64,000 nucleotides of DNA from Winogradskyella algicola (GTDB lineage: Bacteria; Bacteroidota; Bacteroidia; Flavobacteriales; Flavobacteriaceae). The translations under genes and the position numbers were made by a program. Where the stretch lies: the NCBI RefSeq assembly GCF_005869935.1, contig NZ_SZQF01000010.1:1-64000 (forward strand), in the 5' to 3' direction. Below are positions 1-64,000 of this stretch, one piece after another; the stretch's first letter is position 1; each line of letters begins with the position of its first letter. The notes beneath the pieces were generated by a model. It searched no databases. It was not told the origin of the DNA and worked only from the letters and a program-made list of their open reading frames with translations.

Positions 1-5
1 AGTAG

Positions 6-77
6 AAAAGAGAGGGGATTATCATTGTTGTCGAAGTTACAGCTTCACCGTGTATACTAATCTTAATCCTCTCTTTT
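6..77. terminator. Long imperfect hairpin, possible terminator of a gene left of the window
   Basis: Positions 6-15 (AAAAGAGAGG) are the exact reverse complement of 68-77 (CCTCTCTTTT), and the pairing continues with ATTA (18-21) against TAAT (64-67) across a two-base bulge. The enclosed loop holds a small nested GAAG/CTTC pair. The T-rich right arm fits a factor-independent terminator, but the loop is long. No gene lies to the left within the window to confirm its role. Confidence 0.3.
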
Positions 78-120
78 GTGCTTTCTGGTTAATCTTCTAA
101 ATATAATGGATTGTAAACTT

Positions 121-312
121 AAGACGTGTATAGCTCATTGCTATTCAGTTGCTTAAACCAAAGTTAAGGCGTATTTGGAAAGTCGCCAAATTTTTAAATT
201 TGACGATTTCCAACAAAAAAGATAAATAGTAAAATTTAAAAATCTGGCTTGTGGCTCAACCGAAAATAATCGCTAATTTGCACGCAACGAGCCATACACA
301 AGACCGTTAGCC
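121..312. repeat. Cassette-like imperfect inverted repeat, copy A
   Basis: The left end GTGTATAGCTCATTG (near 127) is an imperfect inverted match to CAACGAGCCATACAC (near 286-300). The right end then reads ACAAGACCGTTAGCC just before the next start codon. A second hairpin around the A/T-rich centre (near 182-212) is also imperfectly palindromic. The same layout, an outer GTGTAT.../...ATACAC pair followed by a GTTA or GTTG core, recurs near 4353-4497 and 6690-6822. Its relationship to integron attC sites is only a resemblance; no integrase is present here. Confidence 0.5.
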
Positions 313-323
313 ATAATTTAAAA

Positions 324-773
324 ATGAACGCAGATTCTCGCCTAAAATTTCCACTTATAGAATTATCTGAATGGATTTTCGAAAAGGAAAAAGTATTTTT
401 TGAAATACTCGAATCTGAAATTGGAGAAATTCATCACGTGAAAGAATCGCAAATTGAAAAACATTTTGAAAGAGAAATAGTTGATGGAAATGGATTTTTG
501 GTAACTGTTTCGAATCCTAAAATTGTGGAAAGGAAGAAAAGTTTTCTTTCATCAATATTTGAACCAAGAAGTAAAGTAACGTTTGAATTCAAAAATTCTG
601 GAAAAAAAATTGATCTCGAAACTCTAAAAAAAAGAATACTATCAAAATCGAACCAAATATTTCATATAACCCATAATAAGATAATGTCTGAATCTGATTT
701 CAGAAAAGAAGTTGAACAATCCGAAAATTATGAAAAGTTAATTTCGGTTGCGACATTTCTTAAGTATTTATAA
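324..773 (+). CDS. Hypothetical protein, cassette-like context
   Basis: A 149-residue soluble, charged protein rich in Lys, Glu, Phe and Ile, with no signal peptide or membrane segment. I do not recognise a family. It begins 12 bases after the right end of repeat copy A and is followed within 10 bases by another partial repeat (783-850), so the gene sits between two related elements as a cassette would. AT content is high and codon use is A-rich like its surroundings. Its start ATG follows an A-rich leader typical of Bacteroidota. It is probably a real gene, since the frame is open and unopposed, but its function is unknown. Confidence 0.6.
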   Translation: MNADSRLKFPLIELSEWIFEKEKVFFEILESEIGEIHHVKESQIEKHFEREIVDGNGFLVTVSNPKIVERKKSFLSSIFEPRSKVTFEFKNSGKKIDLETLKKRILSKSNQIFHITHNKIMSESDFRKEVEQSENYEKLISVATFLKYL

Positions 774-782
774 AAACTAATT

Positions 783-850
783 CAACAACAAGTCTATATG
801 AGAAGATATACGCTACTTTTCATATACAACCATGTTACCCAACATTTCCA
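783..850. repeat. Partial cassette-like repeat, copy D
   Basis: Shorter relative of the element at 121-312. It has inverted arms around AGTCTATATGAGAAG / CTTTTCATATACA and ends in a CATGTTACCCAACA core resembling the GGGTAAC end seen near 4360. It lies just downstream of the unrecognised 149-residue gene. Assignment rests on visual similarity only. Confidence 0.35.
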
Positions 851-866
851 AAAAACTGTTTAAAAT

Positions 867-1043
867 TTAATCTTTAGTACTATATAATTTGATTTCTCTT
901 TCAAAGTAAACTTTTTCTTTTTCATCTGGCTGATCTAACACATCACAATAATAAACTTTACGAGCAAAAACCCTAACCTTTAAAGGAGTTGTTGGATTAA
1001 CTTTCGCACAAACTATGTCACCAGATTTAAATTTATTTTCCAT
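867..1043 (-). CDS. Small conserved-type hypothetical protein, 58 aa
   Basis: Reading the minus strand from the ATG at 1043 gives a 58-residue protein beginning MENKFKSGDIVCAKVNP and ending in KLYSTKD. The KSGDIV start and the later YYCDVL...VYFERE segment suggest a compact beta-rich fold like other small flavobacterial proteins whose N-terminus reads K-x-GD-V-x-AKVNP; I recall that pattern but cannot name a family. It lies in the same orientation as the cupin gene upstream with a 33-base gap, so co-transcription is likely. It is too short for many gene finders. Confidence 0.6.
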   Translation of the reverse strand: MENKFKSGDIVCAKVNPTTPLKVRVFARKVYYCDVLDQPDEKEKVYFEREIKLYSTKD

Positions 1044-1076
1044 AATAATTTTTAAACTTTATTTTTTGCGTATTTT

Positions 1077-1409
1077 CTAATCGTTCTTAATTGTAGTACA
1101 AATCATTTTAAACGGTTGGTTGGCCTCAATTGAACTGTTAACCGTACCTGGTATAAGAATTGAATCACCTTTTTGCATAAAAGTTGAATTGTTGTTAATT
1201 ACAACTTCAGCTTTACCTTCGATTATATAAATAAATCTTGAGAACGGTGACTTTTTATATATTTGAACTTTTCCGAAATCAAAGAGCATTACTTGAATAA
1301 CACACGTATTTCTAACCAATATATTTTTAACTACAATATTATTAGAAATATATTGTACTATTTCAGACAGGTTAAATGTAACGTTTTCCTCAAACTCACC
1401 ATTTTTCAT
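1077..1409 (-). CDS. Cupin-fold protein
   Basis: A 110-residue protein with a single cupin-like beta-barrel. Motif-like stretches are FSRFIYIIEGKAEVVIN (about residues 56-72) and GDSILIPGTVNSSIEA (about 81-96), the usual G(X)5-6 glycine/proline turns. The His residues that bind metal in enzymatic cupins are not visible, so a ligand-binding or sensory role fits better than catalysis. It has no DNA-binding domain. It lies between two small minus-strand genes, 9 bases before the 38-residue basic one ends, suggesting one short operon. Substrate or ligand is not predictable. Confidence 0.6.
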   Translation of the reverse strand: MKNGEFEENVTFNLSEIVQYISNNIVVKNILVRNTCVIQVMLFDFGKVQIYKKSPFSRFIYIIEGKAEVVINNNSTFMQKGDSILIPGTVNSSIEANQPFKMICTTIKND

Positions 1410-1418
1410 CTTCCTTTT

Positions 1419-1535
1419 CTATTCTGAATGTTTTTTTAAATTTCTCTTCAAAATTTTGGCTGCTCTTTTTTCTTTGGCAGTTTTAGCAGCTGGAGTTTTT
1501 CCGTTTTTTTGTTTCCCTTTTTCCTCTCTAGACAT
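1419..1535 (-). CDS. Small basic protein, 38 aa
   Basis: The minus strand from the ATG at 1535 encodes 38 residues, starting MSREEKGKQKNGKTPAAKTA and ending LKKHSE. It is extremely rich in Lys and Arg and probably helical in its second half. It could be a nucleic-acid-associated or ribosome-associated small protein, but nothing specific supports that. It is the first gene of the small minus-strand cluster ending at 867, with tight spacing to the cupin gene. It could be a chance frame, but the clean start, the spacing and the composition favour a real gene. Confidence 0.5.
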   Translation of the reverse strand: MSREEKGKQKNGKTPAAKTAKEKRAAKILKRNLKKHSE

Positions 1536-1649
1536 TGTTTTTAATTATTTAATGTGTTCGCCTTAAGTTAATATAAATACCTTTTATTATGTTATAATAA
1601 AAACTAAATAAGTTACATACATCACAGATTGTCTTAGTGGTACAAATTC

Positions 1650-1677
1650 AAAAAGCAGACTAATCAGTCTGCTTTTT
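1650..1677 (-). terminator. Factor-independent terminator
   Basis: Perfect 12-bp stem AAAAAGCAGACT / AGTCTGCTTTTT with a 4-base loop. It ends in a T-run on both strands, so it may act in both directions. It lies downstream of the CsbD-like gene at 1866-2111. The rest of the 1536-1865 gap is AT-rich with nothing else I can support. Confidence 0.75.
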
Positions 1678-1865
1678 AATGCCAAATAAACTTATTACTT
1701 GGACTTCCCTAATTGATTAATAACATTACAAATATCGTTATCAATTACAATAATTTCGTTATATAATAAATACCTTTATTTATAGATATTACGGATTTTA
1801 ATAATTAAAAAAAAGAACAGGTTATAAATAAACTGCTATTTAAATAAATTTTGACATTAATTAAA

Positions 1866-2111
1866 TTAGATTGCTTTTGAAACTGTTGCATAGTTTGATT
1901 TTAAAATCCCAACCACTTCATTACGGTCTTTATCTAACTTGTTTTCTAAACGCTTTATCAAATCTAACTCTTTACCACTCTCAAATTTTACATCTTCTGA
2001 TGTAAGTTTAGGAAATTTTGCTTTTAATGCTTTGGATTGCTTGTCCCAATCACCACTAAATTTAAATAACTCACTAGACTTTCTCTCACCTTCTTTGTTC
2101 TTGGTTTCCAT
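1866..2111 (-). CDS. CsbD-like general stress protein
   Basis: An 81-residue hydrophilic protein with the pattern of the CsbD family: a W-x-K-x-x-K...K-x-K-x-P-K-L-T-x-x-D segment (GDWDKQSKALKAKFPKLTSE) followed by a GKE-x-x-L-I-x-R-L-x-x-K-L segment. In other bacteria such proteins accumulate in stress or stationary phase under alternative sigma control; their biochemical role is unclear. It is a single gene followed by a strong terminator and lies near an AraC-type regulator, a cold-shock protein and a divergent sigma factor. The family call is by motif pattern, so moderate confidence. Confidence 0.6.
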   Translation of the reverse strand: METKNKEGERKSSELFKFSGDWDKQSKALKAKFPKLTSEDVKFESGKELDLIKRLENKLDKDRNEVVGILKSNYATVSKAI

Positions 2112-2208
2112 AATATTGTATTTAACCTAATGCGTATTTGCATTATTACAAAGATGAGGACTTATGTCTTAATGCCTGTTACAAAAGTGGCTTATAAGAT
2201 TACACATT

Positions 2209-2769
2209 TTACAGATTCTCTAGATTACGTTTTCTTTTTTCACCTATCTTTTTGTAGTAAGAAGCTGTATGACCTGTCACTTTTTTAAATTGATTAGATA
2301 AATGTGCTGTACTGCTATAATTCAGTTTATAAGCAATTTCGGTGAGATTAAGTTCGTTATATAGAATCAACTCTTTCGCTCTTTCAATTTTATGCTTAAT
2401 AATGAAATGTTGAATAGTGATTCCTTTAACTTCAGAAAAAAGATTAGATAAATATGTATAATCATAGTCCAATTTTTCTGTTATATAATCTGAATAATTA
2501 GTTTTTGGCATTTCATCCGAATAATGAATCATTTCTATAATCACGTTTTTTATCTTATCAACCAGAATACTTTTTTTATCATCTAATAATTCCAAACCTG
2601 ACACAGCTAAGTTTGATTTGAGTTCTTGTTTTTGAGATTCAGAAATGTCCTCACTTATTTCAATCATACCAAGTTCGACAGTTATATAATGTAATCCAAG
2701 TTTCTCTAATTCATGTTTTACCATAAGTTTGCACCTTAAACTTACCATGTACTTGATATATAATTTCAT
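2209..2769 (-). CDS. AraC-family regulator with HMA-like N-terminal domain
   Basis: 186 residues. The C-terminal ~100 residues hold the two helix-turn-helix motifs of AraC/XylS proteins; the second includes LTEIAYKLNYSSTAHLSNQF followed by KKVTGHTASYYKK. The N-terminal ~70 residues (YIKYMVSLRCKLMVKHELEK...) resemble a heavy-metal-associated ferredoxin-like fold of the type YIKNMVCxRC; only the second Cys (residue 13) is kept and the first is Ser. Metal binding is therefore doubtful. Such short regulators are common in Flavobacteriia, often near stress or metal genes. The target is unknown; the cold-shock and sigma genes just upstream are candidates by proximity only. Confidence 0.75.
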   Translation of the reverse strand: MKLYIKYMVSLRCKLMVKHELEKLGLHYITVELGMIEISEDISESQKQELKSNLAVSGLELLDDKKSILVDKIKNVIIEMIHYSDEMPKTNYSDYITEKLDYDYTYLSNLFSEVKGITIQHFIIKHKIERAKELILYNELNLTEIAYKLNYSSTAHLSNQFKKVTGHTASYYKKIGEKRKRNLENL

Positions 2770-2872
2770 TATACTATAACTTTACAATCTTAATTTCTTT
2801 TATATCATTTAGGTTGATTATATAAGAAAACTATCTATTTAGATGGTTTTTTTCCTTTTAGACTTATGTAAA

Positions 2873-3064
2873 TTAAACTACACTTACTCTTATAGCACTT
2901 AAGCCTTTTTCGCCTTTTTCCACATCAAACGTTACATTGTCATTCTCTTTTATTTGATCTATGAGATTTGATGTATGAACAAATATTTCTTCTTCAGAGT
3001 CTTTTACTGTAATAAAACCAAACCCTTTGGCATTGTTAAAAAATTTTACTGTACCTTCTTTCAT
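2873..3064 (-). CDS. Cold-shock domain protein
   Basis: A 63-residue OB-fold protein covering the whole cold-shock domain. It carries the RNA-binding motifs RNP1-type KGFGFI and RNP2-type IFVHTS, and the opening GTVKFFNNAKGFGFI. It should bind single-stranded RNA or DNA and melt RNA structure. The frame stays open to an ATG at 3115, which would add 17 residues (MIKRFINKL...), but the usual family start is the internal ATG at 3064 (MKEGTVKFF), which I chose. It lies 28 bases (from the longer start) after the sigma factor gene on the same strand, so the two may be co-transcribed. Confidence 0.85.
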   Translation of the reverse strand: MKEGTVKFFNNAKGFGFITVKDSEEEIFVHTSNLIDQIKENDNVTFDVEKGEKGLSAIRVSVV

Positions 3065-3143
3065 AATAGTTACTTTATTAGTATTCATTAATTTATTTAT
3101 AAATCTTTTTATCATAATTTCTTGTTTTAATTAATAATTGTTG

Positions 3144-4007
3144 TTATCCCAAATATTTTATTAATAGATGAGACTTATTTGATTTTTTGATTTTTAAAAT
3201 TGCAGACTCTTTGATTTGTCTAACTCGTTCTCGTGTTATTCCAAATAATTGAGCTATTTCCACTAAGGTCATTGCCGATTCAAAACCTATACCATAATGA
3301 AGCTTAATGATGTCTGATTCTCTTTCTGATAGAGAATTCAATACAGCTACTAAGTCTGTATGTAGCGAGTCTAATAATAACACATTATCTGGTGGAGGAT
3401 ACATATCTGTAATAATAATATTTTGCATATTAATATCTGTTTCAGGAGATAAAGGTGCGTCTATAGAAACACCATATGCTGAACTCTTAATGCAAATATC
3501 AACCTCTTCAACAGATACTTCAATAATTTTAGAAATTTCGTATGAAGTTGGTTTACGACCTTGTTTTTGTTCAAAAAAAGTTACTGCTTTTTTTATTTTG
3601 TTAATAACGCCTATCTTATTTAGTGGCAACCTAACCATTCTTGAGTTTTCTGATAAAGATTGCACTATACCTTGTCTAATCCACCACACAGCATAAGATA
3701 TAAATTTAAATCCACGAGTTTCATCAAATCGCTTAGCAGCTTTTAACAAACCTAAATTGCCTTCATTTATTAAATCTGGAAGTGATAAACCCTTATTTTG
3801 ATATTGTTTTGCAACTGATACTACAAATCTTAAATTAGCTCTTGTGAGTTCATCTAAAGCACGTTTATTACCTGCTTTGATTTGTATTGCTAACTCAACT
3901 TCTCTCTCTAATGATATTAAGCTAATTTTACTAATATCATTTAAGTATTTATTAAGTGATTCTTCATTTCTAATTGTAATTTGCTCAGTTATTTTTAGTG
4001 ATTTCAT
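3144..4007 (-). CDS. RpoD/SigA-type sigma factor, divergent paralogue
   Basis: 287 residues, the usual length of the short primary sigma factor of Bacteroidota. Region 1.2 is near residues 17-50, region 2 includes the near-invariant core DLINEGNLGLLKAAKRFDET and FISYAVWWIRQ, and region 4 ends with the GITRERVRQIKESAILKIKK helix-turn-helix. Regions 3 and the 3-4 linker (about 145-220) are clearly less conserved than I recall for the housekeeping factor, with Cys and aromatic substitutions. That and the stress-gene neighbours suggest a second, group-2-like sigma factor rather than the essential one. No anti-sigma gene is visible nearby. Confidence 0.85.
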   Translation of the reverse strand: MKSLKITEQITIRNEESLNKYLNDISKISLISLEREVELAIQIKAGNKRALDELTRANLRFVVSVAKQYQNKGLSLPDLINEGNLGLLKAAKRFDETRGFKFISYAVWWIRQGIVQSLSENSRMVRLPLNKIGVINKIKKAVTFFEQKQGRKPTSYEISKIIEVSVEEVDICIKSSAYGVSIDAPLSPETDINMQNIIITDMYPPPDNVLLLDSLHTDLVAVLNSLSERESDIIKLHYGIGFESAMTLVEIAQLFGITRERVRQIKESAILKIKKSNKSHLLIKYLG

Positions 4008-4352
4008 TTAAAACAAGGTTTTATTGAATCGTCCGAATAATAATGAGCCACCATTTTCAAAGGAACTTTCTGTTATGAAAAACATAAATTAACCTAGTAA
4101 CAAAATCTGGTTAGGAAGGGAAGTTATAGGTAAATATTATGCAATCTGTGTAAAGAAACGTCTTATTAATGGATTAATATGAGTATATCACTTTTATTTT
4201 CAGAAAATATCAAGACGTACAAATTAAATTTAAGCAAACTCAAATATTTTAGGTTCAAAAATGATGAGTTTTAAGCACTGTGGTAAACGTTTCAAAAATA
4301 CAGTATTGAACGTATAAGATCTAATATTAAACCGATTTAGAAACTGAAATAA

Positions 4353-4497
4353 ACGTTGGGTAACACCGTGTATAATTCATTGCTGGTTATAGCCTATTTA
4401 CGAAAGTCCTCGCGGATTTTCTATTCGGTTTTTATTTGCTAAATTAGTTGCTTAAACACGTAACGAAATCATACACAAACACGTTGTGTGCAATTTG
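4353..4497. repeat. Cassette-like imperfect inverted repeat, copy B
   Basis: It begins GTTGGGTAACACCGTGTATAA and ends CGAAATCATACACAAACACG followed by TTGTGTGCAA. GTGTATAATTCATTGC near 4370 is an imperfect inverted partner of GTAACGAAATCATACAC near 4460. The inner part holds TCCTCGCGGATTTTC, shared in pattern with copy C (TTTCGGAAAATCCTCGCG). This is the only structured part of the 4008-4573 gap apart from the terminator at 4514-4548; the rest, including the probable promoter region of the sigma factor, shows nothing I can support. Confidence 0.5.
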
Positions 4498-4513
4498 ACC
4501 AAAAATTTCGGAT

Positions 4514-4548
4514 AAAAAAATCACAAGAACCTAGACCCTTGTGATTTT
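4514..4548 (-). terminator. Terminator of the quinone reductase operon
   Basis: Stem AAAATCACAAG (4517-4527) pairs exactly with CTTGTGATTTT (4538-4548) around a 10-base loop, with a further A-run on the plus strand giving a U-run for minus-strand transcripts. It lies 26 bases after the end of the flavodoxin-fold reductase gene. Confidence 0.75.
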
Positions 4549-4573
4549 GTATTTTAATCAAACGATATCTTAA

Positions 4574-5164
4574 CTACTCTTTAAAATTAATCTCAAGATG
4601 TGATTCTAGCCTTTTGAAATCATTATCAATATTTGGATTTTTCATTACATCAAAGCAAGCGAAAGTTGGCAATGGTCGCATACCAAAAAACTTGAAATTC
4701 ATATGCTGTGCAAAGTATAAATCATCCACCGATTTACCTGCAAATAGAAATTCGTTTTTGTCGTTAAAAGACTCTTCTGGAGCATTGAAAGTTAATGACA
4801 GCATATATTTGGTGTCTTGCATTAATCCACCAGCCCCATAATTTTTCTTTGGTTTTTCTGCTGTTCTTCCATCATTCTGGCTCATTTTACCAAACATACC
4901 AGCGGTGTAAACTTCATCCATATATTTCTTGAAAATCCAAGGAAAACCCATCCAATTGGTAGGTGATTGTAAAACAACGACATCTGCCCAAGTATGTTTA
5001 TCCACTTCTTCATCTGTATTCCATTCGTCTTTCATTGTAGTAGTTTTAATTTCGTAGCCAATACTTTTTAGATAGTTTCCAATACGCTTGGCGATTTCTT
5101 TATTCAATTCACCTTTGGCAAAAGGATATTCTTGATGTGCATTTATAATAAGTGCTTTTTTCAT
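4574..5164 (-). CDS. NAD(P)H quinone reductase, MdaB-like flavodoxin-fold protein
   Basis: 196 residues of the flavodoxin-like NAD(P)H:quinone oxidoreductase family (MdaB/KefF type). The FMN-binding start is KKALIINAHQEYPFAKGELN. The conserved LQSPTNWMGFPWIFKKYMDE stretch (about residues 65-84) builds the active-site wall, and GGLMQDTKYMLSLTFNAPEE follows. It should carry out two-electron reduction of quinones, limiting oxidative damage; it is cytosolic with no signal peptide. It is 14 bases downstream of the SnoaL-like lipoprotein gene, forming a two-gene operon divergent from an HxlR regulator, which in other bacteria often controls such reductases. Confidence 0.85.
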   Translation of the reverse strand: MKKALIINAHQEYPFAKGELNKEIAKRIGNYLKSIGYEIKTTTMKDEWNTDEEVDKHTWADVVVLQSPTNWMGFPWIFKKYMDEVYTAGMFGKMSQNDGRTAEKPKKNYGAGGLMQDTKYMLSLTFNAPEESFNDKNEFLFAGKSVDDLYFAQHMNFKFFGMRPLPTFACFDVMKNPNIDNDFKRLESHLEINFKE

Positions 5165-5178
5165 AATTATTTTCGTTT

Positions 5179-6075
5179 TTAAAATCCAAACATTCCATTA
5201 TCATTCGCTAAATTTTCGGTAGGAATCTCTTGTATAACGTCCCAATGCTCTACGGCTTTACCATTTTCAAAACGTAATAAATCGTAAAATACATTTGTAG
5301 TTCCATTCCAGTTTCCTTCACTCACGGTGAGTACAAAATTACCTTCACCTAATACTTTGTGGATTTTAGTGTATTGAAACATATTATTCTGCGAAGTGAG
5401 GTACTGAACAGCTTCCACTATTCCATTTAATCCATCTTTAATGGCAGGATTGTGTTGGTCGTATTGCTCGGCACTGATGTAATCGGTAATTTTATTCGGA
5501 TTTTTGCCCATTAAAATATCTTCTACCATAGATTTTGCCAAGGATTTGTTCGCTTCGGTTTTGTCTAAATCTACAATATCAGTTGCACCATCTACTTGAG
5601 TTCTTCCGCTTGCTGTTTGTGCTACAAAAGGTTGCAGGGCATCCCAATGTTCGGCTATTTTACCATTCTCATCAAATCGTAAAATATCGAAAGACACCAT
5701 TTTATCTGCACCAAAAGGCTTGGCACCTGTCCATAATTGATGTAGCACTACAAAATTTCCGTCTTCGATGACACGAACTGCTTCGGCTTTGGTTCCATTT
5801 TCTTTTAGCATAGGAAACAGTTGAATAAAAGGTTCTAATCCTGTGGGAAGAAATGGATTGTGTTGAATGTAATCTGGATTGGCTAGTGCTCTTACTTTAT
5901 CTACATCTTGCGAGGTTACGGCTTGTACAAAAGCCACAGCGGTTTCTTTTTTGTTCATTTTTAATGTTTTTGAATTAGAAGTTTGTGTTGATTTGTCGCT
6001 ATTTGAATTTGTTTTAGTTGAATTACAACTTGCAAATACACTTGCGAACATTACTACCATTAATACTTTTTTCAT
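5179..6075 (-). CDS. SnoaL/NTF2-like lipoprotein with two tandem domains
   Basis: 298 residues. The N-terminus is a lipoprotein signal with lipobox VFASC (Cys 16), then a Ser/Thr/Asn linker. Two SnoaL-like alpha+beta cone domains follow. The first (about 43-150) includes DYIQHNPFLPTG and FDENGKIAEHWDALQP; the second (about 170-285) includes EQYDQHNPAIKDG and FENGKAVEHWDVIQE. Paired motifs with QHNP and EHWD are typical of the polyketide-cyclase-like SnoaL family of small-molecule binders or isomerases. Substrate is unknown. It is the first gene of an operon with the quinone reductase and should be exposed on a membrane facing the periplasm. Confidence 0.8.
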   Translation of the reverse strand: MKKVLMVVMFASVFASCNSTKTNSNSDKSTQTSNSKTLKMNKKETAVAFVQAVTSQDVDKVRALANPDYIQHNPFLPTGLEPFIQLFPMLKENGTKAEAVRVIEDGNFVVLHQLWTGAKPFGADKMVSFDILRFDENGKIAEHWDALQPFVAQTASGRTQVDGATDIVDLDKTEANKSLAKSMVEDILMGKNPNKITDYISAEQYDQHNPAIKDGLNGIVEAVQYLTSQNNMFQYTKIHKVLGEGNFVLTVSEGNWNGTTNVFYDLLRFENGKAVEHWDVIQEIPTENLANDNGMFGF

Positions 6076-6088
6076 TTAGTGCGTTTAT

Positions 6089-6146
6089 ATATTACTTGCA
6101 TAACACAAGCAAAATTATAACAATACTTTTATTATGCAAGTAATAT
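6089..6146. promoter_or_regulatory. Probable HxlR operator, widely spaced inverted repeat
   Basis: Positions 6089-6103 (ATATTACTTGCATAA) and 6132-6146 (TTATGCAAGTAATAT) are perfect 15-bp inverted copies, 43 bp apart centre to centre, close to four helical turns. A weaker related half site (GTGCAAGTG) lies near 6164-6172. All sit in the divergent gap between the lipoprotein/reductase operon and the HxlR gene. The arrangement suits two dimers controlling both directions, including autoregulation; that is inference. Confidence 0.7.
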
Positions 6147-6187
6147 TTTAAATAAATTGCAAAGTGCAAGTGAAAATTATATTTTGT

Positions 6188-6195
6188 TATCTTTG
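6188..6195 (+). promoter_or_regulatory. -7 element of the HxlR gene
   Basis: TATCTTTG matches the Bacteroidota -7 consensus TAnnTTTG exactly and lies 25 bases before the ATG at 6221. No good -33 TTTG at the usual spacing is visible, as expected for a regulated promoter next to operator half sites. Confidence 0.5.
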
Positions 6196-6220
6196 TGCGT
6201 TTTAAGAGGAATAAAAGAGA

Positions 6221-6655
6221 ATGGAAACAAAATTTAGATGCAATTGCCCTTTTACTTCGGCTTTAGATATTCTAGGCGATAAATGGATGTTGGTGATTGT
6301 GAAGCAAATCTTAATGGAAAACAAACAGACCTTTAAGGACTTTACAGAAAGTGATGAAGGAATTGCGACCAACATACTGACCACAAAATTGAAACAGCTT
6401 GAAGCGTTTGGAATTATTACTAAAACAAAACTTCCAAACAATAATAAATCGAACATCTATCTTTTAACCGAGAAAGGTTTGGCAATGACACCAATTATTG
6501 TTGAATTGGGAATTTGGAGCGACAATCATCTAAGAGACTTTAATCCAACTATTGTAAATAAAGGTGGTATAGAATTATTAAGACGGGATAAAGCAGAATT
6601 TACTAGAGTTATAGAACAACAGTACCGAGAAAAACTGGCTACAACAAAGAACTGA
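6221..6655 (+). CDS. HxlR-family transcriptional regulator
   Basis: 144 residues with the winged helix-turn-helix of the HxlR family. The N-terminal signature CNCPFTSALDILGDKWMLVI (residues 6-25) is diagnostic, and the wing region reads TNILTTKLKQLEAFGIITK. Two nearby Cys residues (6 and 8) could serve redox or electrophile sensing as in HypR or QorR relatives. It is transcribed away from the SnoaL lipoprotein and quinone reductase genes with a paired 15-bp inverted repeat between, so it probably controls those two genes and itself in response to quinones or reactive electrophiles. Confidence 0.85.
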   Translation: METKFRCNCPFTSALDILGDKWMLVIVKQILMENKQTFKDFTESDEGIATNILTTKLKQLEAFGIITKTKLPNNNKSNIYLLTEKGLAMTPIIVELGIWSDNHLRDFNPTIVNKGGIELLRRDKAEFTRVIEQQYREKLATTKN

Positions 6656-6689
6656 GTTAAAAAGCAAGTAATTTCACGCTAATTTTGAA

Positions 6690-6822
6690 ACAAAGTTCTC
6701 GTCATATGGCAATCCTGATTTTCCTTTCGGAAAATCCTCGCGCTGAATTAATGCCATTAATTTTTAGGTAAATTAGTCGCTAAACCAACGTAACGTAATC
6801 ATACACGAGACCGTTACACACA
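6690..6822. repeat. Cassette-like imperfect inverted repeat, copy C
   Basis: It holds TCTCGTCATATGGCAATCC near 6696 and its imperfect inverted partner CGTAATCATACACGAGACCG near 6798-6817. The right half aligns closely with copy B: AAATTAGT-GCT-AA-C--CGTAACG-AATCATACAC. It accounts for most of the 6656-7014 gap. Confidence 0.5.
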
Positions 6823-6953
6823 TTCAGCGAAAAGCTGAACAAACTGGCTTACTTATCAAATTTTTTAGACTATTAAGAGGTTTTGCTGTTTAACACAAAT
6901 ACTACTCCCTCACCATAATTGGCACTTTACTCAACCGAACACATTAATAACTC

Positions 6954-6984
6954 AGGCGTATTTTATATCTTTAACCAAACGCCT
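6954..6984. promoter_or_regulatory. Small inverted repeat flanking a candidate promoter
   Basis: AGGCGT (6954-6959) and ACGCCT (6979-6984) are exact inverted copies bracketing TATCTTTA, one base off the TAnnTTTG -7 consensus, about 40 bases before the next start codon. It could be an operator or a chance match. Confidence 0.25.
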
Positions 6985-7014
6985 TAATTTAGTGGTAAAC
7001 AAAACTTAGATATT

Positions 7015-7431
7015 ATGAAAACACAAACAGTTACACAGAACAAGACATTCAAAACTTTTGGTTTTGCATTGATTTTAATGATGAGCTTATTTACGTTTAA
7101 TACCGCTTTTAGTCAAACTACAGAAGTTACACAAGAGCGTACCATAAAAGGACTCGTATCTAACGAAGATGGTCCATTACCAGGTGCTAACATTACATTA
7201 GATGGCACAATAGTTGGTGCTGTAACAGATGATGAAGGTAAGTTTACCTTTCCTAAAAAATTAAAAACTGGAGATGTATTGGTGTTTAGCTATCTTGGTT
7301 ACGAAACCCAAAAGGTATCAATTACAGACAAAACAAGCTTTATTACTTTAGAACTTACACCAGATATGGTAGAAATGATTGGTGCTATAGACACTAATAA
7401 ACCCTACAAATCTAAACGCAAAAAGAATTAA
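7015..7431 (+). CDS. Secreted carboxypeptidase-regulatory-like domain protein
   Basis: 138 residues: a signal peptide (about 1-33, ending NTAFSQ) and one CarboxypepD_reg-like beta-sandwich domain (about 44-122) with the typical series IKGLVSNEDGPLPGANITLD, GTIVGAVTDDEGKFTFP and LVFSYLGYETQKV. This domain normally begins TonB-dependent receptors; here it stands alone and ends in a basic tail (YKSKRKKN). It is periplasmic or surface-located; the partner is unknown. The next gene starts 9 bases on, so the two form an operon with a transglutaminase-like protein. Confidence 0.8.
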   Translation: MKTQTVTQNKTFKTFGFALILMMSLFTFNTAFSQTTEVTQERTIKGLVSNEDGPLPGANITLDGTIVGAVTDDEGKFTFPKKLKTGDVLVFSYLGYETQKVSITDKTSFITLELTPDMVEMIGAIDTNKPYKSKRKKN

Positions 7432-7440
7432 ATTTAAGCT

Positions 7441-8463
7441 TTGCAGAAGACATCTTTATTACTATTACTGCTTTTTTTAAGTTTATGTAGGCTTAATGCT
7501 CAAATCTCGGATTTTGATCCTATAAATTTTAAAAAAGCAGATAGTATTGCCTTAAGTTTAAAAGGTGAAAACCTTACAAATCTACCTGAACTTTCTTTTA
7601 AACTTACCAATACACTAAATACAGATGCGGAAAAGTTTAGAGCGATTTACAGATGGGTTTGCGACAATATTGCTAATGATTATTCGCTCTATCTAAAAAA
7701 CGACAGACAGCGACAACGTTATAAAGACGATAGCCTAAAGCTTGATACCTGGAACACAAAATTTAGAACTAAGCTTTTTAGTAGGCTGCTTAAGAAAAAA
7801 CGAACTATTTGCACAGGTTATGCCTATTTGGTAAAAAGCTTAGCCGATTTTGCCAATCTTGAGTGTGAGATTGTGCAAGGTTTTGGGCGTGTAAGTACCA
7901 CAAATATTGAAACTTTAGATTTACCCAATCACTCATGGAATGTCGTAAACCTCAATAGCAAATGGTATCTGTGCGATCCTACTTGGGCTAGTGGTATTCC
8001 CAACCCAAAGACCAATAAATTTAGTTTTCAGTATAACGATGGCTTCTTTTTGGCAAACCCAAAGCTATTTGCTGTAAATCACTTTCCTATAGATAAACGT
8101 TGGTGGCTATTAGATGATAGTGAAATTCCTTCATTTGATACTTTTTTAAAAGCGCCAGTGTTGTATGGCAATGCCTATAAATATCTAGAGCTACATAATG
8201 CTCCTCAGCAAATGCATCATACTATTAAGCCATATGAAAAAGTAATTTTTAAATATCAGTTAAAAGACCATACAAATGCCAAGGGTGTAAAACTTGGTTT
8301 TGACAACGGTTTTAGCACATGGAAAGACCAACCTACTTCAATTTCTATTAAGGATAAATCTCTAGAATTTGAGCATCAGTTTAACCAAACAGGATTTTAT
8401 GATGTGCATCTGTATATTGATGATGATTTAATTTCTACGTATACTATAGAGGTTAAAAGATGA
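7441..8463 (+). CDS. Secreted transglutaminase-like protein, TTG start
   Basis: 340 residues. The only possible start is TTG at 7441, because an in-frame TAA lies two codons upstream, and it gives a clean signal peptide (LLLLLLFLSLCRLNAQ). A transglutaminase/protease-like core follows: the Cys region KKRTICTGYAYLVKSLADF (about 119-137), the His in NHSWNVVNL (about 161-169) and the Asp in WYLCDPTWASG (about 173-183) form the Cys-His-Asp triad. The C-terminal ~120 residues look like a beta-sandwich. It may act as a peptidase or cross-linker in the periplasm. The stop TGA abuts the stop of the convergent pseudouridine synthase gene with no gap. Confidence 0.8.
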   Translation: MQKTSLLLLLLFLSLCRLNAQISDFDPINFKKADSIALSLKGENLTNLPELSFKLTNTLNTDAEKFRAIYRWVCDNIANDYSLYLKNDRQRQRYKDDSLKLDTWNTKFRTKLFSRLLKKKRTICTGYAYLVKSLADFANLECEIVQGFGRVSTTNIETLDLPNHSWNVVNLNSKWYLCDPTWASGIPNPKTNKFSFQYNDGFFLANPKLFAVNHFPIDKRWWLLDDSEIPSFDTFLKAPVLYGNAYKYLELHNAPQQMHHTIKPYEKVIFKYQLKDHTNAKGVKLGFDNGFSTWKDQPTSISIKDKSLEFEHQFNQTGFYDVHLYIDDDLISTYTIEVKR

Positions 8464-9303
8464 TTACAACATCTTTAAGGTGTTAATCTCTTGTTCGGTA
8501 AGATGCTTCCAATGTCCGCGCGGAATATCTTTTTTGGTTAAGTGCCCAATTGCTACACAATCTATCTTTACCAAATCATATTTAAGCGTTTCAAAAATGG
8601 TTCTAAGTATTGAGTTTCCAGTGTTTTTAATCTTAATACCAATATTGTTTTTTGGTTCTCCTTCAATATAACTTATCTCTTCAACCGTGATTAAATTGCC
8701 ATCTACATTAAAACCTTCTTGAATCTTTTTTAAGTCTTCATACTTCAAATTTCTATCCAACTCTACCTGAAACAAGCGTGCTACACCATTTTTAGAATTG
8801 GTAAACTTTTGTACTACTTTGTCATCATTGGTAAACAGTAAAAGACCAAGCGAATTTCTGCCCAAACGTCCTATTGGTCTAATGTTAGCATTGGTTGCAT
8901 TAGCTACTAGATCCATAACTGTTCTACCTTTGCTTTCTGCTGTAGTTGTGGCGAACCCTTTAGGCTTATTAAGTAATACATAGACTTTAGGTTCTGGCGC
9001 AATACGCTGTCCATCAAATCGTACATCGTCTGTACGCTTTACTTTGTAACCCATTTCGGTTATTACTTTTCCGTTTACAGTTACCAAGCCAATGGCAATA
9101 TTTTCATCGGCTTCTCTACGCGAACAAATACCAGAATTGGCTATGTATTTGTTTAAGCGTATTTCGTCTGGATTTGATGCTGTTTTTGGTTTTGATTTCT
9201 TTTTGAAAGGAGCATTACCTCTTGCAAAACTTTTAGATTTGCTGTTAGCCTGTCCTCTTCCTGAAGTTTTCCCTCTTCCTTTGCTATCTTGATGTCTGCT
9301 CAT
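8464..9303 (-). CDS. RluB/RsuA-type 23S rRNA pseudouridine synthase, catalytic Asp replaced
   Basis: 279 residues: a basic disordered N-terminus (about 1-45), an S4 RNA-binding domain (RLNKYIANSGICSRREADEN, about 48-67) and an RsuA/RluB catalytic domain. The catalytic motif of this family is GRLDxxTxGLLLxTND; here it reads GRLGRNSLGLLLFTND, so the active-site Asp is Gly (codon GGC, one base from GAC). The rest of the fold, including the C-terminal IGHLTKKDIPRGHWKHLTE, is intact. It may bind rRNA without modifying it, or the change could be a sequence error. It follows the nitrilase gene on the same strand but has its own TACCTTTG -7 element. Confidence 0.8.
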   Translation of the reverse strand: MSRHQDSKGRGKTSGRGQANSKSKSFARGNAPFKKKSKPKTASNPDEIRLNKYIANSGICSRREADENIAIGLVTVNGKVITEMGYKVKRTDDVRFDGQRIAPEPKVYVLLNKPKGFATTTAESKGRTVMDLVANATNANIRPIGRLGRNSLGLLLFTNDDKVVQKFTNSKNGVARLFQVELDRNLKYEDLKKIQEGFNVDGNLITVEEISYIEGEPKNNIGIKIKNTGNSILRTIFETLKYDLVKIDCVAIGHLTKKDIPRGHWKHLTEQEINTLKML

Positions 9304-9317
9304 ATTAAAATTTTTGG

Positions 9318-9325
9318 CAAAGGTA
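9318..9325 (-). promoter_or_regulatory. -7 element upstream of the pseudouridine synthase gene
   Basis: On the minus strand this reads TACCTTTG, an exact match to TAnnTTTG, 14 bases before the ATG at 9303. It lies in the 38-base gap after the nitrilase gene, suggesting this gene can be transcribed on its own. Confidence 0.45.
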
Positions 9326-9341
9326 TGATATTAGTTAATAC

Positions 9342-10292
9342 TTACGACTTTATTTCTACAGTTGTTTGTCGTTCTCTATTCACTATAAGTTTTGTAACAT
9401 CTGGTCTGGAGTAATGTCCTACAGGATCGAAATTCTGACGTTCTTTAAGTACACGATTAAAATCAATAGATTGAATAATTAAGCCCTCAGTATTCAAAAC
9501 AGGTTCTACGAGCCATTCGCCATCCGGACCTGCAATACAACTACCACCATTTGTTAAAGTGTCTGGTGCGTTTTTTAAAATTTTATCTAAATGCGGTGTA
9601 TCTTTTGGGAAGTCGGTTCGGGACATTAAACTTGAGACGGAAACAACAAAAGACCTAGATTCTCGTGCAATAAAACGTGTAATGTCTTTGGTATTATGGT
9701 CACTTCCTGGCCAGACTGCAATATGTAAATTTTCTCCTTGACCGTACAATGCTGTCCTTGGCAGTGGCATCCAGTTTTCCCAACAATTTAAACCACCAAC
9801 CGTAAAAGCTTTTAAAGGATGAACCTGCAAACCGTTACCGTCACCAGGCGCCCAAGTTAAACGCTCATCATACGTTGGTTGTAGTTTTCTATGTGTAGAT
9901 TTTATTTCTCCATGTTCATTAATATAAACCAATGATGCATAAATACTATGTCCGCCTCTATCCAATGGTCGCTCAATTATACCCAAATAAATGGCTATAC
10001 TATTGTCTTTTGCTAACTGACAGACTGTATTTAATTCACCTTTTTCAATACAAATGGAATTATTTACATAATGTGCATGTAATTCTTTATTAACATCTGT
10101 GTTCCATTCTGCGCCACCTGTTAATGCTAACCAAAAAGGATAACCTGGTAGTAAAGCTTCACCAAAGACTATGAGTTCACATTTTTCTTCTGCAGCCTCT
10201 TTAATTGAGGCTTCAATCTTTTTAATAGTAGCTCTTTTATCTAACCATACAGGTGATATTTGTGCCATGGCAATCTTTAGTTTGGAATTCAT
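9342..10292 (-). CDS. Nitrilase-family carbon-nitrogen hydrolase
   Basis: 316 residues with the full catalytic triad of the nitrilase superfamily: Glu45 in FGEALLPGYPFW, Lys136 in HRKLQPTYDERLTW and Cys170 in GGLNCWENWMPLPR. The HRKLQPT and NCWENWMPL motifs point to the true nitrilase branch (R-CN to carboxylate and ammonia) rather than amidases or N-carbamoylases. Length matches that group. It is cytosolic. It starts one base after the UbiA-type gene ends and is probably translated from the same message. The natural substrate cannot be read from sequence. Confidence 0.85.
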   Translation of the reverse strand: MNSKLKIAMAQISPVWLDKRATIKKIEASIKEAAEEKCELIVFGEALLPGYPFWLALTGGAEWNTDVNKELHAHYVNNSICIEKGELNTVCQLAKDNSIAIYLGIIERPLDRGGHSIYASLVYINEHGEIKSTHRKLQPTYDERLTWAPGDGNGLQVHPLKAFTVGGLNCWENWMPLPRTALYGQGENLHIAVWPGSDHNTKDITRFIARESRSFVVSVSSLMSRTDFPKDTPHLDKILKNAPDTLTNGGSCIAGPDGEWLVEPVLNTEGLIIQSIDFNRVLKERQNFDPVGHYSRPDVTKLIVNRERQTTVEIKS

Positions 10293-10293
10293 T

Positions 10294-11196
10294 CTATAAA
10301 CGATTTAATACAACTGAAACATCTATTAACAAAATGGAAAATACACCTGCAACTATAATAAACTTCAAAATATTATGAAGTATTAAATAGTGTATTCTTT
10401 TATTAGATTTCCATAGAATAAGTAGAAAAAACAGGAGTAACATTACACTTAAATAAAAGAAATAATACATATGTCCTATTTTGAAGAACAGTGTTATTAC
10501 AACGCCTGATATAATGGTTAGAATAACCAAAACAGTAAGCATTAATTTGGAAGTTTTTTCACCATAAACTACAGGAACCGTTTTATAATCTAGAGCTAAA
10601 TCACCTTTGATATTCTCTAAGTCCTTCGTCAACTCACGCATGGATACCAAGAGAAATAAAAAAATTGCGTGCGCAAAAATTACCAATTCAAAATTTTTGT
10701 AATAAATAAAAATGGCGAAAAATGGAGTTACAGTTAATATGGCTGATACTAAGTTACCTGTCATTGGCTGTTTTTTGAATTTGTGCGAATACAACCAAAT
10801 CGCAAAAATATAAAGTGCAAAAAATAGCACAGCCTTAAATGAAACATAACTTGCAAAAACCACTGCTAAAAAATTCAACACAAAGTAAAATGACAGCTTT
10901 GTATTTTGACTTACCAAGCGATCTAGCATTGTTTTTCTAGGTCTATTGATTAAATCTTTTTCTGAGTCATAAAAGTTATTAATGATATAACCTGCAGCTA
11001 TGGTAGCTGAGGACGCTAAAACCAACATTAGCAAGTTAACATCAAATAAAACTTGCTTTAAAGGCTTATCGGGTGCAAAAATGTAAATTGATGCTAAGTA
11101 TTGTGCGATAACTACAACCAAAATATTGTAACCACGCACTACCGAAAACAGGCTGAAAAATTTTAACAGAATATGTTTCTGCTGTCTTGTTAGCAT
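10294..11196 (-). CDS. UbiA-family prenyltransferase
   Basis: 300 residues with about eight to nine membrane helices. The first Asp-rich motif is NNFYDSEKD (residues 73-81, pattern NxxxDxxxD) with the following RPRK, and the second is LTKDLENIKGDLALDYKT. Both bind Mg-prenyl diphosphate. The pattern is closest to the geranylgeranylglycerol-phosphate geranylgeranyltransferase-like group common in Bacteroidota, but the acceptor is not certain. The neighbouring mevalonate kinase and decarboxylase genes supply the isoprenoid precursor, which fits. A terminator lies between this gene and mevalonate kinase. Confidence 0.85.
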   Translation of the reverse strand: MLTRQQKHILLKFFSLFSVVRGYNILVVVIAQYLASIYIFAPDKPLKQVLFDVNLLMLVLASSATIAAGYIINNFYDSEKDLINRPRKTMLDRLVSQNTKLSFYFVLNFLAVVFASYVSFKAVLFFALYIFAIWLYSHKFKKQPMTGNLVSAILTVTPFFAIFIYYKNFELVIFAHAIFLFLLVSMRELTKDLENIKGDLALDYKTVPVVYGEKTSKLMLTVLVILTIISGVVITLFFKIGHMYYFFYLSVMLLLFFLLILWKSNKRIHYLILHNILKFIIVAGVFSILLIDVSVVLNRL

Positions 11197-11207
11197 ATAG
11201 ATAAATT

Positions 11208-11240
11208 AAAAAACCTCACAAATTACTAGAATCTGTGAGG
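11208..11240 (-). terminator. Terminator after the mevalonate kinase gene
   Basis: On the minus strand CCTCACA pairs with TGTGAGG, with extra pairing inside (GATT/AATT), followed by six T residues. It lies between the mevalonate kinase stop and the UbiA start, so the UbiA-nitrilase pair may be only partly co-transcribed with the mevalonate genes. Confidence 0.7.
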
Positions 11241-11262
11241 CTTAAATGTAATATTTTTAGTT

Positions 11263-12192
11263 TTAAAAGTTGTAAACAACTTCTAATTTCTGACCTTGTA
11301 AGGCTTCTTTAGCTCTTTCTATATCTTCTGTGAAACCTAAGATGTAGCCACCACCACCAGAACCACAAAGTTTAAGGTAGTAGTCATTAGTTTCGATACC
11401 TTTTTTCCATAACTCATGGAATTGATTTGGTATCATAGGCTTAAAATTATTCAGTACAATTTTAGAGAGCTGTTTTGTATTTCTGAACAATGATTTAATG
11501 TCTCCTTTTAAGAAATCATCAACACACGCATCTGTGTGCTTTATAAATTGCTCTTTTAGCATACTACGGAATCCTTCATTCTTCATGTTTTCCATAAAAA
11601 TGCTAACCATAGGTGCTGTTTCTCCAACAATACCACTATCTAGTAAAAACACAGCTCCTTTGCCTTCTGTGCTTTGAGATGGTATGCCTGTAGCCTCAAT
11701 ATTATCTTTAGAGTTAATTAGTATTGGTAAACTCAAGTAACTATTTAAAGGATCTAAACCAGATGATTTTCCGTGGAAGAATGATTCCATTTCAGAAAAA
11801 ATAGCTTTCAACTTTAATAGTTTTTCGCGTGTAAGGTTTTCTAATACGGTAATTTTTTCGGTAGCATACTTATCATAAATTGCAGCTACTAAAGCTCCAC
11901 TACTACCTACTCCATAGCCTTGTGGTATGGATGAGTCGAAGTACATACCAGCCTCTACGTCTTCCTTTAGCTTTTCAGTATCAAAAGACACTAAATCTTC
12001 ATCTAAACTTTCTAGATAAGATGCAAAGCGTTTTAAACTTTCGTTGGACTTGAGAGCCTCTTCGGATGGATTTTCATCAACCTTTAAAGCTCCATTATAA
12101 AAATTATAAGGTATAGATAAACCCTTAGAATCTTTAATGATTCCATACTCACCAAAGAGTAGAATTTTTGAGTAGAAAAGAGGTCCTTTCAT
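11263..12192 (-). CDS. Mevalonate kinase, GHMP family
   Basis: About 309 residues from the ATG at 12192, where the family start MKGPLFYSKILLFGEYG begins; a longer frame reaches an ATG at 12207. The GHMP phosphate loop reads PQGYGVGSSGALVAA, the probable catalytic Asp is in SSGLDPLNSYLSLP, and the C-terminal glycine motif is KLCGSGGGGYILGF. It phosphorylates mevalonate with ATP in the cytosol. It follows the decarboxylase gene with a gap of about 78 bases and ends at a terminator. Together they show that this organism makes isoprenoids by the mevalonate route. Confidence 0.88.
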   Translation of the reverse strand: MKGPLFYSKILLFGEYGIIKDSKGLSIPYNFYNGALKVDENPSEEALKSNESLKRFASYLESLDEDLVSFDTEKLKEDVEAGMYFDSSIPQGYGVGSSGALVAAIYDKYATEKITVLENLTREKLLKLKAIFSEMESFFHGKSSGLDPLNSYLSLPILINSKDNIEATGIPSQSTEGKGAVFLLDSGIVGETAPMVSIFMENMKNEGFRSMLKEQFIKHTDACVDDFLKGDIKSLFRNTKQLSKIVLNNFKPMIPNQFHELWKKGIETNDYYLKLCGSGGGGYILGFTEDIERAKEALQGQKLEVVYNF

Positions 12193-12270
12193 ATTGGTAT
12201 TAAACAATTTCTTTTAACAAATATACGTATAAATCTACTATTTAGTTTGCAATCAACACTTAAGCCTAAG

Positions 12271-13398
12271 TTAATTTTTAATTAACTGCGCACCTTTACC
12301 TACAAAATCTGTAATAAAATGACCGTTTTGGCAAAATGTAGATAATTCATTCTTTATAAACTTTAGCACGCTTTCTTTTTCATTTTCAGGATATAAAACG
12401 TGTACATTGGCGCCTGCATCTAAGGTAAAACAAACATTAGAACTATTCTCCGATCTGTACTTCCAAAGTTTGCTTATTATTTCTAACGTGTTGGGCTTCA
12501 TTAAAATGAAGTAAGGCATACTGGTCATCATCATAGCATGAAGGGTTAAAGCCTCACTCTCAACTATTTTAACGAAAGTTTGTAAATCACCTGATGCTAA
12601 AACGCTTTTGAGTTTAGCCAAATTATCATGCGCTTGGTTAAAACGTTGCTCTGCATAAGGATGACCAAACATTAATTTATGACCAACTGTACTGCTCACC
12701 TGCTTTTCGCCTTTATCTACTAAAAGTATAGTGTCTTGATAATTTTTGAAATTAGGATGTACTTCACCATCAAATTTAATGCCGTACAGATCTGAACTTT
12801 CTGTGCTTTCATTTTGTCCCCAAACTACCAACTCACCTTCAATACTTCTACATGCACTACCAGAACCTAATCTGGCCAGAAAGGATGCTTTTCTTTTAAA
12901 GTAGTTTTTTTCAGAAGACCTTTCGACTGCGCTCAAGGTGACATCTTCCCTTAATTTTTGTTCAATACTCATTAAGCACAATGCCAAAGCACTCATACCT
13001 GATGCGGAAGATGCAATACCTGAGCTATGTGGAAAGGTATTAGAGGTCTCAATTTTGAAATGATAATCTCTTAAAAATGGTACATATGCTTCAATACGCT
13101 CAAAAAATGTTTGAATTTTTGGTTTGAAGGCTTCATTCTTTTCTCCTTCGAAATACACATCAAAACTAAAATCTGATGACACCTTGAGCGCAGTTGAAAA
13201 GTCTTTTTTAGTGTAGGTAAGCTCGGTAATAGTCTTGCAATTAGAAAGCGTAAAGCTTATTGATGGGTTTTCTGGAATTTGATTTTCCTTCTTTCCCCAA
13301 TATTTCACCAATGCTATATTACTTGGAGACTCCCATTTTACTGAGCCACTTTCTATGTGAGCGTTATAATTTTTAAGAATAAAATCTTCGACTATCAT
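12271..13398 (-). CDS. mvaD: Diphosphomevalonate decarboxylase
   Basis: 375 residues, GHMP family. Signature segments: PSNIALVKYWGKKENQIPEN (about 25-44), the phosphate loop TFPHSSGIASSASGMSALAL (121-140), ARLGSGSACRSIEG and the catalytic-Asp segment FTLDAGANVHVLYP. It converts mevalonate diphosphate to isopentenyl diphosphate with loss of CO2. Oddly, two copies of a dispersed intergenic-type repeat are translated inside it: residues about 66-76 (FSTALKVSSDF) and 153-164 (VTLSAVERSSEK). Both lie in stretches that look like surface loops and keep the frame. The DUF1697 gene ends three bases upstream in the same direction, so the genes are co-transcribed. Confidence 0.9.
   Translation of the reverse strand: MIVEDFILKNYNAHIESGSVKWESPSNIALVKYWGKKENQIPENPSISFTLSNCKTITELTYTKKDFSTALKVSSDFSFDVYFEGEKNEAFKPKIQTFFERIEAYVPFLRDYHFKIETSNTFPHSSGIASSASGMSALALCLMSIEQKLREDVTLSAVERSSEKNYFKRKASFLARLGSGSACRSIEGELVVWGQNESTESSDLYGIKFDGEVHPNFKNYQDTILLVDKGEKQVSSTVGHKLMFGHPYAEQRFNQAHDNLAKLKSVLASGDLQTFVKIVESEALTLHAMMMTSMPYFILMKPNTLEIISKLWKYRSENSSNVCFTLDAGANVHVLYPENEKESVLKFIKNELSTFCQNGHFITDFVGKGAQLIKN
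12917..12945. repeat. Dispersed palindromic-type repeat inside mvaD, copy 1
   Basis: The plus strand holds TTTCGACTGCGCTCAAGGTG (from 12921) followed by ACAT. The same core occurs inverted at 13176-13202 and, with changes, in the intergenic gap at 36942-36977. Here it is translated on the minus strand as VTLSAVERS of the decarboxylase. Confidence 0.75.
13176..13202. repeat. Dispersed palindromic-type repeat inside mvaD, copy 2, inverted
   Basis: The plus strand reads GACACCTTGAGCGCAGTTGA (from 13178), matching the reverse complement of copy 1 with a few changes. It is translated on the minus strand as DFSTALKVS, that is, in the opposite reading direction of the repeat from copy 1. Confidence 0.75.
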
Positions 13399-13401
13399 AA
13401 T

Positions 13402-13938
13402 CTAATTTTCTGCCGACAAAGATAGCAACTTTAGCATTGTTTTGTAGTTTCTTGCTGTGGCATTGACATTTAGTTTTCTTTCAAAATAAATGAGACTGAA
13501 TTTTGCATTGCCGTAACCCTTGTCTGAATAGAAATAAATGCAATCATTTATAATTTTATATTCTTCTTTCTCATAGACTTTTTCGTAAGCTTTTTGCACT
13601 AAATTTTCTTGTGGCAAATGAGATAATATTGCAAAATAACTGCTTAATTTTTTGGCTTCGGGAAAGGGACAATCGTCAAATATTTTTTGTAATTGCTGCC
13701 TTGTTCTTACTATTACAGAAACTTCAAAACCAAAATAGTCGACAATTAAATTTTGAAGAGAATTTTCTATCTTTTGGGCATCAGGTTCTGCAACTTTAAA
13801 AATCACATTACCACTTTGTATATAGGTTTTTACATTAGAAAAACCATTATTGGTTAGCAGATCTCTCAACTCAGCCATTGGCACTTTTCTGTGTCCGCCA
13901 ACGTTAATCCCTCTTAGTAAAGCTACATATGTTTTCAT
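13402..13938 (-). CDS. DUF1697 family protein
   Basis: 178 residues from the ATG at 13938. The family start MKTYVALLRGINVGGHRKVP is unmistakable, followed by AELRDLLTNNGFSNVKTYIQ and SGNVIF, the typical first ferredoxin-like repeat of DUF1697. Function is unknown in the family; the protein is small, soluble and cytosolic. I chose this start over an upstream ATG at 13980 because it forms an ATGA overlap with the stop of the preceding flavoprotein gene, a sign of translational coupling. It is followed after three bases by the mevalonate decarboxylase gene. Confidence 0.85.
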   Translation of the reverse strand: MKTYVALLRGINVGGHRKVPMAELRDLLTNNGFSNVKTYIQSGNVIFKVAEPDAQKIENSLQNLIVDYFGFEVSVIVRTRQQLQKIFDDCPFPEAKKLSSYFAILSHLPQENLVQKAYEKVYEKEEYKIINDCIYFYSDKGYGNAKFSLIYFERKLNVNATARNYKTMLKLLSLSAEN

Positions 13939-15152
13939 GTATTTGCTATTGATTGGGATACAATATAGGCTCCCGTCCAAGCATTCTGAAAGTTAAACCC
14001 TCCTGTTACCGCATCTACATTAATAACCTCTCCTGCAAAAAATAAATTAGGTATTAACTTACTTTCAAACGTTTTAAAGTTTACTTCTTTTAAGTCTACT
14101 CCACCTGCTGTAACAAATTCTTCTTTAAAGGTACTTTTGCCTGTTACCTGAAAAACTGCTTGTGTTAACTGCGCTGCTAGTGCACTCAGCTGCTCTTTAT
14201 TGAGATCTGCCCAACGTTCGTTCTCAGAAATATTTGAAGCTAAGACTAGTTTCCTCCACAGTCGCTTTGGTAAATCGAACTGCGCAGTGCCACAAATCTG
14301 TTTCTTGGCTAATTCTTGTTTTAAATCTTTTAATTGATTTATACAATTTTCAAAATCTTGTTTTATAAAGTTGATTTCTATTTCAAAATTATAATTAAGC
14401 TTTGCTAGTTCTACAGCTCCATAAGCCGATAATTTCAAGATTGCTGGTGCACTCATGCCTACGTGTGTTATAAGTAAAGGCCCTTCTGAAAAAAGATCTG
14501 TTCCTAAAACTTTCACTTCTACATTTTGTGCCACAACACCTGGTATATCTTTTATGCGTTTGTCTTTTATATCAAAGGTAAATAGTGATGGCACTGGCGG
14601 AACAATGGTATGACCCATATCTTCCAATAGCTTCCATACTTTTGGGTTGCTTCCTGTGGCCAAAACTATCTTTTTGACCTCAATGTCTCCTTGCAATGTG
14701 TTAACCGTAAATCCGTTATCAACTGGTTTTATTGATTTTACAGAATGATTATAGAACACCTCAACCTTATGCTTTTTAGCTTCAAACAAAAAGCAATCTA
14801 TTATGGTTTGAGAAGAGTCGGAGATTGGAAACATTCTGCCATCCTCCTCTATCTTCAATTCTACACCACGCTCTTCAAACCAAGCAATGGTATCACCTGT
14901 CATAAAAGTATGAAATGGACCAAGCAATTCCTTTTCGCCTCTTGGATAATTTTGCACCAACTCTGAAGGTATAAACTCTGCATATGTAACATTGCAACGT
15001 CCACCACCTGAAATTTTCACCTTTTGCAGACCTTCCTTACCACGCTCTAAAATTGCAACTGATAATTCAGGATGTTTTTCCGCTATGTTTATTGCAGCAA
15101 AAAATCCGGCTGCACCTCCACCAATAACAATTATGTCTTTCTGTGCGTTCAA
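13935..15152 (-). CDS. BaiN/HI0933-type FAD-dependent oxidoreductase
   Basis: 405 residues. The N-terminal FAD-binding dinucleotide fold is IIVIGGGAAGFFAAINIAEK. The family motif KISGGGRCNVTYAEF (about 46-60) follows, then ERWADLNKEQLSALA and a C-terminal FAD-contact motif FVTAGGVDLKEVNFKTFESK / LFFAGEVINVDAVTGGFNFQ. These place it in the HI0933/BaiN/YhiN family of NAD(P)/FAD-dependent oxidoreductases, full length. Substrate is unknown; intestinal BaiN reduces bile-acid intermediates but most members are uncharacterised. It is the first gene of the minus-strand run that continues into the mevalonate genes. Confidence 0.87.
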   Translation of the reverse strand: MNAQKDIIVIGGGAAGFFAAINIAEKHPELSVAILERGKEGLQKVKISGGGRCNVTYAEFIPSELVQNYPRGEKELLGPFHTFMTGDTIAWFEERGVELKIEEDGRMFPISDSSQTIIDCFLFEAKKHKVEVFYNHSVKSIKPVDNGFTVNTLQGDIEVKKIVLATGSNPKVWKLLEDMGHTIVPPVPSLFTFDIKDKRIKDIPGVVAQNVEVKVLGTDLFSEGPLLITHVGMSAPAILKLSAYGAVELAKLNYNFEIEINFIKQDFENCINQLKDLKQELAKKQICGTAQFDLPKRLWRKLVLASNISENERWADLNKEQLSALAAQLTQAVFQVTGKSTFKEEFVTAGGVDLKEVNFKTFESKLIPNLFFAGEVINVDAVTGGFNFQNAWTGAYIVSQSIANT

Positions 15153-15222
15153 AAATTATGATTTAAGAAGATTTTATGAGTAAATCTTTGTTAAAATTAA
15201 CTCCTATAGTTATTCTTAACCT

Positions 15223-16047
15223 ATGAAAATATTTACAATGATACACTTTAAAAGATTAATATTAATAACGCTGATTGCGGTTTCTTGTCAATCTGCTGGT
15301 CAACTTAAAATAGAAGGTAGCATTAATAATTCTATAAAAGAGGCTTCTGCTGCAGAAACCACACCTCAGTCGGATTTAATTTGGACTATTGAAGACTCTG
15401 GAAATGACAGTGACTTATTCGGATTAGACTCTAGTGGGAAAATTGTAAAAAAAGTAGCAATAACTAATGCCAGCAATATTGATTGGGAAGATTTAACTTC
15501 AGATAAGGAAGGTAATATTTACATTGGTGACTTTGGAAACAACAATGAAAAGCGAAAGCATTTTAGGATTTTAAAAATAAATCACAACGACTTAGATAAC
15601 GATACTGCTGAAGCTGAAATTATTGACTTTACTGTACCTAAAAAGAAGTATTCTAAAGACTTTGAAGCATTCTTTTTGCATAATAATTCATTCTATATTT
15701 TTAGTAAAGAAACGAAGAAATTCATCACCTTAAAAGTACCTAACTCACCAGGCAAACATGAAGCCGTGTTAAGATCTGATTTTAATTTAGATGGTAAAAA
15801 CAATAAAATTACTGCTGCCGACATTAGTGATGACGGTAAAAGTATTTTGCTTTTAAATCACGATAAAGTTTGGAAAATCACTAACTTTAAAAATGATGAT
15901 TTCTTCTCTGGTAATATCGAAGCGTTACCATTTGATCATAACTCGCAAAAAGAGGGTGTTTGTTTTAAAGACAGTACTTCAATCTATATTACAGACGAAC
16001 GTAATGGTGGTGAAGGTGGTAATATTTACACTTTTAAATTAAACTAA
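15223..16047 (+). CDS. Putative lipoprotein, beta-propeller-like
   Basis: 274 residues with a signal whose lipobox reads IAVSC (Cys about 22). The rest is beta-rich: repeated short strands with DSG-N-SDLFGLDSSGKIVKKV, DWEDLTSDKEGNIYIGDFGN, AADISDDGKSILLLNHDKVW and KEGVCFKDSTSIYITDERNG, the spacing expected for a five- or six-bladed propeller of the esterase-like or SdiA-regulated type. The EGxxF and WEDL strands recall that group. It could bind a small molecule or glycan at the membrane. It is monocistronic and its end overlaps by nine bases with the end of the convergent ppk gene. Confidence 0.55.
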   Translation: MKIFTMIHFKRLILITLIAVSCQSAGQLKIEGSINNSIKEASAAETTPQSDLIWTIEDSGNDSDLFGLDSSGKIVKKVAITNASNIDWEDLTSDKEGNIYIGDFGNNNEKRKHFRILKINHNDLDNDTAEAEIIDFTVPKKKYSKDFEAFFLHNNSFYIFSKETKKFITLKVPNSPGKHEAVLRSDFNLDGKNNKITAADISDDGKSILLLNHDKVWKITNFKNDDFFSGNIEALPFDHNSQKEGVCFKDSTSIYITDERNGGEGGNIYTFKLN

Positions 16048-18053
16048 GGAGGAGATCTTTTCCTCTAGAAATGTCTTAAAGTCTAATTGAGCGTTAATAG
16101 GTGATTTTCCTTTGCTTTGGTATTTGTTGATTTGTTTCCTATCTATAACTCTGGCTTTAGTATTATCATGCCATTGTAAATCTAAGCAAGTTAAGATTGT
16201 GTTGCGGATTTCATCGTCTTCAATTGGCACTATGACCTCTACACGTCTGTCTAAATTGCGCTCCATACAATCTGCTGAGCCAACAAACAGGTTGTTTTCC
16301 TCGTTGTTTCCAAAGAAATATACTCTAGCATGCTCTAAATATTTACCAACCACACTTATTACTTCTATGTTTTCGCTCAAACCGTCAACACCAGGAATAA
16401 GACAACAAATACCTCTTACTATTAATTGAATTTTACACCTGCATTTGATGCCTCATATAACCGCTGAATAGTTGCTTTGTCTTCTAAACTGTTCATTTTA
16501 AAAAACAGAAAACCTTCTCCTCCTTGTTTAGAAATTTCAATTTCTTTATCTATAAGATTAAAAAGTGTAGATCTTGTTACAAAAGGTGACATCCAAATTT
16601 TGGATAATTCAGGCTTGTAAGACGTATCTTTAAGAAATTTAAAGACCTCGTTTAAATCGTTGGTAATAGATTGCTTCGATGTTAACAACCCAAAGTCCGC
16701 ATAAACTGTAGCACTTTTTTCATTAAAGTTACCTGTACCAATATACGCTATAGCTGATGTTTTTAACTGAATTCTTAATATTTTAGAATGTACTTTTAAA
16801 TTTGACATGCTATATAGCACCTGTGCACCAAGATGCTCTAGTTTACGTCCCCATTCAATATTGTTTTCTTCATCAAACCTAGCTTTAGCTTCAACAAAAA
16901 CAGTAACCTTTTTACCGTTTTCTAAACACGTTAATAAGCGCTGTGCCACAGCAGAATCATTAGAAATTCTATAGAGTGTAATGGCTATTTCCGTTACATC
17001 TTCCCTTACAGCAGCCTCATCTAACAGATTTAAAATAGGATTGTAGCTATGATAAGGAAAGCACAATAATTCATCTTTATTTAACAGGTGATTTATGATA
17101 CTTTTAATGTTGGCTAATGCATGATGCCTTAATTGCTTGTTTGAAGCTCCCTGTATTCTACCTTCTATTTCTGGAAAATTAAAAAAATCACTAAAATTAT
17201 GAAAGCGTCCACCTGGCATTAAATCTGTTTTTTTGAGACCTAAAGCTTTTCTTATAATTTTTAAATCTTCTTTAGGGATTGCCGCATCATATAGTATACG
17301 TGTTGGCAATCCGGATTTACGCTGTATTAAACTTTTTTCTATAAGTTCTACCAATTCTGCGTCATCGTCCTCGTTATAATACAACTCGCCATCTCTGGTT
17401 ATTTTAATACTATAAAGGTCATTAGTTTTAGCATTTGGAATTAAGACCGAAATATTAGCTCTAATTACTTCATCTAAGAATGTAATGAATGTTGTTTTGC
17501 CTTCATTTTTAAAAACAATAAATCGCTCATAATCATCAGTTGGTATATTAATTAAGTAAGGTTCTGTAGTTTTTACGTAAAAGAAGAGCGCCTTATCTTG
17601 AACAAATGAAATATCTAAATCTTTGTTTAATGGATAAATTTTGAGCTTTGGTTTTATATTATTCTGAAATTCTTTTTGAGCAAAAAGTTTTTGTTCTGAA
17701 CTAAACTGAGAAACGTCTATTAGCTTTACATTATCACTTTCTAAATCTACCAATATTTTATTTTTAAAGATACTCCCAAATTGCTGTTGCAATACATCTA
17801 CTTTTTTCTGTATTGCTTTTAAGACTTTTTTAGGCTTTGTCTTTTTACGAATTGGAGACTTTTTTTTCAGCGCTCTAAAGTTCCGTAATTTTGAAACACG
17901 CACTCTGTAAAATTCGTCTAAATTAGAAGAAAAAATGGCTAAAAACTTAAGCCGTTCGTTGAGCGAATTAGAATTATCTTTGGCTTCTTGAAGCACTCTC
18001 TCATTAAAAGAAAGCCAGCTTAAATCTCTATTAAAGTATTTTATATCAGACAT
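16039..18053 (-). pseudogene. ppk1: Polyphosphate kinase 1, split by a one-base frameshift
   Basis: The first frame (18053 to 16422) encodes 543 residues of PPK1: YFNRDLSWLSFNERVLQEA at the start, the N-domain RVSKLR, the catalytic segment LKVHSKILRI with His422, and IAYIGTGNFNEKSA. It stops in SNAGVKFN at 16422. Adding one base in the A4 run (plus-strand T4, 16431-16434) restores VKIQLIVRGICCLIPGVDGL and the rest to 16039, including the second essential His in YLEHARVYFFGN. The repaired length (2016 bases, 671 residues) fits the family. It is therefore a broken gene, a recoding site, or a homopolymer sequencing error. As read, the main product lacks the second active-site His. It follows the phosphoesterase-barrel gene by 63 bases. 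Confidence 0.85.
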
Positions 18054-18116
18054 TTTGCAAAATTAATTGCTTAAGCTAAAAATGAAGTTATTAAAATATT
18101 ATGTTATTACTAAGTC

Positions 18117-21100
18117 TTAAAAATTAAGCCCAAAACCAAAAGAAAATCTTAAACCGTCCTCACCAGTAAAGAAGTTAAACGTACCTGCTACAGACTCTGC
18201 TGCTGCTACCCAAAATCCTCCACCATAAGAGTTATGCCATTTTCTAGAATTGTCATTTTTCACCCATACTCTACCCACATCGACACCTGAAAAAACACCG
18301 ATTTGCATAGGGAACCAACCTGTTTTAAAAGTATTAAAACTATAACGTAAATCTGCGTTAGTAACTAAAGAGTTTTTACCGGTAAATCGTTCTGTACGGT
18401 AACCTCTTAGTCCGGCACCACCATCTCCAATATTTGCACCTTGATAAAATAAAAAGTCATCTCCAAAACGCAATTGCGTTCTAATATCTGTCTTAAGAAC
18501 CAGTTTTCTGTTAACACTTAAAGCGTTATAGAATCCTAAATGTGCATTAACATAGCCAAAAATGTTATTAAACTCTTCTATTTCTGTTTTTGCACCTGCA
18601 ACAATATTAAAGTCCATTCCTCTTGAGGTAGCAATTTCGTCATCTGCACTGTGGTAATCATACTCAGTTTCTAGTGCTGTAAAAAAGCGTCTTTTGTAGA
18701 AATCTTCATTCGTAGCAGGAATAAAATCTGTAATAAATCTGTTTTCTGTAGCATCTAGTTCTATGCCTTCAAAAACTGCTCTAAAACCATACTCACTACC
18801 ATAACCAGAGTTTTTAACAGCTCCTACATTCACACCAAAAATACTTGTCTTAACACGATTATAATCTAAGTCTAAATCATCATCATTGTTTACCGTTTCG
18901 TTTCCAATCCCAAAGAAGTTATTTGTAAAGTTGGCACTTGTAAATACACCACCTAACTTTAGATTCCACTGACCAAAAATATTAGCAAATTGCCCATTAT
19001 ATCTTAAATCGAAACCTTTGGTAGCGAAATAATAACCTGATCTAAATTTATGCTGCTGTGAAAATGGGTTACGCTCAAACCCTTTTTTTGTTTTTGTTAA
19101 GCTAATACCAACTTTAAATCCATCATCAGGATTAAAACCAACACTTGGTGTTACAACACTAGTTTTCTGTATAAACTTTTGGAAATCGTAAAGATTAGAC
19201 GTGTAATTATCAGTAAACTTAAGCTGTCCACCCTTGTTAACTTCAACTGTATTCTTTTTAGATTTATGGTCGTATACCTTTATACGTCTACCATTATTAA
19301 TTTTATAAATATCATTGCCTTGCCCACCAATTATGCGTGTATAAATTAAGTTATTAGCCTTACCGTTAACTTCAATAATATCGTCGTCATCTAGGGCATA
19401 AACCCAAATTTCTTTAGTAACATCTCTATGATATGTTCTGTCTACAATTACATCTGCTTTTTCGCCACCTTTATTTCGCCATATTTGAACTCTCGTTTCT
19501 TTATCTGCAGTTCTTGTAATTTCAATAAAATCATCCTTATCAGTAGCTGTTAAAATCACTAACTCATCTAAATAATTTGCATAGCGTGTTGCTATATCCT
19601 TTAGATTATCACGTCTTCCTTTTAGTTTAGTTTTAATATCTTCTATAACCTCATCCTGAATCGCTTCTGGTAAATTAGAAAATGCCTCTTCAATAACCTC
19701 ATCTGTTATCCCGTTTTGAAGTAACTGAGCCTGCTCTAACCAAACTGACTTATCGGATTGTTTTATTAGTGCTTTATCTAACTTATGACCTGCACTATTC
19801 ATCCATTTTATATCTTTTAGTTCTGCATCATAGACCTGAAGCTGATTGGTTGCACTAGATATTGTTCTGCCAATATCTAACAAAGTACCATCAAAATTTG
19901 AAAACACCTGATCTCTATCTCTGGGTATAGCTCTATATAATTTATCACCATTAGGTTGATCAAATTGTGCCCAGCGCCATTGATCTTGGTGTCGATCCCA
20001 GTCTCCAATAAGCATATCAAAAAGACGTGCTCTTACAAAGGCTTTTTCATCTATTTTATATTCTTCGTCTTTTCTTATTTTTTCAATAATATCGTGTGTG
20101 CTCTCAATGTCATCAGCATATCCAAAATTTTTATCATTGGTATAATTATCTTCTGGGCGTTCTTCTATCATATATAATTCGCCACCATACTCATCATTAT
20201 ATTTACCTAAATGCTTATGTTTTGGTATGTAATATAATTTAGGGTTAGTATGTAATACTTGAGCTGCATCTGATAATTTTGGAATGGCTAAAAACGCATA
20301 AGGATGCGCTGCTGTGTAAAAATCTAAAATGAGATCTTCTACAATGGTTTCGTCAAATTCATTTTCAACAAAATTATCTTTAAATACTACAGTCTGTATG
20401 TATTGTGTAGCACTCTTTCTAAGTGCGCGCATGTTTAATTCTCTACCGTCTTTTAACTTTAGTCTTAAAGAACGGGTTTGATGTCCTCCTCCTTTACGTA
20501 CAACCTCCAAACCTCCATACAGCGTATCTAAAGTGGCTACTTTTGCTGTAATTTTTTTGCTGTAAACATCTCTATAATTTTCTCCCCAAATGGCTTCAAA
20601 AAAACCAGATTTATCTGTTTCTTCTTTAGAATAAATAGAAACTTCTACTGTGTTTGGGAAGCTATCTGGCAATGTTGAAGTATCAAAATCTGGCTTATTT
20701 GGTTCAATAATTTGTTTTTGGTATAGAACGTTTGGTTCACCATTTTCTGCTCCAAAAATTTGCACCCATGAACTTCCATCTTTATAAACAACCAACTTTG
20801 CAAAACCTTGCTTACCATAAGAAAACAGACCATTATCGCTTAATGTAGCATAAGATTCCTTAGCACCAGATCCAGACACTATCTGCTTTATTCTACCTTC
20901 TTCAATATATTGTAGCGTATGCTCATGACCAGATACAAATACTAATTTTGGGCTATCTACGGCCAAGGTTTCTAATCGTTTCATTAATTCATTATAACGC
21001 TCGTTATAACGGTCTTGAATAGACACACCTCCTTGAGTTCTAATTTGTGCAACTATAGTTGCCAAACCTGGCACAGGTATTTTCTTTTGCCCAGGAAACA

Positions 21101-21842
21101 AATGTTTTGAAGCTGCAAATTGGCCGCCATGCACTCCATTGGTATACATAGGATGATGCATTGCAAATACAATAGTTTTGTTTTGCGCTTTTTTTAGTTC
21201 GCCTTCTACTTCGAGAAAAAAACGTTCTCGTGTTTTTATTTCGCACTCATCATTTATTCCTGGGTTGTTGTTCCAGTTTTCTAAGTACCATTGCGTATCT
21301 ATAATGATTAGTTGAACGGTTTCACTAACATCAATACTCTCTAAAGGACAACCATTTTCTGGTTGAAAAGTGTTTTTACCCAAAGCATCTTCTATATATT
21401 TTTCTTGTCGCTTTACTCCCTTTAAACCATCTGCATACCAATCGTGATTTCCTGGTATAAAAATAGTTTTTCCATTAAATTCGTTAACTGCTCCTACCTG
21501 TGCGTTAAGTGCATTTTCTGCATCTGCTCTATCTTTATGATCCTTTTTAAGCAAGCCAGCAGGATAAATATTATCACCTAAGTATAGTGTATAATCTTCT
21601 TTTGAATTTTTTTGAGTTTGAAGATGTTTTTTAAATGCCATTAAAGCATCTGAGTAACCACCCATTGGTGATTTTCCTGCATCACCAACTAAATAAAATA
21701 CGTTATCTATTGGTTTATTAGGTAAACTTTGAATTATAAAATCCTCCTCAGCATACTGTGCCTTGTATGTAGCACAAGCATGACTTAAAAGTATTAAAAC
21801 TAGGATTGTAATTCTTTTGTATATATGTTTCATGTATATCAT
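18117..21842 (-). CDS. Metallophosphoesterase, kinase-like and Omp85-type barrel fusion, lipoprotein-type signal
   Basis: 1241 residues. A lipoprotein-like signal (LLSHAC, Cys about 23) is followed by a calcineurin-like phosphoesterase (about 45-310) with all motifs: GDAG (Asp54), GDN (89-91), GNHD (131-134), HH (229-230) and GHEH (305-308). A middle part (about 440-660) carries a glycine loop with a Lys (GGGHQTRSLRLKLKDGRELN), then GDWDRHQDQW (613-622) and RDRDQVFSNFDG, resembling the catalytic loop and metal motif of CotH/HipA-type atypical kinases. The C-terminal ~370 residues form a BamA/TamA-type barrel (GGAGLRGYRTERFTGKN, FSGVDVGRVW, final aromatic LNF). It is expected in the outer membrane. 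The ATG at 21833 is an alternative start. It precedes ppk1, hinting at phosphate metabolism. Confidence 0.8.
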   Translation of the reverse strand: MIYMKHIYKRITILVLILLSHACATYKAQYAEEDFIIQSLPNKPIDNVFYLVGDAGKSPMGGYSDALMAFKKHLQTQKNSKEDYTLYLGDNIYPAGLLKKDHKDRADAENALNAQVGAVNEFNGKTIFIPGNHDWYADGLKGVKRQEKYIEDALGKNTFQPENGCPLESIDVSETVQLIIIDTQWYLENWNNNPGINDECEIKTRERFFLEVEGELKKAQNKTIVFAMHHPMYTNGVHGGQFAASKHLFPGQKKIPVPGLATIVAQIRTQGGVSIQDRYNERYNELMKRLETLAVDSPKLVFVSGHEHTLQYIEEGRIKQIVSGSGAKESYATLSDNGLFSYGKQGFAKLVVYKDGSSWVQIFGAENGEPNVLYQKQIIEPNKPDFDTSTLPDSFPNTVEVSIYSKEETDKSGFFEAIWGENYRDVYSKKITAKVATLDTLYGGLEVVRKGGGHQTRSLRLKLKDGRELNMRALRKSATQYIQTVVFKDNFVENEFDETIVEDLILDFYTAAHPYAFLAIPKLSDAAQVLHTNPKLYYIPKHKHLGKYNDEYGGELYMIEERPEDNYTNDKNFGYADDIESTHDIIEKIRKDEEYKIDEKAFVRARLFDMLIGDWDRHQDQWRWAQFDQPNGDKLYRAIPRDRDQVFSNFDGTLLDIGRTISSATNQLQVYDAELKDIKWMNSAGHKLDKALIKQSDKSVWLEQAQLLQNGITDEVIEEAFSNLPEAIQDEVIEDIKTKLKGRRDNLKDIATRYANYLDELVILTATDKDDFIEITRTADKETRVQIWRNKGGEKADVIVDRTYHRDVTKEIWVYALDDDDIIEVNGKANNLIYTRIIGGQGNDIYKINNGRRIKVYDHKSKKNTVEVNKGGQLKFTDNYTSNLYDFQKFIQKTSVVTPSVGFNPDDGFKVGISLTKTKKGFERNPFSQQHKFRSGYYFATKGFDLRYNGQFANIFGQWNLKLGGVFTSANFTNNFFGIGNETVNNDDDLDLDYNRVKTSIFGVNVGAVKNSGYGSEYGFRAVFEGIELDATENRFITDFIPATNEDFYKRRFFTALETEYDYHSADDEIATSRGMDFNIVAGAKTEIEEFNNIFGYVNAHLGFYNALSVNRKLVLKTDIRTQLRFGDDFLFYQGANIGDGGAGLRGYRTERFTGKNSLVTNADLRYSFNTFKTGWFPMQIGVFSGVDVGRVWVKNDNSRKWHNSYGGGFWVAAAESVAGTFNFFTGEDGLRFSFGFGLNF

Positions 21843-21872
21843 TATATCTAAAAAAATAAACTCATTCTAAGG

Positions 21873-23435
21873 CTAAGAACTACAAGACAACATAGAGCAT
21901 CCTACTTTATGCCTTGCCCATTCTGGTCTCTTGGCGAACCATTTCTCGTATTCTGGTTGGTTGTTATATGGATTTTTCAACATTTTAAACAAGTCGTCAA
22001 TTAAATCATAATCTCCTACATTGGCCTTATCTATTGCCAACTGTGCCATATAATTTCTAAGTACGTATTTAGGATTTACAGCATTCATTTTTAATTGTCG
22101 CTCGGAATCTGTTAATGATTCTGAATTTAATCTTTTATCGTATGTATTAAACCATACTTCCCATTTTTTTTTCTTGTCTTCCTTTATTTCTTGTGGATTG
22201 TAAAAGGCATCTTTAACGGTTTTTATTCCCTCATCAACACTACCTTTCTCATAATTAGATAATAAACGATAAAACATCGTCATGTCCGTTTCTGAAAGTA
22301 AAAGGCAATCTTCTAAATCTTCAATTAATTGTTTATCACCTTCAGTTTTGATATCTAATCCCAATTTTAAACGCATCATTTCTAAAAATTCAACTTCAAA
22401 ATCTTTTTGATATTGATTTAGAATTGTTTCAAACGGTTCCGCCTCTTCAACTAGAGGGTACAAAGCATTGGCAAGTTGTAGTAAATTCCAAAGTGCAATA
22501 TTGGGCTGATTACCATAACGATAACGCTTATGCTCTCTGTCTGTAGTGTTTGGTGTCCAGCCAAAATCAAAACCTTCTAACCAGCCATAAGGTCCATAGT
22601 CTATTGTTAATCCTAAAATTGACATATTATCAGTATTCATTACGCCGTGTACAAAACCGACACGTTGCCAATGAATAATCATTTCTAAAGTCTTATCTGT
22701 AACCGCTTTAAAAAATTTAATATAATTTGCTTTTGATGGTAAACCTAGCTCTGGATAAAAATGCTTTATAGTGTAATCTGTAAGCTTTTTAAGATTTTCT
22801 GTATCGTTTCTAGAAGCAAATAATTCAAAATTACCAAAACGAATAAATGTTGGTGCCACTCTACAAACAATAGCCCCTTTTTCGTAAGCTGCATTACCAT
22901 TATAAAGCATATCTCTTAAAACGTCATCTCCAGAAAGCATAAGACTTAATGCTCTTGTTGTTGGCACTCCCAAATGATACATTGCCTCGCTACACAAATA
23001 CTCTCTCACCGAAGATCTTAAAACTGCCAAGCCGTCGCCTTGCCGAGAATAGGGTGTTTCTCCTGCTCCTTTAAGCTGTAATGCCCAACGTTTTGTGTTG
23101 TGCTCTATCTCAAACAAATTAATGCCTCTACCATCTCCCAATTGTCCTGCCCAATTACCAAACTGGTGACCTGCATAAGCCATAGCATATGGTTGTGTAT
23201 CTTGATAGATTTTAGTTCCAGAAAAAATATTTAAAAATTCATTAGAAGTAACTTCTTCAGCATTAACTCCTAAATTTTTGCACATTTCTTGTGATGCATG
23301 AATTAGCTTTGGTGATGACGGTACTCTGGGTTTCACATAAGAGTACATGGCACCAAATACTTTTCTTCTGGTATTACTTAAATTAGTACCAGAAGGTAAT
23401 TCTTTATTAAAAGTATCTGCAATTTTTAATTTCAT
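21873..23435 (-). CDS. selO: SelO family protein adenylyltransferase (YdiU)
   Basis: 520 residues of the SelO pseudokinase-fold family. Key parts: YAMAYAGHQFGNWAGQLGDG (about 82-101), LKGAGETPYSRQGDGLAVLR with the ATP-site Arg/Lys residues, the catalytic loop VHGVMNTDNMSILGLTIDYG with metal-binding Asn and Asp, and a C-terminal tail GCSMLSCSS. It transfers AMP from ATP to Ser, Thr or Tyr of target proteins and helps in redox stress. Vertebrate SelO has selenocysteine in this tail; here it is Cys. It lies 30 bases upstream of the phosphoesterase-barrel gene on the same strand, so they may be co-transcribed. Confidence 0.9.
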   Translation of the reverse strand: MKLKIADTFNKELPSGTNLSNTRRKVFGAMYSYVKPRVPSSPKLIHASQEMCKNLGVNAEEVTSNEFLNIFSGTKIYQDTQPYAMAYAGHQFGNWAGQLGDGRGINLFEIEHNTKRWALQLKGAGETPYSRQGDGLAVLRSSVREYLCSEAMYHLGVPTTRALSLMLSGDDVLRDMLYNGNAAYEKGAIVCRVAPTFIRFGNFELFASRNDTENLKKLTDYTIKHFYPELGLPSKANYIKFFKAVTDKTLEMIIHWQRVGFVHGVMNTDNMSILGLTIDYGPYGWLEGFDFGWTPNTTDREHKRYRYGNQPNIALWNLLQLANALYPLVEEAEPFETILNQYQKDFEVEFLEMMRLKLGLDIKTEGDKQLIEDLEDCLLLSETDMTMFYRLLSNYEKGSVDEGIKTVKDAFYNPQEIKEDKKKKWEVWFNTYDKRLNSESLTDSERQLKMNAVNPKYVLRNYMAQLAIDKANVGDYDLIDDLFKMLKNPYNNQPEYEKWFAKRPEWARHKVGCSMLSCSS

Positions 23436-23601
23436 ATAGACGATAAGAAGACACTTAAGCCTGAAATGTAATGTTGGTTGTTACGACTTATTATAATATC
23501 TCAGTATAAAAATACAACTTAGCAAGCACTAACCGCACTAATTAAATGTTAAGTCTTGTAATTTTCGTAATTTAGACCTAATTAAACAATTCATCTTATT
23601 T

Positions 23602-24873
23602 ATGGCAAAGTCTCTTATTGAAGACACACAAGAATATGTTTTTAACCTGTTAACCGATAAGCTCCCAAATACGTTTATATACCATAACTATACACATACG
23701 CAACGTGTATTAAAAAGTACAAAAGAGCTCATAGACAGTTCTGAAATCACCAAGGAAGAAGCCGAAATATTAGAACTTACAGCTTTATTGCATGACACTG
23801 GTTACACTGTGAGTTCTGAAAACCACGAGGAAGAAAGTGTAAAACTTGCAGAAGCTTTCTTAAAAGAAAAAGGTGTTGATGACAACATCATAAAAGCTGT
23901 TTCCGACTGTATAATGGCTACTAAATTTGATGAAGAGCCAACCAATAAACTAGAAGAAATTATAAGAGATGCTGATGCTTCTCACTTTGGTAAAAAGTAC
24001 TTTGATGAGGCTAGTGAATTTCTTAGAAAAGAGCTTGAGTTGCGTAATATTAAAAATTACTCACCAGCTGAATGGCGCGCGGAAAATATTAAAGTTCTAA
24101 CAGAACATAATTTTTACACTGAACATGCTCTAAAAAACTGGCAGCCTAGAAAGGAAAAGAACCTAGCCAAATTAATGGGCAAAAAGAAAAAACGCAAAAA
24201 GAAACTTGATGTTGAAAAACTTAAGGCTAAATACAAAGCGCAATATAAAAACGAAAGCCCAGAACGTGGTGTGCAAACCTTTTACAGAACAGCTCTGAGA
24301 AATCATATTAAACTTAGTGATATTGCCGACACAAAGGCTAATATACTACTATCAGTTAATGCGATTATTATCTCCGTTGTACTTGCTAATCTTATTTCTA
24401 AGTTAGATACGAATCCCTACTTAACGTGGCCTACCATTATATTTTTATCGTTTTGTGTTATCTCAATGGTACTTTCAATTATTGCTACACGACCAAACGT
24501 AACAAGTGGTGAGTTTACTAAAGAGGATGTTGAAAACCAAGAGGTAAATCTCAGCTTTTTTGGTAATTTCCACAAAATGGAGCTAAAAGAATTTGAGTGG
24601 GCTATTGGAGAAATGGTAAAAGACAAAGATTATATCTATAAGGCACTCACAAAAGATCTTTATTTTTTAGGTAAAGTTTTAGAACGAAAATATAGACTAT
24701 TACGGATTACCTATACTGTATTTATGATAGGAATTATCATCTCTTTAATATCCTTTGCCATTGCGGTAAAAGATAATCCTAACGTAGATATTGAGGATGT
24801 TATACCAGAAACTAATACTGAGACAGGTTTTATAAATTCAAAAAAAGACAGCGGTATTAACCTTATGATTTAA
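23602..24873 (+). CDS. HD-domain phosphohydrolase fused to a Pycsar-effector-type membrane domain
   Basis: 423 residues. The N-terminal half is an HD phosphohydrolase with His32 (NYTHTQRV), His64-Asp65 (LLHDTGYT), His75 (ENHEEESV) and Asp123 (IRDADASHFG), so all metal ligands are present. A very basic stretch follows (KKKKRKKK, 194-201). The C-terminal part (about 225-395) begins FYRTALRNHIKLSDIADTKA and has membrane helices near 247-265, 277-295 and 372-390, the pattern of the PycTM/DUF5706-type effector of Pycsar anti-phage systems. No nucleotide cyclase gene lies nearby. It might degrade or sense a nucleotide signal at the inner membrane. Its end overlaps the convergent GAF-type gene by 11 bases. 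Confidence 0.8.
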   Translation: MAKSLIEDTQEYVFNLLTDKLPNTFIYHNYTHTQRVLKSTKELIDSSEITKEEAEILELTALLHDTGYTVSSENHEEESVKLAEAFLKEKGVDDNIIKAVSDCIMATKFDEEPTNKLEEIIRDADASHFGKKYFDEASEFLRKELELRNIKNYSPAEWRAENIKVLTEHNFYTEHALKNWQPRKEKNLAKLMGKKKKRKKKLDVEKLKAKYKAQYKNESPERGVQTFYRTALRNHIKLSDIADTKANILLSVNAIIISVVLANLISKLDTNPYLTWPTIIFLSFCVISMVLSIIATRPNVTSGEFTKEDVENQEVNLSFFGNFHKMELKEFEWAIGEMVKDKDYIYKALTKDLYFLGKVLERKYRLLRITYTVFMIGIIISLISFAIAVKDNPNVDIEDVIPETNTETGFINSKKDSGINLMI

Positions 24874-27265
24874 TGGTATCCATTAAGTCGTCGTAGGTGT
24901 AGAAATTTTTATCGTCATTTTCATTATGATATAAGATACTTACCCTTAACGCTTTTAAACCTGTTACACCTTGCAGATCTTCAAGCTCTAAAACCTCTAA
25001 GTCTTTATCTAAAATGTTTTTAGATTGAAGAAAGCTAATATATCTTTTGTACTCATCCTCATCTTCTTTTTGAGAATATACAATAGTTAACTTCCCTTTT
25101 TCGGTAATACGCTCTTCAGTTCCTTTAATAAATGCTTTATCTACTCGCTTCTTTACAACCTCGTAACGTGCATTGTAAGTACCATCTACATCAAAGCGCT
25201 TTTCGTCCATTCTAAAACGAATTGAAAGTGGCTGATTAAAAACTAATACCATTGATGCAACATCTAGGCTTATAGGATATTCATGCTGATTTTGATAATA
25301 CGAATTTTCCATTTCGCACATAACCTGTAATTGCCACAATCTTAAATTGTAGAGATAAATCATATTAAAGCTATCTTGCTTTGTAATGGACTCACCTATA
25401 TACATGTTATGCTCTACTCCATCAGTTTTAAAACGTTCAAAGAAATGAGGATACATTTTTTGAGCTTCGGCTTGCTTCTCATCAAGCAAAGAAGACATAT
25501 TTGTGTTTATTAGCTTTACTGTATCGTCATAATGCTTTCGGTAAAAATAAATAACATTTAAGTCTTCATCTATTTTGCTGAAATAATCTTCTATATCTTC
25601 TTTAAGTTCTGGTTCGGTTTGTGCTATCAACTCAAAAACAGGTTTAACCTCATCTCTCAAAAACACAGTAATTGCATGCTCGCTATCTACTTTAAAATTT
25701 GTTTTTAAATCATTACAATATTCGTTAACCTGAAACCTAATTTGCTCTAGTATGAGTAAACTTTTCTTTTGAAGTGTTTTATTCAATATTTTCTCTGCTA
25801 AATTTAATTGAAGCGACAAATCCTTTTGTGTTGCTTCATTTCTAGCATTAGATGAACCTTTGACATCTATTTGCCCAAAGAGTGGATATACATTATCAAA
25901 AGTAATCTTTTTGAATGTTGGTGATTCACCTGTATTATACTCAACTTTTATGTAGTTTCTGGCCTCTTGGACAAATTTCCAATGTACACTTGGATGAATA
26001 GATGTACATTCTTTTTGAATAATTGCCTCTATTAAATTCTCCTCTTCGTTTTTAGAGCGTTCTACAGCAGAAACAATATAAGGCATTACATCAATAAGCT
26101 TATTTGCATTAATACTGTTTAATACCTTAGGTTCTTTAGACACAATTTCTAAAATTCCCATTAAACCTTCGTCATTTGCAATTGGAGCAAAAATGGCACT
26201 TTTATAACCTTGCTCGTGTAATACTTTGATATGAGGTGCTTTGCCCTTAGAACGCTTATATATTTTTTCTACATCAGAAATTGAAAAGTACGTGTTCTCC
26301 GTTAACAACCTGTTATAAGACCATTTGCAGAGCGCATCTTCACATGGTACTCGTTCTTCTTTATGCAATAAGAAGCTATTCATACCCGCACCATAAACAC
26401 GCTCAAAAGCATCCTCTTCTTCATTGTAAATAGAAAAACCTACTTCAATATTTTTAAAGCCAAACAAGGATCTGAAAATTTCATAAAACCCTTGCATAAA
26501 ACTTTCATCTTTACGCTTATCTTCTGCTATTAAAGAGGATTTTATGTTAGAAATAGACTGGTCATCCGTTACATCAAAAATATTTGAAATAACGAAACCT
26601 TTAAACTCATAACTGTTAGGAGGAAACTTCTCTTTCCAAAGTTCTAAATTTTCAAAATTATCTAATAATTCTTCGTAATCTTCGTAAGTGATTTTTGGCG
26701 CATTATCTTTTGGTATAATTTCAACAAAATCTGCATTATATAGGATTTTATAAAATCTTGTTATACCGTTAGCATCGGGAATTTCATAAAAGAAAGGACG
26801 CTTAAAATTTAAGTTATATCCGTAACAAAAATTAAGGATTATGGTACATGCAATAATATACCTCTGGTCATCAGGCATATTTTTTATTTGTAATTCAAAC
26901 CCTTCTCCTGCGGTTTTTAAAATAGACTGAAAACGTTCTGAAGAATTGAAAATTATATCCTGAAAAGGTACAGACGCAGTTTTTATTTCGTTAAGCGTTA
27001 ACACAGGACTAAACGCATCTTGGAGAATACCTTCAATCTCTTCCTCGTAAGTTTTGAGCAATGTTAGGTCACTAAACCCTTCTCTTAATACAGGATTATT
27101 ATCGGCAATTTCTAGAACACGACGTGCATTAGCGGCAATAAAATGGTTATCAGTTTCAACTAATTTTTGATACTGATTAAGCAACTTATTAAAGCTTACC
27201 TTAATTATAAAGGGTGAATCAATGTTGTCGTTAATGTCCAAACCGTAATTTTTTTCTATACGCAA
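24863..27265 (-). CDS. Large GAF-type domain protein of unknown function
   Basis: 800 residues, soluble, with no signal peptide and no clear membrane segment. A GAF-like domain is visible at about 240-410: helix, IEVGFSIYNEEEDAFERVYG, then GYKSAIFAPIANDEGLMGIL followed by EIVSKEP, the usual strand-glycine-strand end of a GAF domain. The N-terminal ~220 residues are helical with an embedded sheet; the C-terminal half (about 420-800) is helical and charged with a DVDGTYNARYEVVKKRVDKA stretch I cannot assign. No kinase, cyclase or DNA-binding domain follows, unlike most GAF proteins. It may bind a small ligand or a nucleotide. It is probably monocistronic and converges with the HD-Pycsar-type gene. 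Confidence 0.65.
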   Translation of the reverse strand: MRIEKNYGLDINDNIDSPFIIKVSFNKLLNQYQKLVETDNHFIAANARRVLEIADNNPVLREGFSDLTLLKTYEEEIEGILQDAFSPVLTLNEIKTASVPFQDIIFNSSERFQSILKTAGEGFELQIKNMPDDQRYIIACTIILNFCYGYNLNFKRPFFYEIPDANGITRFYKILYNADFVEIIPKDNAPKITYEDYEELLDNFENLELWKEKFPPNSYEFKGFVISNIFDVTDDQSISNIKSSLIAEDKRKDESFMQGFYEIFRSLFGFKNIEVGFSIYNEEEDAFERVYGAGMNSFLLHKEERVPCEDALCKWSYNRLLTENTYFSISDVEKIYKRSKGKAPHIKVLHEQGYKSAIFAPIANDEGLMGILEIVSKEPKVLNSINANKLIDVMPYIVSAVERSKNEEENLIEAIIQKECTSIHPSVHWKFVQEARNYIKVEYNTGESPTFKKITFDNVYPLFGQIDVKGSSNARNEATQKDLSLQLNLAEKILNKTLQKKSLLILEQIRFQVNEYCNDLKTNFKVDSEHAITVFLRDEVKPVFELIAQTEPELKEDIEDYFSKIDEDLNVIYFYRKHYDDTVKLINTNMSSLLDEKQAEAQKMYPHFFERFKTDGVEHNMYIGESITKQDSFNMIYLYNLRLWQLQVMCEMENSYYQNQHEYPISLDVASMVLVFNQPLSIRFRMDEKRFDVDGTYNARYEVVKKRVDKAFIKGTEERITEKGKLTIVYSQKEDEDEYKRYISFLQSKNILDKDLEVLELEDLQGVTGLKALRVSILYHNENDDKNFYTYDDLMDTIKS

Positions 27266-27336
27266 AGTTACAAATATTTAAAGTAGTCGTTTATGTTTAG
27301 ACTACCTTACATACAGTTTGTTACATAAAAGGTAAA

Positions 27337-29451
27337 TCAATCAAGCTTTTTTATACTAATTGCAAAGCCACCACCTTCTGCTAATTTTACACTTAAATCA
27401 GAACCTTTATTTACGTCAATTTTTTCAATGATGATATCTAACGGATTATCATCCCAATGAGCGTTTTCGCCATCTTTATAGATAATAGCTTCATACTTTT
27501 GGTTCTCATCTAAAAAGTCGAAAGTTATATCTAAGGTTCTTGCATTTTCATTTGTAATACCTCCAACAAACCAATTACCTGTTTCTCGCTCTTGCCTTGC
27601 TATGGTTACATAATCACCAACCTCGCCATTTAAGACTTTTGTTTGTTGCCAATCTACTCCAACATCTTTTATAAATTGAAATGGCTCAGGATTAGCTTCA
27701 TAATGCTCAACCAAATCAGCTGCCATTTGTATTGGGCTATAAATAACCACATAAAGAGCTAATTGCTGCGCAATTGTGGTGTTTACTTGGTTATTTGGTT
27801 TGTATTCGTCAAATTTAATATTGAAAATTCCTGGTGTGTAGTCTATTGGACCTGCTAACATTCTTGTAAAAGCAACTATTGGTAAGTGTTCTGGTGGATT
27901 TCCACCATCGCTTGACCATGCATTAAATTCTTGACCTCTCAAGCCTTCGCGAGAAATGATATTTGGATAGGTTCTTCGGAGACCTGTTGCTTTTATTGGC
28001 TCGTGTGCATTAACTGCAACTTGATATTTAGCTGCTTTTATCGCAGCATTGTTATAATGATTTACCATATACTGTCCATGATGATATTCACCTTTAGGAA
28101 GTATCTTACCAACATAACCAGACTTTACCGAATGCATGCCGTATTTCTGCATTAAAGCATAAGCAGTGTCCATCTGCTTGGTATAAGTTTCAGTAGCTGA
28201 AGAAGTTTCGTGGTGCATTATGATTTCTACACCTTTTTCCTTGGCGTATCTTGTAACTCCATCTAAATCGTAATCTGGGTACGGTGTTACAAAGTCGAAT
28301 ACCCCTTCTCGATCTTCAAAACCAATCCAATGTTCCCAGCCTGTATTCCAACCTTCAACTAGGACTCCTCCTATATTATTTTTTGCCGAAAAGTCTATGA
28401 AGCGTTTTACATTTTCAGTCGTTGCGCCATGCTTTCCGTGTGCTCCTCCTGTGTCTGTCCATGTGCTCATATTTTGAGTCATTCCGTAATCCCAAGACGA
28501 TTTCCCTAAATGCATTTCCCACCAAACTCCTGTGTACTTCATTGGTGTAAACCAAGACATATCATGTATTTTAGTTGGTTCATTAAGATTTACAATTAAG
28601 TTAGAGGCAATTAAATCTGGGGCATTATCTGTTATCTGAATAGTTCTCCAAGGGGTTTTAAAAGGTATTTGACGTTTAACTTTATATTCTGTATTATCAG
28701 AACCAACTAGGATGCTTTCAAAACTTAGATTTTCGGTATCTACACCAAGCGTCATTCCTGAATAATCAACTAAACCTGCTTCATGAAAACTTAAATGCAG
28801 TCCATCATCACCAACCAAAGTTACAGGTGTATTTACAGCATTATTTGGAATACTTGTTTGAGCTAAATCCTTATGATTTGCAAATTGCAAGGCGTCTATC
28901 TCGGAGAGCTTTGTTGTGTTATACAAGTGTTCATAAATATCCCAATCTCCAGGTATCCAAAATGTTTTGTAATCTTGGGTAAGATTGAATTGCGTCTTTT
29001 CTTCTTTTATTAAAGCTTCTGTCCAACCATCTTGTTGTTGAAATTCATACCTAAGACCAATACCATCATCATGAACTCTAAATATAACATTAACAGATCT
29101 TTCTGTATCCTTTTCAATTAAAAAAACAATCAGTTCGTTATACTCATTTTCTACTTTTAGCTGTTCTCCCCAAGGCATTTCCCAAGGGTCATTTTTTGAA
29201 ACCGTACCAAAAGCTTTAATCTCAAAATTGTCTTTAAGCGGTTCTGCATCTGTAAACTCAAATCCTAAAAAAGAAGTGTCCACTACGACCTTATTTTTAA
29301 ATAGTACTTGATATGTTGGTTCGCCTTTTTCAGTTAAATTAAAATTAACCGTTATTGCTTCATTTGGAGAACTAATGCTTGCTTTTTTTAGTGATGAACT
29401 ACAAGCAACGATTAGAAATGCTATTGCAATTAATAAAAGTCTTTGTTTCAT
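27337..29451 (-). CDS. GH97 alpha-glucosidase, SusB-like, lipoprotein
   Basis: About 704 residues from the ATG at 29451 (MKQRLLLIAIAFLIVACSS), which gives a proper lipobox IVAC; the frame extends to an ATG at 29487. The N-terminal beta-sandwich includes RVHDDGIGLRYEF and the catalytic barrel GGVLVEGWNTGWEHW, IMHHETSSATETY, VNAHEPIKATGLRRTYPN and GLRGQEFNAW. The Glu residues in HHETS, AHEP and RGQE match the inverting, SusB-like branch. It should release glucose from alpha-1,4/1,6 gluco-oligosaccharides in the periplasm. It is the last gene of the minus-strand glucan operon, 60 bases after a GH13 gene. Confidence 0.88.
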   Translation of the reverse strand: MKQRLLLIAIAFLIVACSSSLKKASISSPNEAITVNFNLTEKGEPTYQVLFKNKVVVDTSFLGFEFTDAEPLKDNFEIKAFGTVSKNDPWEMPWGEQLKVENEYNELIVFLIEKDTERSVNVIFRVHDDGIGLRYEFQQQDGWTEALIKEEKTQFNLTQDYKTFWIPGDWDIYEHLYNTTKLSEIDALQFANHKDLAQTSIPNNAVNTPVTLVGDDGLHLSFHEAGLVDYSGMTLGVDTENLSFESILVGSDNTEYKVKRQIPFKTPWRTIQITDNAPDLIASNLIVNLNEPTKIHDMSWFTPMKYTGVWWEMHLGKSSWDYGMTQNMSTWTDTGGAHGKHGATTENVKRFIDFSAKNNIGGVLVEGWNTGWEHWIGFEDREGVFDFVTPYPDYDLDGVTRYAKEKGVEIIMHHETSSATETYTKQMDTAYALMQKYGMHSVKSGYVGKILPKGEYHHGQYMVNHYNNAAIKAAKYQVAVNAHEPIKATGLRRTYPNIISREGLRGQEFNAWSSDGGNPPEHLPIVAFTRMLAGPIDYTPGIFNIKFDEYKPNNQVNTTIAQQLALYVVIYSPIQMAADLVEHYEANPEPFQFIKDVGVDWQQTKVLNGEVGDYVTIARQERETGNWFVGGITNENARTLDITFDFLDENQKYEAIIYKDGENAHWDDNPLDIIIEKIDVNKGSDLSVKLAEGGGFAISIKKLD

Positions 29452-29511
29452 GATGGTATGTTTTGATTTTACACTGTAAAATTTCAAAATTAAACTTTAT
29501 GTGTTTTTGTT

Positions 29512-31191
29512 TTAATACTTTTCAATAAGTACAATATCAAATTCAGAATCTATGGTTATTTTTCCGTTTTTCACATTCGCCTCTACACCTGAATATGCAT
29601 CATGAAGTTTATCACCTTCTTCAAAAATTTTGGACACATCAATCACTTTTTTTCCTTTAAGTAAATCCAAACCTACAACCACCAAGTCTTTAAAGTCTCC
29701 TTTTTGATAGCTTCTGTAAAACAAATACGGTTCTTGAGTTATAATTTGATGCATGCCAGCTCCGATAGCAGGATGACGCTCTCTAAATTTACCTAATTTT
29801 TGCCAGTGCTCTAGAACTGCTTTTGTTTGTTCATCTGAATTTACAGCTTCCCAATTCATAAACGAACGTAAAGTTGCATCGCCTTCCGTCCCTTCAATAA
29901 TCAAAGACCTGGCGGATTCATCACCATAATATACTTGCGATGTACCTGGTGACAACAGAAGTTTATTGGCTGTTTCAAATGGCTTTTCCCTTGAAGGGTC
30001 AAAAGGATTACCGTCATCATGAGAACTTAAATAGTTTAAAATACCGAAGCCATTTAATTCAGTATTCAGTATATCAGAATATCTTTTAAAAAGTGTTTCG
30101 TAGTTGCTTTCCTTAGCATTCCATTTGAATTCAAAATTGATTTGCTCAGTAAACATATCATCATAATAGTTCACTTTTTTATCACCATAATCAAACATTT
30201 TTCCTCCGCTTATACCGTAATTGTATACCTCGCCAACCAAATAAAAATCATTATCGTCTAAAACTTTTTCGGGATTCTTCTTTTTGTATTGTGTAAAGGC
30301 ATAATCGCATTCTTTTTTGAATTCTTCCCAAACATATGCTTCTGTATGCTTTACGGTATCTGCTCTGTAGCCATCTATACCAAACTCAGTAATGTAATCT
30401 GTAAGCCATTTCATAATATAAAAACGTGGTGCTCTTGGATGACCTGTTCTTTCAAAAAATTCGTCTAATTCTTTTACCTCTTGTTCATAACGTCCTTCTG
30501 CTTTCCATTTTTCTACTAACTGAGGCGGTAAATCTACATTTTTGTTGCTATCGGTTTTAATGTCTGGTAAATTTTTCACCAACGTACACGTCACTGTATT
30601 TTCGTAATTATCATACTTACACTGTGGGCTTGTTCTTACCCAATCCTCTGGCCAAACTGGATCTTTTTCAGTAACAGGACCTGTGTGGTTAATCACAGCA
30701 TCTAAAACAACGCGAATACCATTATTGTGAGCAGCTTTTACTAACTCGTGTAAATCTTCTTTTGTGCCATAATTTGGGTCTATACTTGTCCAATCTTTAG
30801 TCCAATAACCGTGAAAACCATAAGTGACTCCTGTCCCTTCGTCAGTTCCGCCGTGGATTTGCTCTACAATTGGTGTCATCCAAATGGCATTTATACCCAA
30901 ATCAGTAAAATAGCCTTCATTGATTTTTTGAGTGACGCCTTTGATATCTCCACCTTCAAAACCTCGAAGCTTTCCTGTTTCTTTAGTTCTGTCGAAGTTG
31001 ATATCATTAGATGTGTCACCGTTATTAAACCTATCGGTTAAGAGAAAATAAAGATTAGCCCCTTCCCAATCAAAAGGCGTTTGTTTGATAGTTTTTTCTT
31101 TAGTATTAGCATCTGCTAAACCTAAGTTTTGATTGTTTTTACAGCTTACCATTGCTAAAATGATAAGTACAACCCATCTTGTATTTTGCAT
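29512..31191 (-). CDS. GH13 alpha-amylase family lipoprotein
   Basis: About 559 residues from the ATG at 31191, two bases after the upstream gene ends; a longer frame to 31221 would overlap that gene. The lipobox is LAMVSC. GH13 motifs: VVLDAVINHTG (region I), GIDGYRADTVKHTE (region II, nucleophile Asp), YLVGEVYNYG (region III, acid/base Glu) and YLSSHDDGNPF (region IV). The subsite B domain carries EQIHGGTDEGTGVTYGFHGY. It should hydrolyse alpha-1,4-glucans or maltodextrins in the periplasm or on the cell surface. Exact specificity (amylase or neopullulanase) cannot be fixed. It is one of four GH13 genes in this arm. Confidence 0.87.
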   Translation of the reverse strand: MQNTRWVVLIILAMVSCKNNQNLGLADANTKEKTIKQTPFDWEGANLYFLLTDRFNNGDTSNDINFDRTKETGKLRGFEGGDIKGVTQKINEGYFTDLGINAIWMTPIVEQIHGGTDEGTGVTYGFHGYWTKDWTSIDPNYGTKEDLHELVKAAHNNGIRVVLDAVINHTGPVTEKDPVWPEDWVRTSPQCKYDNYENTVTCTLVKNLPDIKTDSNKNVDLPPQLVEKWKAEGRYEQEVKELDEFFERTGHPRAPRFYIMKWLTDYITEFGIDGYRADTVKHTEAYVWEEFKKECDYAFTQYKKKNPEKVLDDNDFYLVGEVYNYGISGGKMFDYGDKKVNYYDDMFTEQINFEFKWNAKESNYETLFKRYSDILNTELNGFGILNYLSSHDDGNPFDPSREKPFETANKLLLSPGTSQVYYGDESARSLIIEGTEGDATLRSFMNWEAVNSDEQTKAVLEHWQKLGKFRERHPAIGAGMHQIITQEPYLFYRSYQKGDFKDLVVVGLDLLKGKKVIDVSKIFEEGDKLHDAYSGVEANVKNGKITIDSEFDIVLIEKY

Positions 31192-31193
31192 TT

Positions 31194-32603
31194 TTATTTT
31201 ATTAAAATATGATATTGCCATGGACCTATTTTAAAGGGATCACCCTTTAATTCTGCTTTTGTGTTTCTTATATAATCTAAATAAATGCCTTTTGGTAAAG
31301 TTATTGAGCTTTCTTTATCAGAAAAATTACCAACAAACAATAGCGACTGTCCATCTTTAGAACGCTCAAACATTAAAACATCTTTCTCAGAATCCAATCG
31401 TTTATAAGATGCTGCATTTTTTCCACCATTTAAAGCAGAATTGGTGTTTTTTAATTCGCCTAGTTTCTTTAAATAATCAAAATATGCACCTTTTCTTTTA
31501 GAAATTGAATCTTTTTCAAAAAACTTAAGGCGATGGCCCATATCGTACTCTTGCCCACTGTAAATTAATGGCATACCTGGTTTAGTATAAATTAAAGCAG
31601 TAAAGAGTTCTTTTTTATCACCCATTCTTTCTTTTATTGTACCATTCCACGAATTTTCATCGTGATTGGTTATAAAGTTCATTAAGATATCGTCTTCATC
31701 ATAGTCTTTGTTGATTTTAGCTATGTAAGCATCAAAATCTGAAACTGACTTTTCGCCTTTAGCCATACCATTCATTGTATGATGACCATCCCAAGCATAA
31801 GCCATATCAAATAAGTCACCATCCAATAATTCTGGTTCCCAAGCTTCTGCTAGCATAAATACATCGTTCTCACTTCTTAATTTAGAAATAGCTGTTTCCC
31901 AAAAATCCAATGGCACAGAACCCGCTACATCACATCTAAAGCCATCAACATTTTCTTCCTTTACCCAATACAACATATCCTCAATCATTTCCTTTCGCAT
32001 TTCTTGATTGTCGTAGTTTAAATCAGCAACATCTGTCCAGTCGGTACCTTCTGGGTGAATGATTTCCCCTTTTTCATTTTGGGTGTAATATTCTGGATGA
32101 TTTTTTAACCACTCGTGGTCCCAACCTGTGTGATTTGGAACCCAATCTAAAATGACATAGATACCATTATCGTGAGCTGTTTTAACTAATTCCCTAAAAT
32201 CTTCTTTGTTACCAAATTCCGGGTTGATTTTAGTAAAATCTGTTACTGCGTAATAACTTCCTAAATATTTAGCTTGTTCTTCTTCTGGGAATTCTGAAGC
32301 AAACTTTCCGCCTTCAGCCTTCCTTTTGGTTTCCGAAATTGGAAATACAGGCATTAACCAAATTACTTTTACACCCAACTCTTTCAATATTGGAATATCT
32401 TTGGTGAATTCATCAAACGTACCTTCTGGTGAATATTGACGAATATTGGCTTCGTAGATTACTGCCGTTTCTAAAATTTCATCTGAAATCGGTTCAATTT
32501 CAACACTCGTTTTTGGCTCGTCTTCTATTTTAGTTTCTTTTTTTTCTTCCTTACAACTTGCAAACAGCGCAATTGCAAAAAATGCAAATATTAGTTTTTT
32601 CAT
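31194..32603 (-). CDS. GH13 alpha-amylase family lipoprotein
   Basis: 469 residues with lipobox LFASC. Catalytic motifs: VILDWVPNHTGWDHEW, VDGFRCDVAGSVPLDFW (nucleophile Asp), FMLAEAWEPE (acid/base Glu) and FITNHDENSW (transition-state Asp). The domain B is short and a C-terminal beta domain ends at GPWQYHILIK. This compact form resembles alpha-amylases acting on short maltodextrins. It starts two bases after the preceding gene stops, showing tight operon packing. The proteins of this arm share an Ser/Lys/Glu-rich linker after the acylated Cys, typical of lipoproteins in this group. Confidence 0.87.
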   Translation of the reverse strand: MKKLIFAFFAIALFASCKEEKKETKIEDEPKTSVEIEPISDEILETAVIYEANIRQYSPEGTFDEFTKDIPILKELGVKVIWLMPVFPISETKRKAEGGKFASEFPEEEQAKYLGSYYAVTDFTKINPEFGNKEDFRELVKTAHDNGIYVILDWVPNHTGWDHEWLKNHPEYYTQNEKGEIIHPEGTDWTDVADLNYDNQEMRKEMIEDMLYWVKEENVDGFRCDVAGSVPLDFWETAISKLRSENDVFMLAEAWEPELLDGDLFDMAYAWDGHHTMNGMAKGEKSVSDFDAYIAKINKDYDEDDILMNFITNHDENSWNGTIKERMGDKKELFTALIYTKPGMPLIYSGQEYDMGHRLKFFEKDSISKRKGAYFDYLKKLGELKNTNSALNGGKNAASYKRLDSEKDVLMFERSKDGQSLLFVGNFSDKESSITLPKGIYLDYIRNTKAELKGDPFKIGPWQYHILIK

Positions 32604-32605
32604 GT

Positions 32606-34486
32606 TTACTTTACTTTAAGTATTAATGATTCTAAAGGTTTTATATCTATTCTCACTTGGGCTTTGCCGTTTTCAACTTTTAAAGTAGATGTATATGTTT
32701 TATATAATTGGTCTTCCACTTGGTATTCTCCATCTTTCAAACCTAATTTTAAAACCAAATCTTCTTGTAATTGCAACTCAAAACCATAAGTGTTTTCTGC
32801 ATTAAAGTTTGAAATGATAATAAGTTTTTCATCTTCACTCCAACGTGCAAAACTCAAGACTTTATCATTATACCATTCTGTATGTTGCTGATTATAGTGT
32901 TGCAAATCTTGATAGTCTCCCATTAAGGCATCACTAGTAATCGTGAAGTTTAACAAGCGCTTGTAGAAATCTCTCAATGATTTTTCATCTTCGGTAGATT
33001 GGCCTCCATCAAATTGTTTGTTGTTTACCCAACGTACAACGCTCGGCACACTTCCGTAATCGAAAATCGACGTTCGTGTTGGGTCACCAAAACCTAAGTC
33101 TTCTTCCGCTTTTTCGCCAAATTCCTGACCAAAATACACCATTGTTGGTGATGTGCTTATGGTTGCAGAAACGACCATTGCTGGTTTTCCTTTTTCAGCA
33201 TTACCAGCAAAATCTGGACTTGCAATACGTTGCTCGTCGTGATTTTCTAAAAAGTGAAGCATATGATGCTCAATATCTTTTAAATCCTCTTGGATTGGCG
33301 GAATGTTGTACGTGCTTCCGTGACCTTGCATTACGTGTTTTAAGGTATCATACAATTGTACCTTGTCGTACAAATAATCCATTTTTCCTTTTTTGATGTA
33401 AGCTCTGTATAAATGTGGTTGGTAAACCTCAGCCAATAAAAACGCATCAGGATTCTGCATCTTGATGTGCGAATTCATATAACTCCAAAATTCCACAGGC
33501 ACCATTTCTGCCATATCAAATCGAAAACCATCCACGCCTTTGGCTGTCCAATACAGGGCAATGTCTTTGAACTTTACCCAAGAACTAGGCACTGTTTTGT
33601 CTTTCCAAAAGTTATAATGTGCTTTGTAATCTTCATTATCAAAACCCTCTGGTAATTCATCAAAATCTTTTTGACCTTCTGGATTAATTCCATAATTAAC
33701 TTTTACTGTTTCGTACCAATCGTTCATATTGGGCTGCGACGCTCTTGAACCATTACCTGTCCATTTTGCAGGAATTTCTTCAAACTTTCCGTCAGCTTTG
33801 GGATGATTTTCGCCACCTAACGGTTGATAGCCGTTTTCCCAATTGGGCACTTTAAACGATTCGCCTGGATTGTAATAAAAGTTGTTATTAACTGCGTAAG
33901 TCACGGTTTTGTCATCTTCTGCTCCAAAATCCGTTGTGCCTTCAGGATTAGTTAAACTTTGATAATTACGCGCCACATGATTTGGCACGATATCTATTAA
34001 TACTTTTAAACCTGCGTTGTGCGAACGCTCGATTAAGGCTTCAAACTCTTGTAATCTATTCTCAACATTTTCTGCTAAATCTGGATTTACATTGTAATAA
34101 TCCTTAACCGCATAAGGCGAACCTGCGCGACCTTTTACAATATCTGGATCGTCGTTAGAAATTCCGTATTTTGAATAGTCAGTAATTACACCGTGATGTG
34201 GTACACCTGTGTACCAAATATGTGTCACTCCTAAATCCTTAATTTCAGCAAGTGCTTTATCCGTGAAATCGTTGAATTTACCAACTCCATTTTCTTCTAA
34301 AGTTCCCCAAGGTTTGTTGTTGATATTGGTATTTCCGAATAAACGTGTAAACACCTGATATACGACTTCTTTCTTTTTCATCACTGATTTAGTTTCTTCA
34401 GTTTTTATAGTTTGTTTTGGCTCGTTTTTGCAACTAAAAACAAGCGATACTAGTAAAATTAAAGCAATTATATATTTTGAACGCAT
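32606..34486 (-). CDS. GH13 alpha-amylase family lipoprotein
   Basis: 626 residues with lipobox LVFSC. Motifs: VLIDIVPNHVARNY, VDGFRFDMAEMVPVEFW (nucleophile Asp), FLLAEVYQPHLYRA (acid/base Glu) and FLENHDEQRIASPDF (third Asp). A long insert before region II (about 155-300) holds NPEGTTDFGAEDDKT and NNFYYNPGES, a feature of larger Bacteroidota alpha-amylases. The C-terminal ~100 residues form the usual beta domain. It lies between a GH31 gene (one base gap) and another GH13 gene, so it is surely co-transcribed. It is likely an oligosaccharide-processing amylase rather than the initial starch-attacking one. Confidence 0.87.
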   Translation of the reverse strand: MRSKYIIALILLVSLVFSCKNEPKQTIKTEETKSVMKKKEVVYQVFTRLFGNTNINNKPWGTLEENGVGKFNDFTDKALAEIKDLGVTHIWYTGVPHHGVITDYSKYGISNDDPDIVKGRAGSPYAVKDYYNVNPDLAENVENRLQEFEALIERSHNAGLKVLIDIVPNHVARNYQSLTNPEGTTDFGAEDDKTVTYAVNNNFYYNPGESFKVPNWENGYQPLGGENHPKADGKFEEIPAKWTGNGSRASQPNMNDWYETVKVNYGINPEGQKDFDELPEGFDNEDYKAHYNFWKDKTVPSSWVKFKDIALYWTAKGVDGFRFDMAEMVPVEFWSYMNSHIKMQNPDAFLLAEVYQPHLYRAYIKKGKMDYLYDKVQLYDTLKHVMQGHGSTYNIPPIQEDLKDIEHHMLHFLENHDEQRIASPDFAGNAEKGKPAMVVSATISTSPTMVYFGQEFGEKAEEDLGFGDPTRTSIFDYGSVPSVVRWVNNKQFDGGQSTEDEKSLRDFYKRLLNFTITSDALMGDYQDLQHYNQQHTEWYNDKVLSFARWSEDEKLIIISNFNAENTYGFELQLQEDLVLKLGLKDGEYQVEDQLYKTYTSTLKVENGKAQVRIDIKPLESLILKVK

Positions 34487-34487
34487 A

Positions 34488-36920
34488 CTATTTGTTAAGC
34501 TTTATTTTAATTTCTTTTTCAGTTGTAGTATTCCAAATCACATTAAGCGTTAAGGTTTTATATTTTGAATTATAAGTTCCATTAACCTTTTCTTTTTCTA
34601 CTTTGATTTTATTAGGCTTGCTCTGAATGTTGTGAATAGTTAAAGCAATCGTTTTTGTTTTAGCTGAATAGTTTTTGCCAGTTTCAGCTTCAAATTCTAT
34701 TTCTAACCAATTACCATCAACTTCAGCTTCAAACTCTAAAATTTGAAAAGCTTCATTCGCAATTGGATTGGCTGTTTTTCCATCATCGAAATACAGTTCT
34801 CGCTCAGATTCTGCAATAGAATCATCATGGTAGTATTGTAATTGAAACGTACTATCATCATAATCTTCTGTAGTCTGAACCATATCGGTTAATGGAATAA
34901 AAGCGCCTGCTCTTACATAAACGGGAATAAAATCTTCTCGTAACTGAACGGTTTTTGTTGTGCCTCCTTCTGTAATCTCATCAGTCTCAATATCAAACCA
35001 CTTTGAACCTTTTGGGAAGTAAACGTTTTGCTCTTTTTTGCCTGCTTCTAAAACTGGCGATACCAAAATATCATTTCCCCATAAATAAGTTTTGGTATAA
35101 TTGAATAATTTAGGATTGCTAGGTTCTTCAAACAACAATGGACGCATTAATGGCTTGCCATACTTGTGATTTTCGTACACCAAATTATAGTTATATGGTA
35201 ATAATCTGTATCGCATTGCAATGGCAAAACTCGCTAATCGCTTGGCTTTTTCACTTCTGTAAATTGGCTCACTTGGTACATCTTCTTGAGCGTGCGGTCT
35301 AAAAATTGGATTGAATACTCCATACTGCAACCAACGTACATAAAGCTCATCATCTAAATTTGCGCCTGCAAAACCACCCAAATCACTATGCATAAATGCC
35401 AAGCCTTGCATTCCCATTTGCAATGCAATTTCTGGCTGAATTTGCAGTCCTCCCCAAGTTCGGTTAACATCGCCAGACCAAGGTATCATGCCGTAACGCT
35501 GACTACCAGAATAACCAGCTCGCATTAAAATAAATGGTCTGGTTTCTGGAAAATCGCGTTGATAGCCTTCATGGATTAATCGCGCCCAATCGTGACCATA
35601 AGTATTATGCACTTCGGAAGCCGAACCTGTATGATGTTGTACCCAATCTGGGTGCACTTCTGGCTCACCTAAATCCCCCCAAACACCAGCCACACCTTTG
35701 TTGGCTAAATCTTTATAAATATTCCAAAACCATTGTTCACCTTCTGGTTTGTAGATATCAATTATGCCAGTGTTCCCAAAGTAAAAATCGTACCTAGCAT
35801 CATTTCCTAAAGAATCTTTAGCTAATATATTTTTAGCCACAGCTTCATCCCACTTTTTAGAGGTCGTCAATATAAAAGGTTCTGTAATCGGAATGGTCTT
35901 GACTCCTTTATCATTGAGGCGTTTTACCATGCCTTCAAAATCTGGAAATGAATCTCGGAAGACTTCTAAATTTCCCATAGTGCCTTTAACTTCTTTCCCG
36001 AACCAATATAAGTCTAAAATGATAGCATCAACGGGAATTTTTTCTTCTTTGAATTTAGCTATAGTTTGTTCTACTTCCTCTTGTGAATGGTATCCAAATC
36101 GGCTCGAAAAATTACCTAAAACCCAACGTGGCAACATTGGCTGTTTTCCTGTGAGATTGGTGTAATTATTCAACATATCGCACCACGTATCTCCAACTAT
36201 AATTTGATAGGTTTTACGACCAGAAACGGTTTCGTAAGTTAGAGTGTTGTCGCCTTTGCTGTCCAAATCCAAATACCCAATTGGCGCATTGTCAAAGTGA
36301 ATCATATATTGATTGGACGACAGAACGATTGGTATTGTGTAGTTCATCAATTCGCTATGCGTTTCATAGCCATAATGCGCTCTATTAAACAATGGCAAAC
36401 GATGTCCTCTACGATTCATACCCAATGCTCTTGCTCCTCCTCCATACAACACTTCATTTTTTGACAGGTTGAATTCTATTTTTTCAGTGGAATCGGCAAC
36501 GATATTGCCTTTTACCATATCCATTGGTTCGTGCTTACTTTTGTAGTAACCACGTTTTTCGGAAGTGATAAATTTGTCTTTATAGTAGTATGAGATTTGG
36601 AAAGGTTCTGTAGTCACTTTTATTGAAAGATCCTCCGTTCCAAATTTGATGTCATTACCGACGTAACTGTAATTTGCTTTAACTACTTCAGGTTGAAGTG
36701 TTACAGCATGAGAGTCTGTGTTATATTTTTCATTTGTTGGAATAAAACTTGTTTGAATAATTTCTGACGTGTAAAACTGAAACTTATACGTTCCATCGTT
36801 AGTGACTACCGAAAAAATTCCGTTTTCTTCATTATGTGATTGATATTTTCGGTTTGGGTTTTGTGCAACTATTGAAACCGTTATGAAGAAAATTGAGATG
36901 TGTAGGATGATATGTTTCAT
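34488..36920 (-). CDS. GH31 alpha-glucosidase, secreted
   Basis: 810 residues with a classical signal peptide ending IVAQN rather than a lipobox, so it is probably soluble in the periplasm. GH31 landmarks: an N-terminal beta-sandwich with YGGGARALGMNRRGHRLPLF, the nucleophile in GVWGDLGEPEVH, the acid/base Asp in IPWSGDVNRTWGGLQ and the substrate loop HSDLGGFAG. A DUF5110-type C-terminal beta domain follows. It removes terminal glucose from alpha-glucans, complementing the inverting GH97 enzyme. A dispersed repeat (36942-36977) lies just upstream, in the 70-base gap after the esterase gene. Confidence 0.9.
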   Translation of the reverse strand: MKHIILHISIFFITVSIVAQNPNRKYQSHNEENGIFSVVTNDGTYKFQFYTSEIIQTSFIPTNEKYNTDSHAVTLQPEVVKANYSYVGNDIKFGTEDLSIKVTTEPFQISYYYKDKFITSEKRGYYKSKHEPMDMVKGNIVADSTEKIEFNLSKNEVLYGGGARALGMNRRGHRLPLFNRAHYGYETHSELMNYTIPIVLSSNQYMIHFDNAPIGYLDLDSKGDNTLTYETVSGRKTYQIIVGDTWCDMLNNYTNLTGKQPMLPRWVLGNFSSRFGYHSQEEVEQTIAKFKEEKIPVDAIILDLYWFGKEVKGTMGNLEVFRDSFPDFEGMVKRLNDKGVKTIPITEPFILTTSKKWDEAVAKNILAKDSLGNDARYDFYFGNTGIIDIYKPEGEQWFWNIYKDLANKGVAGVWGDLGEPEVHPDWVQHHTGSASEVHNTYGHDWARLIHEGYQRDFPETRPFILMRAGYSGSQRYGMIPWSGDVNRTWGGLQIQPEIALQMGMQGLAFMHSDLGGFAGANLDDELYVRWLQYGVFNPIFRPHAQEDVPSEPIYRSEKAKRLASFAIAMRYRLLPYNYNLVYENHKYGKPLMRPLLFEEPSNPKLFNYTKTYLWGNDILVSPVLEAGKKEQNVYFPKGSKWFDIETDEITEGGTTKTVQLREDFIPVYVRAGAFIPLTDMVQTTEDYDDSTFQLQYYHDDSIAESERELYFDDGKTANPIANEAFQILEFEAEVDGNWLEIEFEAETGKNYSAKTKTIALTIHNIQSKPNKIKVEKEKVNGTYNSKYKTLTLNVIWNTTTEKEIKIKLNK

Positions 36921-36941
36921 ATATAATAAAATAGATTCCGC

Positions 36942-36977
36942 ATCACACTTCGACTACGCTCAGTGGGACAGTGTGGA
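36942..36977. repeat. Dispersed palindromic repeat, intergenic copy
   Basis: CACACTTCGACTACGCTCAG (from 36944), then TGGGACAGTGTGG; the outer CACACT and AGTGTG are inverted copies and ACT/AGT pair inside. The core TTCGACTACGCTCAGTG matches the two copies translated inside mvaD. It could form an RNA hairpin between two genes of the glucan operon and tune their relative expression. Confidence 0.75.
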
Positions 36978-36990
36978 ATGACAAAGCCGA

Positions 36991-37977
36991 TTAATTAGTT
37001 CCTAACAAAAACAATAAAGGTTGGTCTAACCTTGCATTCCAAGAATTTTCCGAATGGTCTGTACCTTCAAAAAACAGGTTCTTGGCGTTGTCTTCTGTGT
37101 ATCCTTTTTGTTTTAAAATAGCGTCTACTCTTGGTGCGTATTTTGGATAATGTTCGTCTAAAGTTTTGTTACCGTAATCGAGGTACAATTTGTGTTGTCC
37201 AGCTTGTGGTAAATTGACTTCCATATATTTAAAAATGGCATCTGGATATGGATTATTGTCCATTGGCATTGCACCAACCCAATGTGTGGATATACAGGCT
37301 GCACCTCCGAACACTTCTGGATATTCACTAATCGCGTACATAGACATTAAACCTCCCATACTAGAACCCATTACAAAAGTATGTTCTTTATCCTTATAAA
37401 CTGAATACGTGCTATCAATGGTTGGTTTTAATTCTTCAACCAAAAACTTTAAATAATCATTCCCGCTAAAATTAATTTTAGCATCTCCATTTTTAGCTTT
37501 CAAGTTATCCTTGTCTTTTTGAGATAAAAACTCGTGAGCGTTTTCTGGAAAAAGGTCAAACCATCGAATGTTTGCAATGTTATAAATTGCTACAACAATA
37601 AAGTCTTTAGTTTTTCCTTCTGAGATTAATTTTGAAGCCCACTCATCTACTTTCCATTCTTGCTTGTTCCAAGTTGAAGTACTATCAAATAACATTTGGC
37701 CATCGTGCATATATAGTACATTGTATTTTTTGTCTTCGGAATAGTCTTCTGGCAACCAAACATCAACTGGTCTCGGTTTGATGTATTCTGACAGAAAATC
37801 TTCTACTCGCAACAGTCTTCCTGAAGCTAGTTTAGCATCTTCAACCGTTTTGAATTCAACCATAGACTGTTCTTCAGCTTCCAGGGCTGGTGTTAGTGTC
37901 TCATGATTTTTAGTGTTCTCTTTACATGAAAACATTAACAACAGAATTAATATAGTTAGAGAATTAAAGCTTTTCAT
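36991..37977 (-). CDS. Esterase-D-type alpha/beta hydrolase lipoprotein
   Basis: 328 residues with lipobox LLMFSC. An alpha/beta-hydrolase domain of the esterase D/ putative-esterase type follows: YNVLYMHDGQMLFDSTSTWN (oxyanion side), the nucleophile elbow FVMGSSMGGLMSMYAIS and a C-terminal His in FFEGTDHSENSW; the acid residue is likely the Asp of LYLDYGN or nearby. Such enzymes remove acyl groups from carbohydrates or act on small esters. Its place between GH31 and GH13 genes, two bases from the latter, suggests that it deacylates the glucan or an oligosaccharide, but that is inference. Confidence 0.83.
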   Translation of the reverse strand: MKSFNSLTILILLLMFSCKENTKNHETLTPALEAEEQSMVEFKTVEDAKLASGRLLRVEDFLSEYIKPRPVDVWLPEDYSEDKKYNVLYMHDGQMLFDSTSTWNKQEWKVDEWASKLISEGKTKDFIVVAIYNIANIRWFDLFPENAHEFLSQKDKDNLKAKNGDAKINFSGNDYLKFLVEELKPTIDSTYSVYKDKEHTFVMGSSMGGLMSMYAISEYPEVFGGAACISTHWVGAMPMDNNPYPDAIFKYMEVNLPQAGQHKLYLDYGNKTLDEHYPKYAPRVDAILKQKGYTEDNAKNLFFEGTDHSENSWNARLDQPLLFLLGTN

Positions 37978-37979
37978 AA

Positions 37980-39941
37980 CTATAACTTTGTTGTTAAAAG
38001 TGTAATTCCCTTCTCTTTTAATTCAATGACCTCTCCCCATTTTATTGTTTCGCCAGTAATTACATTTTTAAGCGTCTTGCCTTTTAATCCCATTTCCTCT
38101 TGGTAATTAAGGTCGATTGTGATTATATCTTCGTTCTTGTTCAAAATTAAAACAACGGTTTCATCTCCTAATGTACGATACAAAAAGTACGTACCTACGA
38201 ATGGTGCAAAATGCACTGTTTTTCCATCGTGAATGGCTTTACTATTTTTTCTGTAATTGAAGAGCTTTTTAATGAACGTCTGCATATCTTTCTGTTCATC
38301 TGTTAAGCCTTCTCCTGTAAATGCATTAACAGCATCTCCTTCCCAACCACCAGGAAAATCAGTTCTGATTAAACCATGGTCACCAGGTTTTTCAAAATCG
38401 TCCATTAAGATTTCAGTTCCGTAATACATCTGCATAATTCTTGGCAATACTGCGTATGTTGCCATTGCCATTTTGGTATCGGTAATATCACCTTCCATTT
38501 CTGTGAATATTCGGCTCTTATCATGGTTACCTTCAAAAACCATAATGTCTTTTGGACTCGCATAATGGAAGTCGTTTGCCAAACCTTCGTAGATTTTTAC
38601 CAAACCCTTGTCCCAGGCTTCATCTTCCTTTATACCATCAACAACGAGCTTTTGCATCGCAAAGTCCATTGTAGAACGCAAATTAGAATCGTAACCATCT
38701 CTGTTATTGGCACCTTCTTGCCAATACCCAATTAATAACGGATTGTAGCTCCATTCCTCGCCTACAATACTAAAATTTGGATACTCGGTCATAATCGCTC
38801 CTGCCCAATCGCTCATAAAATCCTTGTCTGGATAAGGATAAGTGTCTTGACGAATGCCACCAAGTTGGGCAGTTTCAATCCACCAAATACTATTCTGAAT
38901 GATGTATTTGGCCATAAAAGGATTTTTTTGATTCAAATCTGGCATTGTCGCTACAAACCAACCTTGAGACATGCCATCATGGTCGGCTTTTGAAGCATAA
39001 ATATCTTGATTTGTTGTACGTCTATGATTAGAATTAATTTTGAAATCGTTGCCCCAATTTTCTATGTTTTCCTCGTAATTTTCTTGAAGATTTACCCAAT
39101 CCTTAAATGGTAAATCTTTCATCCACCAATGGTATAATCCACAATGGTTGGCAACTTGATCCATTACCAGCTTCATTCCTTTTTCTCTAAGCTTAGTAGA
39201 TAGCTCTTTATACTCTTCTAGCGTTCCAAAACGAGGATCAATTTGATACAGATCTGTTACCGCATAACCATGATAAGACCCTCGTTTCATATCGTTGGTT
39301 AATAGAGGTTGTGGCCAAACTGCTGTAAACCCTAAATCGTTGATATAGTCTATTCGAGATGTTATACCAGCAATATCGCCTCCGTGTCTTGCATAATCAT
39401 CACTTCTATTAATGGTCTGCTCTTGCAATTGTGGTTGCCCTTCAATACCAGCTGGTGTGTCATTTGCTGTGATGCCATTAACAAAACGGTCTGGCGTAAT
39501 AAGATAAATGGCATCTGAGCTATCGAAACCTATATAGTCTTCTGCTGATTTTTCTCTAGCTTTTAATTCATACGTTTGAGTTAATTCGGTACCATCTTTC
39601 TGTTTAAAAACAATATTGAATTTTCCTGGCTTTGCACTTTCAGCAATTTCTAAATCTAAAAACAGATAGTTTGGACTATCGGCTTTATGAACTTCTTTGA
39701 GTGAAATTCCAGATTTTGAAATATCCACTTTGGCACTACCAATATTTGGATGTTTAACCAAAAGTTGAAGCGATTTATTTTTGAAACCTGTATACCAAAA
39801 CGGCGGTTCAATTTTCTCAATGTCATTCGCTTCAACTACTGGTTGGTCTTCAGTTTCAGTCGTAGTAGACTCTGCCTGTTCTTTACAAGACCACATTAAA
39901 ACGATTGAAAAAAGTGTAATAACTAATGATAGTTTCTTCAT
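37980..39941 (-). CDS. GH13 cyclomaltodextrinase/neopullulanase-like lipoprotein (SusA-like)
   Basis: 653 residues with lipobox VLMWSC. An N-terminal Ig-like domain (about 42-130; EPPFWYTGFKNKSLQLLVKH) of the cyclomaltodextrinase N-terminal type precedes the barrel. GH13 motifs: LVMDQVANHCGLYHWWM, GGIRQDTYPYPDKDFM (nucleophile Asp), FSIVGEEWSYNP (acid/base Glu) and MVFEGNHDKSRIF (third Asp). This domain order and the GIRQDTYPY motif match SusA-type neopullulanases and cyclomaltodextrinases of Bacteroidota. It is expected to open cyclodextrins and cut maltodextrins or pullulan in the periplasm. It lies 36 bases after the GH65 gene. Confidence 0.88.
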   Translation of the reverse strand: MKKLSLVITLFSIVLMWSCKEQAESTTTETEDQPVVEANDIEKIEPPFWYTGFKNKSLQLLVKHPNIGSAKVDISKSGISLKEVHKADSPNYLFLDLEIAESAKPGKFNIVFKQKDGTELTQTYELKAREKSAEDYIGFDSSDAIYLITPDRFVNGITANDTPAGIEGQPQLQEQTINRSDDYARHGGDIAGITSRIDYINDLGFTAVWPQPLLTNDMKRGSYHGYAVTDLYQIDPRFGTLEEYKELSTKLREKGMKLVMDQVANHCGLYHWWMKDLPFKDWVNLQENYEENIENWGNDFKINSNHRRTTNQDIYASKADHDGMSQGWFVATMPDLNQKNPFMAKYIIQNSIWWIETAQLGGIRQDTYPYPDKDFMSDWAGAIMTEYPNFSIVGEEWSYNPLLIGYWQEGANNRDGYDSNLRSTMDFAMQKLVVDGIKEDEAWDKGLVKIYEGLANDFHYASPKDIMVFEGNHDKSRIFTEMEGDITDTKMAMATYAVLPRIMQMYYGTEILMDDFEKPGDHGLIRTDFPGGWEGDAVNAFTGEGLTDEQKDMQTFIKKLFNYRKNSKAIHDGKTVHFAPFVGTYFLYRTLGDETVVLILNKNEDIITIDLNYQEEMGLKGKTLKNVITGETIKWGEVIELKEKGITLLTTKL

Positions 39942-39977
39942 AATAATAAGTTTAATGTTCTTGTAAAATTTAGCAGC

Positions 39978-42284
39978 TTAAACTGTTACTAAGTTGTTTG
40001 GCGAAATGGTTACGTTTTCACCATTTACTACAATTTGTAAATCTTGGTCTCCGTCAACTTCAAAGTGAGTTTTACCTTGATTAACGATAACCTTCAAGAT
40101 TTGATGTCTAAAATTCACTTTGAATGAGTAGCCTTCCCATTGCTCAGGAATGCGAGGTTCAAAAGTTAGCATATTATCCTTAACACGCATACCTCCAAAA
40201 CCTTCTACAATACTCATCCACGTACCTGCCATTGATGTGATGTGAAGCCCTTCGTGTACTTCGTGGTTATAGTCATCTAAGTCTAAACGCGATGTTCTTA
40301 AGTAGAACGTGTATGCTTGCTCCATTCGGTCTAACTTCGCTGCTTGTATACTGTGTACACAAGGCGACAACGAACTTTCGTGAACCGTAAATGGCTCATA
40401 AAAATCGAAATGACGTTCTAATTCTTCGGTTGTAAAATGGTCTTCAAAGAAATAGAATCCTTGTAATGTATCAGCTTGCTTAATGTATGGCGAACGTAAA
40501 ATTCTGTCCCAAGACCACTTTTGGTTAATTGGGCGTTGCGACTTGTCTAAATCTGCCACAGTGATTAATTCCTTATCTAAGAAACCATCTTGTTGTAAAT
40601 ACACATTGTGTTCTTCAGAATAAGGGAAGTACATATTATTTGACACTTCTAGCCACTCTTTAACTTCAGCTTTTGAGAGTTTAGCTTTGTTCATAATACG
40701 TGTGTAATCAGTATTATAATCAGCTTCAACCTTGTCTATGCATTCTGCAGTATACTTTATACACCATTGTGCAATGTAGTTGGTGTACCAATTATTATTG
40801 ATGTTGTTTTCGTATTCGTTTGGACCTGTTACACCAAGAATGACATACTTATTTCTGTATGTTGAAAATGTAGCACGTTGATGCCAGAATCTTGCGATAC
40901 CGATTAATACTTCTAGTCCCATTTCTGGCACATAACTAAAGTCTCCTGTATAACGGAAATAGTTGTAAATAGCGAACGCTATCGCACCATTTCTGTGGAT
41001 TTCTTCAAAGGTAATTTCCCACTCGTTATGGCATTCTTCACCATTCATGGTTACCATTGGATATAAAGCCGCACCATTTTTGAAGCCTAATTTTTCGGCA
41101 TTTTCAATGGCTTTTTCTAAGTGCTTATATCTGTAGGTTAACAACATTCTGGCAACACTTTGGTCTTTGGTTGCCATATAGAATGGAATGCAATATGCTT
41201 CGGTATCCCAATAGGTGCTACCACCATATTTTTCGCCTGTAAATCCTTTAGGACCTATGTTTAATTGTGGGTCAGTTCCTAAATAAGTTTGATTTAAATG
41301 AAAGATATTAAATCGAATACCTTGTTGCGCTTTTAAATCACCATCTATAGTGATATCTGCCATATCCCAAATCTTAGCCCAAGCTTCTTTTTGAGATTCT
41401 AACAGGTTTGAAAAACCAGCATTTTCGGCTGTATCTAAAACTGAACTTGCAGCATTGATTAATTGGTCTTTATCGTGGTTTCTATCAACCGTATAACCAC
41501 CAAATTTATGAATAGAAACACTCTCACCTTGTTTAGCATCTTGTGCGTAAGTAAATGTTATTTTGTTTGACGTTTTATCAACCTCTGCATTTGCTTCAAC
41601 CAAAGTCCCATTAAGATAAATTCGAGATTCCATAAACGTACAAGTATGGAATTCCGTTTTCATCGTTTTGGCTTTGATGAATGCCTTTTCACCATCTTGA
41701 ACCACATCTTGCGTATCCCAAAACTGGTCGTCCCAGTTGGTATCTTCATTTGTAATTCCGCTATCTAAATAGGGTTGAAAGGTTACCTTAACATCAGAAT
41801 TTAGTGGTTTTACTTCATAATTTATGGCACCAACTTCATCTTCAGTAAGACTTAGAAAACGCTTTACATTCACTTCGATTTCTACATCATTTTGAAGTGT
41901 TGCCGTAAAACTTCTAGACAGCCAACCTTCTTTCATATTAAGTTCACGCCTAAAGTTTTCGATCTTTTTACAGGTATGCAAGTCTAAGGTCTCATCATTA
42001 ATCATAACGTTGATACCAATCCAACTTGGTGCGTTTAATACCTTAGCAAAATACTCTGGATAACCGTTTTTCCACCAACCAACACGAGTTTTATCTGGAT
42101 AGTAAACACCTGCGATGTAACTTCCTTGAAACGAAGGTCCGGAATACCTCTCTTCAAAATTGGCACGTTGTCCCATTGCACCATTTCCTAAGCTGAAGAT
42201 ACTTTCTGAAGCTTTTACTTTGTTTGGGTCAAATCCTTCTTCTATGATTGACCAAGCGTTAGGTATGATATAATCTAAGTTCAT
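39978..42284 (-). CDS. GH65 maltose phosphorylase
   Basis: 768 residues with no signal peptide, so cytosolic. The GH65 (alpha/alpha)6 barrel holds the catalytic Glu in GEECHNEWEITFEEIHRNGA; the N-terminal beta-sandwich is GAMGQRANFEERYSGPSFQG, and the C-terminal part holds HESSLSPCVHSIQAAKLDR with the phosphate-binding region. Length and motifs match maltose phosphorylases, which convert maltose and phosphate to glucose and beta-glucose 1-phosphate. The adjacent beta-phosphoglucomutase gene (36 bases upstream) supports this against trehalose or kojibiose specificity, though these share the same partner. The start at 42284 (MNLDYIIPNAWSIIEEGFDP) is typical. Confidence 0.9.
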   Translation of the reverse strand: MNLDYIIPNAWSIIEEGFDPNKVKASESIFSLGNGAMGQRANFEERYSGPSFQGSYIAGVYYPDKTRVGWWKNGYPEYFAKVLNAPSWIGINVMINDETLDLHTCKKIENFRRELNMKEGWLSRSFTATLQNDVEIEVNVKRFLSLTEDEVGAINYEVKPLNSDVKVTFQPYLDSGITNEDTNWDDQFWDTQDVVQDGEKAFIKAKTMKTEFHTCTFMESRIYLNGTLVEANAEVDKTSNKITFTYAQDAKQGESVSIHKFGGYTVDRNHDKDQLINAASSVLDTAENAGFSNLLESQKEAWAKIWDMADITIDGDLKAQQGIRFNIFHLNQTYLGTDPQLNIGPKGFTGEKYGGSTYWDTEAYCIPFYMATKDQSVARMLLTYRYKHLEKAIENAEKLGFKNGAALYPMVTMNGEECHNEWEITFEEIHRNGAIAFAIYNYFRYTGDFSYVPEMGLEVLIGIARFWHQRATFSTYRNKYVILGVTGPNEYENNINNNWYTNYIAQWCIKYTAECIDKVEADYNTDYTRIMNKAKLSKAEVKEWLEVSNNMYFPYSEEHNVYLQQDGFLDKELITVADLDKSQRPINQKWSWDRILRSPYIKQADTLQGFYFFEDHFTTEELERHFDFYEPFTVHESSLSPCVHSIQAAKLDRMEQAYTFYLRTSRLDLDDYNHEVHEGLHITSMAGTWMSIVEGFGGMRVKDNMLTFEPRIPEQWEGYSFKVNFRHQILKVIVNQGKTHFEVDGDQDLQIVVNGENVTISPNNLVTV

Positions 42285-42320
42285 TTATTTCTTTTTTGAG
42301 CCAAGAAAAAGGCTTAATTT

Positions 42321-42977
42321 TTATTTGTTTATAAGTTGTTCTATGAAGTCTTCTGAGATTTCAGTAAAATCCTTGAAGACATAATTTGCGTGACCCAATA
42401 CATCCTTGCTACCAATACCTATAGATATCATATTAGCAACATTAGCCGCTTCTACACCAGCAACTGAATCTTCAAAAACAACGCAGTTCTCTGGCACTAC
42501 ATTTAACAGTTTTGCTGCTATTAAAAACACTTCTGGATCTGGCTTTGCTTTGGTAACATCGTTACCATCTACAATAGCATCGAATTGTTCTTTTAGGTTA
42601 ACACGCTCTAAAATAGTTCTGGCATTTTTACTTGCAGAACCTAAGGATATAGGCTGCTTATTTTCACTCAAAAAGTTGAGTACTTTTGGCACGTCTGGAA
42701 GAATTTCAGATTCGTCCATTTTAGCAATATAGCTTAAGTAGTCATCATTTTTCTTAGCCATTTGCGCATTAAATTCTTTTTCTGAAAGGGTTTTATTTCC
42801 CCAAGCTAAAATCTTTTCAAGCGATTTTACTCGGCTTACTCCTTTTAGTTGTTCGTTTTCTTCTTCGGTAAAGTCTATACCTAAATCATTAGCTAGTTTT
42901 TTCCAAGCTAGGAAATGGTATTTTGCAGTGTCTACAATGACACCATCTAGGTCGAATATGAAGCCTTTTTTATTCAT
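42321..42977 (-). CDS. pgmB: Beta-phosphoglucomutase
   Basis: 218 residues of the HAD superfamily. The nucleophile motif FDLDGVIVDTAKYHFLAW has the paired Asp residues (DLD) and the His/Trp used to coordinate the sugar; the cap domain follows with EENEQLKGVSRVKSLEKIL. Motif II is SLGSASKNA, motif III Lys is in TKAKPDPEVFLIAA and motif IV is VVFEDSVAGVEAA. It converts beta-glucose 1-phosphate from the maltose phosphorylase to glucose 6-phosphate in the cytosol. Its start overlaps the end of the transporter gene by one base, so the two are translationally coupled. Confidence 0.9.
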   Translation of the reverse strand: MNKKGFIFDLDGVIVDTAKYHFLAWKKLANDLGIDFTEEENEQLKGVSRVKSLEKILAWGNKTLSEKEFNAQMAKKNDDYLSYIAKMDESEILPDVPKVLNFLSENKQPISLGSASKNARTILERVNLKEQFDAIVDGNDVTKAKPDPEVFLIAAKLLNVVPENCVVFEDSVAGVEAANVANMISIGIGSKDVLGHANYVFKDFTEISEDFIEQLINK

Positions 42978-44347
42978 TAATTTACTGTTGTAATTTTATC
43001 TTTTGTATCGTTAATTTTGAAAGACAACAAGCCAGCCACAATTAAACTTACACCACTGATTACAATGGCGAAAATAGCTTGGTTACCGTAAACATACTTT
43101 ACCAAAGGGCCACCTATAATTCCGTTGATAATTTGAGGAATTACAATGAAGAAATTGAAAATACCCATGTATACACCCATCTTTTTTGGAGATATAGATC
43201 CGGCTAACATAGCGTAAGGCATGGATAGAATACTTGCCCAAGCAATACCGATTAAAACCATAGGTAAAATAAGACCATATTCGTTAGATGTAAAATAAAT
43301 AAGAATTAAGCCTAAACCACCTGCAAATAATGCGTAAGCATGTGTTTTTTTTCGGCTTATACGTTTGGTAACTATAGGAAGCAAAAATGCGACTATTGCT
43401 GATATACCGTTGTAAATACCAAATAAAATACCTACCCAGTTTCCTGCTTCTTGGTATTGTTCACTACTAGAATCGTCTGCTGGCAGACCATAAATGTGCT
43501 GTGCTATGGCTGGCACTGCAAAAACCCACATACCAAAAAGGGCAAACCAAGAAAAAAACTGTACCCAACTCAGTTGACGCATTGTCTCTGGCATTTTAAC
43601 AAAATCTTCAAAAATATCCGTAAGCTTTGCTTTAGGCTGTTCGCCTTCAATTTTTACGGCTTCATCCTGTATATGCTTTGCATTTTCAAATTGTTGCAGT
43701 TCTTCTGGCGAGTATTCCTTGGTTGTAAATATGGTTACCAATATTGAACCAATAAGCACCATGGCACCAATGATAAATGACCATAATAAATTTTCGGGAA
43801 CAGTGCCTTCTGGTGACGTTTTTTCAAAATTAAACCAATTGGTAAGCATCCAAGGCAACCAAGATCCGATAACAGCACCGATACCTATAAGGGCTGTTTG
43901 GATACTAAAACCCTTGGTCGTTTGCTCGTCAGACAAATTATCTGCTACCAAAGCTCTAAACGGTTCCATAGCAATATTGAATGAGGCATCCATTATCATG
44001 AGCATACCAGCGCCTACCCATAAGGCAGGTAGAATTGCAATCATAAAATCTGCTTGCGGAATGAGCACCATACCAATAGAAGCCAACACAGCACCTAGGA
44101 GAAAGAAAGGCTTTCTTCTACCAAAACGTGTCCAGGTATTGTCACTGTAATGACCTATAATAGGCTGTACGATTAATCCCATAATTGGCGCAATGAGCCA
44201 AAACCATGAGAGTTCGTGAACATCTGCACCAAAAATTTGTAAAATTCTGCTAGCATTGGCATTTTGAAGGGCGAAACCCATCTGTATACCTAAGAAACCG
44301 AAACTCATGTTCCAAATTTCCCAGAATCCGAGAATACGCTTTTTCAT
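42977..44347 (-). CDS. MFS sugar permease, maltose-type (SLC45/MalT-like)
   Basis: 456 residues with 12 predicted membrane helices. The early SFGFLGIQMGFALQNANASR, followed by PIMGLIVQPIIGHYSDNTWT and RFGRRKPFF (the MFS loop 2-3 motif), is characteristic of the maltose/sucrose permease group related to SLC45. A large charged cytosolic loop lies near residues 205-245. It should carry maltose or short maltodextrins across the inner membrane, probably with protons. It is the first gene of the minus-strand arm and is directly followed by pgmB and maltose phosphorylase, which supports maltose as substrate. Confidence 0.88.
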   Translation of the reverse strand: MKKRILGFWEIWNMSFGFLGIQMGFALQNANASRILQIFGADVHELSWFWLIAPIMGLIVQPIIGHYSDNTWTRFGRRKPFFLLGAVLASIGMVLIPQADFMIAILPALWVGAGMLMIMDASFNIAMEPFRALVADNLSDEQTTKGFSIQTALIGIGAVIGSWLPWMLTNWFNFEKTSPEGTVPENLLWSFIIGAMVLIGSILVTIFTTKEYSPEELQQFENAKHIQDEAVKIEGEQPKAKLTDIFEDFVKMPETMRQLSWVQFFSWFALFGMWVFAVPAIAQHIYGLPADDSSSEQYQEAGNWVGILFGIYNGISAIVAFLLPIVTKRISRKKTHAYALFAGGLGLILIYFTSNEYGLILPMVLIGIAWASILSMPYAMLAGSISPKKMGVYMGIFNFFIVIPQIINGIIGGPLVKYVYGNQAIFAIVISGVSLIVAGLLSFKINDTKDKITTVN

Positions 44348-44349
44348 AA

Positions 44350-44374
44350 AATAGTATATTTAATTAATACTATT
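44350..44374. promoter_or_regulatory. Inverted repeat in the leader of the glucan operon
   Basis: AATAGTAT (44350-44357) and ATACTATT (44367-44374) are exact inverted copies separated by 9 bases, ending two bases before the permease start codon. It may form an RNA hairpin that covers the ribosome landing site. Upstream, 44407-44422 repeats a 16-base string from the susC leader (45746-45761). Confidence 0.4.
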
Positions 44375-44476
44375 CTGACAAGCAAGGCTTATCAAAACTT
44401 ATTGTGAGAAGTGAAAATATAAGTCTTGAATTGTCGGTAAAGATATAAAAGATTTTAGAACACCAATGTTAAATTT

Positions 44477-45523
44477 CTATTTAGTGGATTCGCGCTCGAT
44501 CAATTCTGTAGCAATGATAACGGTTTGAAAATACTCTTCCTCAGTTTCTATATTGTTTTCTAATTTATTAATCAGTAAATCCGCAGCTTTCTCGCCCATT
44601 TGTTGCGCATGTTGGCTGACCGTTGTTAAGCTTGGAGTAGAATGTTTTGAAAGCACACCATCTGTAAAGCCTATAACCTGAACATCTTCAGGAATATTTA
44701 AACCTAATTTTCTTGCCACTTTCATAGCAGATAGCGCATACAACTCATTTACAGCGAACACTCCATCAATACCATTATTAGCCTTAAACAACTGTTTTAT
44801 TTCATTTTCTAAGGCATCTAAACGTGTTTCATAATCTAATGTATCGTCAATTTTCAGAATAAGATCCGCTTTAGGTTGTATTTGATGTTTCTCTAAAGCT
44901 TCTAGATATCCTTGAGTTCTTAATTTACCGACGCTTACATAATCCTTAGTAGTTATTAATGCAATGGATTTACAACCATTACGTAAGAGTTTTTCAACGG
45001 CATTTTTAGCACCATTTAAATCATCTACAATAACTTTATCGCAGTTCATATCAGACACCACACGATCAAACATTACTATAGGCATTCCTTGACTCATTGT
45101 CTCATTAAAATGATGATAATCCTGCAATTGTTGTGTTTCTTTAGAAATTGATAATATAAACCCATCAATACTACCATTAGCCAGCATTTCCATGTTAATT
45201 ACCTCTTTAGAAAACGACTCATTAGAAAGACCAACAATGACGTTATAGCCTCTTTTGTTAGCAACCAACTCTACCCCTCTAATAACTTTAGAAAAGAAAT
45301 GATGTACAATTTCAGGAATAATAATACCTATAGTGTTAGTTTTACGGTTCTTTAGACTTAAGGCAATATTATTAGGCCTGTAATTATATAGCTTTGCAAA
45401 AGCCTGCACTTTCTGCTTAGTATCTTCACTTATTTCTGCGCTATTTCTTAATGCTTTTGAAACTGTAGAAATAGATACCTCTAACTCTCTGGCTATTTGT
45501 TTTAATGTTATTTTTCTTTTCAT
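44477..45523 (-). CDS. LacI-family transcriptional regulator of the glucan locus
   Basis: 348 residues. The N-terminal helix-turn-helix is ITLKQIARELEVSISTVSKA followed by LRNSAEISEDTKQKV and the hinge NYRPNNIALSLKNRKTNTIG. The C-terminal periplasmic-binding-protein-like domain includes IIIPEIVHHFFSKVIRGVE, NGSIDGFILSISKET and QVIGFTDGVLSKHSTPSLTT, so it should sense a sugar. It lies between the permease operon and the susC operon, and an 18-bp palindrome in the gap upstream of susC fits its expected operator. Maltose or a maltodextrin is the likely ligand, but whether it represses or activates is not visible. Confidence 0.9.
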   Translation of the reverse strand: MKRKITLKQIARELEVSISTVSKALRNSAEISEDTKQKVQAFAKLYNYRPNNIALSLKNRKTNTIGIIIPEIVHHFFSKVIRGVELVANKRGYNVIVGLSNESFSKEVINMEMLANGSIDGFILSISKETQQLQDYHHFNETMSQGMPIVMFDRVVSDMNCDKVIVDDLNGAKNAVEKLLRNGCKSIALITTKDYVSVGKLRTQGYLEALEKHQIQPKADLILKIDDTLDYETRLDALENEIKQLFKANNGIDGVFAVNELYALSAMKVARKLGLNIPEDVQVIGFTDGVLSKHSTPSLTTVSQHAQQMGEKAADLLINKLENNIETEEEYFQTVIIATELIERESTK

Positions 45524-45670
45524 CTTTTAGGCTATAAATCAGTAAGCGAAGATAACCTTATTTAAATAAATTAAATTCTTAACTTCTCAATTTTAACTAT
45601 AGGTAATTGCGAATTTCTTATTTTTTTGGTATTTTTCTTTAAATGTTAACGATTGTTAAAAAGTTTTTAA

Positions 45671-45698
45671 CACGAAAACGTTTTCGTGACATATGTCA
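45671..45698. promoter_or_regulatory. LacI-type operator: two abutting palindromes
   Basis: 45671-45688 is a perfect 18-bp palindrome, CACGAAAACGTTTTCGTG, with the central CG typical of LacI-family sites. A second perfect palindrome, TGACATATGTCA (45687-45698), shares its last two bases. They lie about 100 bases before the susC start and 150 bases before the lacI start. The first is probably the regulator's operator; the second may bind another factor. Confidence 0.8.
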
Positions 45699-45796
45699 TA
45701 TTTTTTAACACTCAAATCACACTAATTTTACATAGATTTAACCCAAGAAGTGAAAATATAAATCAATTAACTAAGCAATTAACTTAAAAATATTGT

Positions 45797-48718
45797 ATGA
45801 AAACATTCTTAAATGCCTTATTGTTCTGTTTAATAATGGTCCCTGCCACATTAATGGCACAAACAACCGTTTCGGGTACAGTAACAGATAAAGCAAACGC
45901 TATGCCTTTACCAGGTGTAAATGTGCTGGTAAAAGGAACTTCTAGAGGTGCATCTACCGATTTTGACGGTAAGTTCTCTTTAGAGGTTAACCAAGGTGAA
46001 ACTATCGTAGTTTCTTATGTTGGTTACAAAACTCAAGAAGTAACCTTTAATGGTCAATCTAATCTTGATATTGCACTTGAAGAAGATGCAGCACAATTAG
46101 ACGAAGTAGTCCTCATTGGTTATGGTTCTACAACGAAGCAAGATGCCACTGGCGCTGTTGAAAAGGTAGGAGACGAAGAGTTTAACCGTGGAGCCATTGT
46201 AGCTCCTCAACAACTAATCGCTGGTAAAGCTGCAGGTGTCCGTATTACTACTGGCGGTGGTGCCGCAGGAGAGGGTGGTGAAATTAGAATTCGTGGTGGC
46301 GCATCATTATCCGCTACAAACGATCCGCTTATTGTCATCGACGGTTTACCAATAGATCAAAGAGGTGGAGCCCAAGGAATCACCAATGCTCTAAACTCGG
46401 TTAATCCAGCAGATATTCAAGATTTTGTAGTGTTAAAAGATGCTTCGGCTACTGCAATTTATGGTTCTCGTGCGTCTAACGGTGTTATTTTAATTACCAC
46501 GAAAAAAGGACAGGCTAACCAACCGTTTAAAGTAGAATATGGCTTGCAAGCATCTGTACGTAATGTTGCAAACACGGTAAACGTATTGTCTGCAAGCGAG
46601 TACAGAGCTCTAGCTTCTGATCCACGCTTTGATACATCTACTTTAGGAGATGCTAGCACAGATTGGCAAGACGAACTCTACCAGACTGGTGTTGGTATGA
46701 TACATAATGTAACGGTATCCAAAGGTTATGAAAACTTTAATTTTAGGGTTAACCTTAACCACACCTCTCAAGAAGGTCCTTTAGATGGATTATTTGAACA
46801 AACTGGTGCTAATATGGCTTTTGTTCATCGTTTTTTAGATAACGATTTAAAGTTAACATTAACATCTAATCTTACTCAAAGTGAGTCTGATTTTGCTAAC
46901 CAAGGTGCTATTGGAAGTGCCGTTAGGTTTGACCCAACCCAATCGGTTTTTGATGAGAATGGTAATTTTACACAATATCCTTCGAATCCTAATGCACCAG
47001 TCAATCCATTATGGTATTTAGATCCTGCAAATGACAATGATAGACAAACCGTTAAGCGTGCTATCACTAACTTTAACATTGATTATAAATTTTGGTTTTT
47101 AAAGGAACTTCGTTTTAATTTAAATGCTGGTATTGATTATGCTGAGAATAATGGTCACCGTTTTGAAGAGGCAAGACCAAATGTAGATAATAGTGTTCCT
47201 TTAAATGAAGTATCTTCTGGTCTTAATAGAAATACCTTATTAGACTTCTATCTCAATTATAAAAAGAATATCGAATCTTTAAATACAACCATAGATATTA
47301 CAGCCGGTCACTCATTTCAGGAATTTTATATAGAAGGTTTCTTTGATAGAGTATCTAATGCGCCTATTAGCCAGACCGATATCAATAGAAACGCCTTAGA
47401 GTCGTATTTTGCAAGAGCAAGTTTTGATATCGCTGATAAGTATTTGATTTCTGCTACTTACAGACGTGATGGTTCTTCTAGATTCAGTGAAGATAACCGT
47501 TGGGGTGATTTTGCAGGTGTATCTGTTGGCTGGATTTTATCTAACGAATCATTTTTAAAAGATTCGTTCTTCTCTAATTTAAAGCTTCGTGCAGGTTGGG
47601 GACAAACGGGTCAGCAAGAGCTTAATGATCGTAATTATGGGTATTTAGGAATTTACACTCCTTCGCGCAACAATGCAGCCAATGTACAATTTGGCTACAA
47701 CCAAGTTAATGGACAAGTTGATTTAACAGATCCTATCTTTATACAAACTTTACGTCCTGAAGGATTTGATGAAAATCTTAAATGGGAGCAAACAGATCAG
47801 TATAACGTTGCATTAGATTTTGGTTTCTTTAATAATAGATTAAACGGTACTATTGATGCCTATTACAGGGAAACAAAAGATTTATTATCCACCATCCCTA
47901 CCGCTGCTGGTTCAAATTTAACTGACTTACTTACAACCAATGTTGGTGAGGTTACTAGTCGTGGTTTAGAATTTACTCTAAATGGTGTCATTTTTCAGCA
48001 AGAGGATTTTGGTTGGGATGCCAATTTTAACCTAACTTTCCAAGACCAAGAAATTACTAGTTTGAGTTTAAACAATGACCCTAACTATTTTATTTTAACT
48101 GGTGGTATATCTGGTGGTGTTGGAAACAACATTCAAATTCTAAGAGAAGGATTTGACCCAACAACATTCTTTGTCTTCCGCCAAGTATATGATAGTAATG
48201 GTGATCCTATAGAAGGAGCTTATGTTGATGTTAATGGAGATAATCAAATTACTGAGGCAGATAGACAACCTTTCAAAAAAGCGACTCCAGATGCTTTTAT
48301 TGGTTTTACCAATAATTTTAGATACAAAGATTTTGATTTAAACTTTACCTTTAGAGGAAGTTTCGGAAACTATGTGTATAATAACAGTGCTTCTCAATCA
48401 GGTAATATAAATGCCGTAGTCAACCAAGCGGGTTATCAAGCCAACGCCCATGCTAGCTTCTTGGATACTGGTTTTGAAAATCAACAATTATTTTCTGATC
48501 ATTATATAGAGCGTGCAGATTTTGTTAGATTAGATAATATCTCATTAGGTTATACCTTACCTTTTGAAAAAATGACCTTAAGAGCTTCCTTAACGGCAAC
48601 CAACTTATTCGTCATCACTGAATATGATGGCTTAGACCCTGAAATTGGTAATGGTATTGAGAACAATTTCTATCCTCGTACTAGAGATGTTGTTTTAGGC
48701 TTGAACTTTACATTTTAA
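45797..48718 (+). CDS. susC: SusC-like TonB-dependent outer membrane transporter
   Basis: 973 residues. Signal peptide to about residue 22 (TLMAQ); a CarboxypepD_reg-like domain (about 24-98: TVSGTVTDKANAMPLPGVNV); a TonB box near DEVVLIGYGSTTKQDATGAV; the plug domain with RIRGGASLSATNDPLIVIDG and IYGSRASNGVILITTKKG; then a 22-strand barrel ending in the aromatic C-terminus GLNFTF. It imports maltodextrins through the outer membrane using TonB energy. It opens the operon susC-susD-susE/F-like-amylase, with susD six bases on, and is preceded by the LacI-type palindrome. Confidence 0.93.
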   Translation: MKTFLNALLFCLIMVPATLMAQTTVSGTVTDKANAMPLPGVNVLVKGTSRGASTDFDGKFSLEVNQGETIVVSYVGYKTQEVTFNGQSNLDIALEEDAAQLDEVVLIGYGSTTKQDATGAVEKVGDEEFNRGAIVAPQQLIAGKAAGVRITTGGGAAGEGGEIRIRGGASLSATNDPLIVIDGLPIDQRGGAQGITNALNSVNPADIQDFVVLKDASATAIYGSRASNGVILITTKKGQANQPFKVEYGLQASVRNVANTVNVLSASEYRALASDPRFDTSTLGDASTDWQDELYQTGVGMIHNVTVSKGYENFNFRVNLNHTSQEGPLDGLFEQTGANMAFVHRFLDNDLKLTLTSNLTQSESDFANQGAIGSAVRFDPTQSVFDENGNFTQYPSNPNAPVNPLWYLDPANDNDRQTVKRAITNFNIDYKFWFLKELRFNLNAGIDYAENNGHRFEEARPNVDNSVPLNEVSSGLNRNTLLDFYLNYKKNIESLNTTIDITAGHSFQEFYIEGFFDRVSNAPISQTDINRNALESYFARASFDIADKYLISATYRRDGSSRFSEDNRWGDFAGVSVGWILSNESFLKDSFFSNLKLRAGWGQTGQQELNDRNYGYLGIYTPSRNNAANVQFGYNQVNGQVDLTDPIFIQTLRPEGFDENLKWEQTDQYNVALDFGFFNNRLNGTIDAYYRETKDLLSTIPTAAGSNLTDLLTTNVGEVTSRGLEFTLNGVIFQQEDFGWDANFNLTFQDQEITSLSLNNDPNYFILTGGISGGVGNNIQILREGFDPTTFFVFRQVYDSNGDPIEGAYVDVNGDNQITEADRQPFKKATPDAFIGFTNNFRYKDFDLNFTFRGSFGNYVYNNSASQSGNINAVVNQAGYQANAHASFLDTGFENQQLFSDHYIERADFVRLDNISLGYTLPFEKMTLRASLTATNLFVITEYDGLDPEIGNGIENNFYPRTRDVVLGLNFTF

Positions 48719-48724
48719 AGAAAG

Positions 48725-50371
48725 ATGAAAAATTATATAACAAAAACAAACAAAGCTATGATGACAAGAATGATTAAAACTGTCTTGTTTGTTTTCACAA
48801 CTGTATTATTTATGCAATCTTGTGAAGACCGACTAGACCTACAACCTGAAGATGCAAGGCTTACTGCCGATGCAGCTTTTGAAGATCCAGAAGCTTACCA
48901 AGAATTTCTAGGAAAACTTTATGCTGGGATTTCACTGAGTGGACAAGAAGGACCTTCTGGTTCAGCAGATTTAGCTGGTTTAGATGAAGGGTTTTCAAAT
49001 TACTTGCGTTTGTATTGGAAAATGCAAGAGTTAACGACTGATGAAGCGCTTATTGCATGGAATGATGGTACTATTCAAGATTTGCATACACAAACATGGA
49101 CCGCTGGTAACGAATTTATACGTACCATGTATAGTCGTATTATGTACCAAGTCGCATTATGTAATGAATTTTTAAGACAAACTACAGATTCTAAATTAGA
49201 TGGTAGAGGTGTTGATGGTGACTTACGTGCCGAAATTCAAGAATATCGTGCAGAAGCCAGATTTATGAGAGCTTTATCGTACTGGCATGCCATGGATTTA
49301 TACGCGAATCCACCTTTTGTAACGGAAGATGATCCTATTGGGGCTTTTCTTCCACCTCAAATTCAAAGAGCTGATTTATTTAATTACGTAGAATCTGAAC
49401 TTTTAGATATCTTAGATGATTTAGCTGAACCTAATGCAGATCCAGCTACATATTATGGTAGAGCAGATAGAGCTGCAGCTTGGATGGTGTTGGCAAAAAT
49501 ATATCTTAATGCAGAAGTGTACACTGGGACATCGCGCTATGCAGATGTTATTACTTATACTAACAATATTATTAATGCTGGCTATTCTATACCAGATGTA
49601 CCTTACTTCTTCTCATTTTTAGCGGATAATGATTCTAACGGTGCTCAAAACGAAGTGATTTTTACTATTCCCTTTGATGGATTAAGAACGCAGGCTTTTG
49701 GAGGTATGACGTTTTTAACACATGCTCCCGTTGGCGGTACTATGGACCCTGCTGATTTTGGTATCAACGGTGGATGGTTTGGTATTAGAACTACGCCTAC
49801 TTTCGTTGAACAATTTCCTGGTGAAGAAAATTCTCTAGATGGTAGAGAGTTATTATATACTGATGGTCAAAACAAAGATATTGCAGACGTTAGTACCTTT
49901 ACTGAAGGATTTGCTGTTGCAAAATTCAGAAATGTTGATACACTAGGTAATCAAGGTTCTGATAGTTCTGGTGACCACACTGATATTGATTTCCCAATGT
50001 TTAGATTGGCAGATGTGTATTTAATGTATGCTGAAGCTGTATTACGCGGCGGCGGCGGCTCTACAAGTACTGCTGTGGATTATATTAACGAATTAAGAGA
50101 GCGTGCCTATGGAAATACTAGTGGTAATATTTCTGCTGGTGATCTTACTTTAGACTTTATTCTAGATGAGCGTTCTAGAGAGTTATACTGGGAAGCACAC
50201 AGAAGAACGGATCTTATACGATTTAATCAATTCTCTAGTAATGGCGTTTGGCAGTGGAAAGGTAATGTACAACAAGGCACAACCACTGAAGCCTTTAGAG
50301 ATGTGATGCCTTTACCTCAGACCGATTTAGGTATCAACACTAACTTAGAGCAAAATCCAGGTTATAACTAA
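48725..50371 (+). CDS. susD: SusD-like starch-binding lipoprotein (RagB/SusD)
   Basis: 548 residues with lipobox FMQSC (Cys33); internal Met codons at residues 12, 13 and 16 could be the true start (MMTRMIKTVLF). The helical TPR-like core includes RAEARFMRALSYWHAMDLYA, AAAWMVLAKIYLNAEVYTGT and FRLADVYLMYAEAVLRGGGG, and the C-terminal DERSRELYWEAHRRTDLIRF is the standard RagB/SusD signature. It caps SusC on the cell surface and binds the glucan. It starts six bases after susC. A GGCGGCGGCGGC run (near 50047) is unusual in this AT-rich DNA and encodes a glycine string. Confidence 0.93.
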   Translation: MKNYITKTNKAMMTRMIKTVLFVFTTVLFMQSCEDRLDLQPEDARLTADAAFEDPEAYQEFLGKLYAGISLSGQEGPSGSADLAGLDEGFSNYLRLYWKMQELTTDEALIAWNDGTIQDLHTQTWTAGNEFIRTMYSRIMYQVALCNEFLRQTTDSKLDGRGVDGDLRAEIQEYRAEARFMRALSYWHAMDLYANPPFVTEDDPIGAFLPPQIQRADLFNYVESELLDILDDLAEPNADPATYYGRADRAAAWMVLAKIYLNAEVYTGTSRYADVITYTNNIINAGYSIPDVPYFFSFLADNDSNGAQNEVIFTIPFDGLRTQAFGGMTFLTHAPVGGTMDPADFGINGGWFGIRTTPTFVEQFPGEENSLDGRELLYTDGQNKDIADVSTFTEGFAVAKFRNVDTLGNQGSDSSGDHTDIDFPMFRLADVYLMYAEAVLRGGGGSTSTAVDYINELRERAYGNTSGNISAGDLTLDFILDERSRELYWEAHRRTDLIRFNQFSSNGVWQWKGNVQQGTTTEAFRDVMPLPQTDLGINTNLEQNPGYN

Positions 50372-50388
50372 AATTAAATATAAATACA

Positions 50389-51516
50389 ATGAAATTAATA
50401 AAAGTATTACCACTGTCATTACTGCTTGTATTTTTTGTTACCACGAGTTGTGAAAAAGAAGATTCAGAATTTGTAGCTTCAAATAGTACTCCTATTGCAC
50501 TAGAAGATTTGACAATTTCTGATGTAGTAATTGATGGTTCTAATCCAAATAATCCTGCAGTAACCTTTAATTGGACTAATGCAGATTTTTCTGAAGCTGT
50601 TGTGGAAAATTATTCCGTTGAGTTTTCATCTGATCAAGCTTTTACAAGTCCAGTTGAAGGTACGAGTACTGCCGGTACTAGTTCTGTAACTATGACTATG
50701 AGTCAACTCAATTCAACAGCTGATAATGCTGGTCTCGCACCACTAGTGTCAAGCCCAGTATATGTTCGTGTTATTGGGTCAATAGGAGATCAAAGCCAAT
50801 TACCTGTAGTGTCAAATACAATCAGTTTTAATGTAACACCATTCTTCAACTATTCGTTTAAAGACTTCTATTTAGTTGGTAATGGTACTTCTGCAGATTG
50901 GAATAACAACAATAATAATCCTGCTTTATTCAGAGATCCTGTTGATAGTGATTTCTACACCTTTACAGGCTATTTTACTAAAGGTGGTGGTGGTTTTAAT
51001 GATGGCCGCTTTAAAGTCCTAGAGTCTCGCGGTCAATGGCAACCACAATGGGGAGTTTCTGCCGACGAAGGATCAGATAATATTGAGAATTCAGGTTCTA
51101 TAGCTGGTAACCCTGCAACTCAAGATAGCGATCCAGGAAGATTTGGAGTTGATGCTGACGGTTTCTACACCTTTACTATTGACTTTGATGCTATGACCTA
51201 TACCATGAATCCTTTTGATGCCAGTGGCGCAGCAGATTTTACAAGCATGACAATTCAAGGTTCTGCTCTATCAGCTAGTACGAGTATGCAGCAATCATCT
51301 TTCGATTCTCATTTGTGGTACATCAGTAGTATAACCTTAGTACCTGGTGAATTACAGTTTATGACGAATACAGGTTCAACTTGGGCAGGAACTACAGAGT
51401 TTTCTGGACAAGCTACAGAGGGATCAGATAGTATCCCTGTTATTGTAGGTGATGATTATGAAGTTTGGTTTAGCGACCTTACTGGTGACTATATTATGAT
51501 CCCATTAACTCTCTAA
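50389..51516 (+). CDS. SusE/SusF-like surface starch-binding lipoprotein
   Basis: 375 residues with lipobox VTTSC. An N-terminal SusE-type Ig-like domain (about 35-155; DVVIDGSNPNNPAVTFNWTN) is followed by two starch-binding modules of the SusE/F kind: FYLVGNGTSADWNNNNNNPA with FKVLESRGQWQPQWGVS, and a second weaker one (about 280-375). The Trp pair in GQWQPQWG probably stacks on glucose rings. It is a surface lipoprotein that keeps starch near SusCD. The run of Asn between residues about 165-175 is shared with the next gene, suggesting the two arose by duplication. Gap to susD is 17 bases. Confidence 0.87.
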   Translation: MKLIKVLPLSLLLVFFVTTSCEKEDSEFVASNSTPIALEDLTISDVVIDGSNPNNPAVTFNWTNADFSEAVVENYSVEFSSDQAFTSPVEGTSTAGTSSVTMTMSQLNSTADNAGLAPLVSSPVYVRVIGSIGDQSQLPVVSNTISFNVTPFFNYSFKDFYLVGNGTSADWNNNNNNPALFRDPVDSDFYTFTGYFTKGGGGFNDGRFKVLESRGQWQPQWGVSADEGSDNIENSGSIAGNPATQDSDPGRFGVDADGFYTFTIDFDAMTYTMNPFDASGAADFTSMTIQGSALSASTSMQQSSFDSHLWYISSITLVPGELQFMTNTGSTWAGTTEFSGQATEGSDSIPVIVGDDYEVWFSDLTGDYIMIPLTL

Positions 51517-51526
51517 AAAAATAATT

Positions 51527-52978
51527 ATGAAAAATAAACTTTATAAATTTATCGGATTCTTCTTTATTGTTGCAGCTGCATTTACAGCATGTGAGGAAGA
51601 TGATTCTGTTAATATTACTGAACCGGATCCTGCGCTAGTATTAGACTCACCAACGTCTACTAGTGTAGTATTGAATTTTGGTTTACCAGATAACCCAGCT
51701 CTTACAGTGACATGGACCGATGAAATTACGGGAAGTAGCTCATATGATGTGCAAGTGGATACTGAAGAGGATTTTAACAATGCTTCCACAGTAGGTACTT
51801 CGTCAACTAATTCATTTTCTCTTTCTACTTCCGAATTAAATTCAATTTTAAATTCTTTAGGAACTAGTTCATTAGAAAATGTGTCTCTTTATGTTAGGAT
51901 TAGTGCTGGAGGTACTCTAAGTAATGTTATTGGTTTTTCTGTAACAGCCTATCCTATTGATGGTGCTGAAATTACTGGTCCAGCTGCAAATGATAGCTTC
52001 GTTCTATCATTATCTACTATAGATGATACTGCGATTACTGTAAGTTGGGTAGACTCAAATACCAGTTCTACTACTCACGAGGTACAACTAGCAGTTTCTG
52101 GAACAAATTTTACAAGTCCTGTTCCTTTGGGAAGTGTTACAGATGATAATAGTCTATCAGCTACTCATGGTGATTTAAATGCCGTTGCACTTGGCTTAGG
52201 TCTTGCATCTGACACAGCTAGTGATGTAGATATTAGAATAGTTTCTATTAGTACTAATAGTTCTGGAGCTACAGATACCCGTACTTCTGAATCTGTTACA
52301 GTTTCTATTACTCCATACTCAGTAGCATTTCCAAATTTATACTTAGTTGGTGACGCTACTACTCCAGGTTGGAATAACAATAACAACAATACTGTAGTTT
52401 TTAGAAATCAAAATGTTGCCAATAATTATGTTTACACAGGATATTTTAATGCAGGTGCATTTAAGCTTCTAGAAACTCCAGGACAATGGCAACCACAATG
52501 GGGAACTAATGATGGTTCTACGTTAGCTGTAAATCCTGGTGGTGGTTCAGACCCTAATGTTTTCAGTGTAGCCACTGCAGGTTATTATACTTACGATTTT
52601 ACCATTGTAGGTGAAGGAGGTAGTTTCACAGTAACTCCATATGATGCTTCTAGCGATCCAACATATAACTTAATTGGATTAATTGGTGCAGCTATCGGTG
52701 GTTGGGGAGACGGAGATGAAATAGACTTGACTCAAGATCCTAACAATCCTCACTTATGGTACGCCTTGAATGTGAGTTTCGAAAATGGACAAGAATTCTT
52801 AATAAGACCAAATGATGACTGGGGTAATGGTGTTTGGAGATATACAGGGTCTGAAGAGCTTCATGGTCAGGCAAATTTAGCTGGCAGTGGTGATAATTTC
52901 CCATTTACTGCACCTACCGGCTCTTATGATTTTTGGTTTAATGACATAGATGGTAGCTATGTTATTGTTCCTAATTAA
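51527..52978 (+). CDS. SusF/SusE-like surface starch-binding lipoprotein
   Basis: 483 residues with lipobox FTAC. Two tandem SusE-type Ig-like domains (about 35-145 and 150-268) precede two starch-binding modules: NLYLVGDATTPGWNNNNNNT with FKLLETPGQWQPQWGTN, then LIGAAIGGWGDGDEIDLTQD with a QEFLIRPNDDWGNGVWRYTG segment typical of SusE/F. It shares the aromatic GQWQPQWG site with its upstream neighbour but has one more Ig domain. It should extend further from the cell surface and bind starch. It starts 10 bases after the previous gene and is followed by a good terminator, ending the susCDEF unit. Confidence 0.87.
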   Translation: MKNKLYKFIGFFFIVAAAFTACEEDDSVNITEPDPALVLDSPTSTSVVLNFGLPDNPALTVTWTDEITGSSSYDVQVDTEEDFNNASTVGTSSTNSFSLSTSELNSILNSLGTSSLENVSLYVRISAGGTLSNVIGFSVTAYPIDGAEITGPAANDSFVLSLSTIDDTAITVSWVDSNTSSTTHEVQLAVSGTNFTSPVPLGSVTDDNSLSATHGDLNAVALGLGLASDTASDVDIRIVSISTNSSGATDTRTSESVTVSITPYSVAFPNLYLVGDATTPGWNNNNNNTVVFRNQNVANNYVYTGYFNAGAFKLLETPGQWQPQWGTNDGSTLAVNPGGGSDPNVFSVATAGYYTYDFTIVGEGGSFTVTPYDASSDPTYNLIGLIGAAIGGWGDGDEIDLTQDPNNPHLWYALNVSFENGQEFLIRPNDDWGNGVWRYTGSEELHGQANLAGSGDNFPFTAPTGSYDFWFNDIDGSYVIVPN

Positions 52979-52996
52979 TCAATAATATTTTTTGTT

Positions 52997-53027
52997 AAAA
53001 GGGCTGTTTTAATCGACAGCCCTTTTT
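52997..53027 (+). terminator. Terminator after the sus surface-protein genes
   Basis: AAAAGGGCTGT (52997-53007) pairs exactly with ACAGCCCTTTT (53016-53026) around an 8-base loop, then T. It separates the sus genes from the secreted amylase gene, so read-through or a separate promoter must supply the latter. Confidence 0.8.
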
Positions 53028-53050
53028 ATTAATTTTTTAAAAAACTTACT

Positions 53051-55927
53051 ATGAAAAAAATTATACAAATCTTCTGTTTGCTTATTGCCAGTTTTATATA
53101 TGGGCAACAACAAACAGTTACATATAGTGTAGTTCCTTCAGCTTTTGAAGAAACAGATGTCATTACGCTAAATTTCGATGGTGCTTCTATCAACGAAAGT
53201 TTGTGGGGTATTACAAACAATCAATTATATCTTTGGTCGTGGTCCTATGACATTAATGATACTAATGAACAAGATTGCCCTACAAATGGATCTTGGACGA
53301 ATTCTAGTGAAGATAATGTACTCACTTACAATAGTGGAAGTGATACTTATTCTATAAGCTTTGTACCTACCACGTTCTATCAAAGAACAGGTATAGGTCG
53401 TATAGGATTTTTAATAAAGGCTAAAGATGGATCTGGTGACAAAAAAAGCCAGGATATTTTAGTAGAGGTTGGCTCATTTCAAGTGACTTTAAACTCACCC
53501 GTTGAAAATGAAGCTCAGGTTGTTACCTCCGGTTCAAATATTTCAATCTCTGCAACAAATACTAATGGTAATGCAGATTATGTACTTTCATCTAATGGAG
53601 CTGTGATTGATACTCAAAACAATATATCGAGCTACAATTATAATTTTAATAATATTACAGCTAATCAGTTTTTTAGTCTTGATGTAACACAAAACAGTAC
53701 TACGATTACTAAGTCATTTTCTGCGATTGTAAATCCAGGCAGTAATAATGCCGCTCTACCTGCAGGACTAAGTGAAGGTATTAATTATAACTCTGGGGAT
53801 GCAACAAAAGCTACTCTTGTTTTGGATGCACCACTTAAAGATTTTGTCTATATAGCGGGAAGTTTTAATGATTGGCAACCTACATCTACGTATGCTATGA
53901 AGAAAGACCCTAGTTCAACTAAGTTTTGGTTGGAATTGACTGGTCTAACACCTGGAGAGATCGAAACATACCAATACTGGGTACTCGATGAAACACCTAT
54001 TGCCAATTCTCCTGCATTAGTTAAAACCGCTGATCCATTTTCTACTTTGGTATTGTCTCCTTTTGATGATGGTGGTGTACCTGCGTCATCCTTTCCAAAC
54101 CTTCCTGCTTACCCAAGTGGTCAAGAACGCGAAGTAACTGTATTACAAACAGGTCAAACCCCTTACAATTGGCAGGTCACTAACTTTAATAAACCAAGTA
54201 AGGAAGACCTTATTATTTATGAAGTATTAATAAGGGATTTTGATGCCAATAGAAACTATCAAGACTTAATAGACCGAATGGACTATTTCAAAAATCTCAA
54301 TATTAATGCTATTCAATTGATGCCAATTATGGAATATGATGGTAATGAAAGCTGGGGTTATAATACCTCTTTTCATATGGCTTTAGATAAATATTATGGT
54401 ACACCAGATAAGTTTAAAGAATTTGTTGACTTATGCCATCAAAATGGCATTGCAGTCATATTAGATATTGCACTTAATCATGCTACAGGCCGAAATCCTC
54501 TAGTACGCATGTGGATGGACGATGCCGATGGTGACGGTTGGGGAGGACCCAGCTCTGAAAATCCTTATTTTAATACTGAAGCCCAACATGATTACAATGT
54601 TTTTAACGATTTTAACCATCAGAGTACTTTGACTCAGGATTATACGAAAAGAGTGGTACGTCAATGGATAGAAGAGTACAAAATTGATGGGTTCCGTTGG
54701 GATTTAACAAAAGGGTTTACTCAAAATTGTGGTCCTGGGTCTCCAGGAGGCTGTACAGATGGTTATCAACAAGATCGAGTAGATGTACTTAGGTCCTATG
54801 CAGATTATTCATGGTCTTTAGACGAAACCCACTACGTAATTTTTGAGCATTTAGGACAAGATTTTGAAGAACAACAATGGGCAAATTATCGCTTAAATGA
54901 ATCCACCCCAAAGGGGATTATGATGTGGGGCAAAATGACAAGTGAATATACAGATTTAGCTCAAGGTTTTGGTGCCAGTATCAACCGTATGGGACACGAG
55001 AGTCGTGGGTTTAATGGCCCGCGTTTGATCGGTTATCCAGAAAGTCATGACGAAGAGCGCGTAATGTATGAAGCTGTCACCTTTGGAAACAACTCAAATG
55101 CTTCACATAATGTAAGAGACTTAAATACTGCTCTTTCGAGAATTTCTGCTATTGGTGCTGTATCAACAATGATTCCAGGACCTAAAATGATTTGGCACTT
55201 TGCTGATCTAGGAATGGATGATTCAATATGGACTTGTTCAGATGGAGTTACTGTTCAGGTAGGAAATGATGGCTGTAAGCTAGCCACAAAACCTCAACCA
55301 CAATGGACTGAGAATTGGCTTTCGGATGCATTAAGAAGTCAAATTTATGATGATTGGTCTAAACTACATACATTAAAAACTGAAGAACCTGTATTTGAAG
55401 GTGATTATAGTATTACTGGAGGAAGCGGAAACCTTACACAAAGAATCGATATTTTTGATACATCAATACCTACTAATCAATTGAGAAATGTTATCATTTA
55501 TGCCAATTTTGGTGTAACTACAACAAGTATGAATACTGATTTTCCTTTTGGTCTTACATCTACTTGGTATGACCTTATGGATCCTACTGGAAACACCACT
55601 GTAAGTAACTTAACGCTATCTATTACCATACCACCTGGTCAGTTTAGAATATTAGGTAATCGACCATCAAATGTTTTAAGCATAGAAGATAATGAGCTTA
55701 ATGGTTTCACTATCTACCCTAATCCTTCTCGTACATCTTTTAGCATTGGTGCTAATGTTTCTGATGTACAGGTTTATGACTTAACAGGAAAGCTTGTAAA
55801 ATCGTTTAGCGGTAGTTTTACCCGAACAGATGTGTTTGATATTTCGAACTTAAACTCTGGAATGTACATTGTGAAAGTTGAAAATGACAACAAGCGAACT
55901 ATGACAACTAAGTTAGTCAAGCTCTAA
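53051..55927 (+). CDS. Secreted GH13 alpha-amylase with T9SS sorting domain
   Basis: 958 residues. Signal peptide (to about residue 19, ASFIYGQ); N-terminal beta domains (about 20-250); an E-set/CBM48-like module with FVYIAGSFNDWQPTSTYAMK (about 256-340); then a GH13 barrel with AVILDIALNHATGRNP, IDGFRWDLTKGF (nucleophile Asp), YVIFEHLGQDFEE (acid/base Glu) and GYPESHDEERVMYEA (third Asp). The last ~75 residues (FTIYPNPSRTSFSIG...LNSGMYIVKVEN) are a type-A T9SS C-terminal sorting signal. It is the only enzyme here built for release or display outside the cell, in the place of SusG. It has its own terminator. Confidence 0.92.
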   Translation: MKKIIQIFCLLIASFIYGQQQTVTYSVVPSAFEETDVITLNFDGASINESLWGITNNQLYLWSWSYDINDTNEQDCPTNGSWTNSSEDNVLTYNSGSDTYSISFVPTTFYQRTGIGRIGFLIKAKDGSGDKKSQDILVEVGSFQVTLNSPVENEAQVVTSGSNISISATNTNGNADYVLSSNGAVIDTQNNISSYNYNFNNITANQFFSLDVTQNSTTITKSFSAIVNPGSNNAALPAGLSEGINYNSGDATKATLVLDAPLKDFVYIAGSFNDWQPTSTYAMKKDPSSTKFWLELTGLTPGEIETYQYWVLDETPIANSPALVKTADPFSTLVLSPFDDGGVPASSFPNLPAYPSGQEREVTVLQTGQTPYNWQVTNFNKPSKEDLIIYEVLIRDFDANRNYQDLIDRMDYFKNLNINAIQLMPIMEYDGNESWGYNTSFHMALDKYYGTPDKFKEFVDLCHQNGIAVILDIALNHATGRNPLVRMWMDDADGDGWGGPSSENPYFNTEAQHDYNVFNDFNHQSTLTQDYTKRVVRQWIEEYKIDGFRWDLTKGFTQNCGPGSPGGCTDGYQQDRVDVLRSYADYSWSLDETHYVIFEHLGQDFEEQQWANYRLNESTPKGIMMWGKMTSEYTDLAQGFGASINRMGHESRGFNGPRLIGYPESHDEERVMYEAVTFGNNSNASHNVRDLNTALSRISAIGAVSTMIPGPKMIWHFADLGMDDSIWTCSDGVTVQVGNDGCKLATKPQPQWTENWLSDALRSQIYDDWSKLHTLKTEEPVFEGDYSITGGSGNLTQRIDIFDTSIPTNQLRNVIIYANFGVTTTSMNTDFPFGLTSTWYDLMDPTGNTTVSNLTLSITIPPGQFRILGNRPSNVLSIEDNELNGFTIYPNPSRTSFSIGANVSDVQVYDLTGKLVKSFSGSFTRTDVFDISNLNSGMYIVKVENDNKRTMTTKLVKL

Positions 55928-55948
55928 TTATTAAGTGTTTTTTTGAGC

Positions 55949-55978
55949 AAAAAGGCTTCTCACTGAGAAGCCTTTTTT
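55949..55978 (+). terminator. Terminator after the secreted amylase gene
   Basis: AAAAAGGCTTCTC pairs with GAGAAGCCTTTTT around the loop ACT, followed by another T. It lies 21 bases after the stop codon. The remaining gap to 56108 shows nothing else. Confidence 0.85.
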
Positions 55979-56108
55979 ATTCTTAGATGTCATTCGAGAA
56001 CAAAAGTTTAAACCTTTTGTGAGATAATTAATACTCTCAATGATTTTTATAATTAAAAAAAATGAGATTTTAATATAATAGGATCTAAAATTAAAAAAAT
56101 GGAAAACA

Positions 56109-56136
56109 AAAAGCCGAAACTAGAGTTTCGGCTTTT
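56109..56136 (-). terminator. Terminator of the tRNA operon
   Basis: AAAAGCCGAAAC (56109-56120) and GTTTCGGCTTTT (56125-56136) form a perfect 12-bp stem with a 4-base loop; the minus strand continues with TGTTTT. It ends transcripts from the two tRNA genes. Confidence 0.85.
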
Positions 56137-56142
56137 CTTTTG

Positions 56143-56227
56143 TACTGAAGGCGGGACTTGAACCCGCACGGCCATAATGGCCATTGGATTTTAAGTCCAA
56201 CGTGTCTACCAATTCCACCACTTCAGC
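56143..56227 (-). tRNA. tRNA-Leu (anticodon TAA)
   Basis: The minus strand folds as an 85-base tRNA: acceptor GCTGAAG/CTTCAGT (first pair G-U), D-loop TGGTGGAATTGGTAGACAC, anticodon stem TTGGA/TCCAA with loop CTTAAAA (anticodon TAA), a long variable arm TGGCCATTATGGCC typical of class II tRNAs, and T-arm GCGGGTTCAAGTCCCGC. CCA is not encoded. It lies just downstream of tRNA-Gly in the same direction. Confidence 0.95.
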
Positions 56228-56271
56228 ATCCAAGTTACAGACTGTAACTTAATTGGTATATATTATTGTAG

Positions 56272-56343
56272 AGCGAAAGACGGGATTTGAACCCGCGACC
56301 CTCACCTTGGCAAGGTGATGCTCTACCCCTGAGCTACTTTCGC
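56272..56343 (-). tRNA. tRNA-Gly (anticodon GCC)
   Basis: A 72-base cloverleaf on the minus strand: acceptor GCGAAAG/CTTTCGC, D-loop AGCTCAGGGGTAGAGC, anticodon stem TCACC/GGTGA with loop TTGCCAA (anticodon GCC), and T-arm GCGGGTTCAAATCCCGT. The discriminator base is U, as usual for bacterial tRNA-Gly. It is 44 bases upstream of tRNA-Leu and both probably come from one transcript. Confidence 0.95.
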
Positions 56344-56438
56344 AGTTTTTTAAGAACTATTTCGCTGTAAAAGCGGATGCAAATTTAAAATAAATCTTAT
56401 AAAAGCAAAGCCTTTTTTAAAAATAAATACAATTTATT

Positions 56439-59051
56439 TTAAGCCTGTTTTTTATTCACCATCATTCGTTTTATTTCATTAAGTTTCATTAAAGCTTCAA
56501 CTGGCGTTAAAGTATCAATATCTGTGTGTAAGATTTCGTCTTTGATCTCCTCTAAAAGAGGGTCATCTAAATTAAAGAAACTTAACTGCACATCATCCTT
56601 TAGAGATTTTACCTTATCCGTTAGTTCTTCACTTGAATGTGATTTTTCAAGTTTGGTTAAAATTTTATTTGCGCGTCTTATCACTTGTTTTGGCATACCA
56701 GCCATTTTTGCAACATGAATACCAAAACTATGTTCGCTTCCACCTTCAACGAGCTTTCTAACAAAAAGCACATTGTCTTTTAATTCCTTAACAGCCACAT
56801 TAAAGTTTTTAATCCGGGCAAAGGTTTCTGTCATTTCATTAAGTTCGTGATAGTGTGTTGCAAAAAGTGTTTTTGGCTTTGCAGGATGCTCGTGCAAATA
56901 CTCGCTAATTGCCCATGCTATAGAAATACCATCATAGGTGCTTGTACCTCTCCCAATTTCATCTAACAAGACTAAACTTCGGTCTGATATATTATTAAGA
57001 ATAGAAGCTGTTTCATTCATTTCTACCATAAACGTAGATTCTCCCATAGAGATATTATCGCTTGCTCCAACACGTGTAAAAATCTTATCTACAAGTCCAA
57101 TTCTGGCTTGTTCTGCTGGCACAAAACTTCCAATCTGTGCTAGTAACACAATTAATGCCGTTTGTCTTAAGATTGCCGATTTACCAGACATGTTTGGCCC
57201 AGTAATCATTATAATCTGCTGCGATTCTCTATCGAGATAGACATCGTTTGCAATATAAGCTTCACCTAATGGTAATTGTTTTTCTATAACAGGGTGACGA
57301 CCTTCCTTAATATCTAGCTCAAAACTATCATCAATTTGAGGATAAGAATAGTTATTACTCTTTGCCAAGCTTGCAAAACCACAAAGGCAATCTAGCTGGC
57401 CAACTAATTGCGCATTTTGCTGTACTTGGATGATAAATTGATGCATCCAGCTTACCAACTCAGCAAACAACTGTTGCTCTATGGCTAAAATGCGTTCTTC
57501 GGCACCTAATATTTTTGCTTCGTATTCTTTTAACTCTTCAGTAATGTAACGCTCTGCGCTTACTAAGGTTTGTTTTCGTACCCATTCTTGTGGTACTTTA
57601 TCTTTGTGCGTATTTCTAACTTCAATGTAATAGCCAAACACATTGTTTGATGCTATTTTTAATGACGGAATGCCTGTACGCTCACATTCGCGCTCTAGCA
57701 TTTTATCTAGATAATCCTTGCCTGACTTTGACAAGCCTCTGAGTTCATCGAGTTCTTCAGAAAATCCTTCAGCAATGATATTGCCTTTTAAGACATTAAC
57801 AGGAGCCTCTTCGTTTAATGTTTGCTTTATTTTTTCGCGAAGCAAATCGCAATTGTGAAGATTACTCCCAATAATTTTTAAGGCTTCATTTTCACAACTT
57901 TCCGCAATAGATTTTATAGGAACAATTGCTTCTAAAGAGTTTTTAAGCTGAATCACTTCGCGTGGACTCACCTTAGTGGTTGCAATTTTAGAAATAAGAC
58001 GCTCTATATCTCCAATATGTTTTATTTGTCCTTGCATTTTTTGAAGCGCAACATCATGCTCCAATAAATACTTCACAACCTCATGACGTTGTTTTATTTT
58101 TTCAGCATGCTTTAGTGGCAAGGCCAACCAACGCTTTAAGGTACGACCTCCCATTGCCGAAATTGTTTTGTCAATAACGTTAATTAAAGTTACCGCATTG
58201 GCATTGGTAGAGTGGTATAATTCTAAATTTCTAATGGTGAATTTATCCATCCAAACGTAATCGTCTGTAGCAATTCTGGAAATAGTTGCGATATGCTCTA
58301 ACTTGTTGTGCCTTGTTTCACTTAAATAGTGTAACACAACACCTGAAGCAATAATACCTTCATACAAATCTTCTACACCAAACCCTTTTAAGGTTTTAGT
58401 ATTAAAATGCTTGGTTAATGTTTCATTGGCATAATCTGCCTGAAACACCCAATCTTCCAAATAAAAGGTATGAAAATCATTTCCAAATGTTTCACTGAAG
58501 GACTTTCTGCTTTTTTTGGAAATAAGCACTTCACTCGGATTAAAATTCTGAAGTAACTTATCTATATATTCGGCATCTCCTTGAGAGGTTAAAAACTCAC
58601 CTGTTGAGATGTCTAAAAACGATATTCCGATGTAGGTTTTATCAAAATGAACAGCACACAAAAAGTTATTAGACTTAGAGTGTAAAATATCGTCATTTAA
58701 TGCTACACCAGGTGTTACCAATTCTGTAACTCCTCGTTTGACAATTTTTTTAGTTTGTTTAGGATCTTCAAGCTGATCGCAAATTGCCACACGCTCACCT
58801 GCTTTTACCAACTTTGGTAAATAGGTGTTTAATGAATGATGCGGAAAACCAGCTAATTCAGTTTCGCTATCGCTACCTGCACCACGTTTGGTTAAGATAA
58901 TGTCTAGTATTTTGGACGCTTTTACAGCATCACTACCAAAGGTTTCATAAAAATCCCCAACTCTAAACAGCAATAATGCATCAGGATACTTTGCTTTTAT
59001 AGCATTGTACTGCTTCATTAATGGTGTTTCTTTTTTTGCCTTTTTAGCCAA
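56439..59051 (-). CDS. mutS: DNA mismatch repair protein MutS, TTG start
   Basis: 870 residues from the TTG at 59051 (read [15 protein letters not shown] after the start). An ATG at 59123 exists in frame, but the extra 24 residues ([12 protein letters not shown]...) do not belong to the family; I infer the TTG start from the family N-terminus. The mismatch-binding motif GDFYETFG is present. The Walker A motif is [15 protein letters not shown], Walker [18 protein letters not shown] and the dimer-interface His in [12 protein letters not shown]. It recognises mismatches and starts repair with MutL. It is monocistronic, divergent from the SPOUT methyltransferase gene. Confidence 0.92.
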
Positions 59052-59185
59052 GAGAAATGTGTATTTTTGCTTCATCCCGATTGTCATCAGGACTTGTAAT
59101 TGTAAGATTGCTAATGTAGCCAAATAGCCTTATTATATAAAGCCATTTGAACATAAGTTATTTACAAAACACATAACATTTCAAC

Positions 59186-59719
59186 ATGCGTAAATTAAAA
59201 AATAGCGAATTAGACCGTCTCGATGTTTCTGAATTTAAAGAAGCTAAAAAGTCACCAATAATTATAATTCTGGATAATATTCGTAGTTTAAATAACATTG
59301 GATCTGTTTTTAGAACGAGTGATGCTTTTTTAATAGAAAAAATTTACCTCTGTGGCATTACAGCGCAACCTCCACATAACGATATTCGCAAAACAGCTTT
59401 AGGAAGCACAGAAACTGTTGACTGGGAATATACAGAAAACACAATAGATGTTGTCACCAATTTAAAAAACGAAGGTGTAAAAATCTGTGCTATTGAACAG
59501 GCTGAACATGCAACGATGTTAGATACATTTCAACCTCAACCTAATACTAAATATGCTTTTGTATTTGGTAATGAGGTTAAAGGCGTGGCGCAAGATGTAG
59601 TATCTGCCAGTGATGAAGTTATAGAAATACCACAATTTGGGACTAAACACTCTTTAAATATTTCCGTAAGTGCTGGTATGGTTATTTGGGATGTTTTTAG
59701 CAAATTGAAGAAGATTTAA
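59186..59719 (+). CDS. SpoU/TrmH-family RNA methyltransferase
   Basis: 177 residues, the SPOUT knot domain alone without the usual RNA-binding extension. Motif 1 is ILDNIRSLNNIGSVFRTSDA (Asn and Arg of the active site), motif 2 FVFGNEVKGVAQDVVSASDE and motif 3 TKHSLNISVSAGMVIWDVF, which forms the knot and binds S-adenosylmethionine. It should 2'-O-methylate a tRNA or rRNA ribose; the target cannot be predicted. It is cytosolic. It is followed by the gamma-carbonic anhydrase gene after 26 bases and probably forms an operon with it. Confidence 0.88.
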   Translation: MRKLKNSELDRLDVSEFKEAKKSPIIIILDNIRSLNNIGSVFRTSDAFLIEKIYLCGITAQPPHNDIRKTALGSTETVDWEYTENTIDVVTNLKNEGVKICAIEQAEHATMLDTFQPQPNTKYAFVFGNEVKGVAQDVVSASDEVIEIPQFGTKHSLNISVSAGMVIWDVFSKLKKI

Positions 59720-59745
59720 AATTATTCATTCATAAAATTATAATT

Positions 59746-60261
59746 ATGCCAATTATTAAACCCGTTAGAAATATACACCCTCAAATATCTGAAGATTGTT
59801 TTGTTGCCGACAATGCTACTATTGTAGGCGAAGTTACCATGGGTAGTCAATGTAGTATTTGGTTTAATGCTGTTGTTAGAGGCGATGTGCATTATATAAA
59901 AATGGGAAATAAGGTGAATATACAAGATGGTGCTGTAATCCATGCAACGTATCAAAAATCACCAACTACTATTGGTAATAACGTTTCTATTGGTCATAAC
60001 GCTATTGTTCATGGATGCACAATACACGACAATGTACTTATTGGTATGGGAAGCATTGTGATGGATGACTGCGTTATTGAAAGTAATAGCATTATTGCTG
60101 CTGGTGCTGTGGTAACCAAAAACACAATTGTAGAATCTGGCAGTATTTACGCTGGTGTACCAGCTAAAAAAGTAAAGGATATTAGTGAGGAATTAATCTC
60201 TGGGGAGATTGACCGTATTGCAAACAACTATGTAAAATATTCTGGCTGGTTTAAAGAATAA
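59746..60261 (+). CDS. Gamma-carbonic anhydrase family protein
   Basis: 171 residues forming a left-handed beta-helix of hexapeptide repeats: DATIVGEVTMGSQCSIWFNA-type strands start the coil (the actual start is PIIKPVRNIHPQISEDCFV). The three zinc ligands appear as His in QDGAVIHATYQ and the two in SIGHNAIVHGCTI; the Arg of AVVRGDVHYIKMG is the structural salt-bridge residue. This is the YrdA/PaaY type, which hydrates CO2 weakly or has a related role; activity is unproven for many members. It is trimeric in the family. It is soluble and follows the RNA methyltransferase gene, converging with murI. Confidence 0.88.
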   Translation: MPIIKPVRNIHPQISEDCFVADNATIVGEVTMGSQCSIWFNAVVRGDVHYIKMGNKVNIQDGAVIHATYQKSPTTIGNNVSIGHNAIVHGCTIHDNVLIGMGSIVMDDCVIESNSIIAAGAVVTKNTIVESGSIYAGVPAKKVKDISEELISGEIDRIANNYVKYSGWFKE

Positions 60262-60270
60262 AAATAAGTC

Positions 60271-61050
60271 TTAAAAATCTAAAAATGAGGCTTCAAAATT
60301 ACCACCTACTAATGTATTTAAGACCTCAACGTTACTGTTAGAATATAGTTTTACTGAAGGTTTTTCATGACCAAAATTCAACAAATCTTGAGATTGTAAA
60401 ACTGCTTTTGTTTGCTTGGCGACTGCCAATCCAGAATCAATGATTTTCACATCCTCAGGAAGCATTGTCTCTAACATTGGTATTAAGTAAGGATAATGCG
60501 TACAACCTAAAACCAAGTAGTCTATATTAGCCTTTAGCATAGGCTCTAAATAAAGTTGTAACAAATCTTTCATTTCACTTGAATTCAACTTACCTGATTC
60601 AATTAATGGCACTATACCCTCACCTATCTGCTCTATCACTTTTATGCCATTAGCATACAAATCTGAAGTTTTGTGAAAAAGCTGACTACTAAGTGTTCCT
60701 TTAGTGGCTAAAATCCCAACCGCTTTGGTCTTTGTATTTAAAGCTGCAGGTTTGATTGCTGGTTCTATCCCAATAAAAGGCACCTCATATGATTCCCTTA
60801 AATAGGTGATTGCATTTGTCGTAGCTGTATTACATGCAACCACAATGGTTTTACAACCTTTGCTTAATAAATATTCTGTATTTTTTATTGAAAGATTCTT
60901 AATCTCTTCTTGAGTCTTATTACCATAAGGCGCATTTTTACTATCTGCTAAGTAGATTATATTTTCAGTAGGAAGCAAGGCGTGTATTTCCTTAAAAATG
61001 GAAGTACCGCCAACACCAGAGTCGAAAATACCAATTGGATAATTACTCAT
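60271..61050 (-). CDS. murI: Glutamate racemase
   Basis: 259 residues of the Asp/Glu racemase family. The opening PIGIFDSGVGGTSIFKEIHA (catalytic-loop Asp and Ser), the first catalytic Cys in TIVVACNTATTNAITYLR and the second in YLVLGCTHYPYLIPM are all present. It makes D-glutamate for peptidoglycan from L-glutamate without cofactor, in the cytosol. A terminator between the ompH gene and murI, plus TATTTTTG just before the ATG (61056-61063 on the minus strand), suggest an independent, nearly leaderless transcript. Confidence 0.92.
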   Translation of the reverse strand: MSNYPIGIFDSGVGGTSIFKEIHALLPTENIIYLADSKNAPYGNKTQEEIKNLSIKNTEYLLSKGCKTIVVACNTATTNAITYLRESYEVPFIGIEPAIKPAALNTKTKAVGILATKGTLSSQLFHKTSDLYANGIKVIEQIGEGIVPLIESGKLNSSEMKDLLQLYLEPMLKANIDYLVLGCTHYPYLIPMLETMLPEDVKIIDSGLAVAKQTKAVLQSQDLLNFGHEKPSVKLYSNSNVEVLNTLVGGNFEASFLDF

Positions 61051-61062
61051 ACTTACAAAAAT

Positions 61063-61090
61063 AAAAAGTCGCTTAGTTAAAAGCGACTTT
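61063..61090 (-). terminator. Terminator between ompH and murI
   Basis: AAAGTCGCTT (61065-61074) pairs exactly with AAGCGACTTT (61081-61090); the minus strand continues with TTTATTTTTG. It ends the bamA-ompH-ompH transcript before murI. Confidence 0.75.
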
Positions 61091-61114
61091 CAAAAGATTT
61101 TATTTAAAACTTAC

Positions 61115-61663
61115 TTATATTTTTAAGTGAGCCTTTACATCTGCCATTAGATCTTTACCATCTGCTACGATTAACATACCTGCGTCTAATACATACTGAA
61201 ACCCTTGTGCTTTTGCTACTGCTTGGATTGCTTCGTCAGCATCTTCGAGAATTGGCTTTAGTAAATCATATTCTTTCTTACTTAAGTCTTGATTCATTTG
61301 TTGTTGGTATTGCGCAAGTGCTTGCTTCATACCTTCAACTTCTTTCATACGTTTTAAGTTTTCATCTTCAGTCTGTGCACCTGCTTCAGCATTATACTGC
61401 TTCACTTTACTTTCAATCTCTTTTAAGGAATCTTGAAACTGAGCTTCGTAAGTTTTGCCTAACTTTTCAAGTTCTGCCTGTGCAGTAGCATAAGCTGGCA
61501 TTGCTTTAACTAACTCTTGCTTATCAATATGTGCCACCTTACTTTGGGCAGATACAAAACTTGATGCTCCAATAAAAAGTGCTACTGTAAATAATAATGA
61601 TTTTAAATGTTTACTCACGTTAATTGTATTTGTTTTTGTGAGTTTGTGAATCTTTGATTTCAT
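61115..61663 (-). CDS. OmpH/Skp-family periplasmic chaperone
   Basis: 182 residues. A signal peptide ends SSFVSAQ; a GTG codon at 61618 (MSKHLKSLLFTVALFIGASS if used) is a more usual start than the ATG at 61663. The mature part is the Skp-type: a short beta core (KVAHIDKQELVKAMPAYATA) and two long coiled-coil helices (about 60-140) rich in Glu, Lys and Gln, then YVLDAGMLIVADGKDLM. It binds unfolded outer-membrane proteins in the periplasm and hands them to BamA. It follows the second ompH gene by 32 bases and the bamA gene further up, the conserved order in Flavobacteriia. Confidence 0.87.
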   Translation of the reverse strand: MKSKIHKLTKTNTINVSKHLKSLLFTVALFIGASSFVSAQSKVAHIDKQELVKAMPAYATAQAELEKLGKTYEAQFQDSLKEIESKVKQYNAEAGAQTEDENLKRMKEVEGMKQALAQYQQQMNQDLSKKEYDLLKPILEDADEAIQAVAKAQGFQYVLDAGMLIVADGKDLMADVKAHLKI

Positions 61664-61695
61664 TTTTTCTAAATTGTATTTGTGTGTTATAATTA

Positions 61696-62787
61696 TTAAT
61701 TATTTTCTCCTTCTTCTTTCCTAGCGTTAGCTATAGAATCCCTTCGTTTGAGTTGTTTTTCACGTTCTTCACGTGCTTTTTTTCTTTGTTCTAATATTTT
61801 TTGTTTACGAGCTTCCAATTCCTTTCTCCTTCGTTCTCTGTCTTTGGCCTTAATCTCTGCAGCTGTAAGTGGTTTCTTTGTACTTACTGAATCTTTCTTA
61901 ACTGTTGTTGAATCTTGCTTTTTATCATCTAGTGCTTTAACAGATTTATTTGCTTGTGTGGTACTATCTTTTTCTGTTGATTTAACATCGCCTTCAGTTT
62001 TATTTCTAGCATCTAACACCCTTTGTCTGCGTTCATCAGCTTCACGTTTTTTAGCAGCTCTAATAGAATCTTGTCTTGCTCTTCTTGCTTCTAATGCTTT
62101 TTCTCGTTCTGCACGTTTTGCTGCTAATTCTGCTTCTCTTGCGGCTTTACGTTCTTCTAAAGCTTTCTGTCTTTCATCTTTCTCTTCACTTACTAAAGGA
62201 ACAACCTCCTCGTCTTCTAACTCTTTTCGCTCCTTTTTACTTTTTGCTTGATTACGTTTCGATGTTCTTGTAATAGTTCTCAAAACTTGTTCGCTAATAT
62301 CATAACGCTCTGCAGAGTAGAGCATGACAACATCAGCAGACTTATCGAAAACAAAATCGAACTTCTTTGTCTCAGCAATTTGTTGAACAGCTGCGAATAT
62401 TTGATCTTGTATCGGTTCTATTAACTGACGCTTTTGAATCATTAAATCTCCATTTGGACCAAAACGCTTTTGCTGATAATCCAATATTTCAGCCTCTTCA
62501 AAAGCAATGTCCTCCATGCGTTCTTCATAAAGCTCTTTAGTAAGAAGTACACTTTCGTTTTCAAGCTCCTTTTTCTTTTGATCGATGCCACTGAGCTTTT
62601 TCTCAATCTCAGTTTTCCACTGAAGCACTTTCTTATCTAATTGCGTTGAAGCCTCTTGATACTCTGGTACGTTTTGCAATATATATTCGGTATCTATATA
62701 ACCAATTCTAACACCACGTTGTGCATTACCAATAAAGCTCGTAAGACCTATAATTGCCAATAAAAAAAGAACTTTATATTTCATCAT
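61696..62787 (-). CDS. OmpH/Skp-family protein with long charged tail
   Basis: 363 residues, about twice the usual Skp length. A signal peptide (to about 22, FIGNAQ) and a Skp-type domain (about 23-175; GYIDTEYILQNVPEYQEAST and helical arms) come first. The extra C-terminal ~185 residues are almost entirely Lys, Glu, Arg and Ala in coiled-coil register (EERKAAREAELAAKRAER and similar), with Ser/Thr-rich breaks. The tail may extend the chaperone or bind the cell envelope; no known domain is visible. It lies directly between bamA and the smaller ompH gene, so it most likely serves outer-membrane assembly. Confidence 0.85.
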   Translation of the reverse strand: MMKYKVLFLLAIIGLTSFIGNAQRGVRIGYIDTEYILQNVPEYQEASTQLDKKVLQWKTEIEKKLSGIDQKKKELENESVLLTKELYEERMEDIAFEEAEILDYQQKRFGPNGDLMIQKRQLIEPIQDQIFAAVQQIAETKKFDFVFDKSADVVMLYSAERYDISEQVLRTITRTSKRNQAKSKKERKELEDEEVVPLVSEEKDERQKALEERKAAREAELAAKRAEREKALEARRARQDSIRAAKKREADERRQRVLDARNKTEGDVKSTEKDSTTQANKSVKALDDKKQDSTTVKKDSVSTKKPLTAAEIKAKDRERRRKELEARKQKILEQRKKAREEREKQLKRRDSIANARKEEGENN

Positions 62788-62941
62788 TTTTTATTTGTGT
62801 TTTGAGACATTTTAAATTGTTTGTCAATTTTGCTGTCAGGTTTTAGTGTTACTAATCTTCAAATTTAACGAAATATATCCTTAAAAATTTTAACACCATG
62901 ACGAAATACTTATTTAGCAGTTAGAAAATATCGTGCCAAAG

Positions 62942-64000
62942 TTAAAATTGTTGCCCAATTATGAAGTGTGTTTCCCATTTTCTTGGCGAAGTTCCATCAG
63001 GCAAATCGTCAAATGCATGACCAAAATCTATACCTAATAAACCAAAAGCTGGCATAAAGATCCTTAATCCTACACCTGCAGATCTTCTTACATTGAAAGG
63101 GTTAAAATCTCTAAAACTATTAACCGACTGACCTCCTTCTAAGAATCCTAAAGCATAAATCTTAGCTTGTGCGCCAAGTGTTATTGCATGACGAAGCTCT
63201 AGTGAGAATTTATTGTAAATAGACCCTCCATCTGTAGTTGATAAGGATTGGTTTGGGTAACCACGTAACTGTATAATTTCCCTACCATCTAAGGCAAAAT
63301 TCCCTAAACCATCACCACCAACAAAGAAACGCTCAAATGGAATAACTCCTCTGTCATTGTTATAAGCGCCTAAGAACCCAAACTCTACACTTGGTCTTAG
63401 TACTAATTTCTTTGTTAAAGCTGTATACCAATCTGCTCTAAACTTAATTTTGTAAAATTCTAACCATTTAAAACGCTCTTGATCAATTTCACCAATTCTG
63501 GCAAAATCATCTGGATCTGATGGATCCAAGGCATCTCGTTCGTCTTTTAAAGCTTTATAATCTACACCATTGACTAAAGAGTATGGAAAAGAGAATTTAG
63601 CAGAAGCCGTAAAACTAGAACCTCCTGTCGGGAATATTGGATCAGTATACAGATTATTCCTACTTAAACCTATTGTATATGATAGGTTGTTAGATGTACC
63701 ATCACCAAAAGTAAATAAGCCTGTATTATAATTGCTTAAATCGTAGTTTTGGTAACTTAAAGACTGAGAAAGCAGAAAATAGTCATCTGGCTTGGATAGT
63801 CTCGTTGACACACCTACTGTTAAACCTAAAATATTGAATCTCCTGCTTTTATCTGCTCTTCTCGTTTGTTGATTAAATAAAAATTGTCTTGAATACGATA
63901 CAGAAGTAGATAATTGAAATGGCTTTTTTCCTCCCAACCAAGGTTCGCTAAAAGAGAAACTATACGTTTGAAAAAACTGACTAGCCTGTAACCTTAAGGC
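62942..64000 (-). CDS. bamA: BamA (Omp85) outer membrane assembly factor, C-terminal part
   Basis: Partial: the frame is open through the right edge of the window (64000), with 352 residues visible and no start. Visible strands begin QASQFFQTYSFSFSEPWLGG and include NLYTDPIFPTGGSSFTASAK, the lid-lock-type FFVGGDGLGNFALDGREIIQ segment, LRGYPNQSLSTTDGG and the C-terminal HFIIGQQF with its terminal Phe. It forms the 16-strand barrel that inserts outer-membrane proteins; the POTRA domains lie beyond the window. The two skp genes follow on the same strand. Confidence 0.9.
   Translation of the reverse strand, partial: ALRLQASQFFQTYSFSFSEPWLGGKKPFQLSTSVSYSRQFLFNQQTRRADKSRRFNILGLTVGVSTRLSKPDDYFLLSQSLSYQNYDLSNYNTGLFTFGDGTSNNLSYTIGLSRNNLYTDPIFPTGGSSFTASAKFSFPYSLVNGVDYKALKDERDALDPSDPDDFARIGEIDQERFKWLEFYKIKFRADWYTALTKKLVLRPSVEFGFLGAYNNDRGVIPFERFFVGGDGLGNFALDGREIIQLRGYPNQSLSTTDGGSIYNKFSLELRHAITLGAQAKIYALGFLEGGQSVNSFRDFNPFNVRRSAGVGLRIFMPAFGLLGIDFGHAFDDLPDGTSPRKWETHFIIGQQF

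Follow-up and report, generated by a model that had tools for sequence, protein, structure and literature searches.

The stretch of DNA analysed here (the window) comprises 64,000 nucleotides of contig NZ_SZQF01000010.1 from Winogradskyella algicola. Among its genes is one for a protein (MvaD) whose best family match is TIGR01240 (diphosphomevalonate decarboxylase) with 160 bits, under the curated cut-off of 171. The predicted model of MvaD (mean pLDDT 80.7, 40 sequences) superposes on the solved enzyme 2hk2 chain A with Z 32.2 and rmsd 2.8 over 320 residues. A sequence-only reading of the window had proposed that this gene contains two oppositely oriented, translated copies of a dispersed repeat, and that a third copy occupies an intergenic gap. 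We recovered all three: the core TTCGACTGCGCTCA has three matches in the window at no more than 2 mismatches, starting at 12922, 13185 and 36949, of which the first two lie in frame within the minus-strand ORF of mvaD, and the last in a gap flanked by ORFs 34488-36920 and 36991-37977 (Table 1). Dinucleotide shuffles of the window give a mean of 0.20 matches to this core, and none of 100 shuffles reaches three; on the basis of these shuffles and of the reversed-pattern controls a chance origin of the repeat was rejected. A known RNA family was rejected as well, as the Rfam search of the 64-kb window at gathering scores returned two tRNAs only.

Table 1. Host gene and repeat copies in the window
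Feature	Position	Strand	Remarks
mvaD, diphosphomevalonate decarboxylase-like host gene, 375 aa	12271..13398	-	ORF and family scan
REP copy 1 in mvaD, loop S2	12916..12942	-	full 27-nt unit, on the coding strand
REP copy 2 in mvaD, loop S1	~13178..13204	+	orientation opposite to copy 1
Third REP copy, intergenic	~36933..36983	-	TGTC unit nested in an outer hairpin GTCATTCC...GGAATCT

Both copies in mvaD keep the reading frame open. Copy 1 is translated as VTLSAVERS, at about residues 152-162 of MvaD, and copy 2, slightly decayed (tag TGAC and one core change), reads approximately KDFSTALKVS at residues 65-75; the positions originally proposed, 153-164 and 66-76, are thus correct within two residues. 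Placed on the predicted structure model, S1 falls in the turn that joins strands 46-64 and 78-83, and S2 falls at the loop (151-156) that connects helices 132-150 and 157-179, with a mean pLDDT of 55 at residues 151-160. The conserved SSASG and RLGSGSA motifs are found at the opposite ends of the helices that flank S2, hence, judging from these positions in the sequence, the S2 insert probably lies far from the active site.

The repeat unit, which we regard as REP-like, consists in its full form of GTCA, a 5-bp variable stem around GAGCGNAGTCGA, and TCT, which amounts to 27 nt or nine codons. The sequence-only reading would have been undermined by a genome devoid of further copies; the W. algicola genome (G000) holds many, namely 74 matches to YTCGACTGCGCTCR at no more than 1 mismatch, versus none for the reversed pattern. 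In the stretches of G000 that were examined there are 78 sites, 36 of which exhibit the tag TGTC, the 5-bp stem and the interior GAGCGCAGTCGA or a sequence near it. The remaining sites carry other tags but have this interior as well, and may represent sister classes; GTAG does not occur among the 20 commonest tags at the 78 sites. In the stretches of another genome, G061, the tag is TGTC in 48 of 49 sites.

Evidence for the hairpin comes from covariation of the stem. Among 45 unique stems, to which the 74 sites picked by core match alone were reduced, 185 of 225 positions form Watson-Crick pairs, compared with a mean of 101 and a maximum of 130 in 2000 shuffles. The third pair occurs in all four Watson-Crick types; at the TGTC sites the first pair is A-T in 28/36 and the second is C-G, G-C or T-G in 35/36. 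The folding energy of three single units is no better than that of shuffled sequences (z 0.33, -0.02 and 0.21), and therefore the hairpin rests on covariation, single-unit folding being uninformative. Close pairs of units in G000 are inverted in six cases out of nine (five +/- and one -/+) and direct in the remaining three, while all 22 close pairs in the G061 stretches are +/-.

The third copy in the window has counterparts elsewhere in G000. Composites like it are present at C42:65208 and C42:66046, and at C10:962752, C37:95111 and C37:98851 TGTC units are flanked by the two halves of a different hairpin, GTCATYCTGAACT...TGTTTCAG. Such nested hairpins look as if REPs insert into the loops of other REPs, or as if the composite spreads as a unit.

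With respect to the fraction of copies in genes, which the sequence-only reading had singled out as informative, 22 of the 78 G000 sites are within ORFs of at least 120 aa from unrelated families and 56 are outside such ORFs, and in the G061 stretches 4 of 49 sites are within ORFs of at least 150 aa and 45 outside. The host genes, named by family scans with scores in some cases below the family cut-off, include those for DNA polymerase I (two copies), the tRNA ligases GltX, LeuS and ValS, HemW and MvaD, as well as an E2-like acyltransferase, IcmF, MtaB, adenine deaminase, alpha-2-macroglobulin (two copies), an LpxH-like protein, glycosyltransferase-like proteins, a solute-binding protein, an Mfd-like protein (near the start) and PurE (two copies, near the start). 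The copies near gene starts may lie outside the true protein. As the unit is 27 nt long and four of its six frames are usually stop-free by inspection, some genic copies are read through and contribute about nine residues. The phases of the 22 ORF sites (same strand: phase 2 seven times, phase 0 four times and phase 1 twice; opposite strand: phase 0 seven times and phase 1 twice) are insufficient to claim a frame bias beyond open frames. The nine residues could be regarded as a peptide linker kept by selection for protein function, with the likeness to REPs incidental, and it is true that one frame recurs in mvaD and leuS with the pattern V[IT]..S..E.S. However, the copies have a DNA core in common and not a single peptide, translations in other frames and from the reverse strand are found too (VTERSRSD, STALEV, SLSVVEV), and most copies are outside long ORFs, as counted above, so that we give this explanation hardly any credence. 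Two of the host genes show further peculiarities. In polA of G000 two inverted copies (C10:80310 and C10:80349; L059) are located 39 bp apart, both in frame. In the IcmF gene (L073, approximately C39:73528) a TGTC unit read as NVTLSAVEKS is closely followed by the stretch DEILKQVQED, the DNA of which matches many places in relatives.

Outside W. algicola, the exact core was found in 56 of 60 Winogradskyella congeners, with 0-86 occurrences per genome as compared to 0-2 for the control. Of 118 genomes sampled from the phylum Bacteroidota, ten contain the 27-nt form (control 0 in all), with 183 copies in G061, 58 in G131, 13 in W. algicola, 12 in G088 and one or two in each of six others. The open-licence PMC literature, considered in part through the best matches listed, contained no report of a REP family of this core type and 27-nt length or of exchange between REPs, and none of the papers that match spellings of the core sequence is, judged by title, on bacterial repeats. 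In its accessible part, the RepRanger paper (PMC12306157) has a table that names two Flavobacterium genomes.

Comparison with relatives reveals sites with and without the unit. At the gltX site 24 nt are missing in four relatives (G041, G023, G026 and G001), and at the leuS site 27 nt are missing in two (G026 and G041). On a wider scale, 26 gltX loci were parsed (30 of the 59 genomes with gltX were taken as loci, 4 of the 30 remaining unparsed): two have the core, two have a similar longer loop without it, and 22 are short. For leuS (30 of 55 genomes with the gene taken as loci, 3 of the 30 unparsed), 12 of the 27 parsed loci have the core at no more than 1 mismatch, one of them in reverse, nine are short and six have other long loops, two of which read VIASEAKQS or VIASEAQQS. 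In mvaD, S1 comprises 9-10 residues in 48 of 54 congeners; five others contain the core at no more than 1 mismatch (four in reverse, one forward with another tag), and one has a 14-residue loop without the core (in the parsing of congener genes, S1 was left unparsed in 5/59 and S2 in 7/59, and wider anchors were used for the tree). Hence orthologues with short loops in place of the segments do exist, and the outcome that the sequence-only reading named as contrary, orthologues with the same residues encoded by unrelated DNA, did not appear.

The S2 loop was analysed in 112 distinct mvaD genes from the congeners and named Flavobacteriaceae. Thirty-two of them contain the core at no more than 2 mismatches (29 forward and 3 reverse), 43 have a long loop without a clear core, some of which may be decayed REPs and some not, and 37 are short. 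Over the whole of mvaD the core occurs 28 times at no more than 1 mismatch, 22 times in S2, five times in S1 and once at the C-terminus. A search that disregards the core (GTCA...TCT with pairing) detected 12 of the 112 S2 loops, 11 of them with a unit of 27 nt, and outside S2 yielded matches in 4 of the 112 genes, two of which are S1 copies and two 28-nt matches; the 28-nt matches, including that of L111 in S2, are probably due to chance. Some S2 copies hardly lengthen the loop (17 versus 16 residues), and this points to replacement rather than plain insertion. The loop also accommodates more than one type of REP, namely GTCACCTT..., GTCATTCC... and GTCATTCAGAGTGAAAGCGAAGAATCT, with reverse orientation in L209, L216 and L141. 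A pattern for the VIASEA-type leuS unit and the third S2 type, at no more than 3 mismatches, has three matches in G030, 12 in G009 and 10 in G017 (control 0), the leuS copy being among them. In G035 the sole match of this pattern is the S2 copy itself, and therefore that genome lends no support to dispersal of the third S2 type.

A different history for these loops would be a single ancient insertion in each, inherited and decayed since, with the types resulting from drift. On a quick MvaD tree calculated with the S2 loop removed, REP presence or absence requires at least 24 changes, or 20 when long loops are left out, although the number is unsure because 45 of the 109 inner branches have support under 80. 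With the strict definition of a REP the minimum is 12 changes, equal to the lowest value among 200 label shuffles (12-21, mean 17.3), therefore part of the pattern is inherited, and this low count speaks for the ancient insertion. The S1 loops of G011 and G034, with 10 residues reading KRDLSTG/S and no core, might be counted in its favour too, as they are possibly remnants of a deleted reverse-oriented unit. On the other hand, it is at odds with the opposite orientations in S2 (the three reverse copies versus the 29 forward ones), with the occurrence of different REP types that retain intact pairing, and with well-supported sisters that differ at S2: G001/G041 (support 94), L177/L187 (95) and L188/L201 (98). 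We consider it improbable that one insertion per loop accounts for these observations.

A further site bears on exchange between units. In an alpha-2-macroglobulin gene, different unit types occupy the same base in five genomes (G000 and four relatives). The copy in G001 (L278) has the left arm as in G041 and the right arm as in G000, and due to this mixture of arms its stem no longer pairs. This one case suggests that the copy is a product of recombination or conversion, i.e. of REP-to-REP exchange.

Taken together, these data make it likely that both segments of mvaD are copies of a short, mobile, REP-like repeat of Bacteroidota, which would be tolerated in loops and exchanged there between types. 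Direct support is provided by the dispersal of the unit, the covariation of its stem, the open frame, the short sites in relatives, the recurrence in the same loops, the variety of types and the single mosaic. According to the mechanism we propose, the unit would spread for the most part into intergenic DNA and occasionally into genes, where copies that are read through would persist if they sit in variable loops, as in S1 and S2 of MvaD; a REP already residing in a loop could then give way to a different type at an identical position and in an identical phase. Proteins would tolerate such inserts rather than need them, and the exchange would proceed by recombination or conversion between REPs. 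The original movement would involve a single-strand hairpin moved by an enzyme.

A candidate for such an enzyme is a REP-associated Y1 (HUH) transposase (RAYT), which would move the units as single strands. The tag, the irregular stem and the head-to-head pairs resemble the REPs of E. coli, and the two bases 3' of the stem are CT in 15 of 34 TGTC copies of G000 and CC in none; according to the accessible text of PMC8266576, TnpAREP of E. coli cuts at a CT beside the REP and requires a bulge in it. The distribution of the transposase domain PF01797 is nonetheless difficult to reconcile with this role. Genes with PF01797 are present in 26 of the 60 congeners, and no match at E <= 0.001 was detected in G009 and G021, which have 51 and 68 core matches, nor in G061, with 183 copies and a single contig, and G088, with 12; conversely, G158 has ten PF01797 matches but lacks the 27-nt form. 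Thus, in the genomes tested here PF01797 does not track the copy number of GTCANNNNGAGCGNAGTCGANNNNTCT. Among 30 RAYT loci of the genus, taken with up to 1.5 kb per side (less at contig ends), the core at no more than 1 mismatch is present in three and in none of them within 500 bp of the domain, the nearest occurrence being 573 bp beyond it (L253). Moreover, the tag is TGTC and not GTAG, and none of the ORFs between close repeat pairs in the G000 stretches appears transposase-like by eye. RAYT as the mover is thus unsupported by the PF01797 scan of the 60 congeners and six wider genomes and by the 30 loci, and since PF01797 is missing from a genome that has 183 copies, these transposases do not explain the spread. 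The enzyme may have been lost after the spread; even so, we regard the RAYT explanation as unlikely. The absence of PF01797 from copy-rich genomes agrees with what the accessible part of Di Nocera et al. (2013; PMC3733652) states on CGTC REPs, namely that they have no dedicated transposase.

The CGTC REPs of that study are similar to the Winogradskyella unit in several respects: the tag is often TGTC, a small stem-loop is present, head-to-head pairs predominate (22/22 close pairs in G061 and 5/9 in G000 are +/-), Bacteroidetes are among the hosts, and copies reside inside genes for DNA polymerase I and tRNA synthetases. The tag fits the published definition, i.e. CGTC, TGTC or CCTC at one end, whereas the stem and the interior do not: CGTC REPs are described there with a stem of 8-9 bp having A-T as the first and second pair and a loop of 4-5 nt, mostly with a CCA tail, as compared with our 5-bp stem, 12-nt conserved interior and TCT end. 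GTAG REPs with a RAYT, as presented in the accessible text of PMC8266576, share with our unit the imperfect hairpin, the tag at one end and the paired arrangement, but differ from it in that the latter has the tag TGTC and no adjoining RAYT, and is abundant in genomes free of PF01797. The sequence-only reading had likened the repeat to the palindromic elements of Rickettsia. Compared by description, the likeness is justified as far as behaviour is concerned (both are short palindromes that are translated within proteins of unrelated families, essential ones included), but it does not establish membership: RPE-4 and RPE-6 are assigned to CGTC REP families in PMC3733652, several features of which are lacking here, and RPE-1 is described as longer, while the Winogradskyella units have nine codons and, from species to species, differ in type at one loop. 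The NCBIfam models matched by MvaD include none for an RPE. The sequence-only reading had also called it striking that an essential enzyme carries such insertions. The in-frame insert is real, but it is less striking than it appeared, because the inserts occupy variable loops and REPs in such genes had already been published: the accessible part of PMC3733652 reports that REPs occur inside genes, that a single gene can have received two of them, and that genes for DNA polymerase I, uvr genes and tRNA synthetase genes are among the hosts. It also reports that recB of two Xanthomonas species carries different REPs at nearly the same position, which is a parallel to our loops; the mvaD and leuS sites extend it to many species, several REP types and both orientations. 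What appears to be new here is the REP family itself, its nine-codon length, the repeated use of the same loops and the apparent exchange.

A more far-reaching interpretation, which we put forward as a tentative possibility, is that loops of essential enzymes in Flavobacteriaceae serve as docking sites, where REP families swap by conversion in the 27-nt phase after having been founded by an activity other than RAYT. If this is true, REPs would constitute a natural system of exchangeable peptide linkers. As the same hairpin, another hairpin or none is found at the same spot in relatives, REPs can become small natural protein inserts, and the system offers a testable case of "extragenic" repeats editing proteins. 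The same loop across many species provides natural replicates for the study of REP movement, of the rate of conversion and of sites that tolerate nine-residue inserts. REP inserts would also account for the odd peptides that recur in flavobacterial proteins (VTLSAVERS, STTLS and similar), and such REP-derived peptides should not be taken for functional motifs.

A separate observation concerns the RAYT loci themselves, several of which display other inverted repeats upstream, as noticed by eye. In G000, L086:4297-5793 (C10, ~280.3 kb) is an open frame of 498 aa that combines a RAYT-like domain (NF047646, 53 bits, under the cut-off of 80) with coproporphyrinogen oxidase HemF. Sixteen of the 60 congeners have a PF01797 match within an open frame of 492-532 aa, the HemF scan having covered the G000 frame only. 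The RAYT part of L086 is flanked on both sides by GACCTGC-type repeats.
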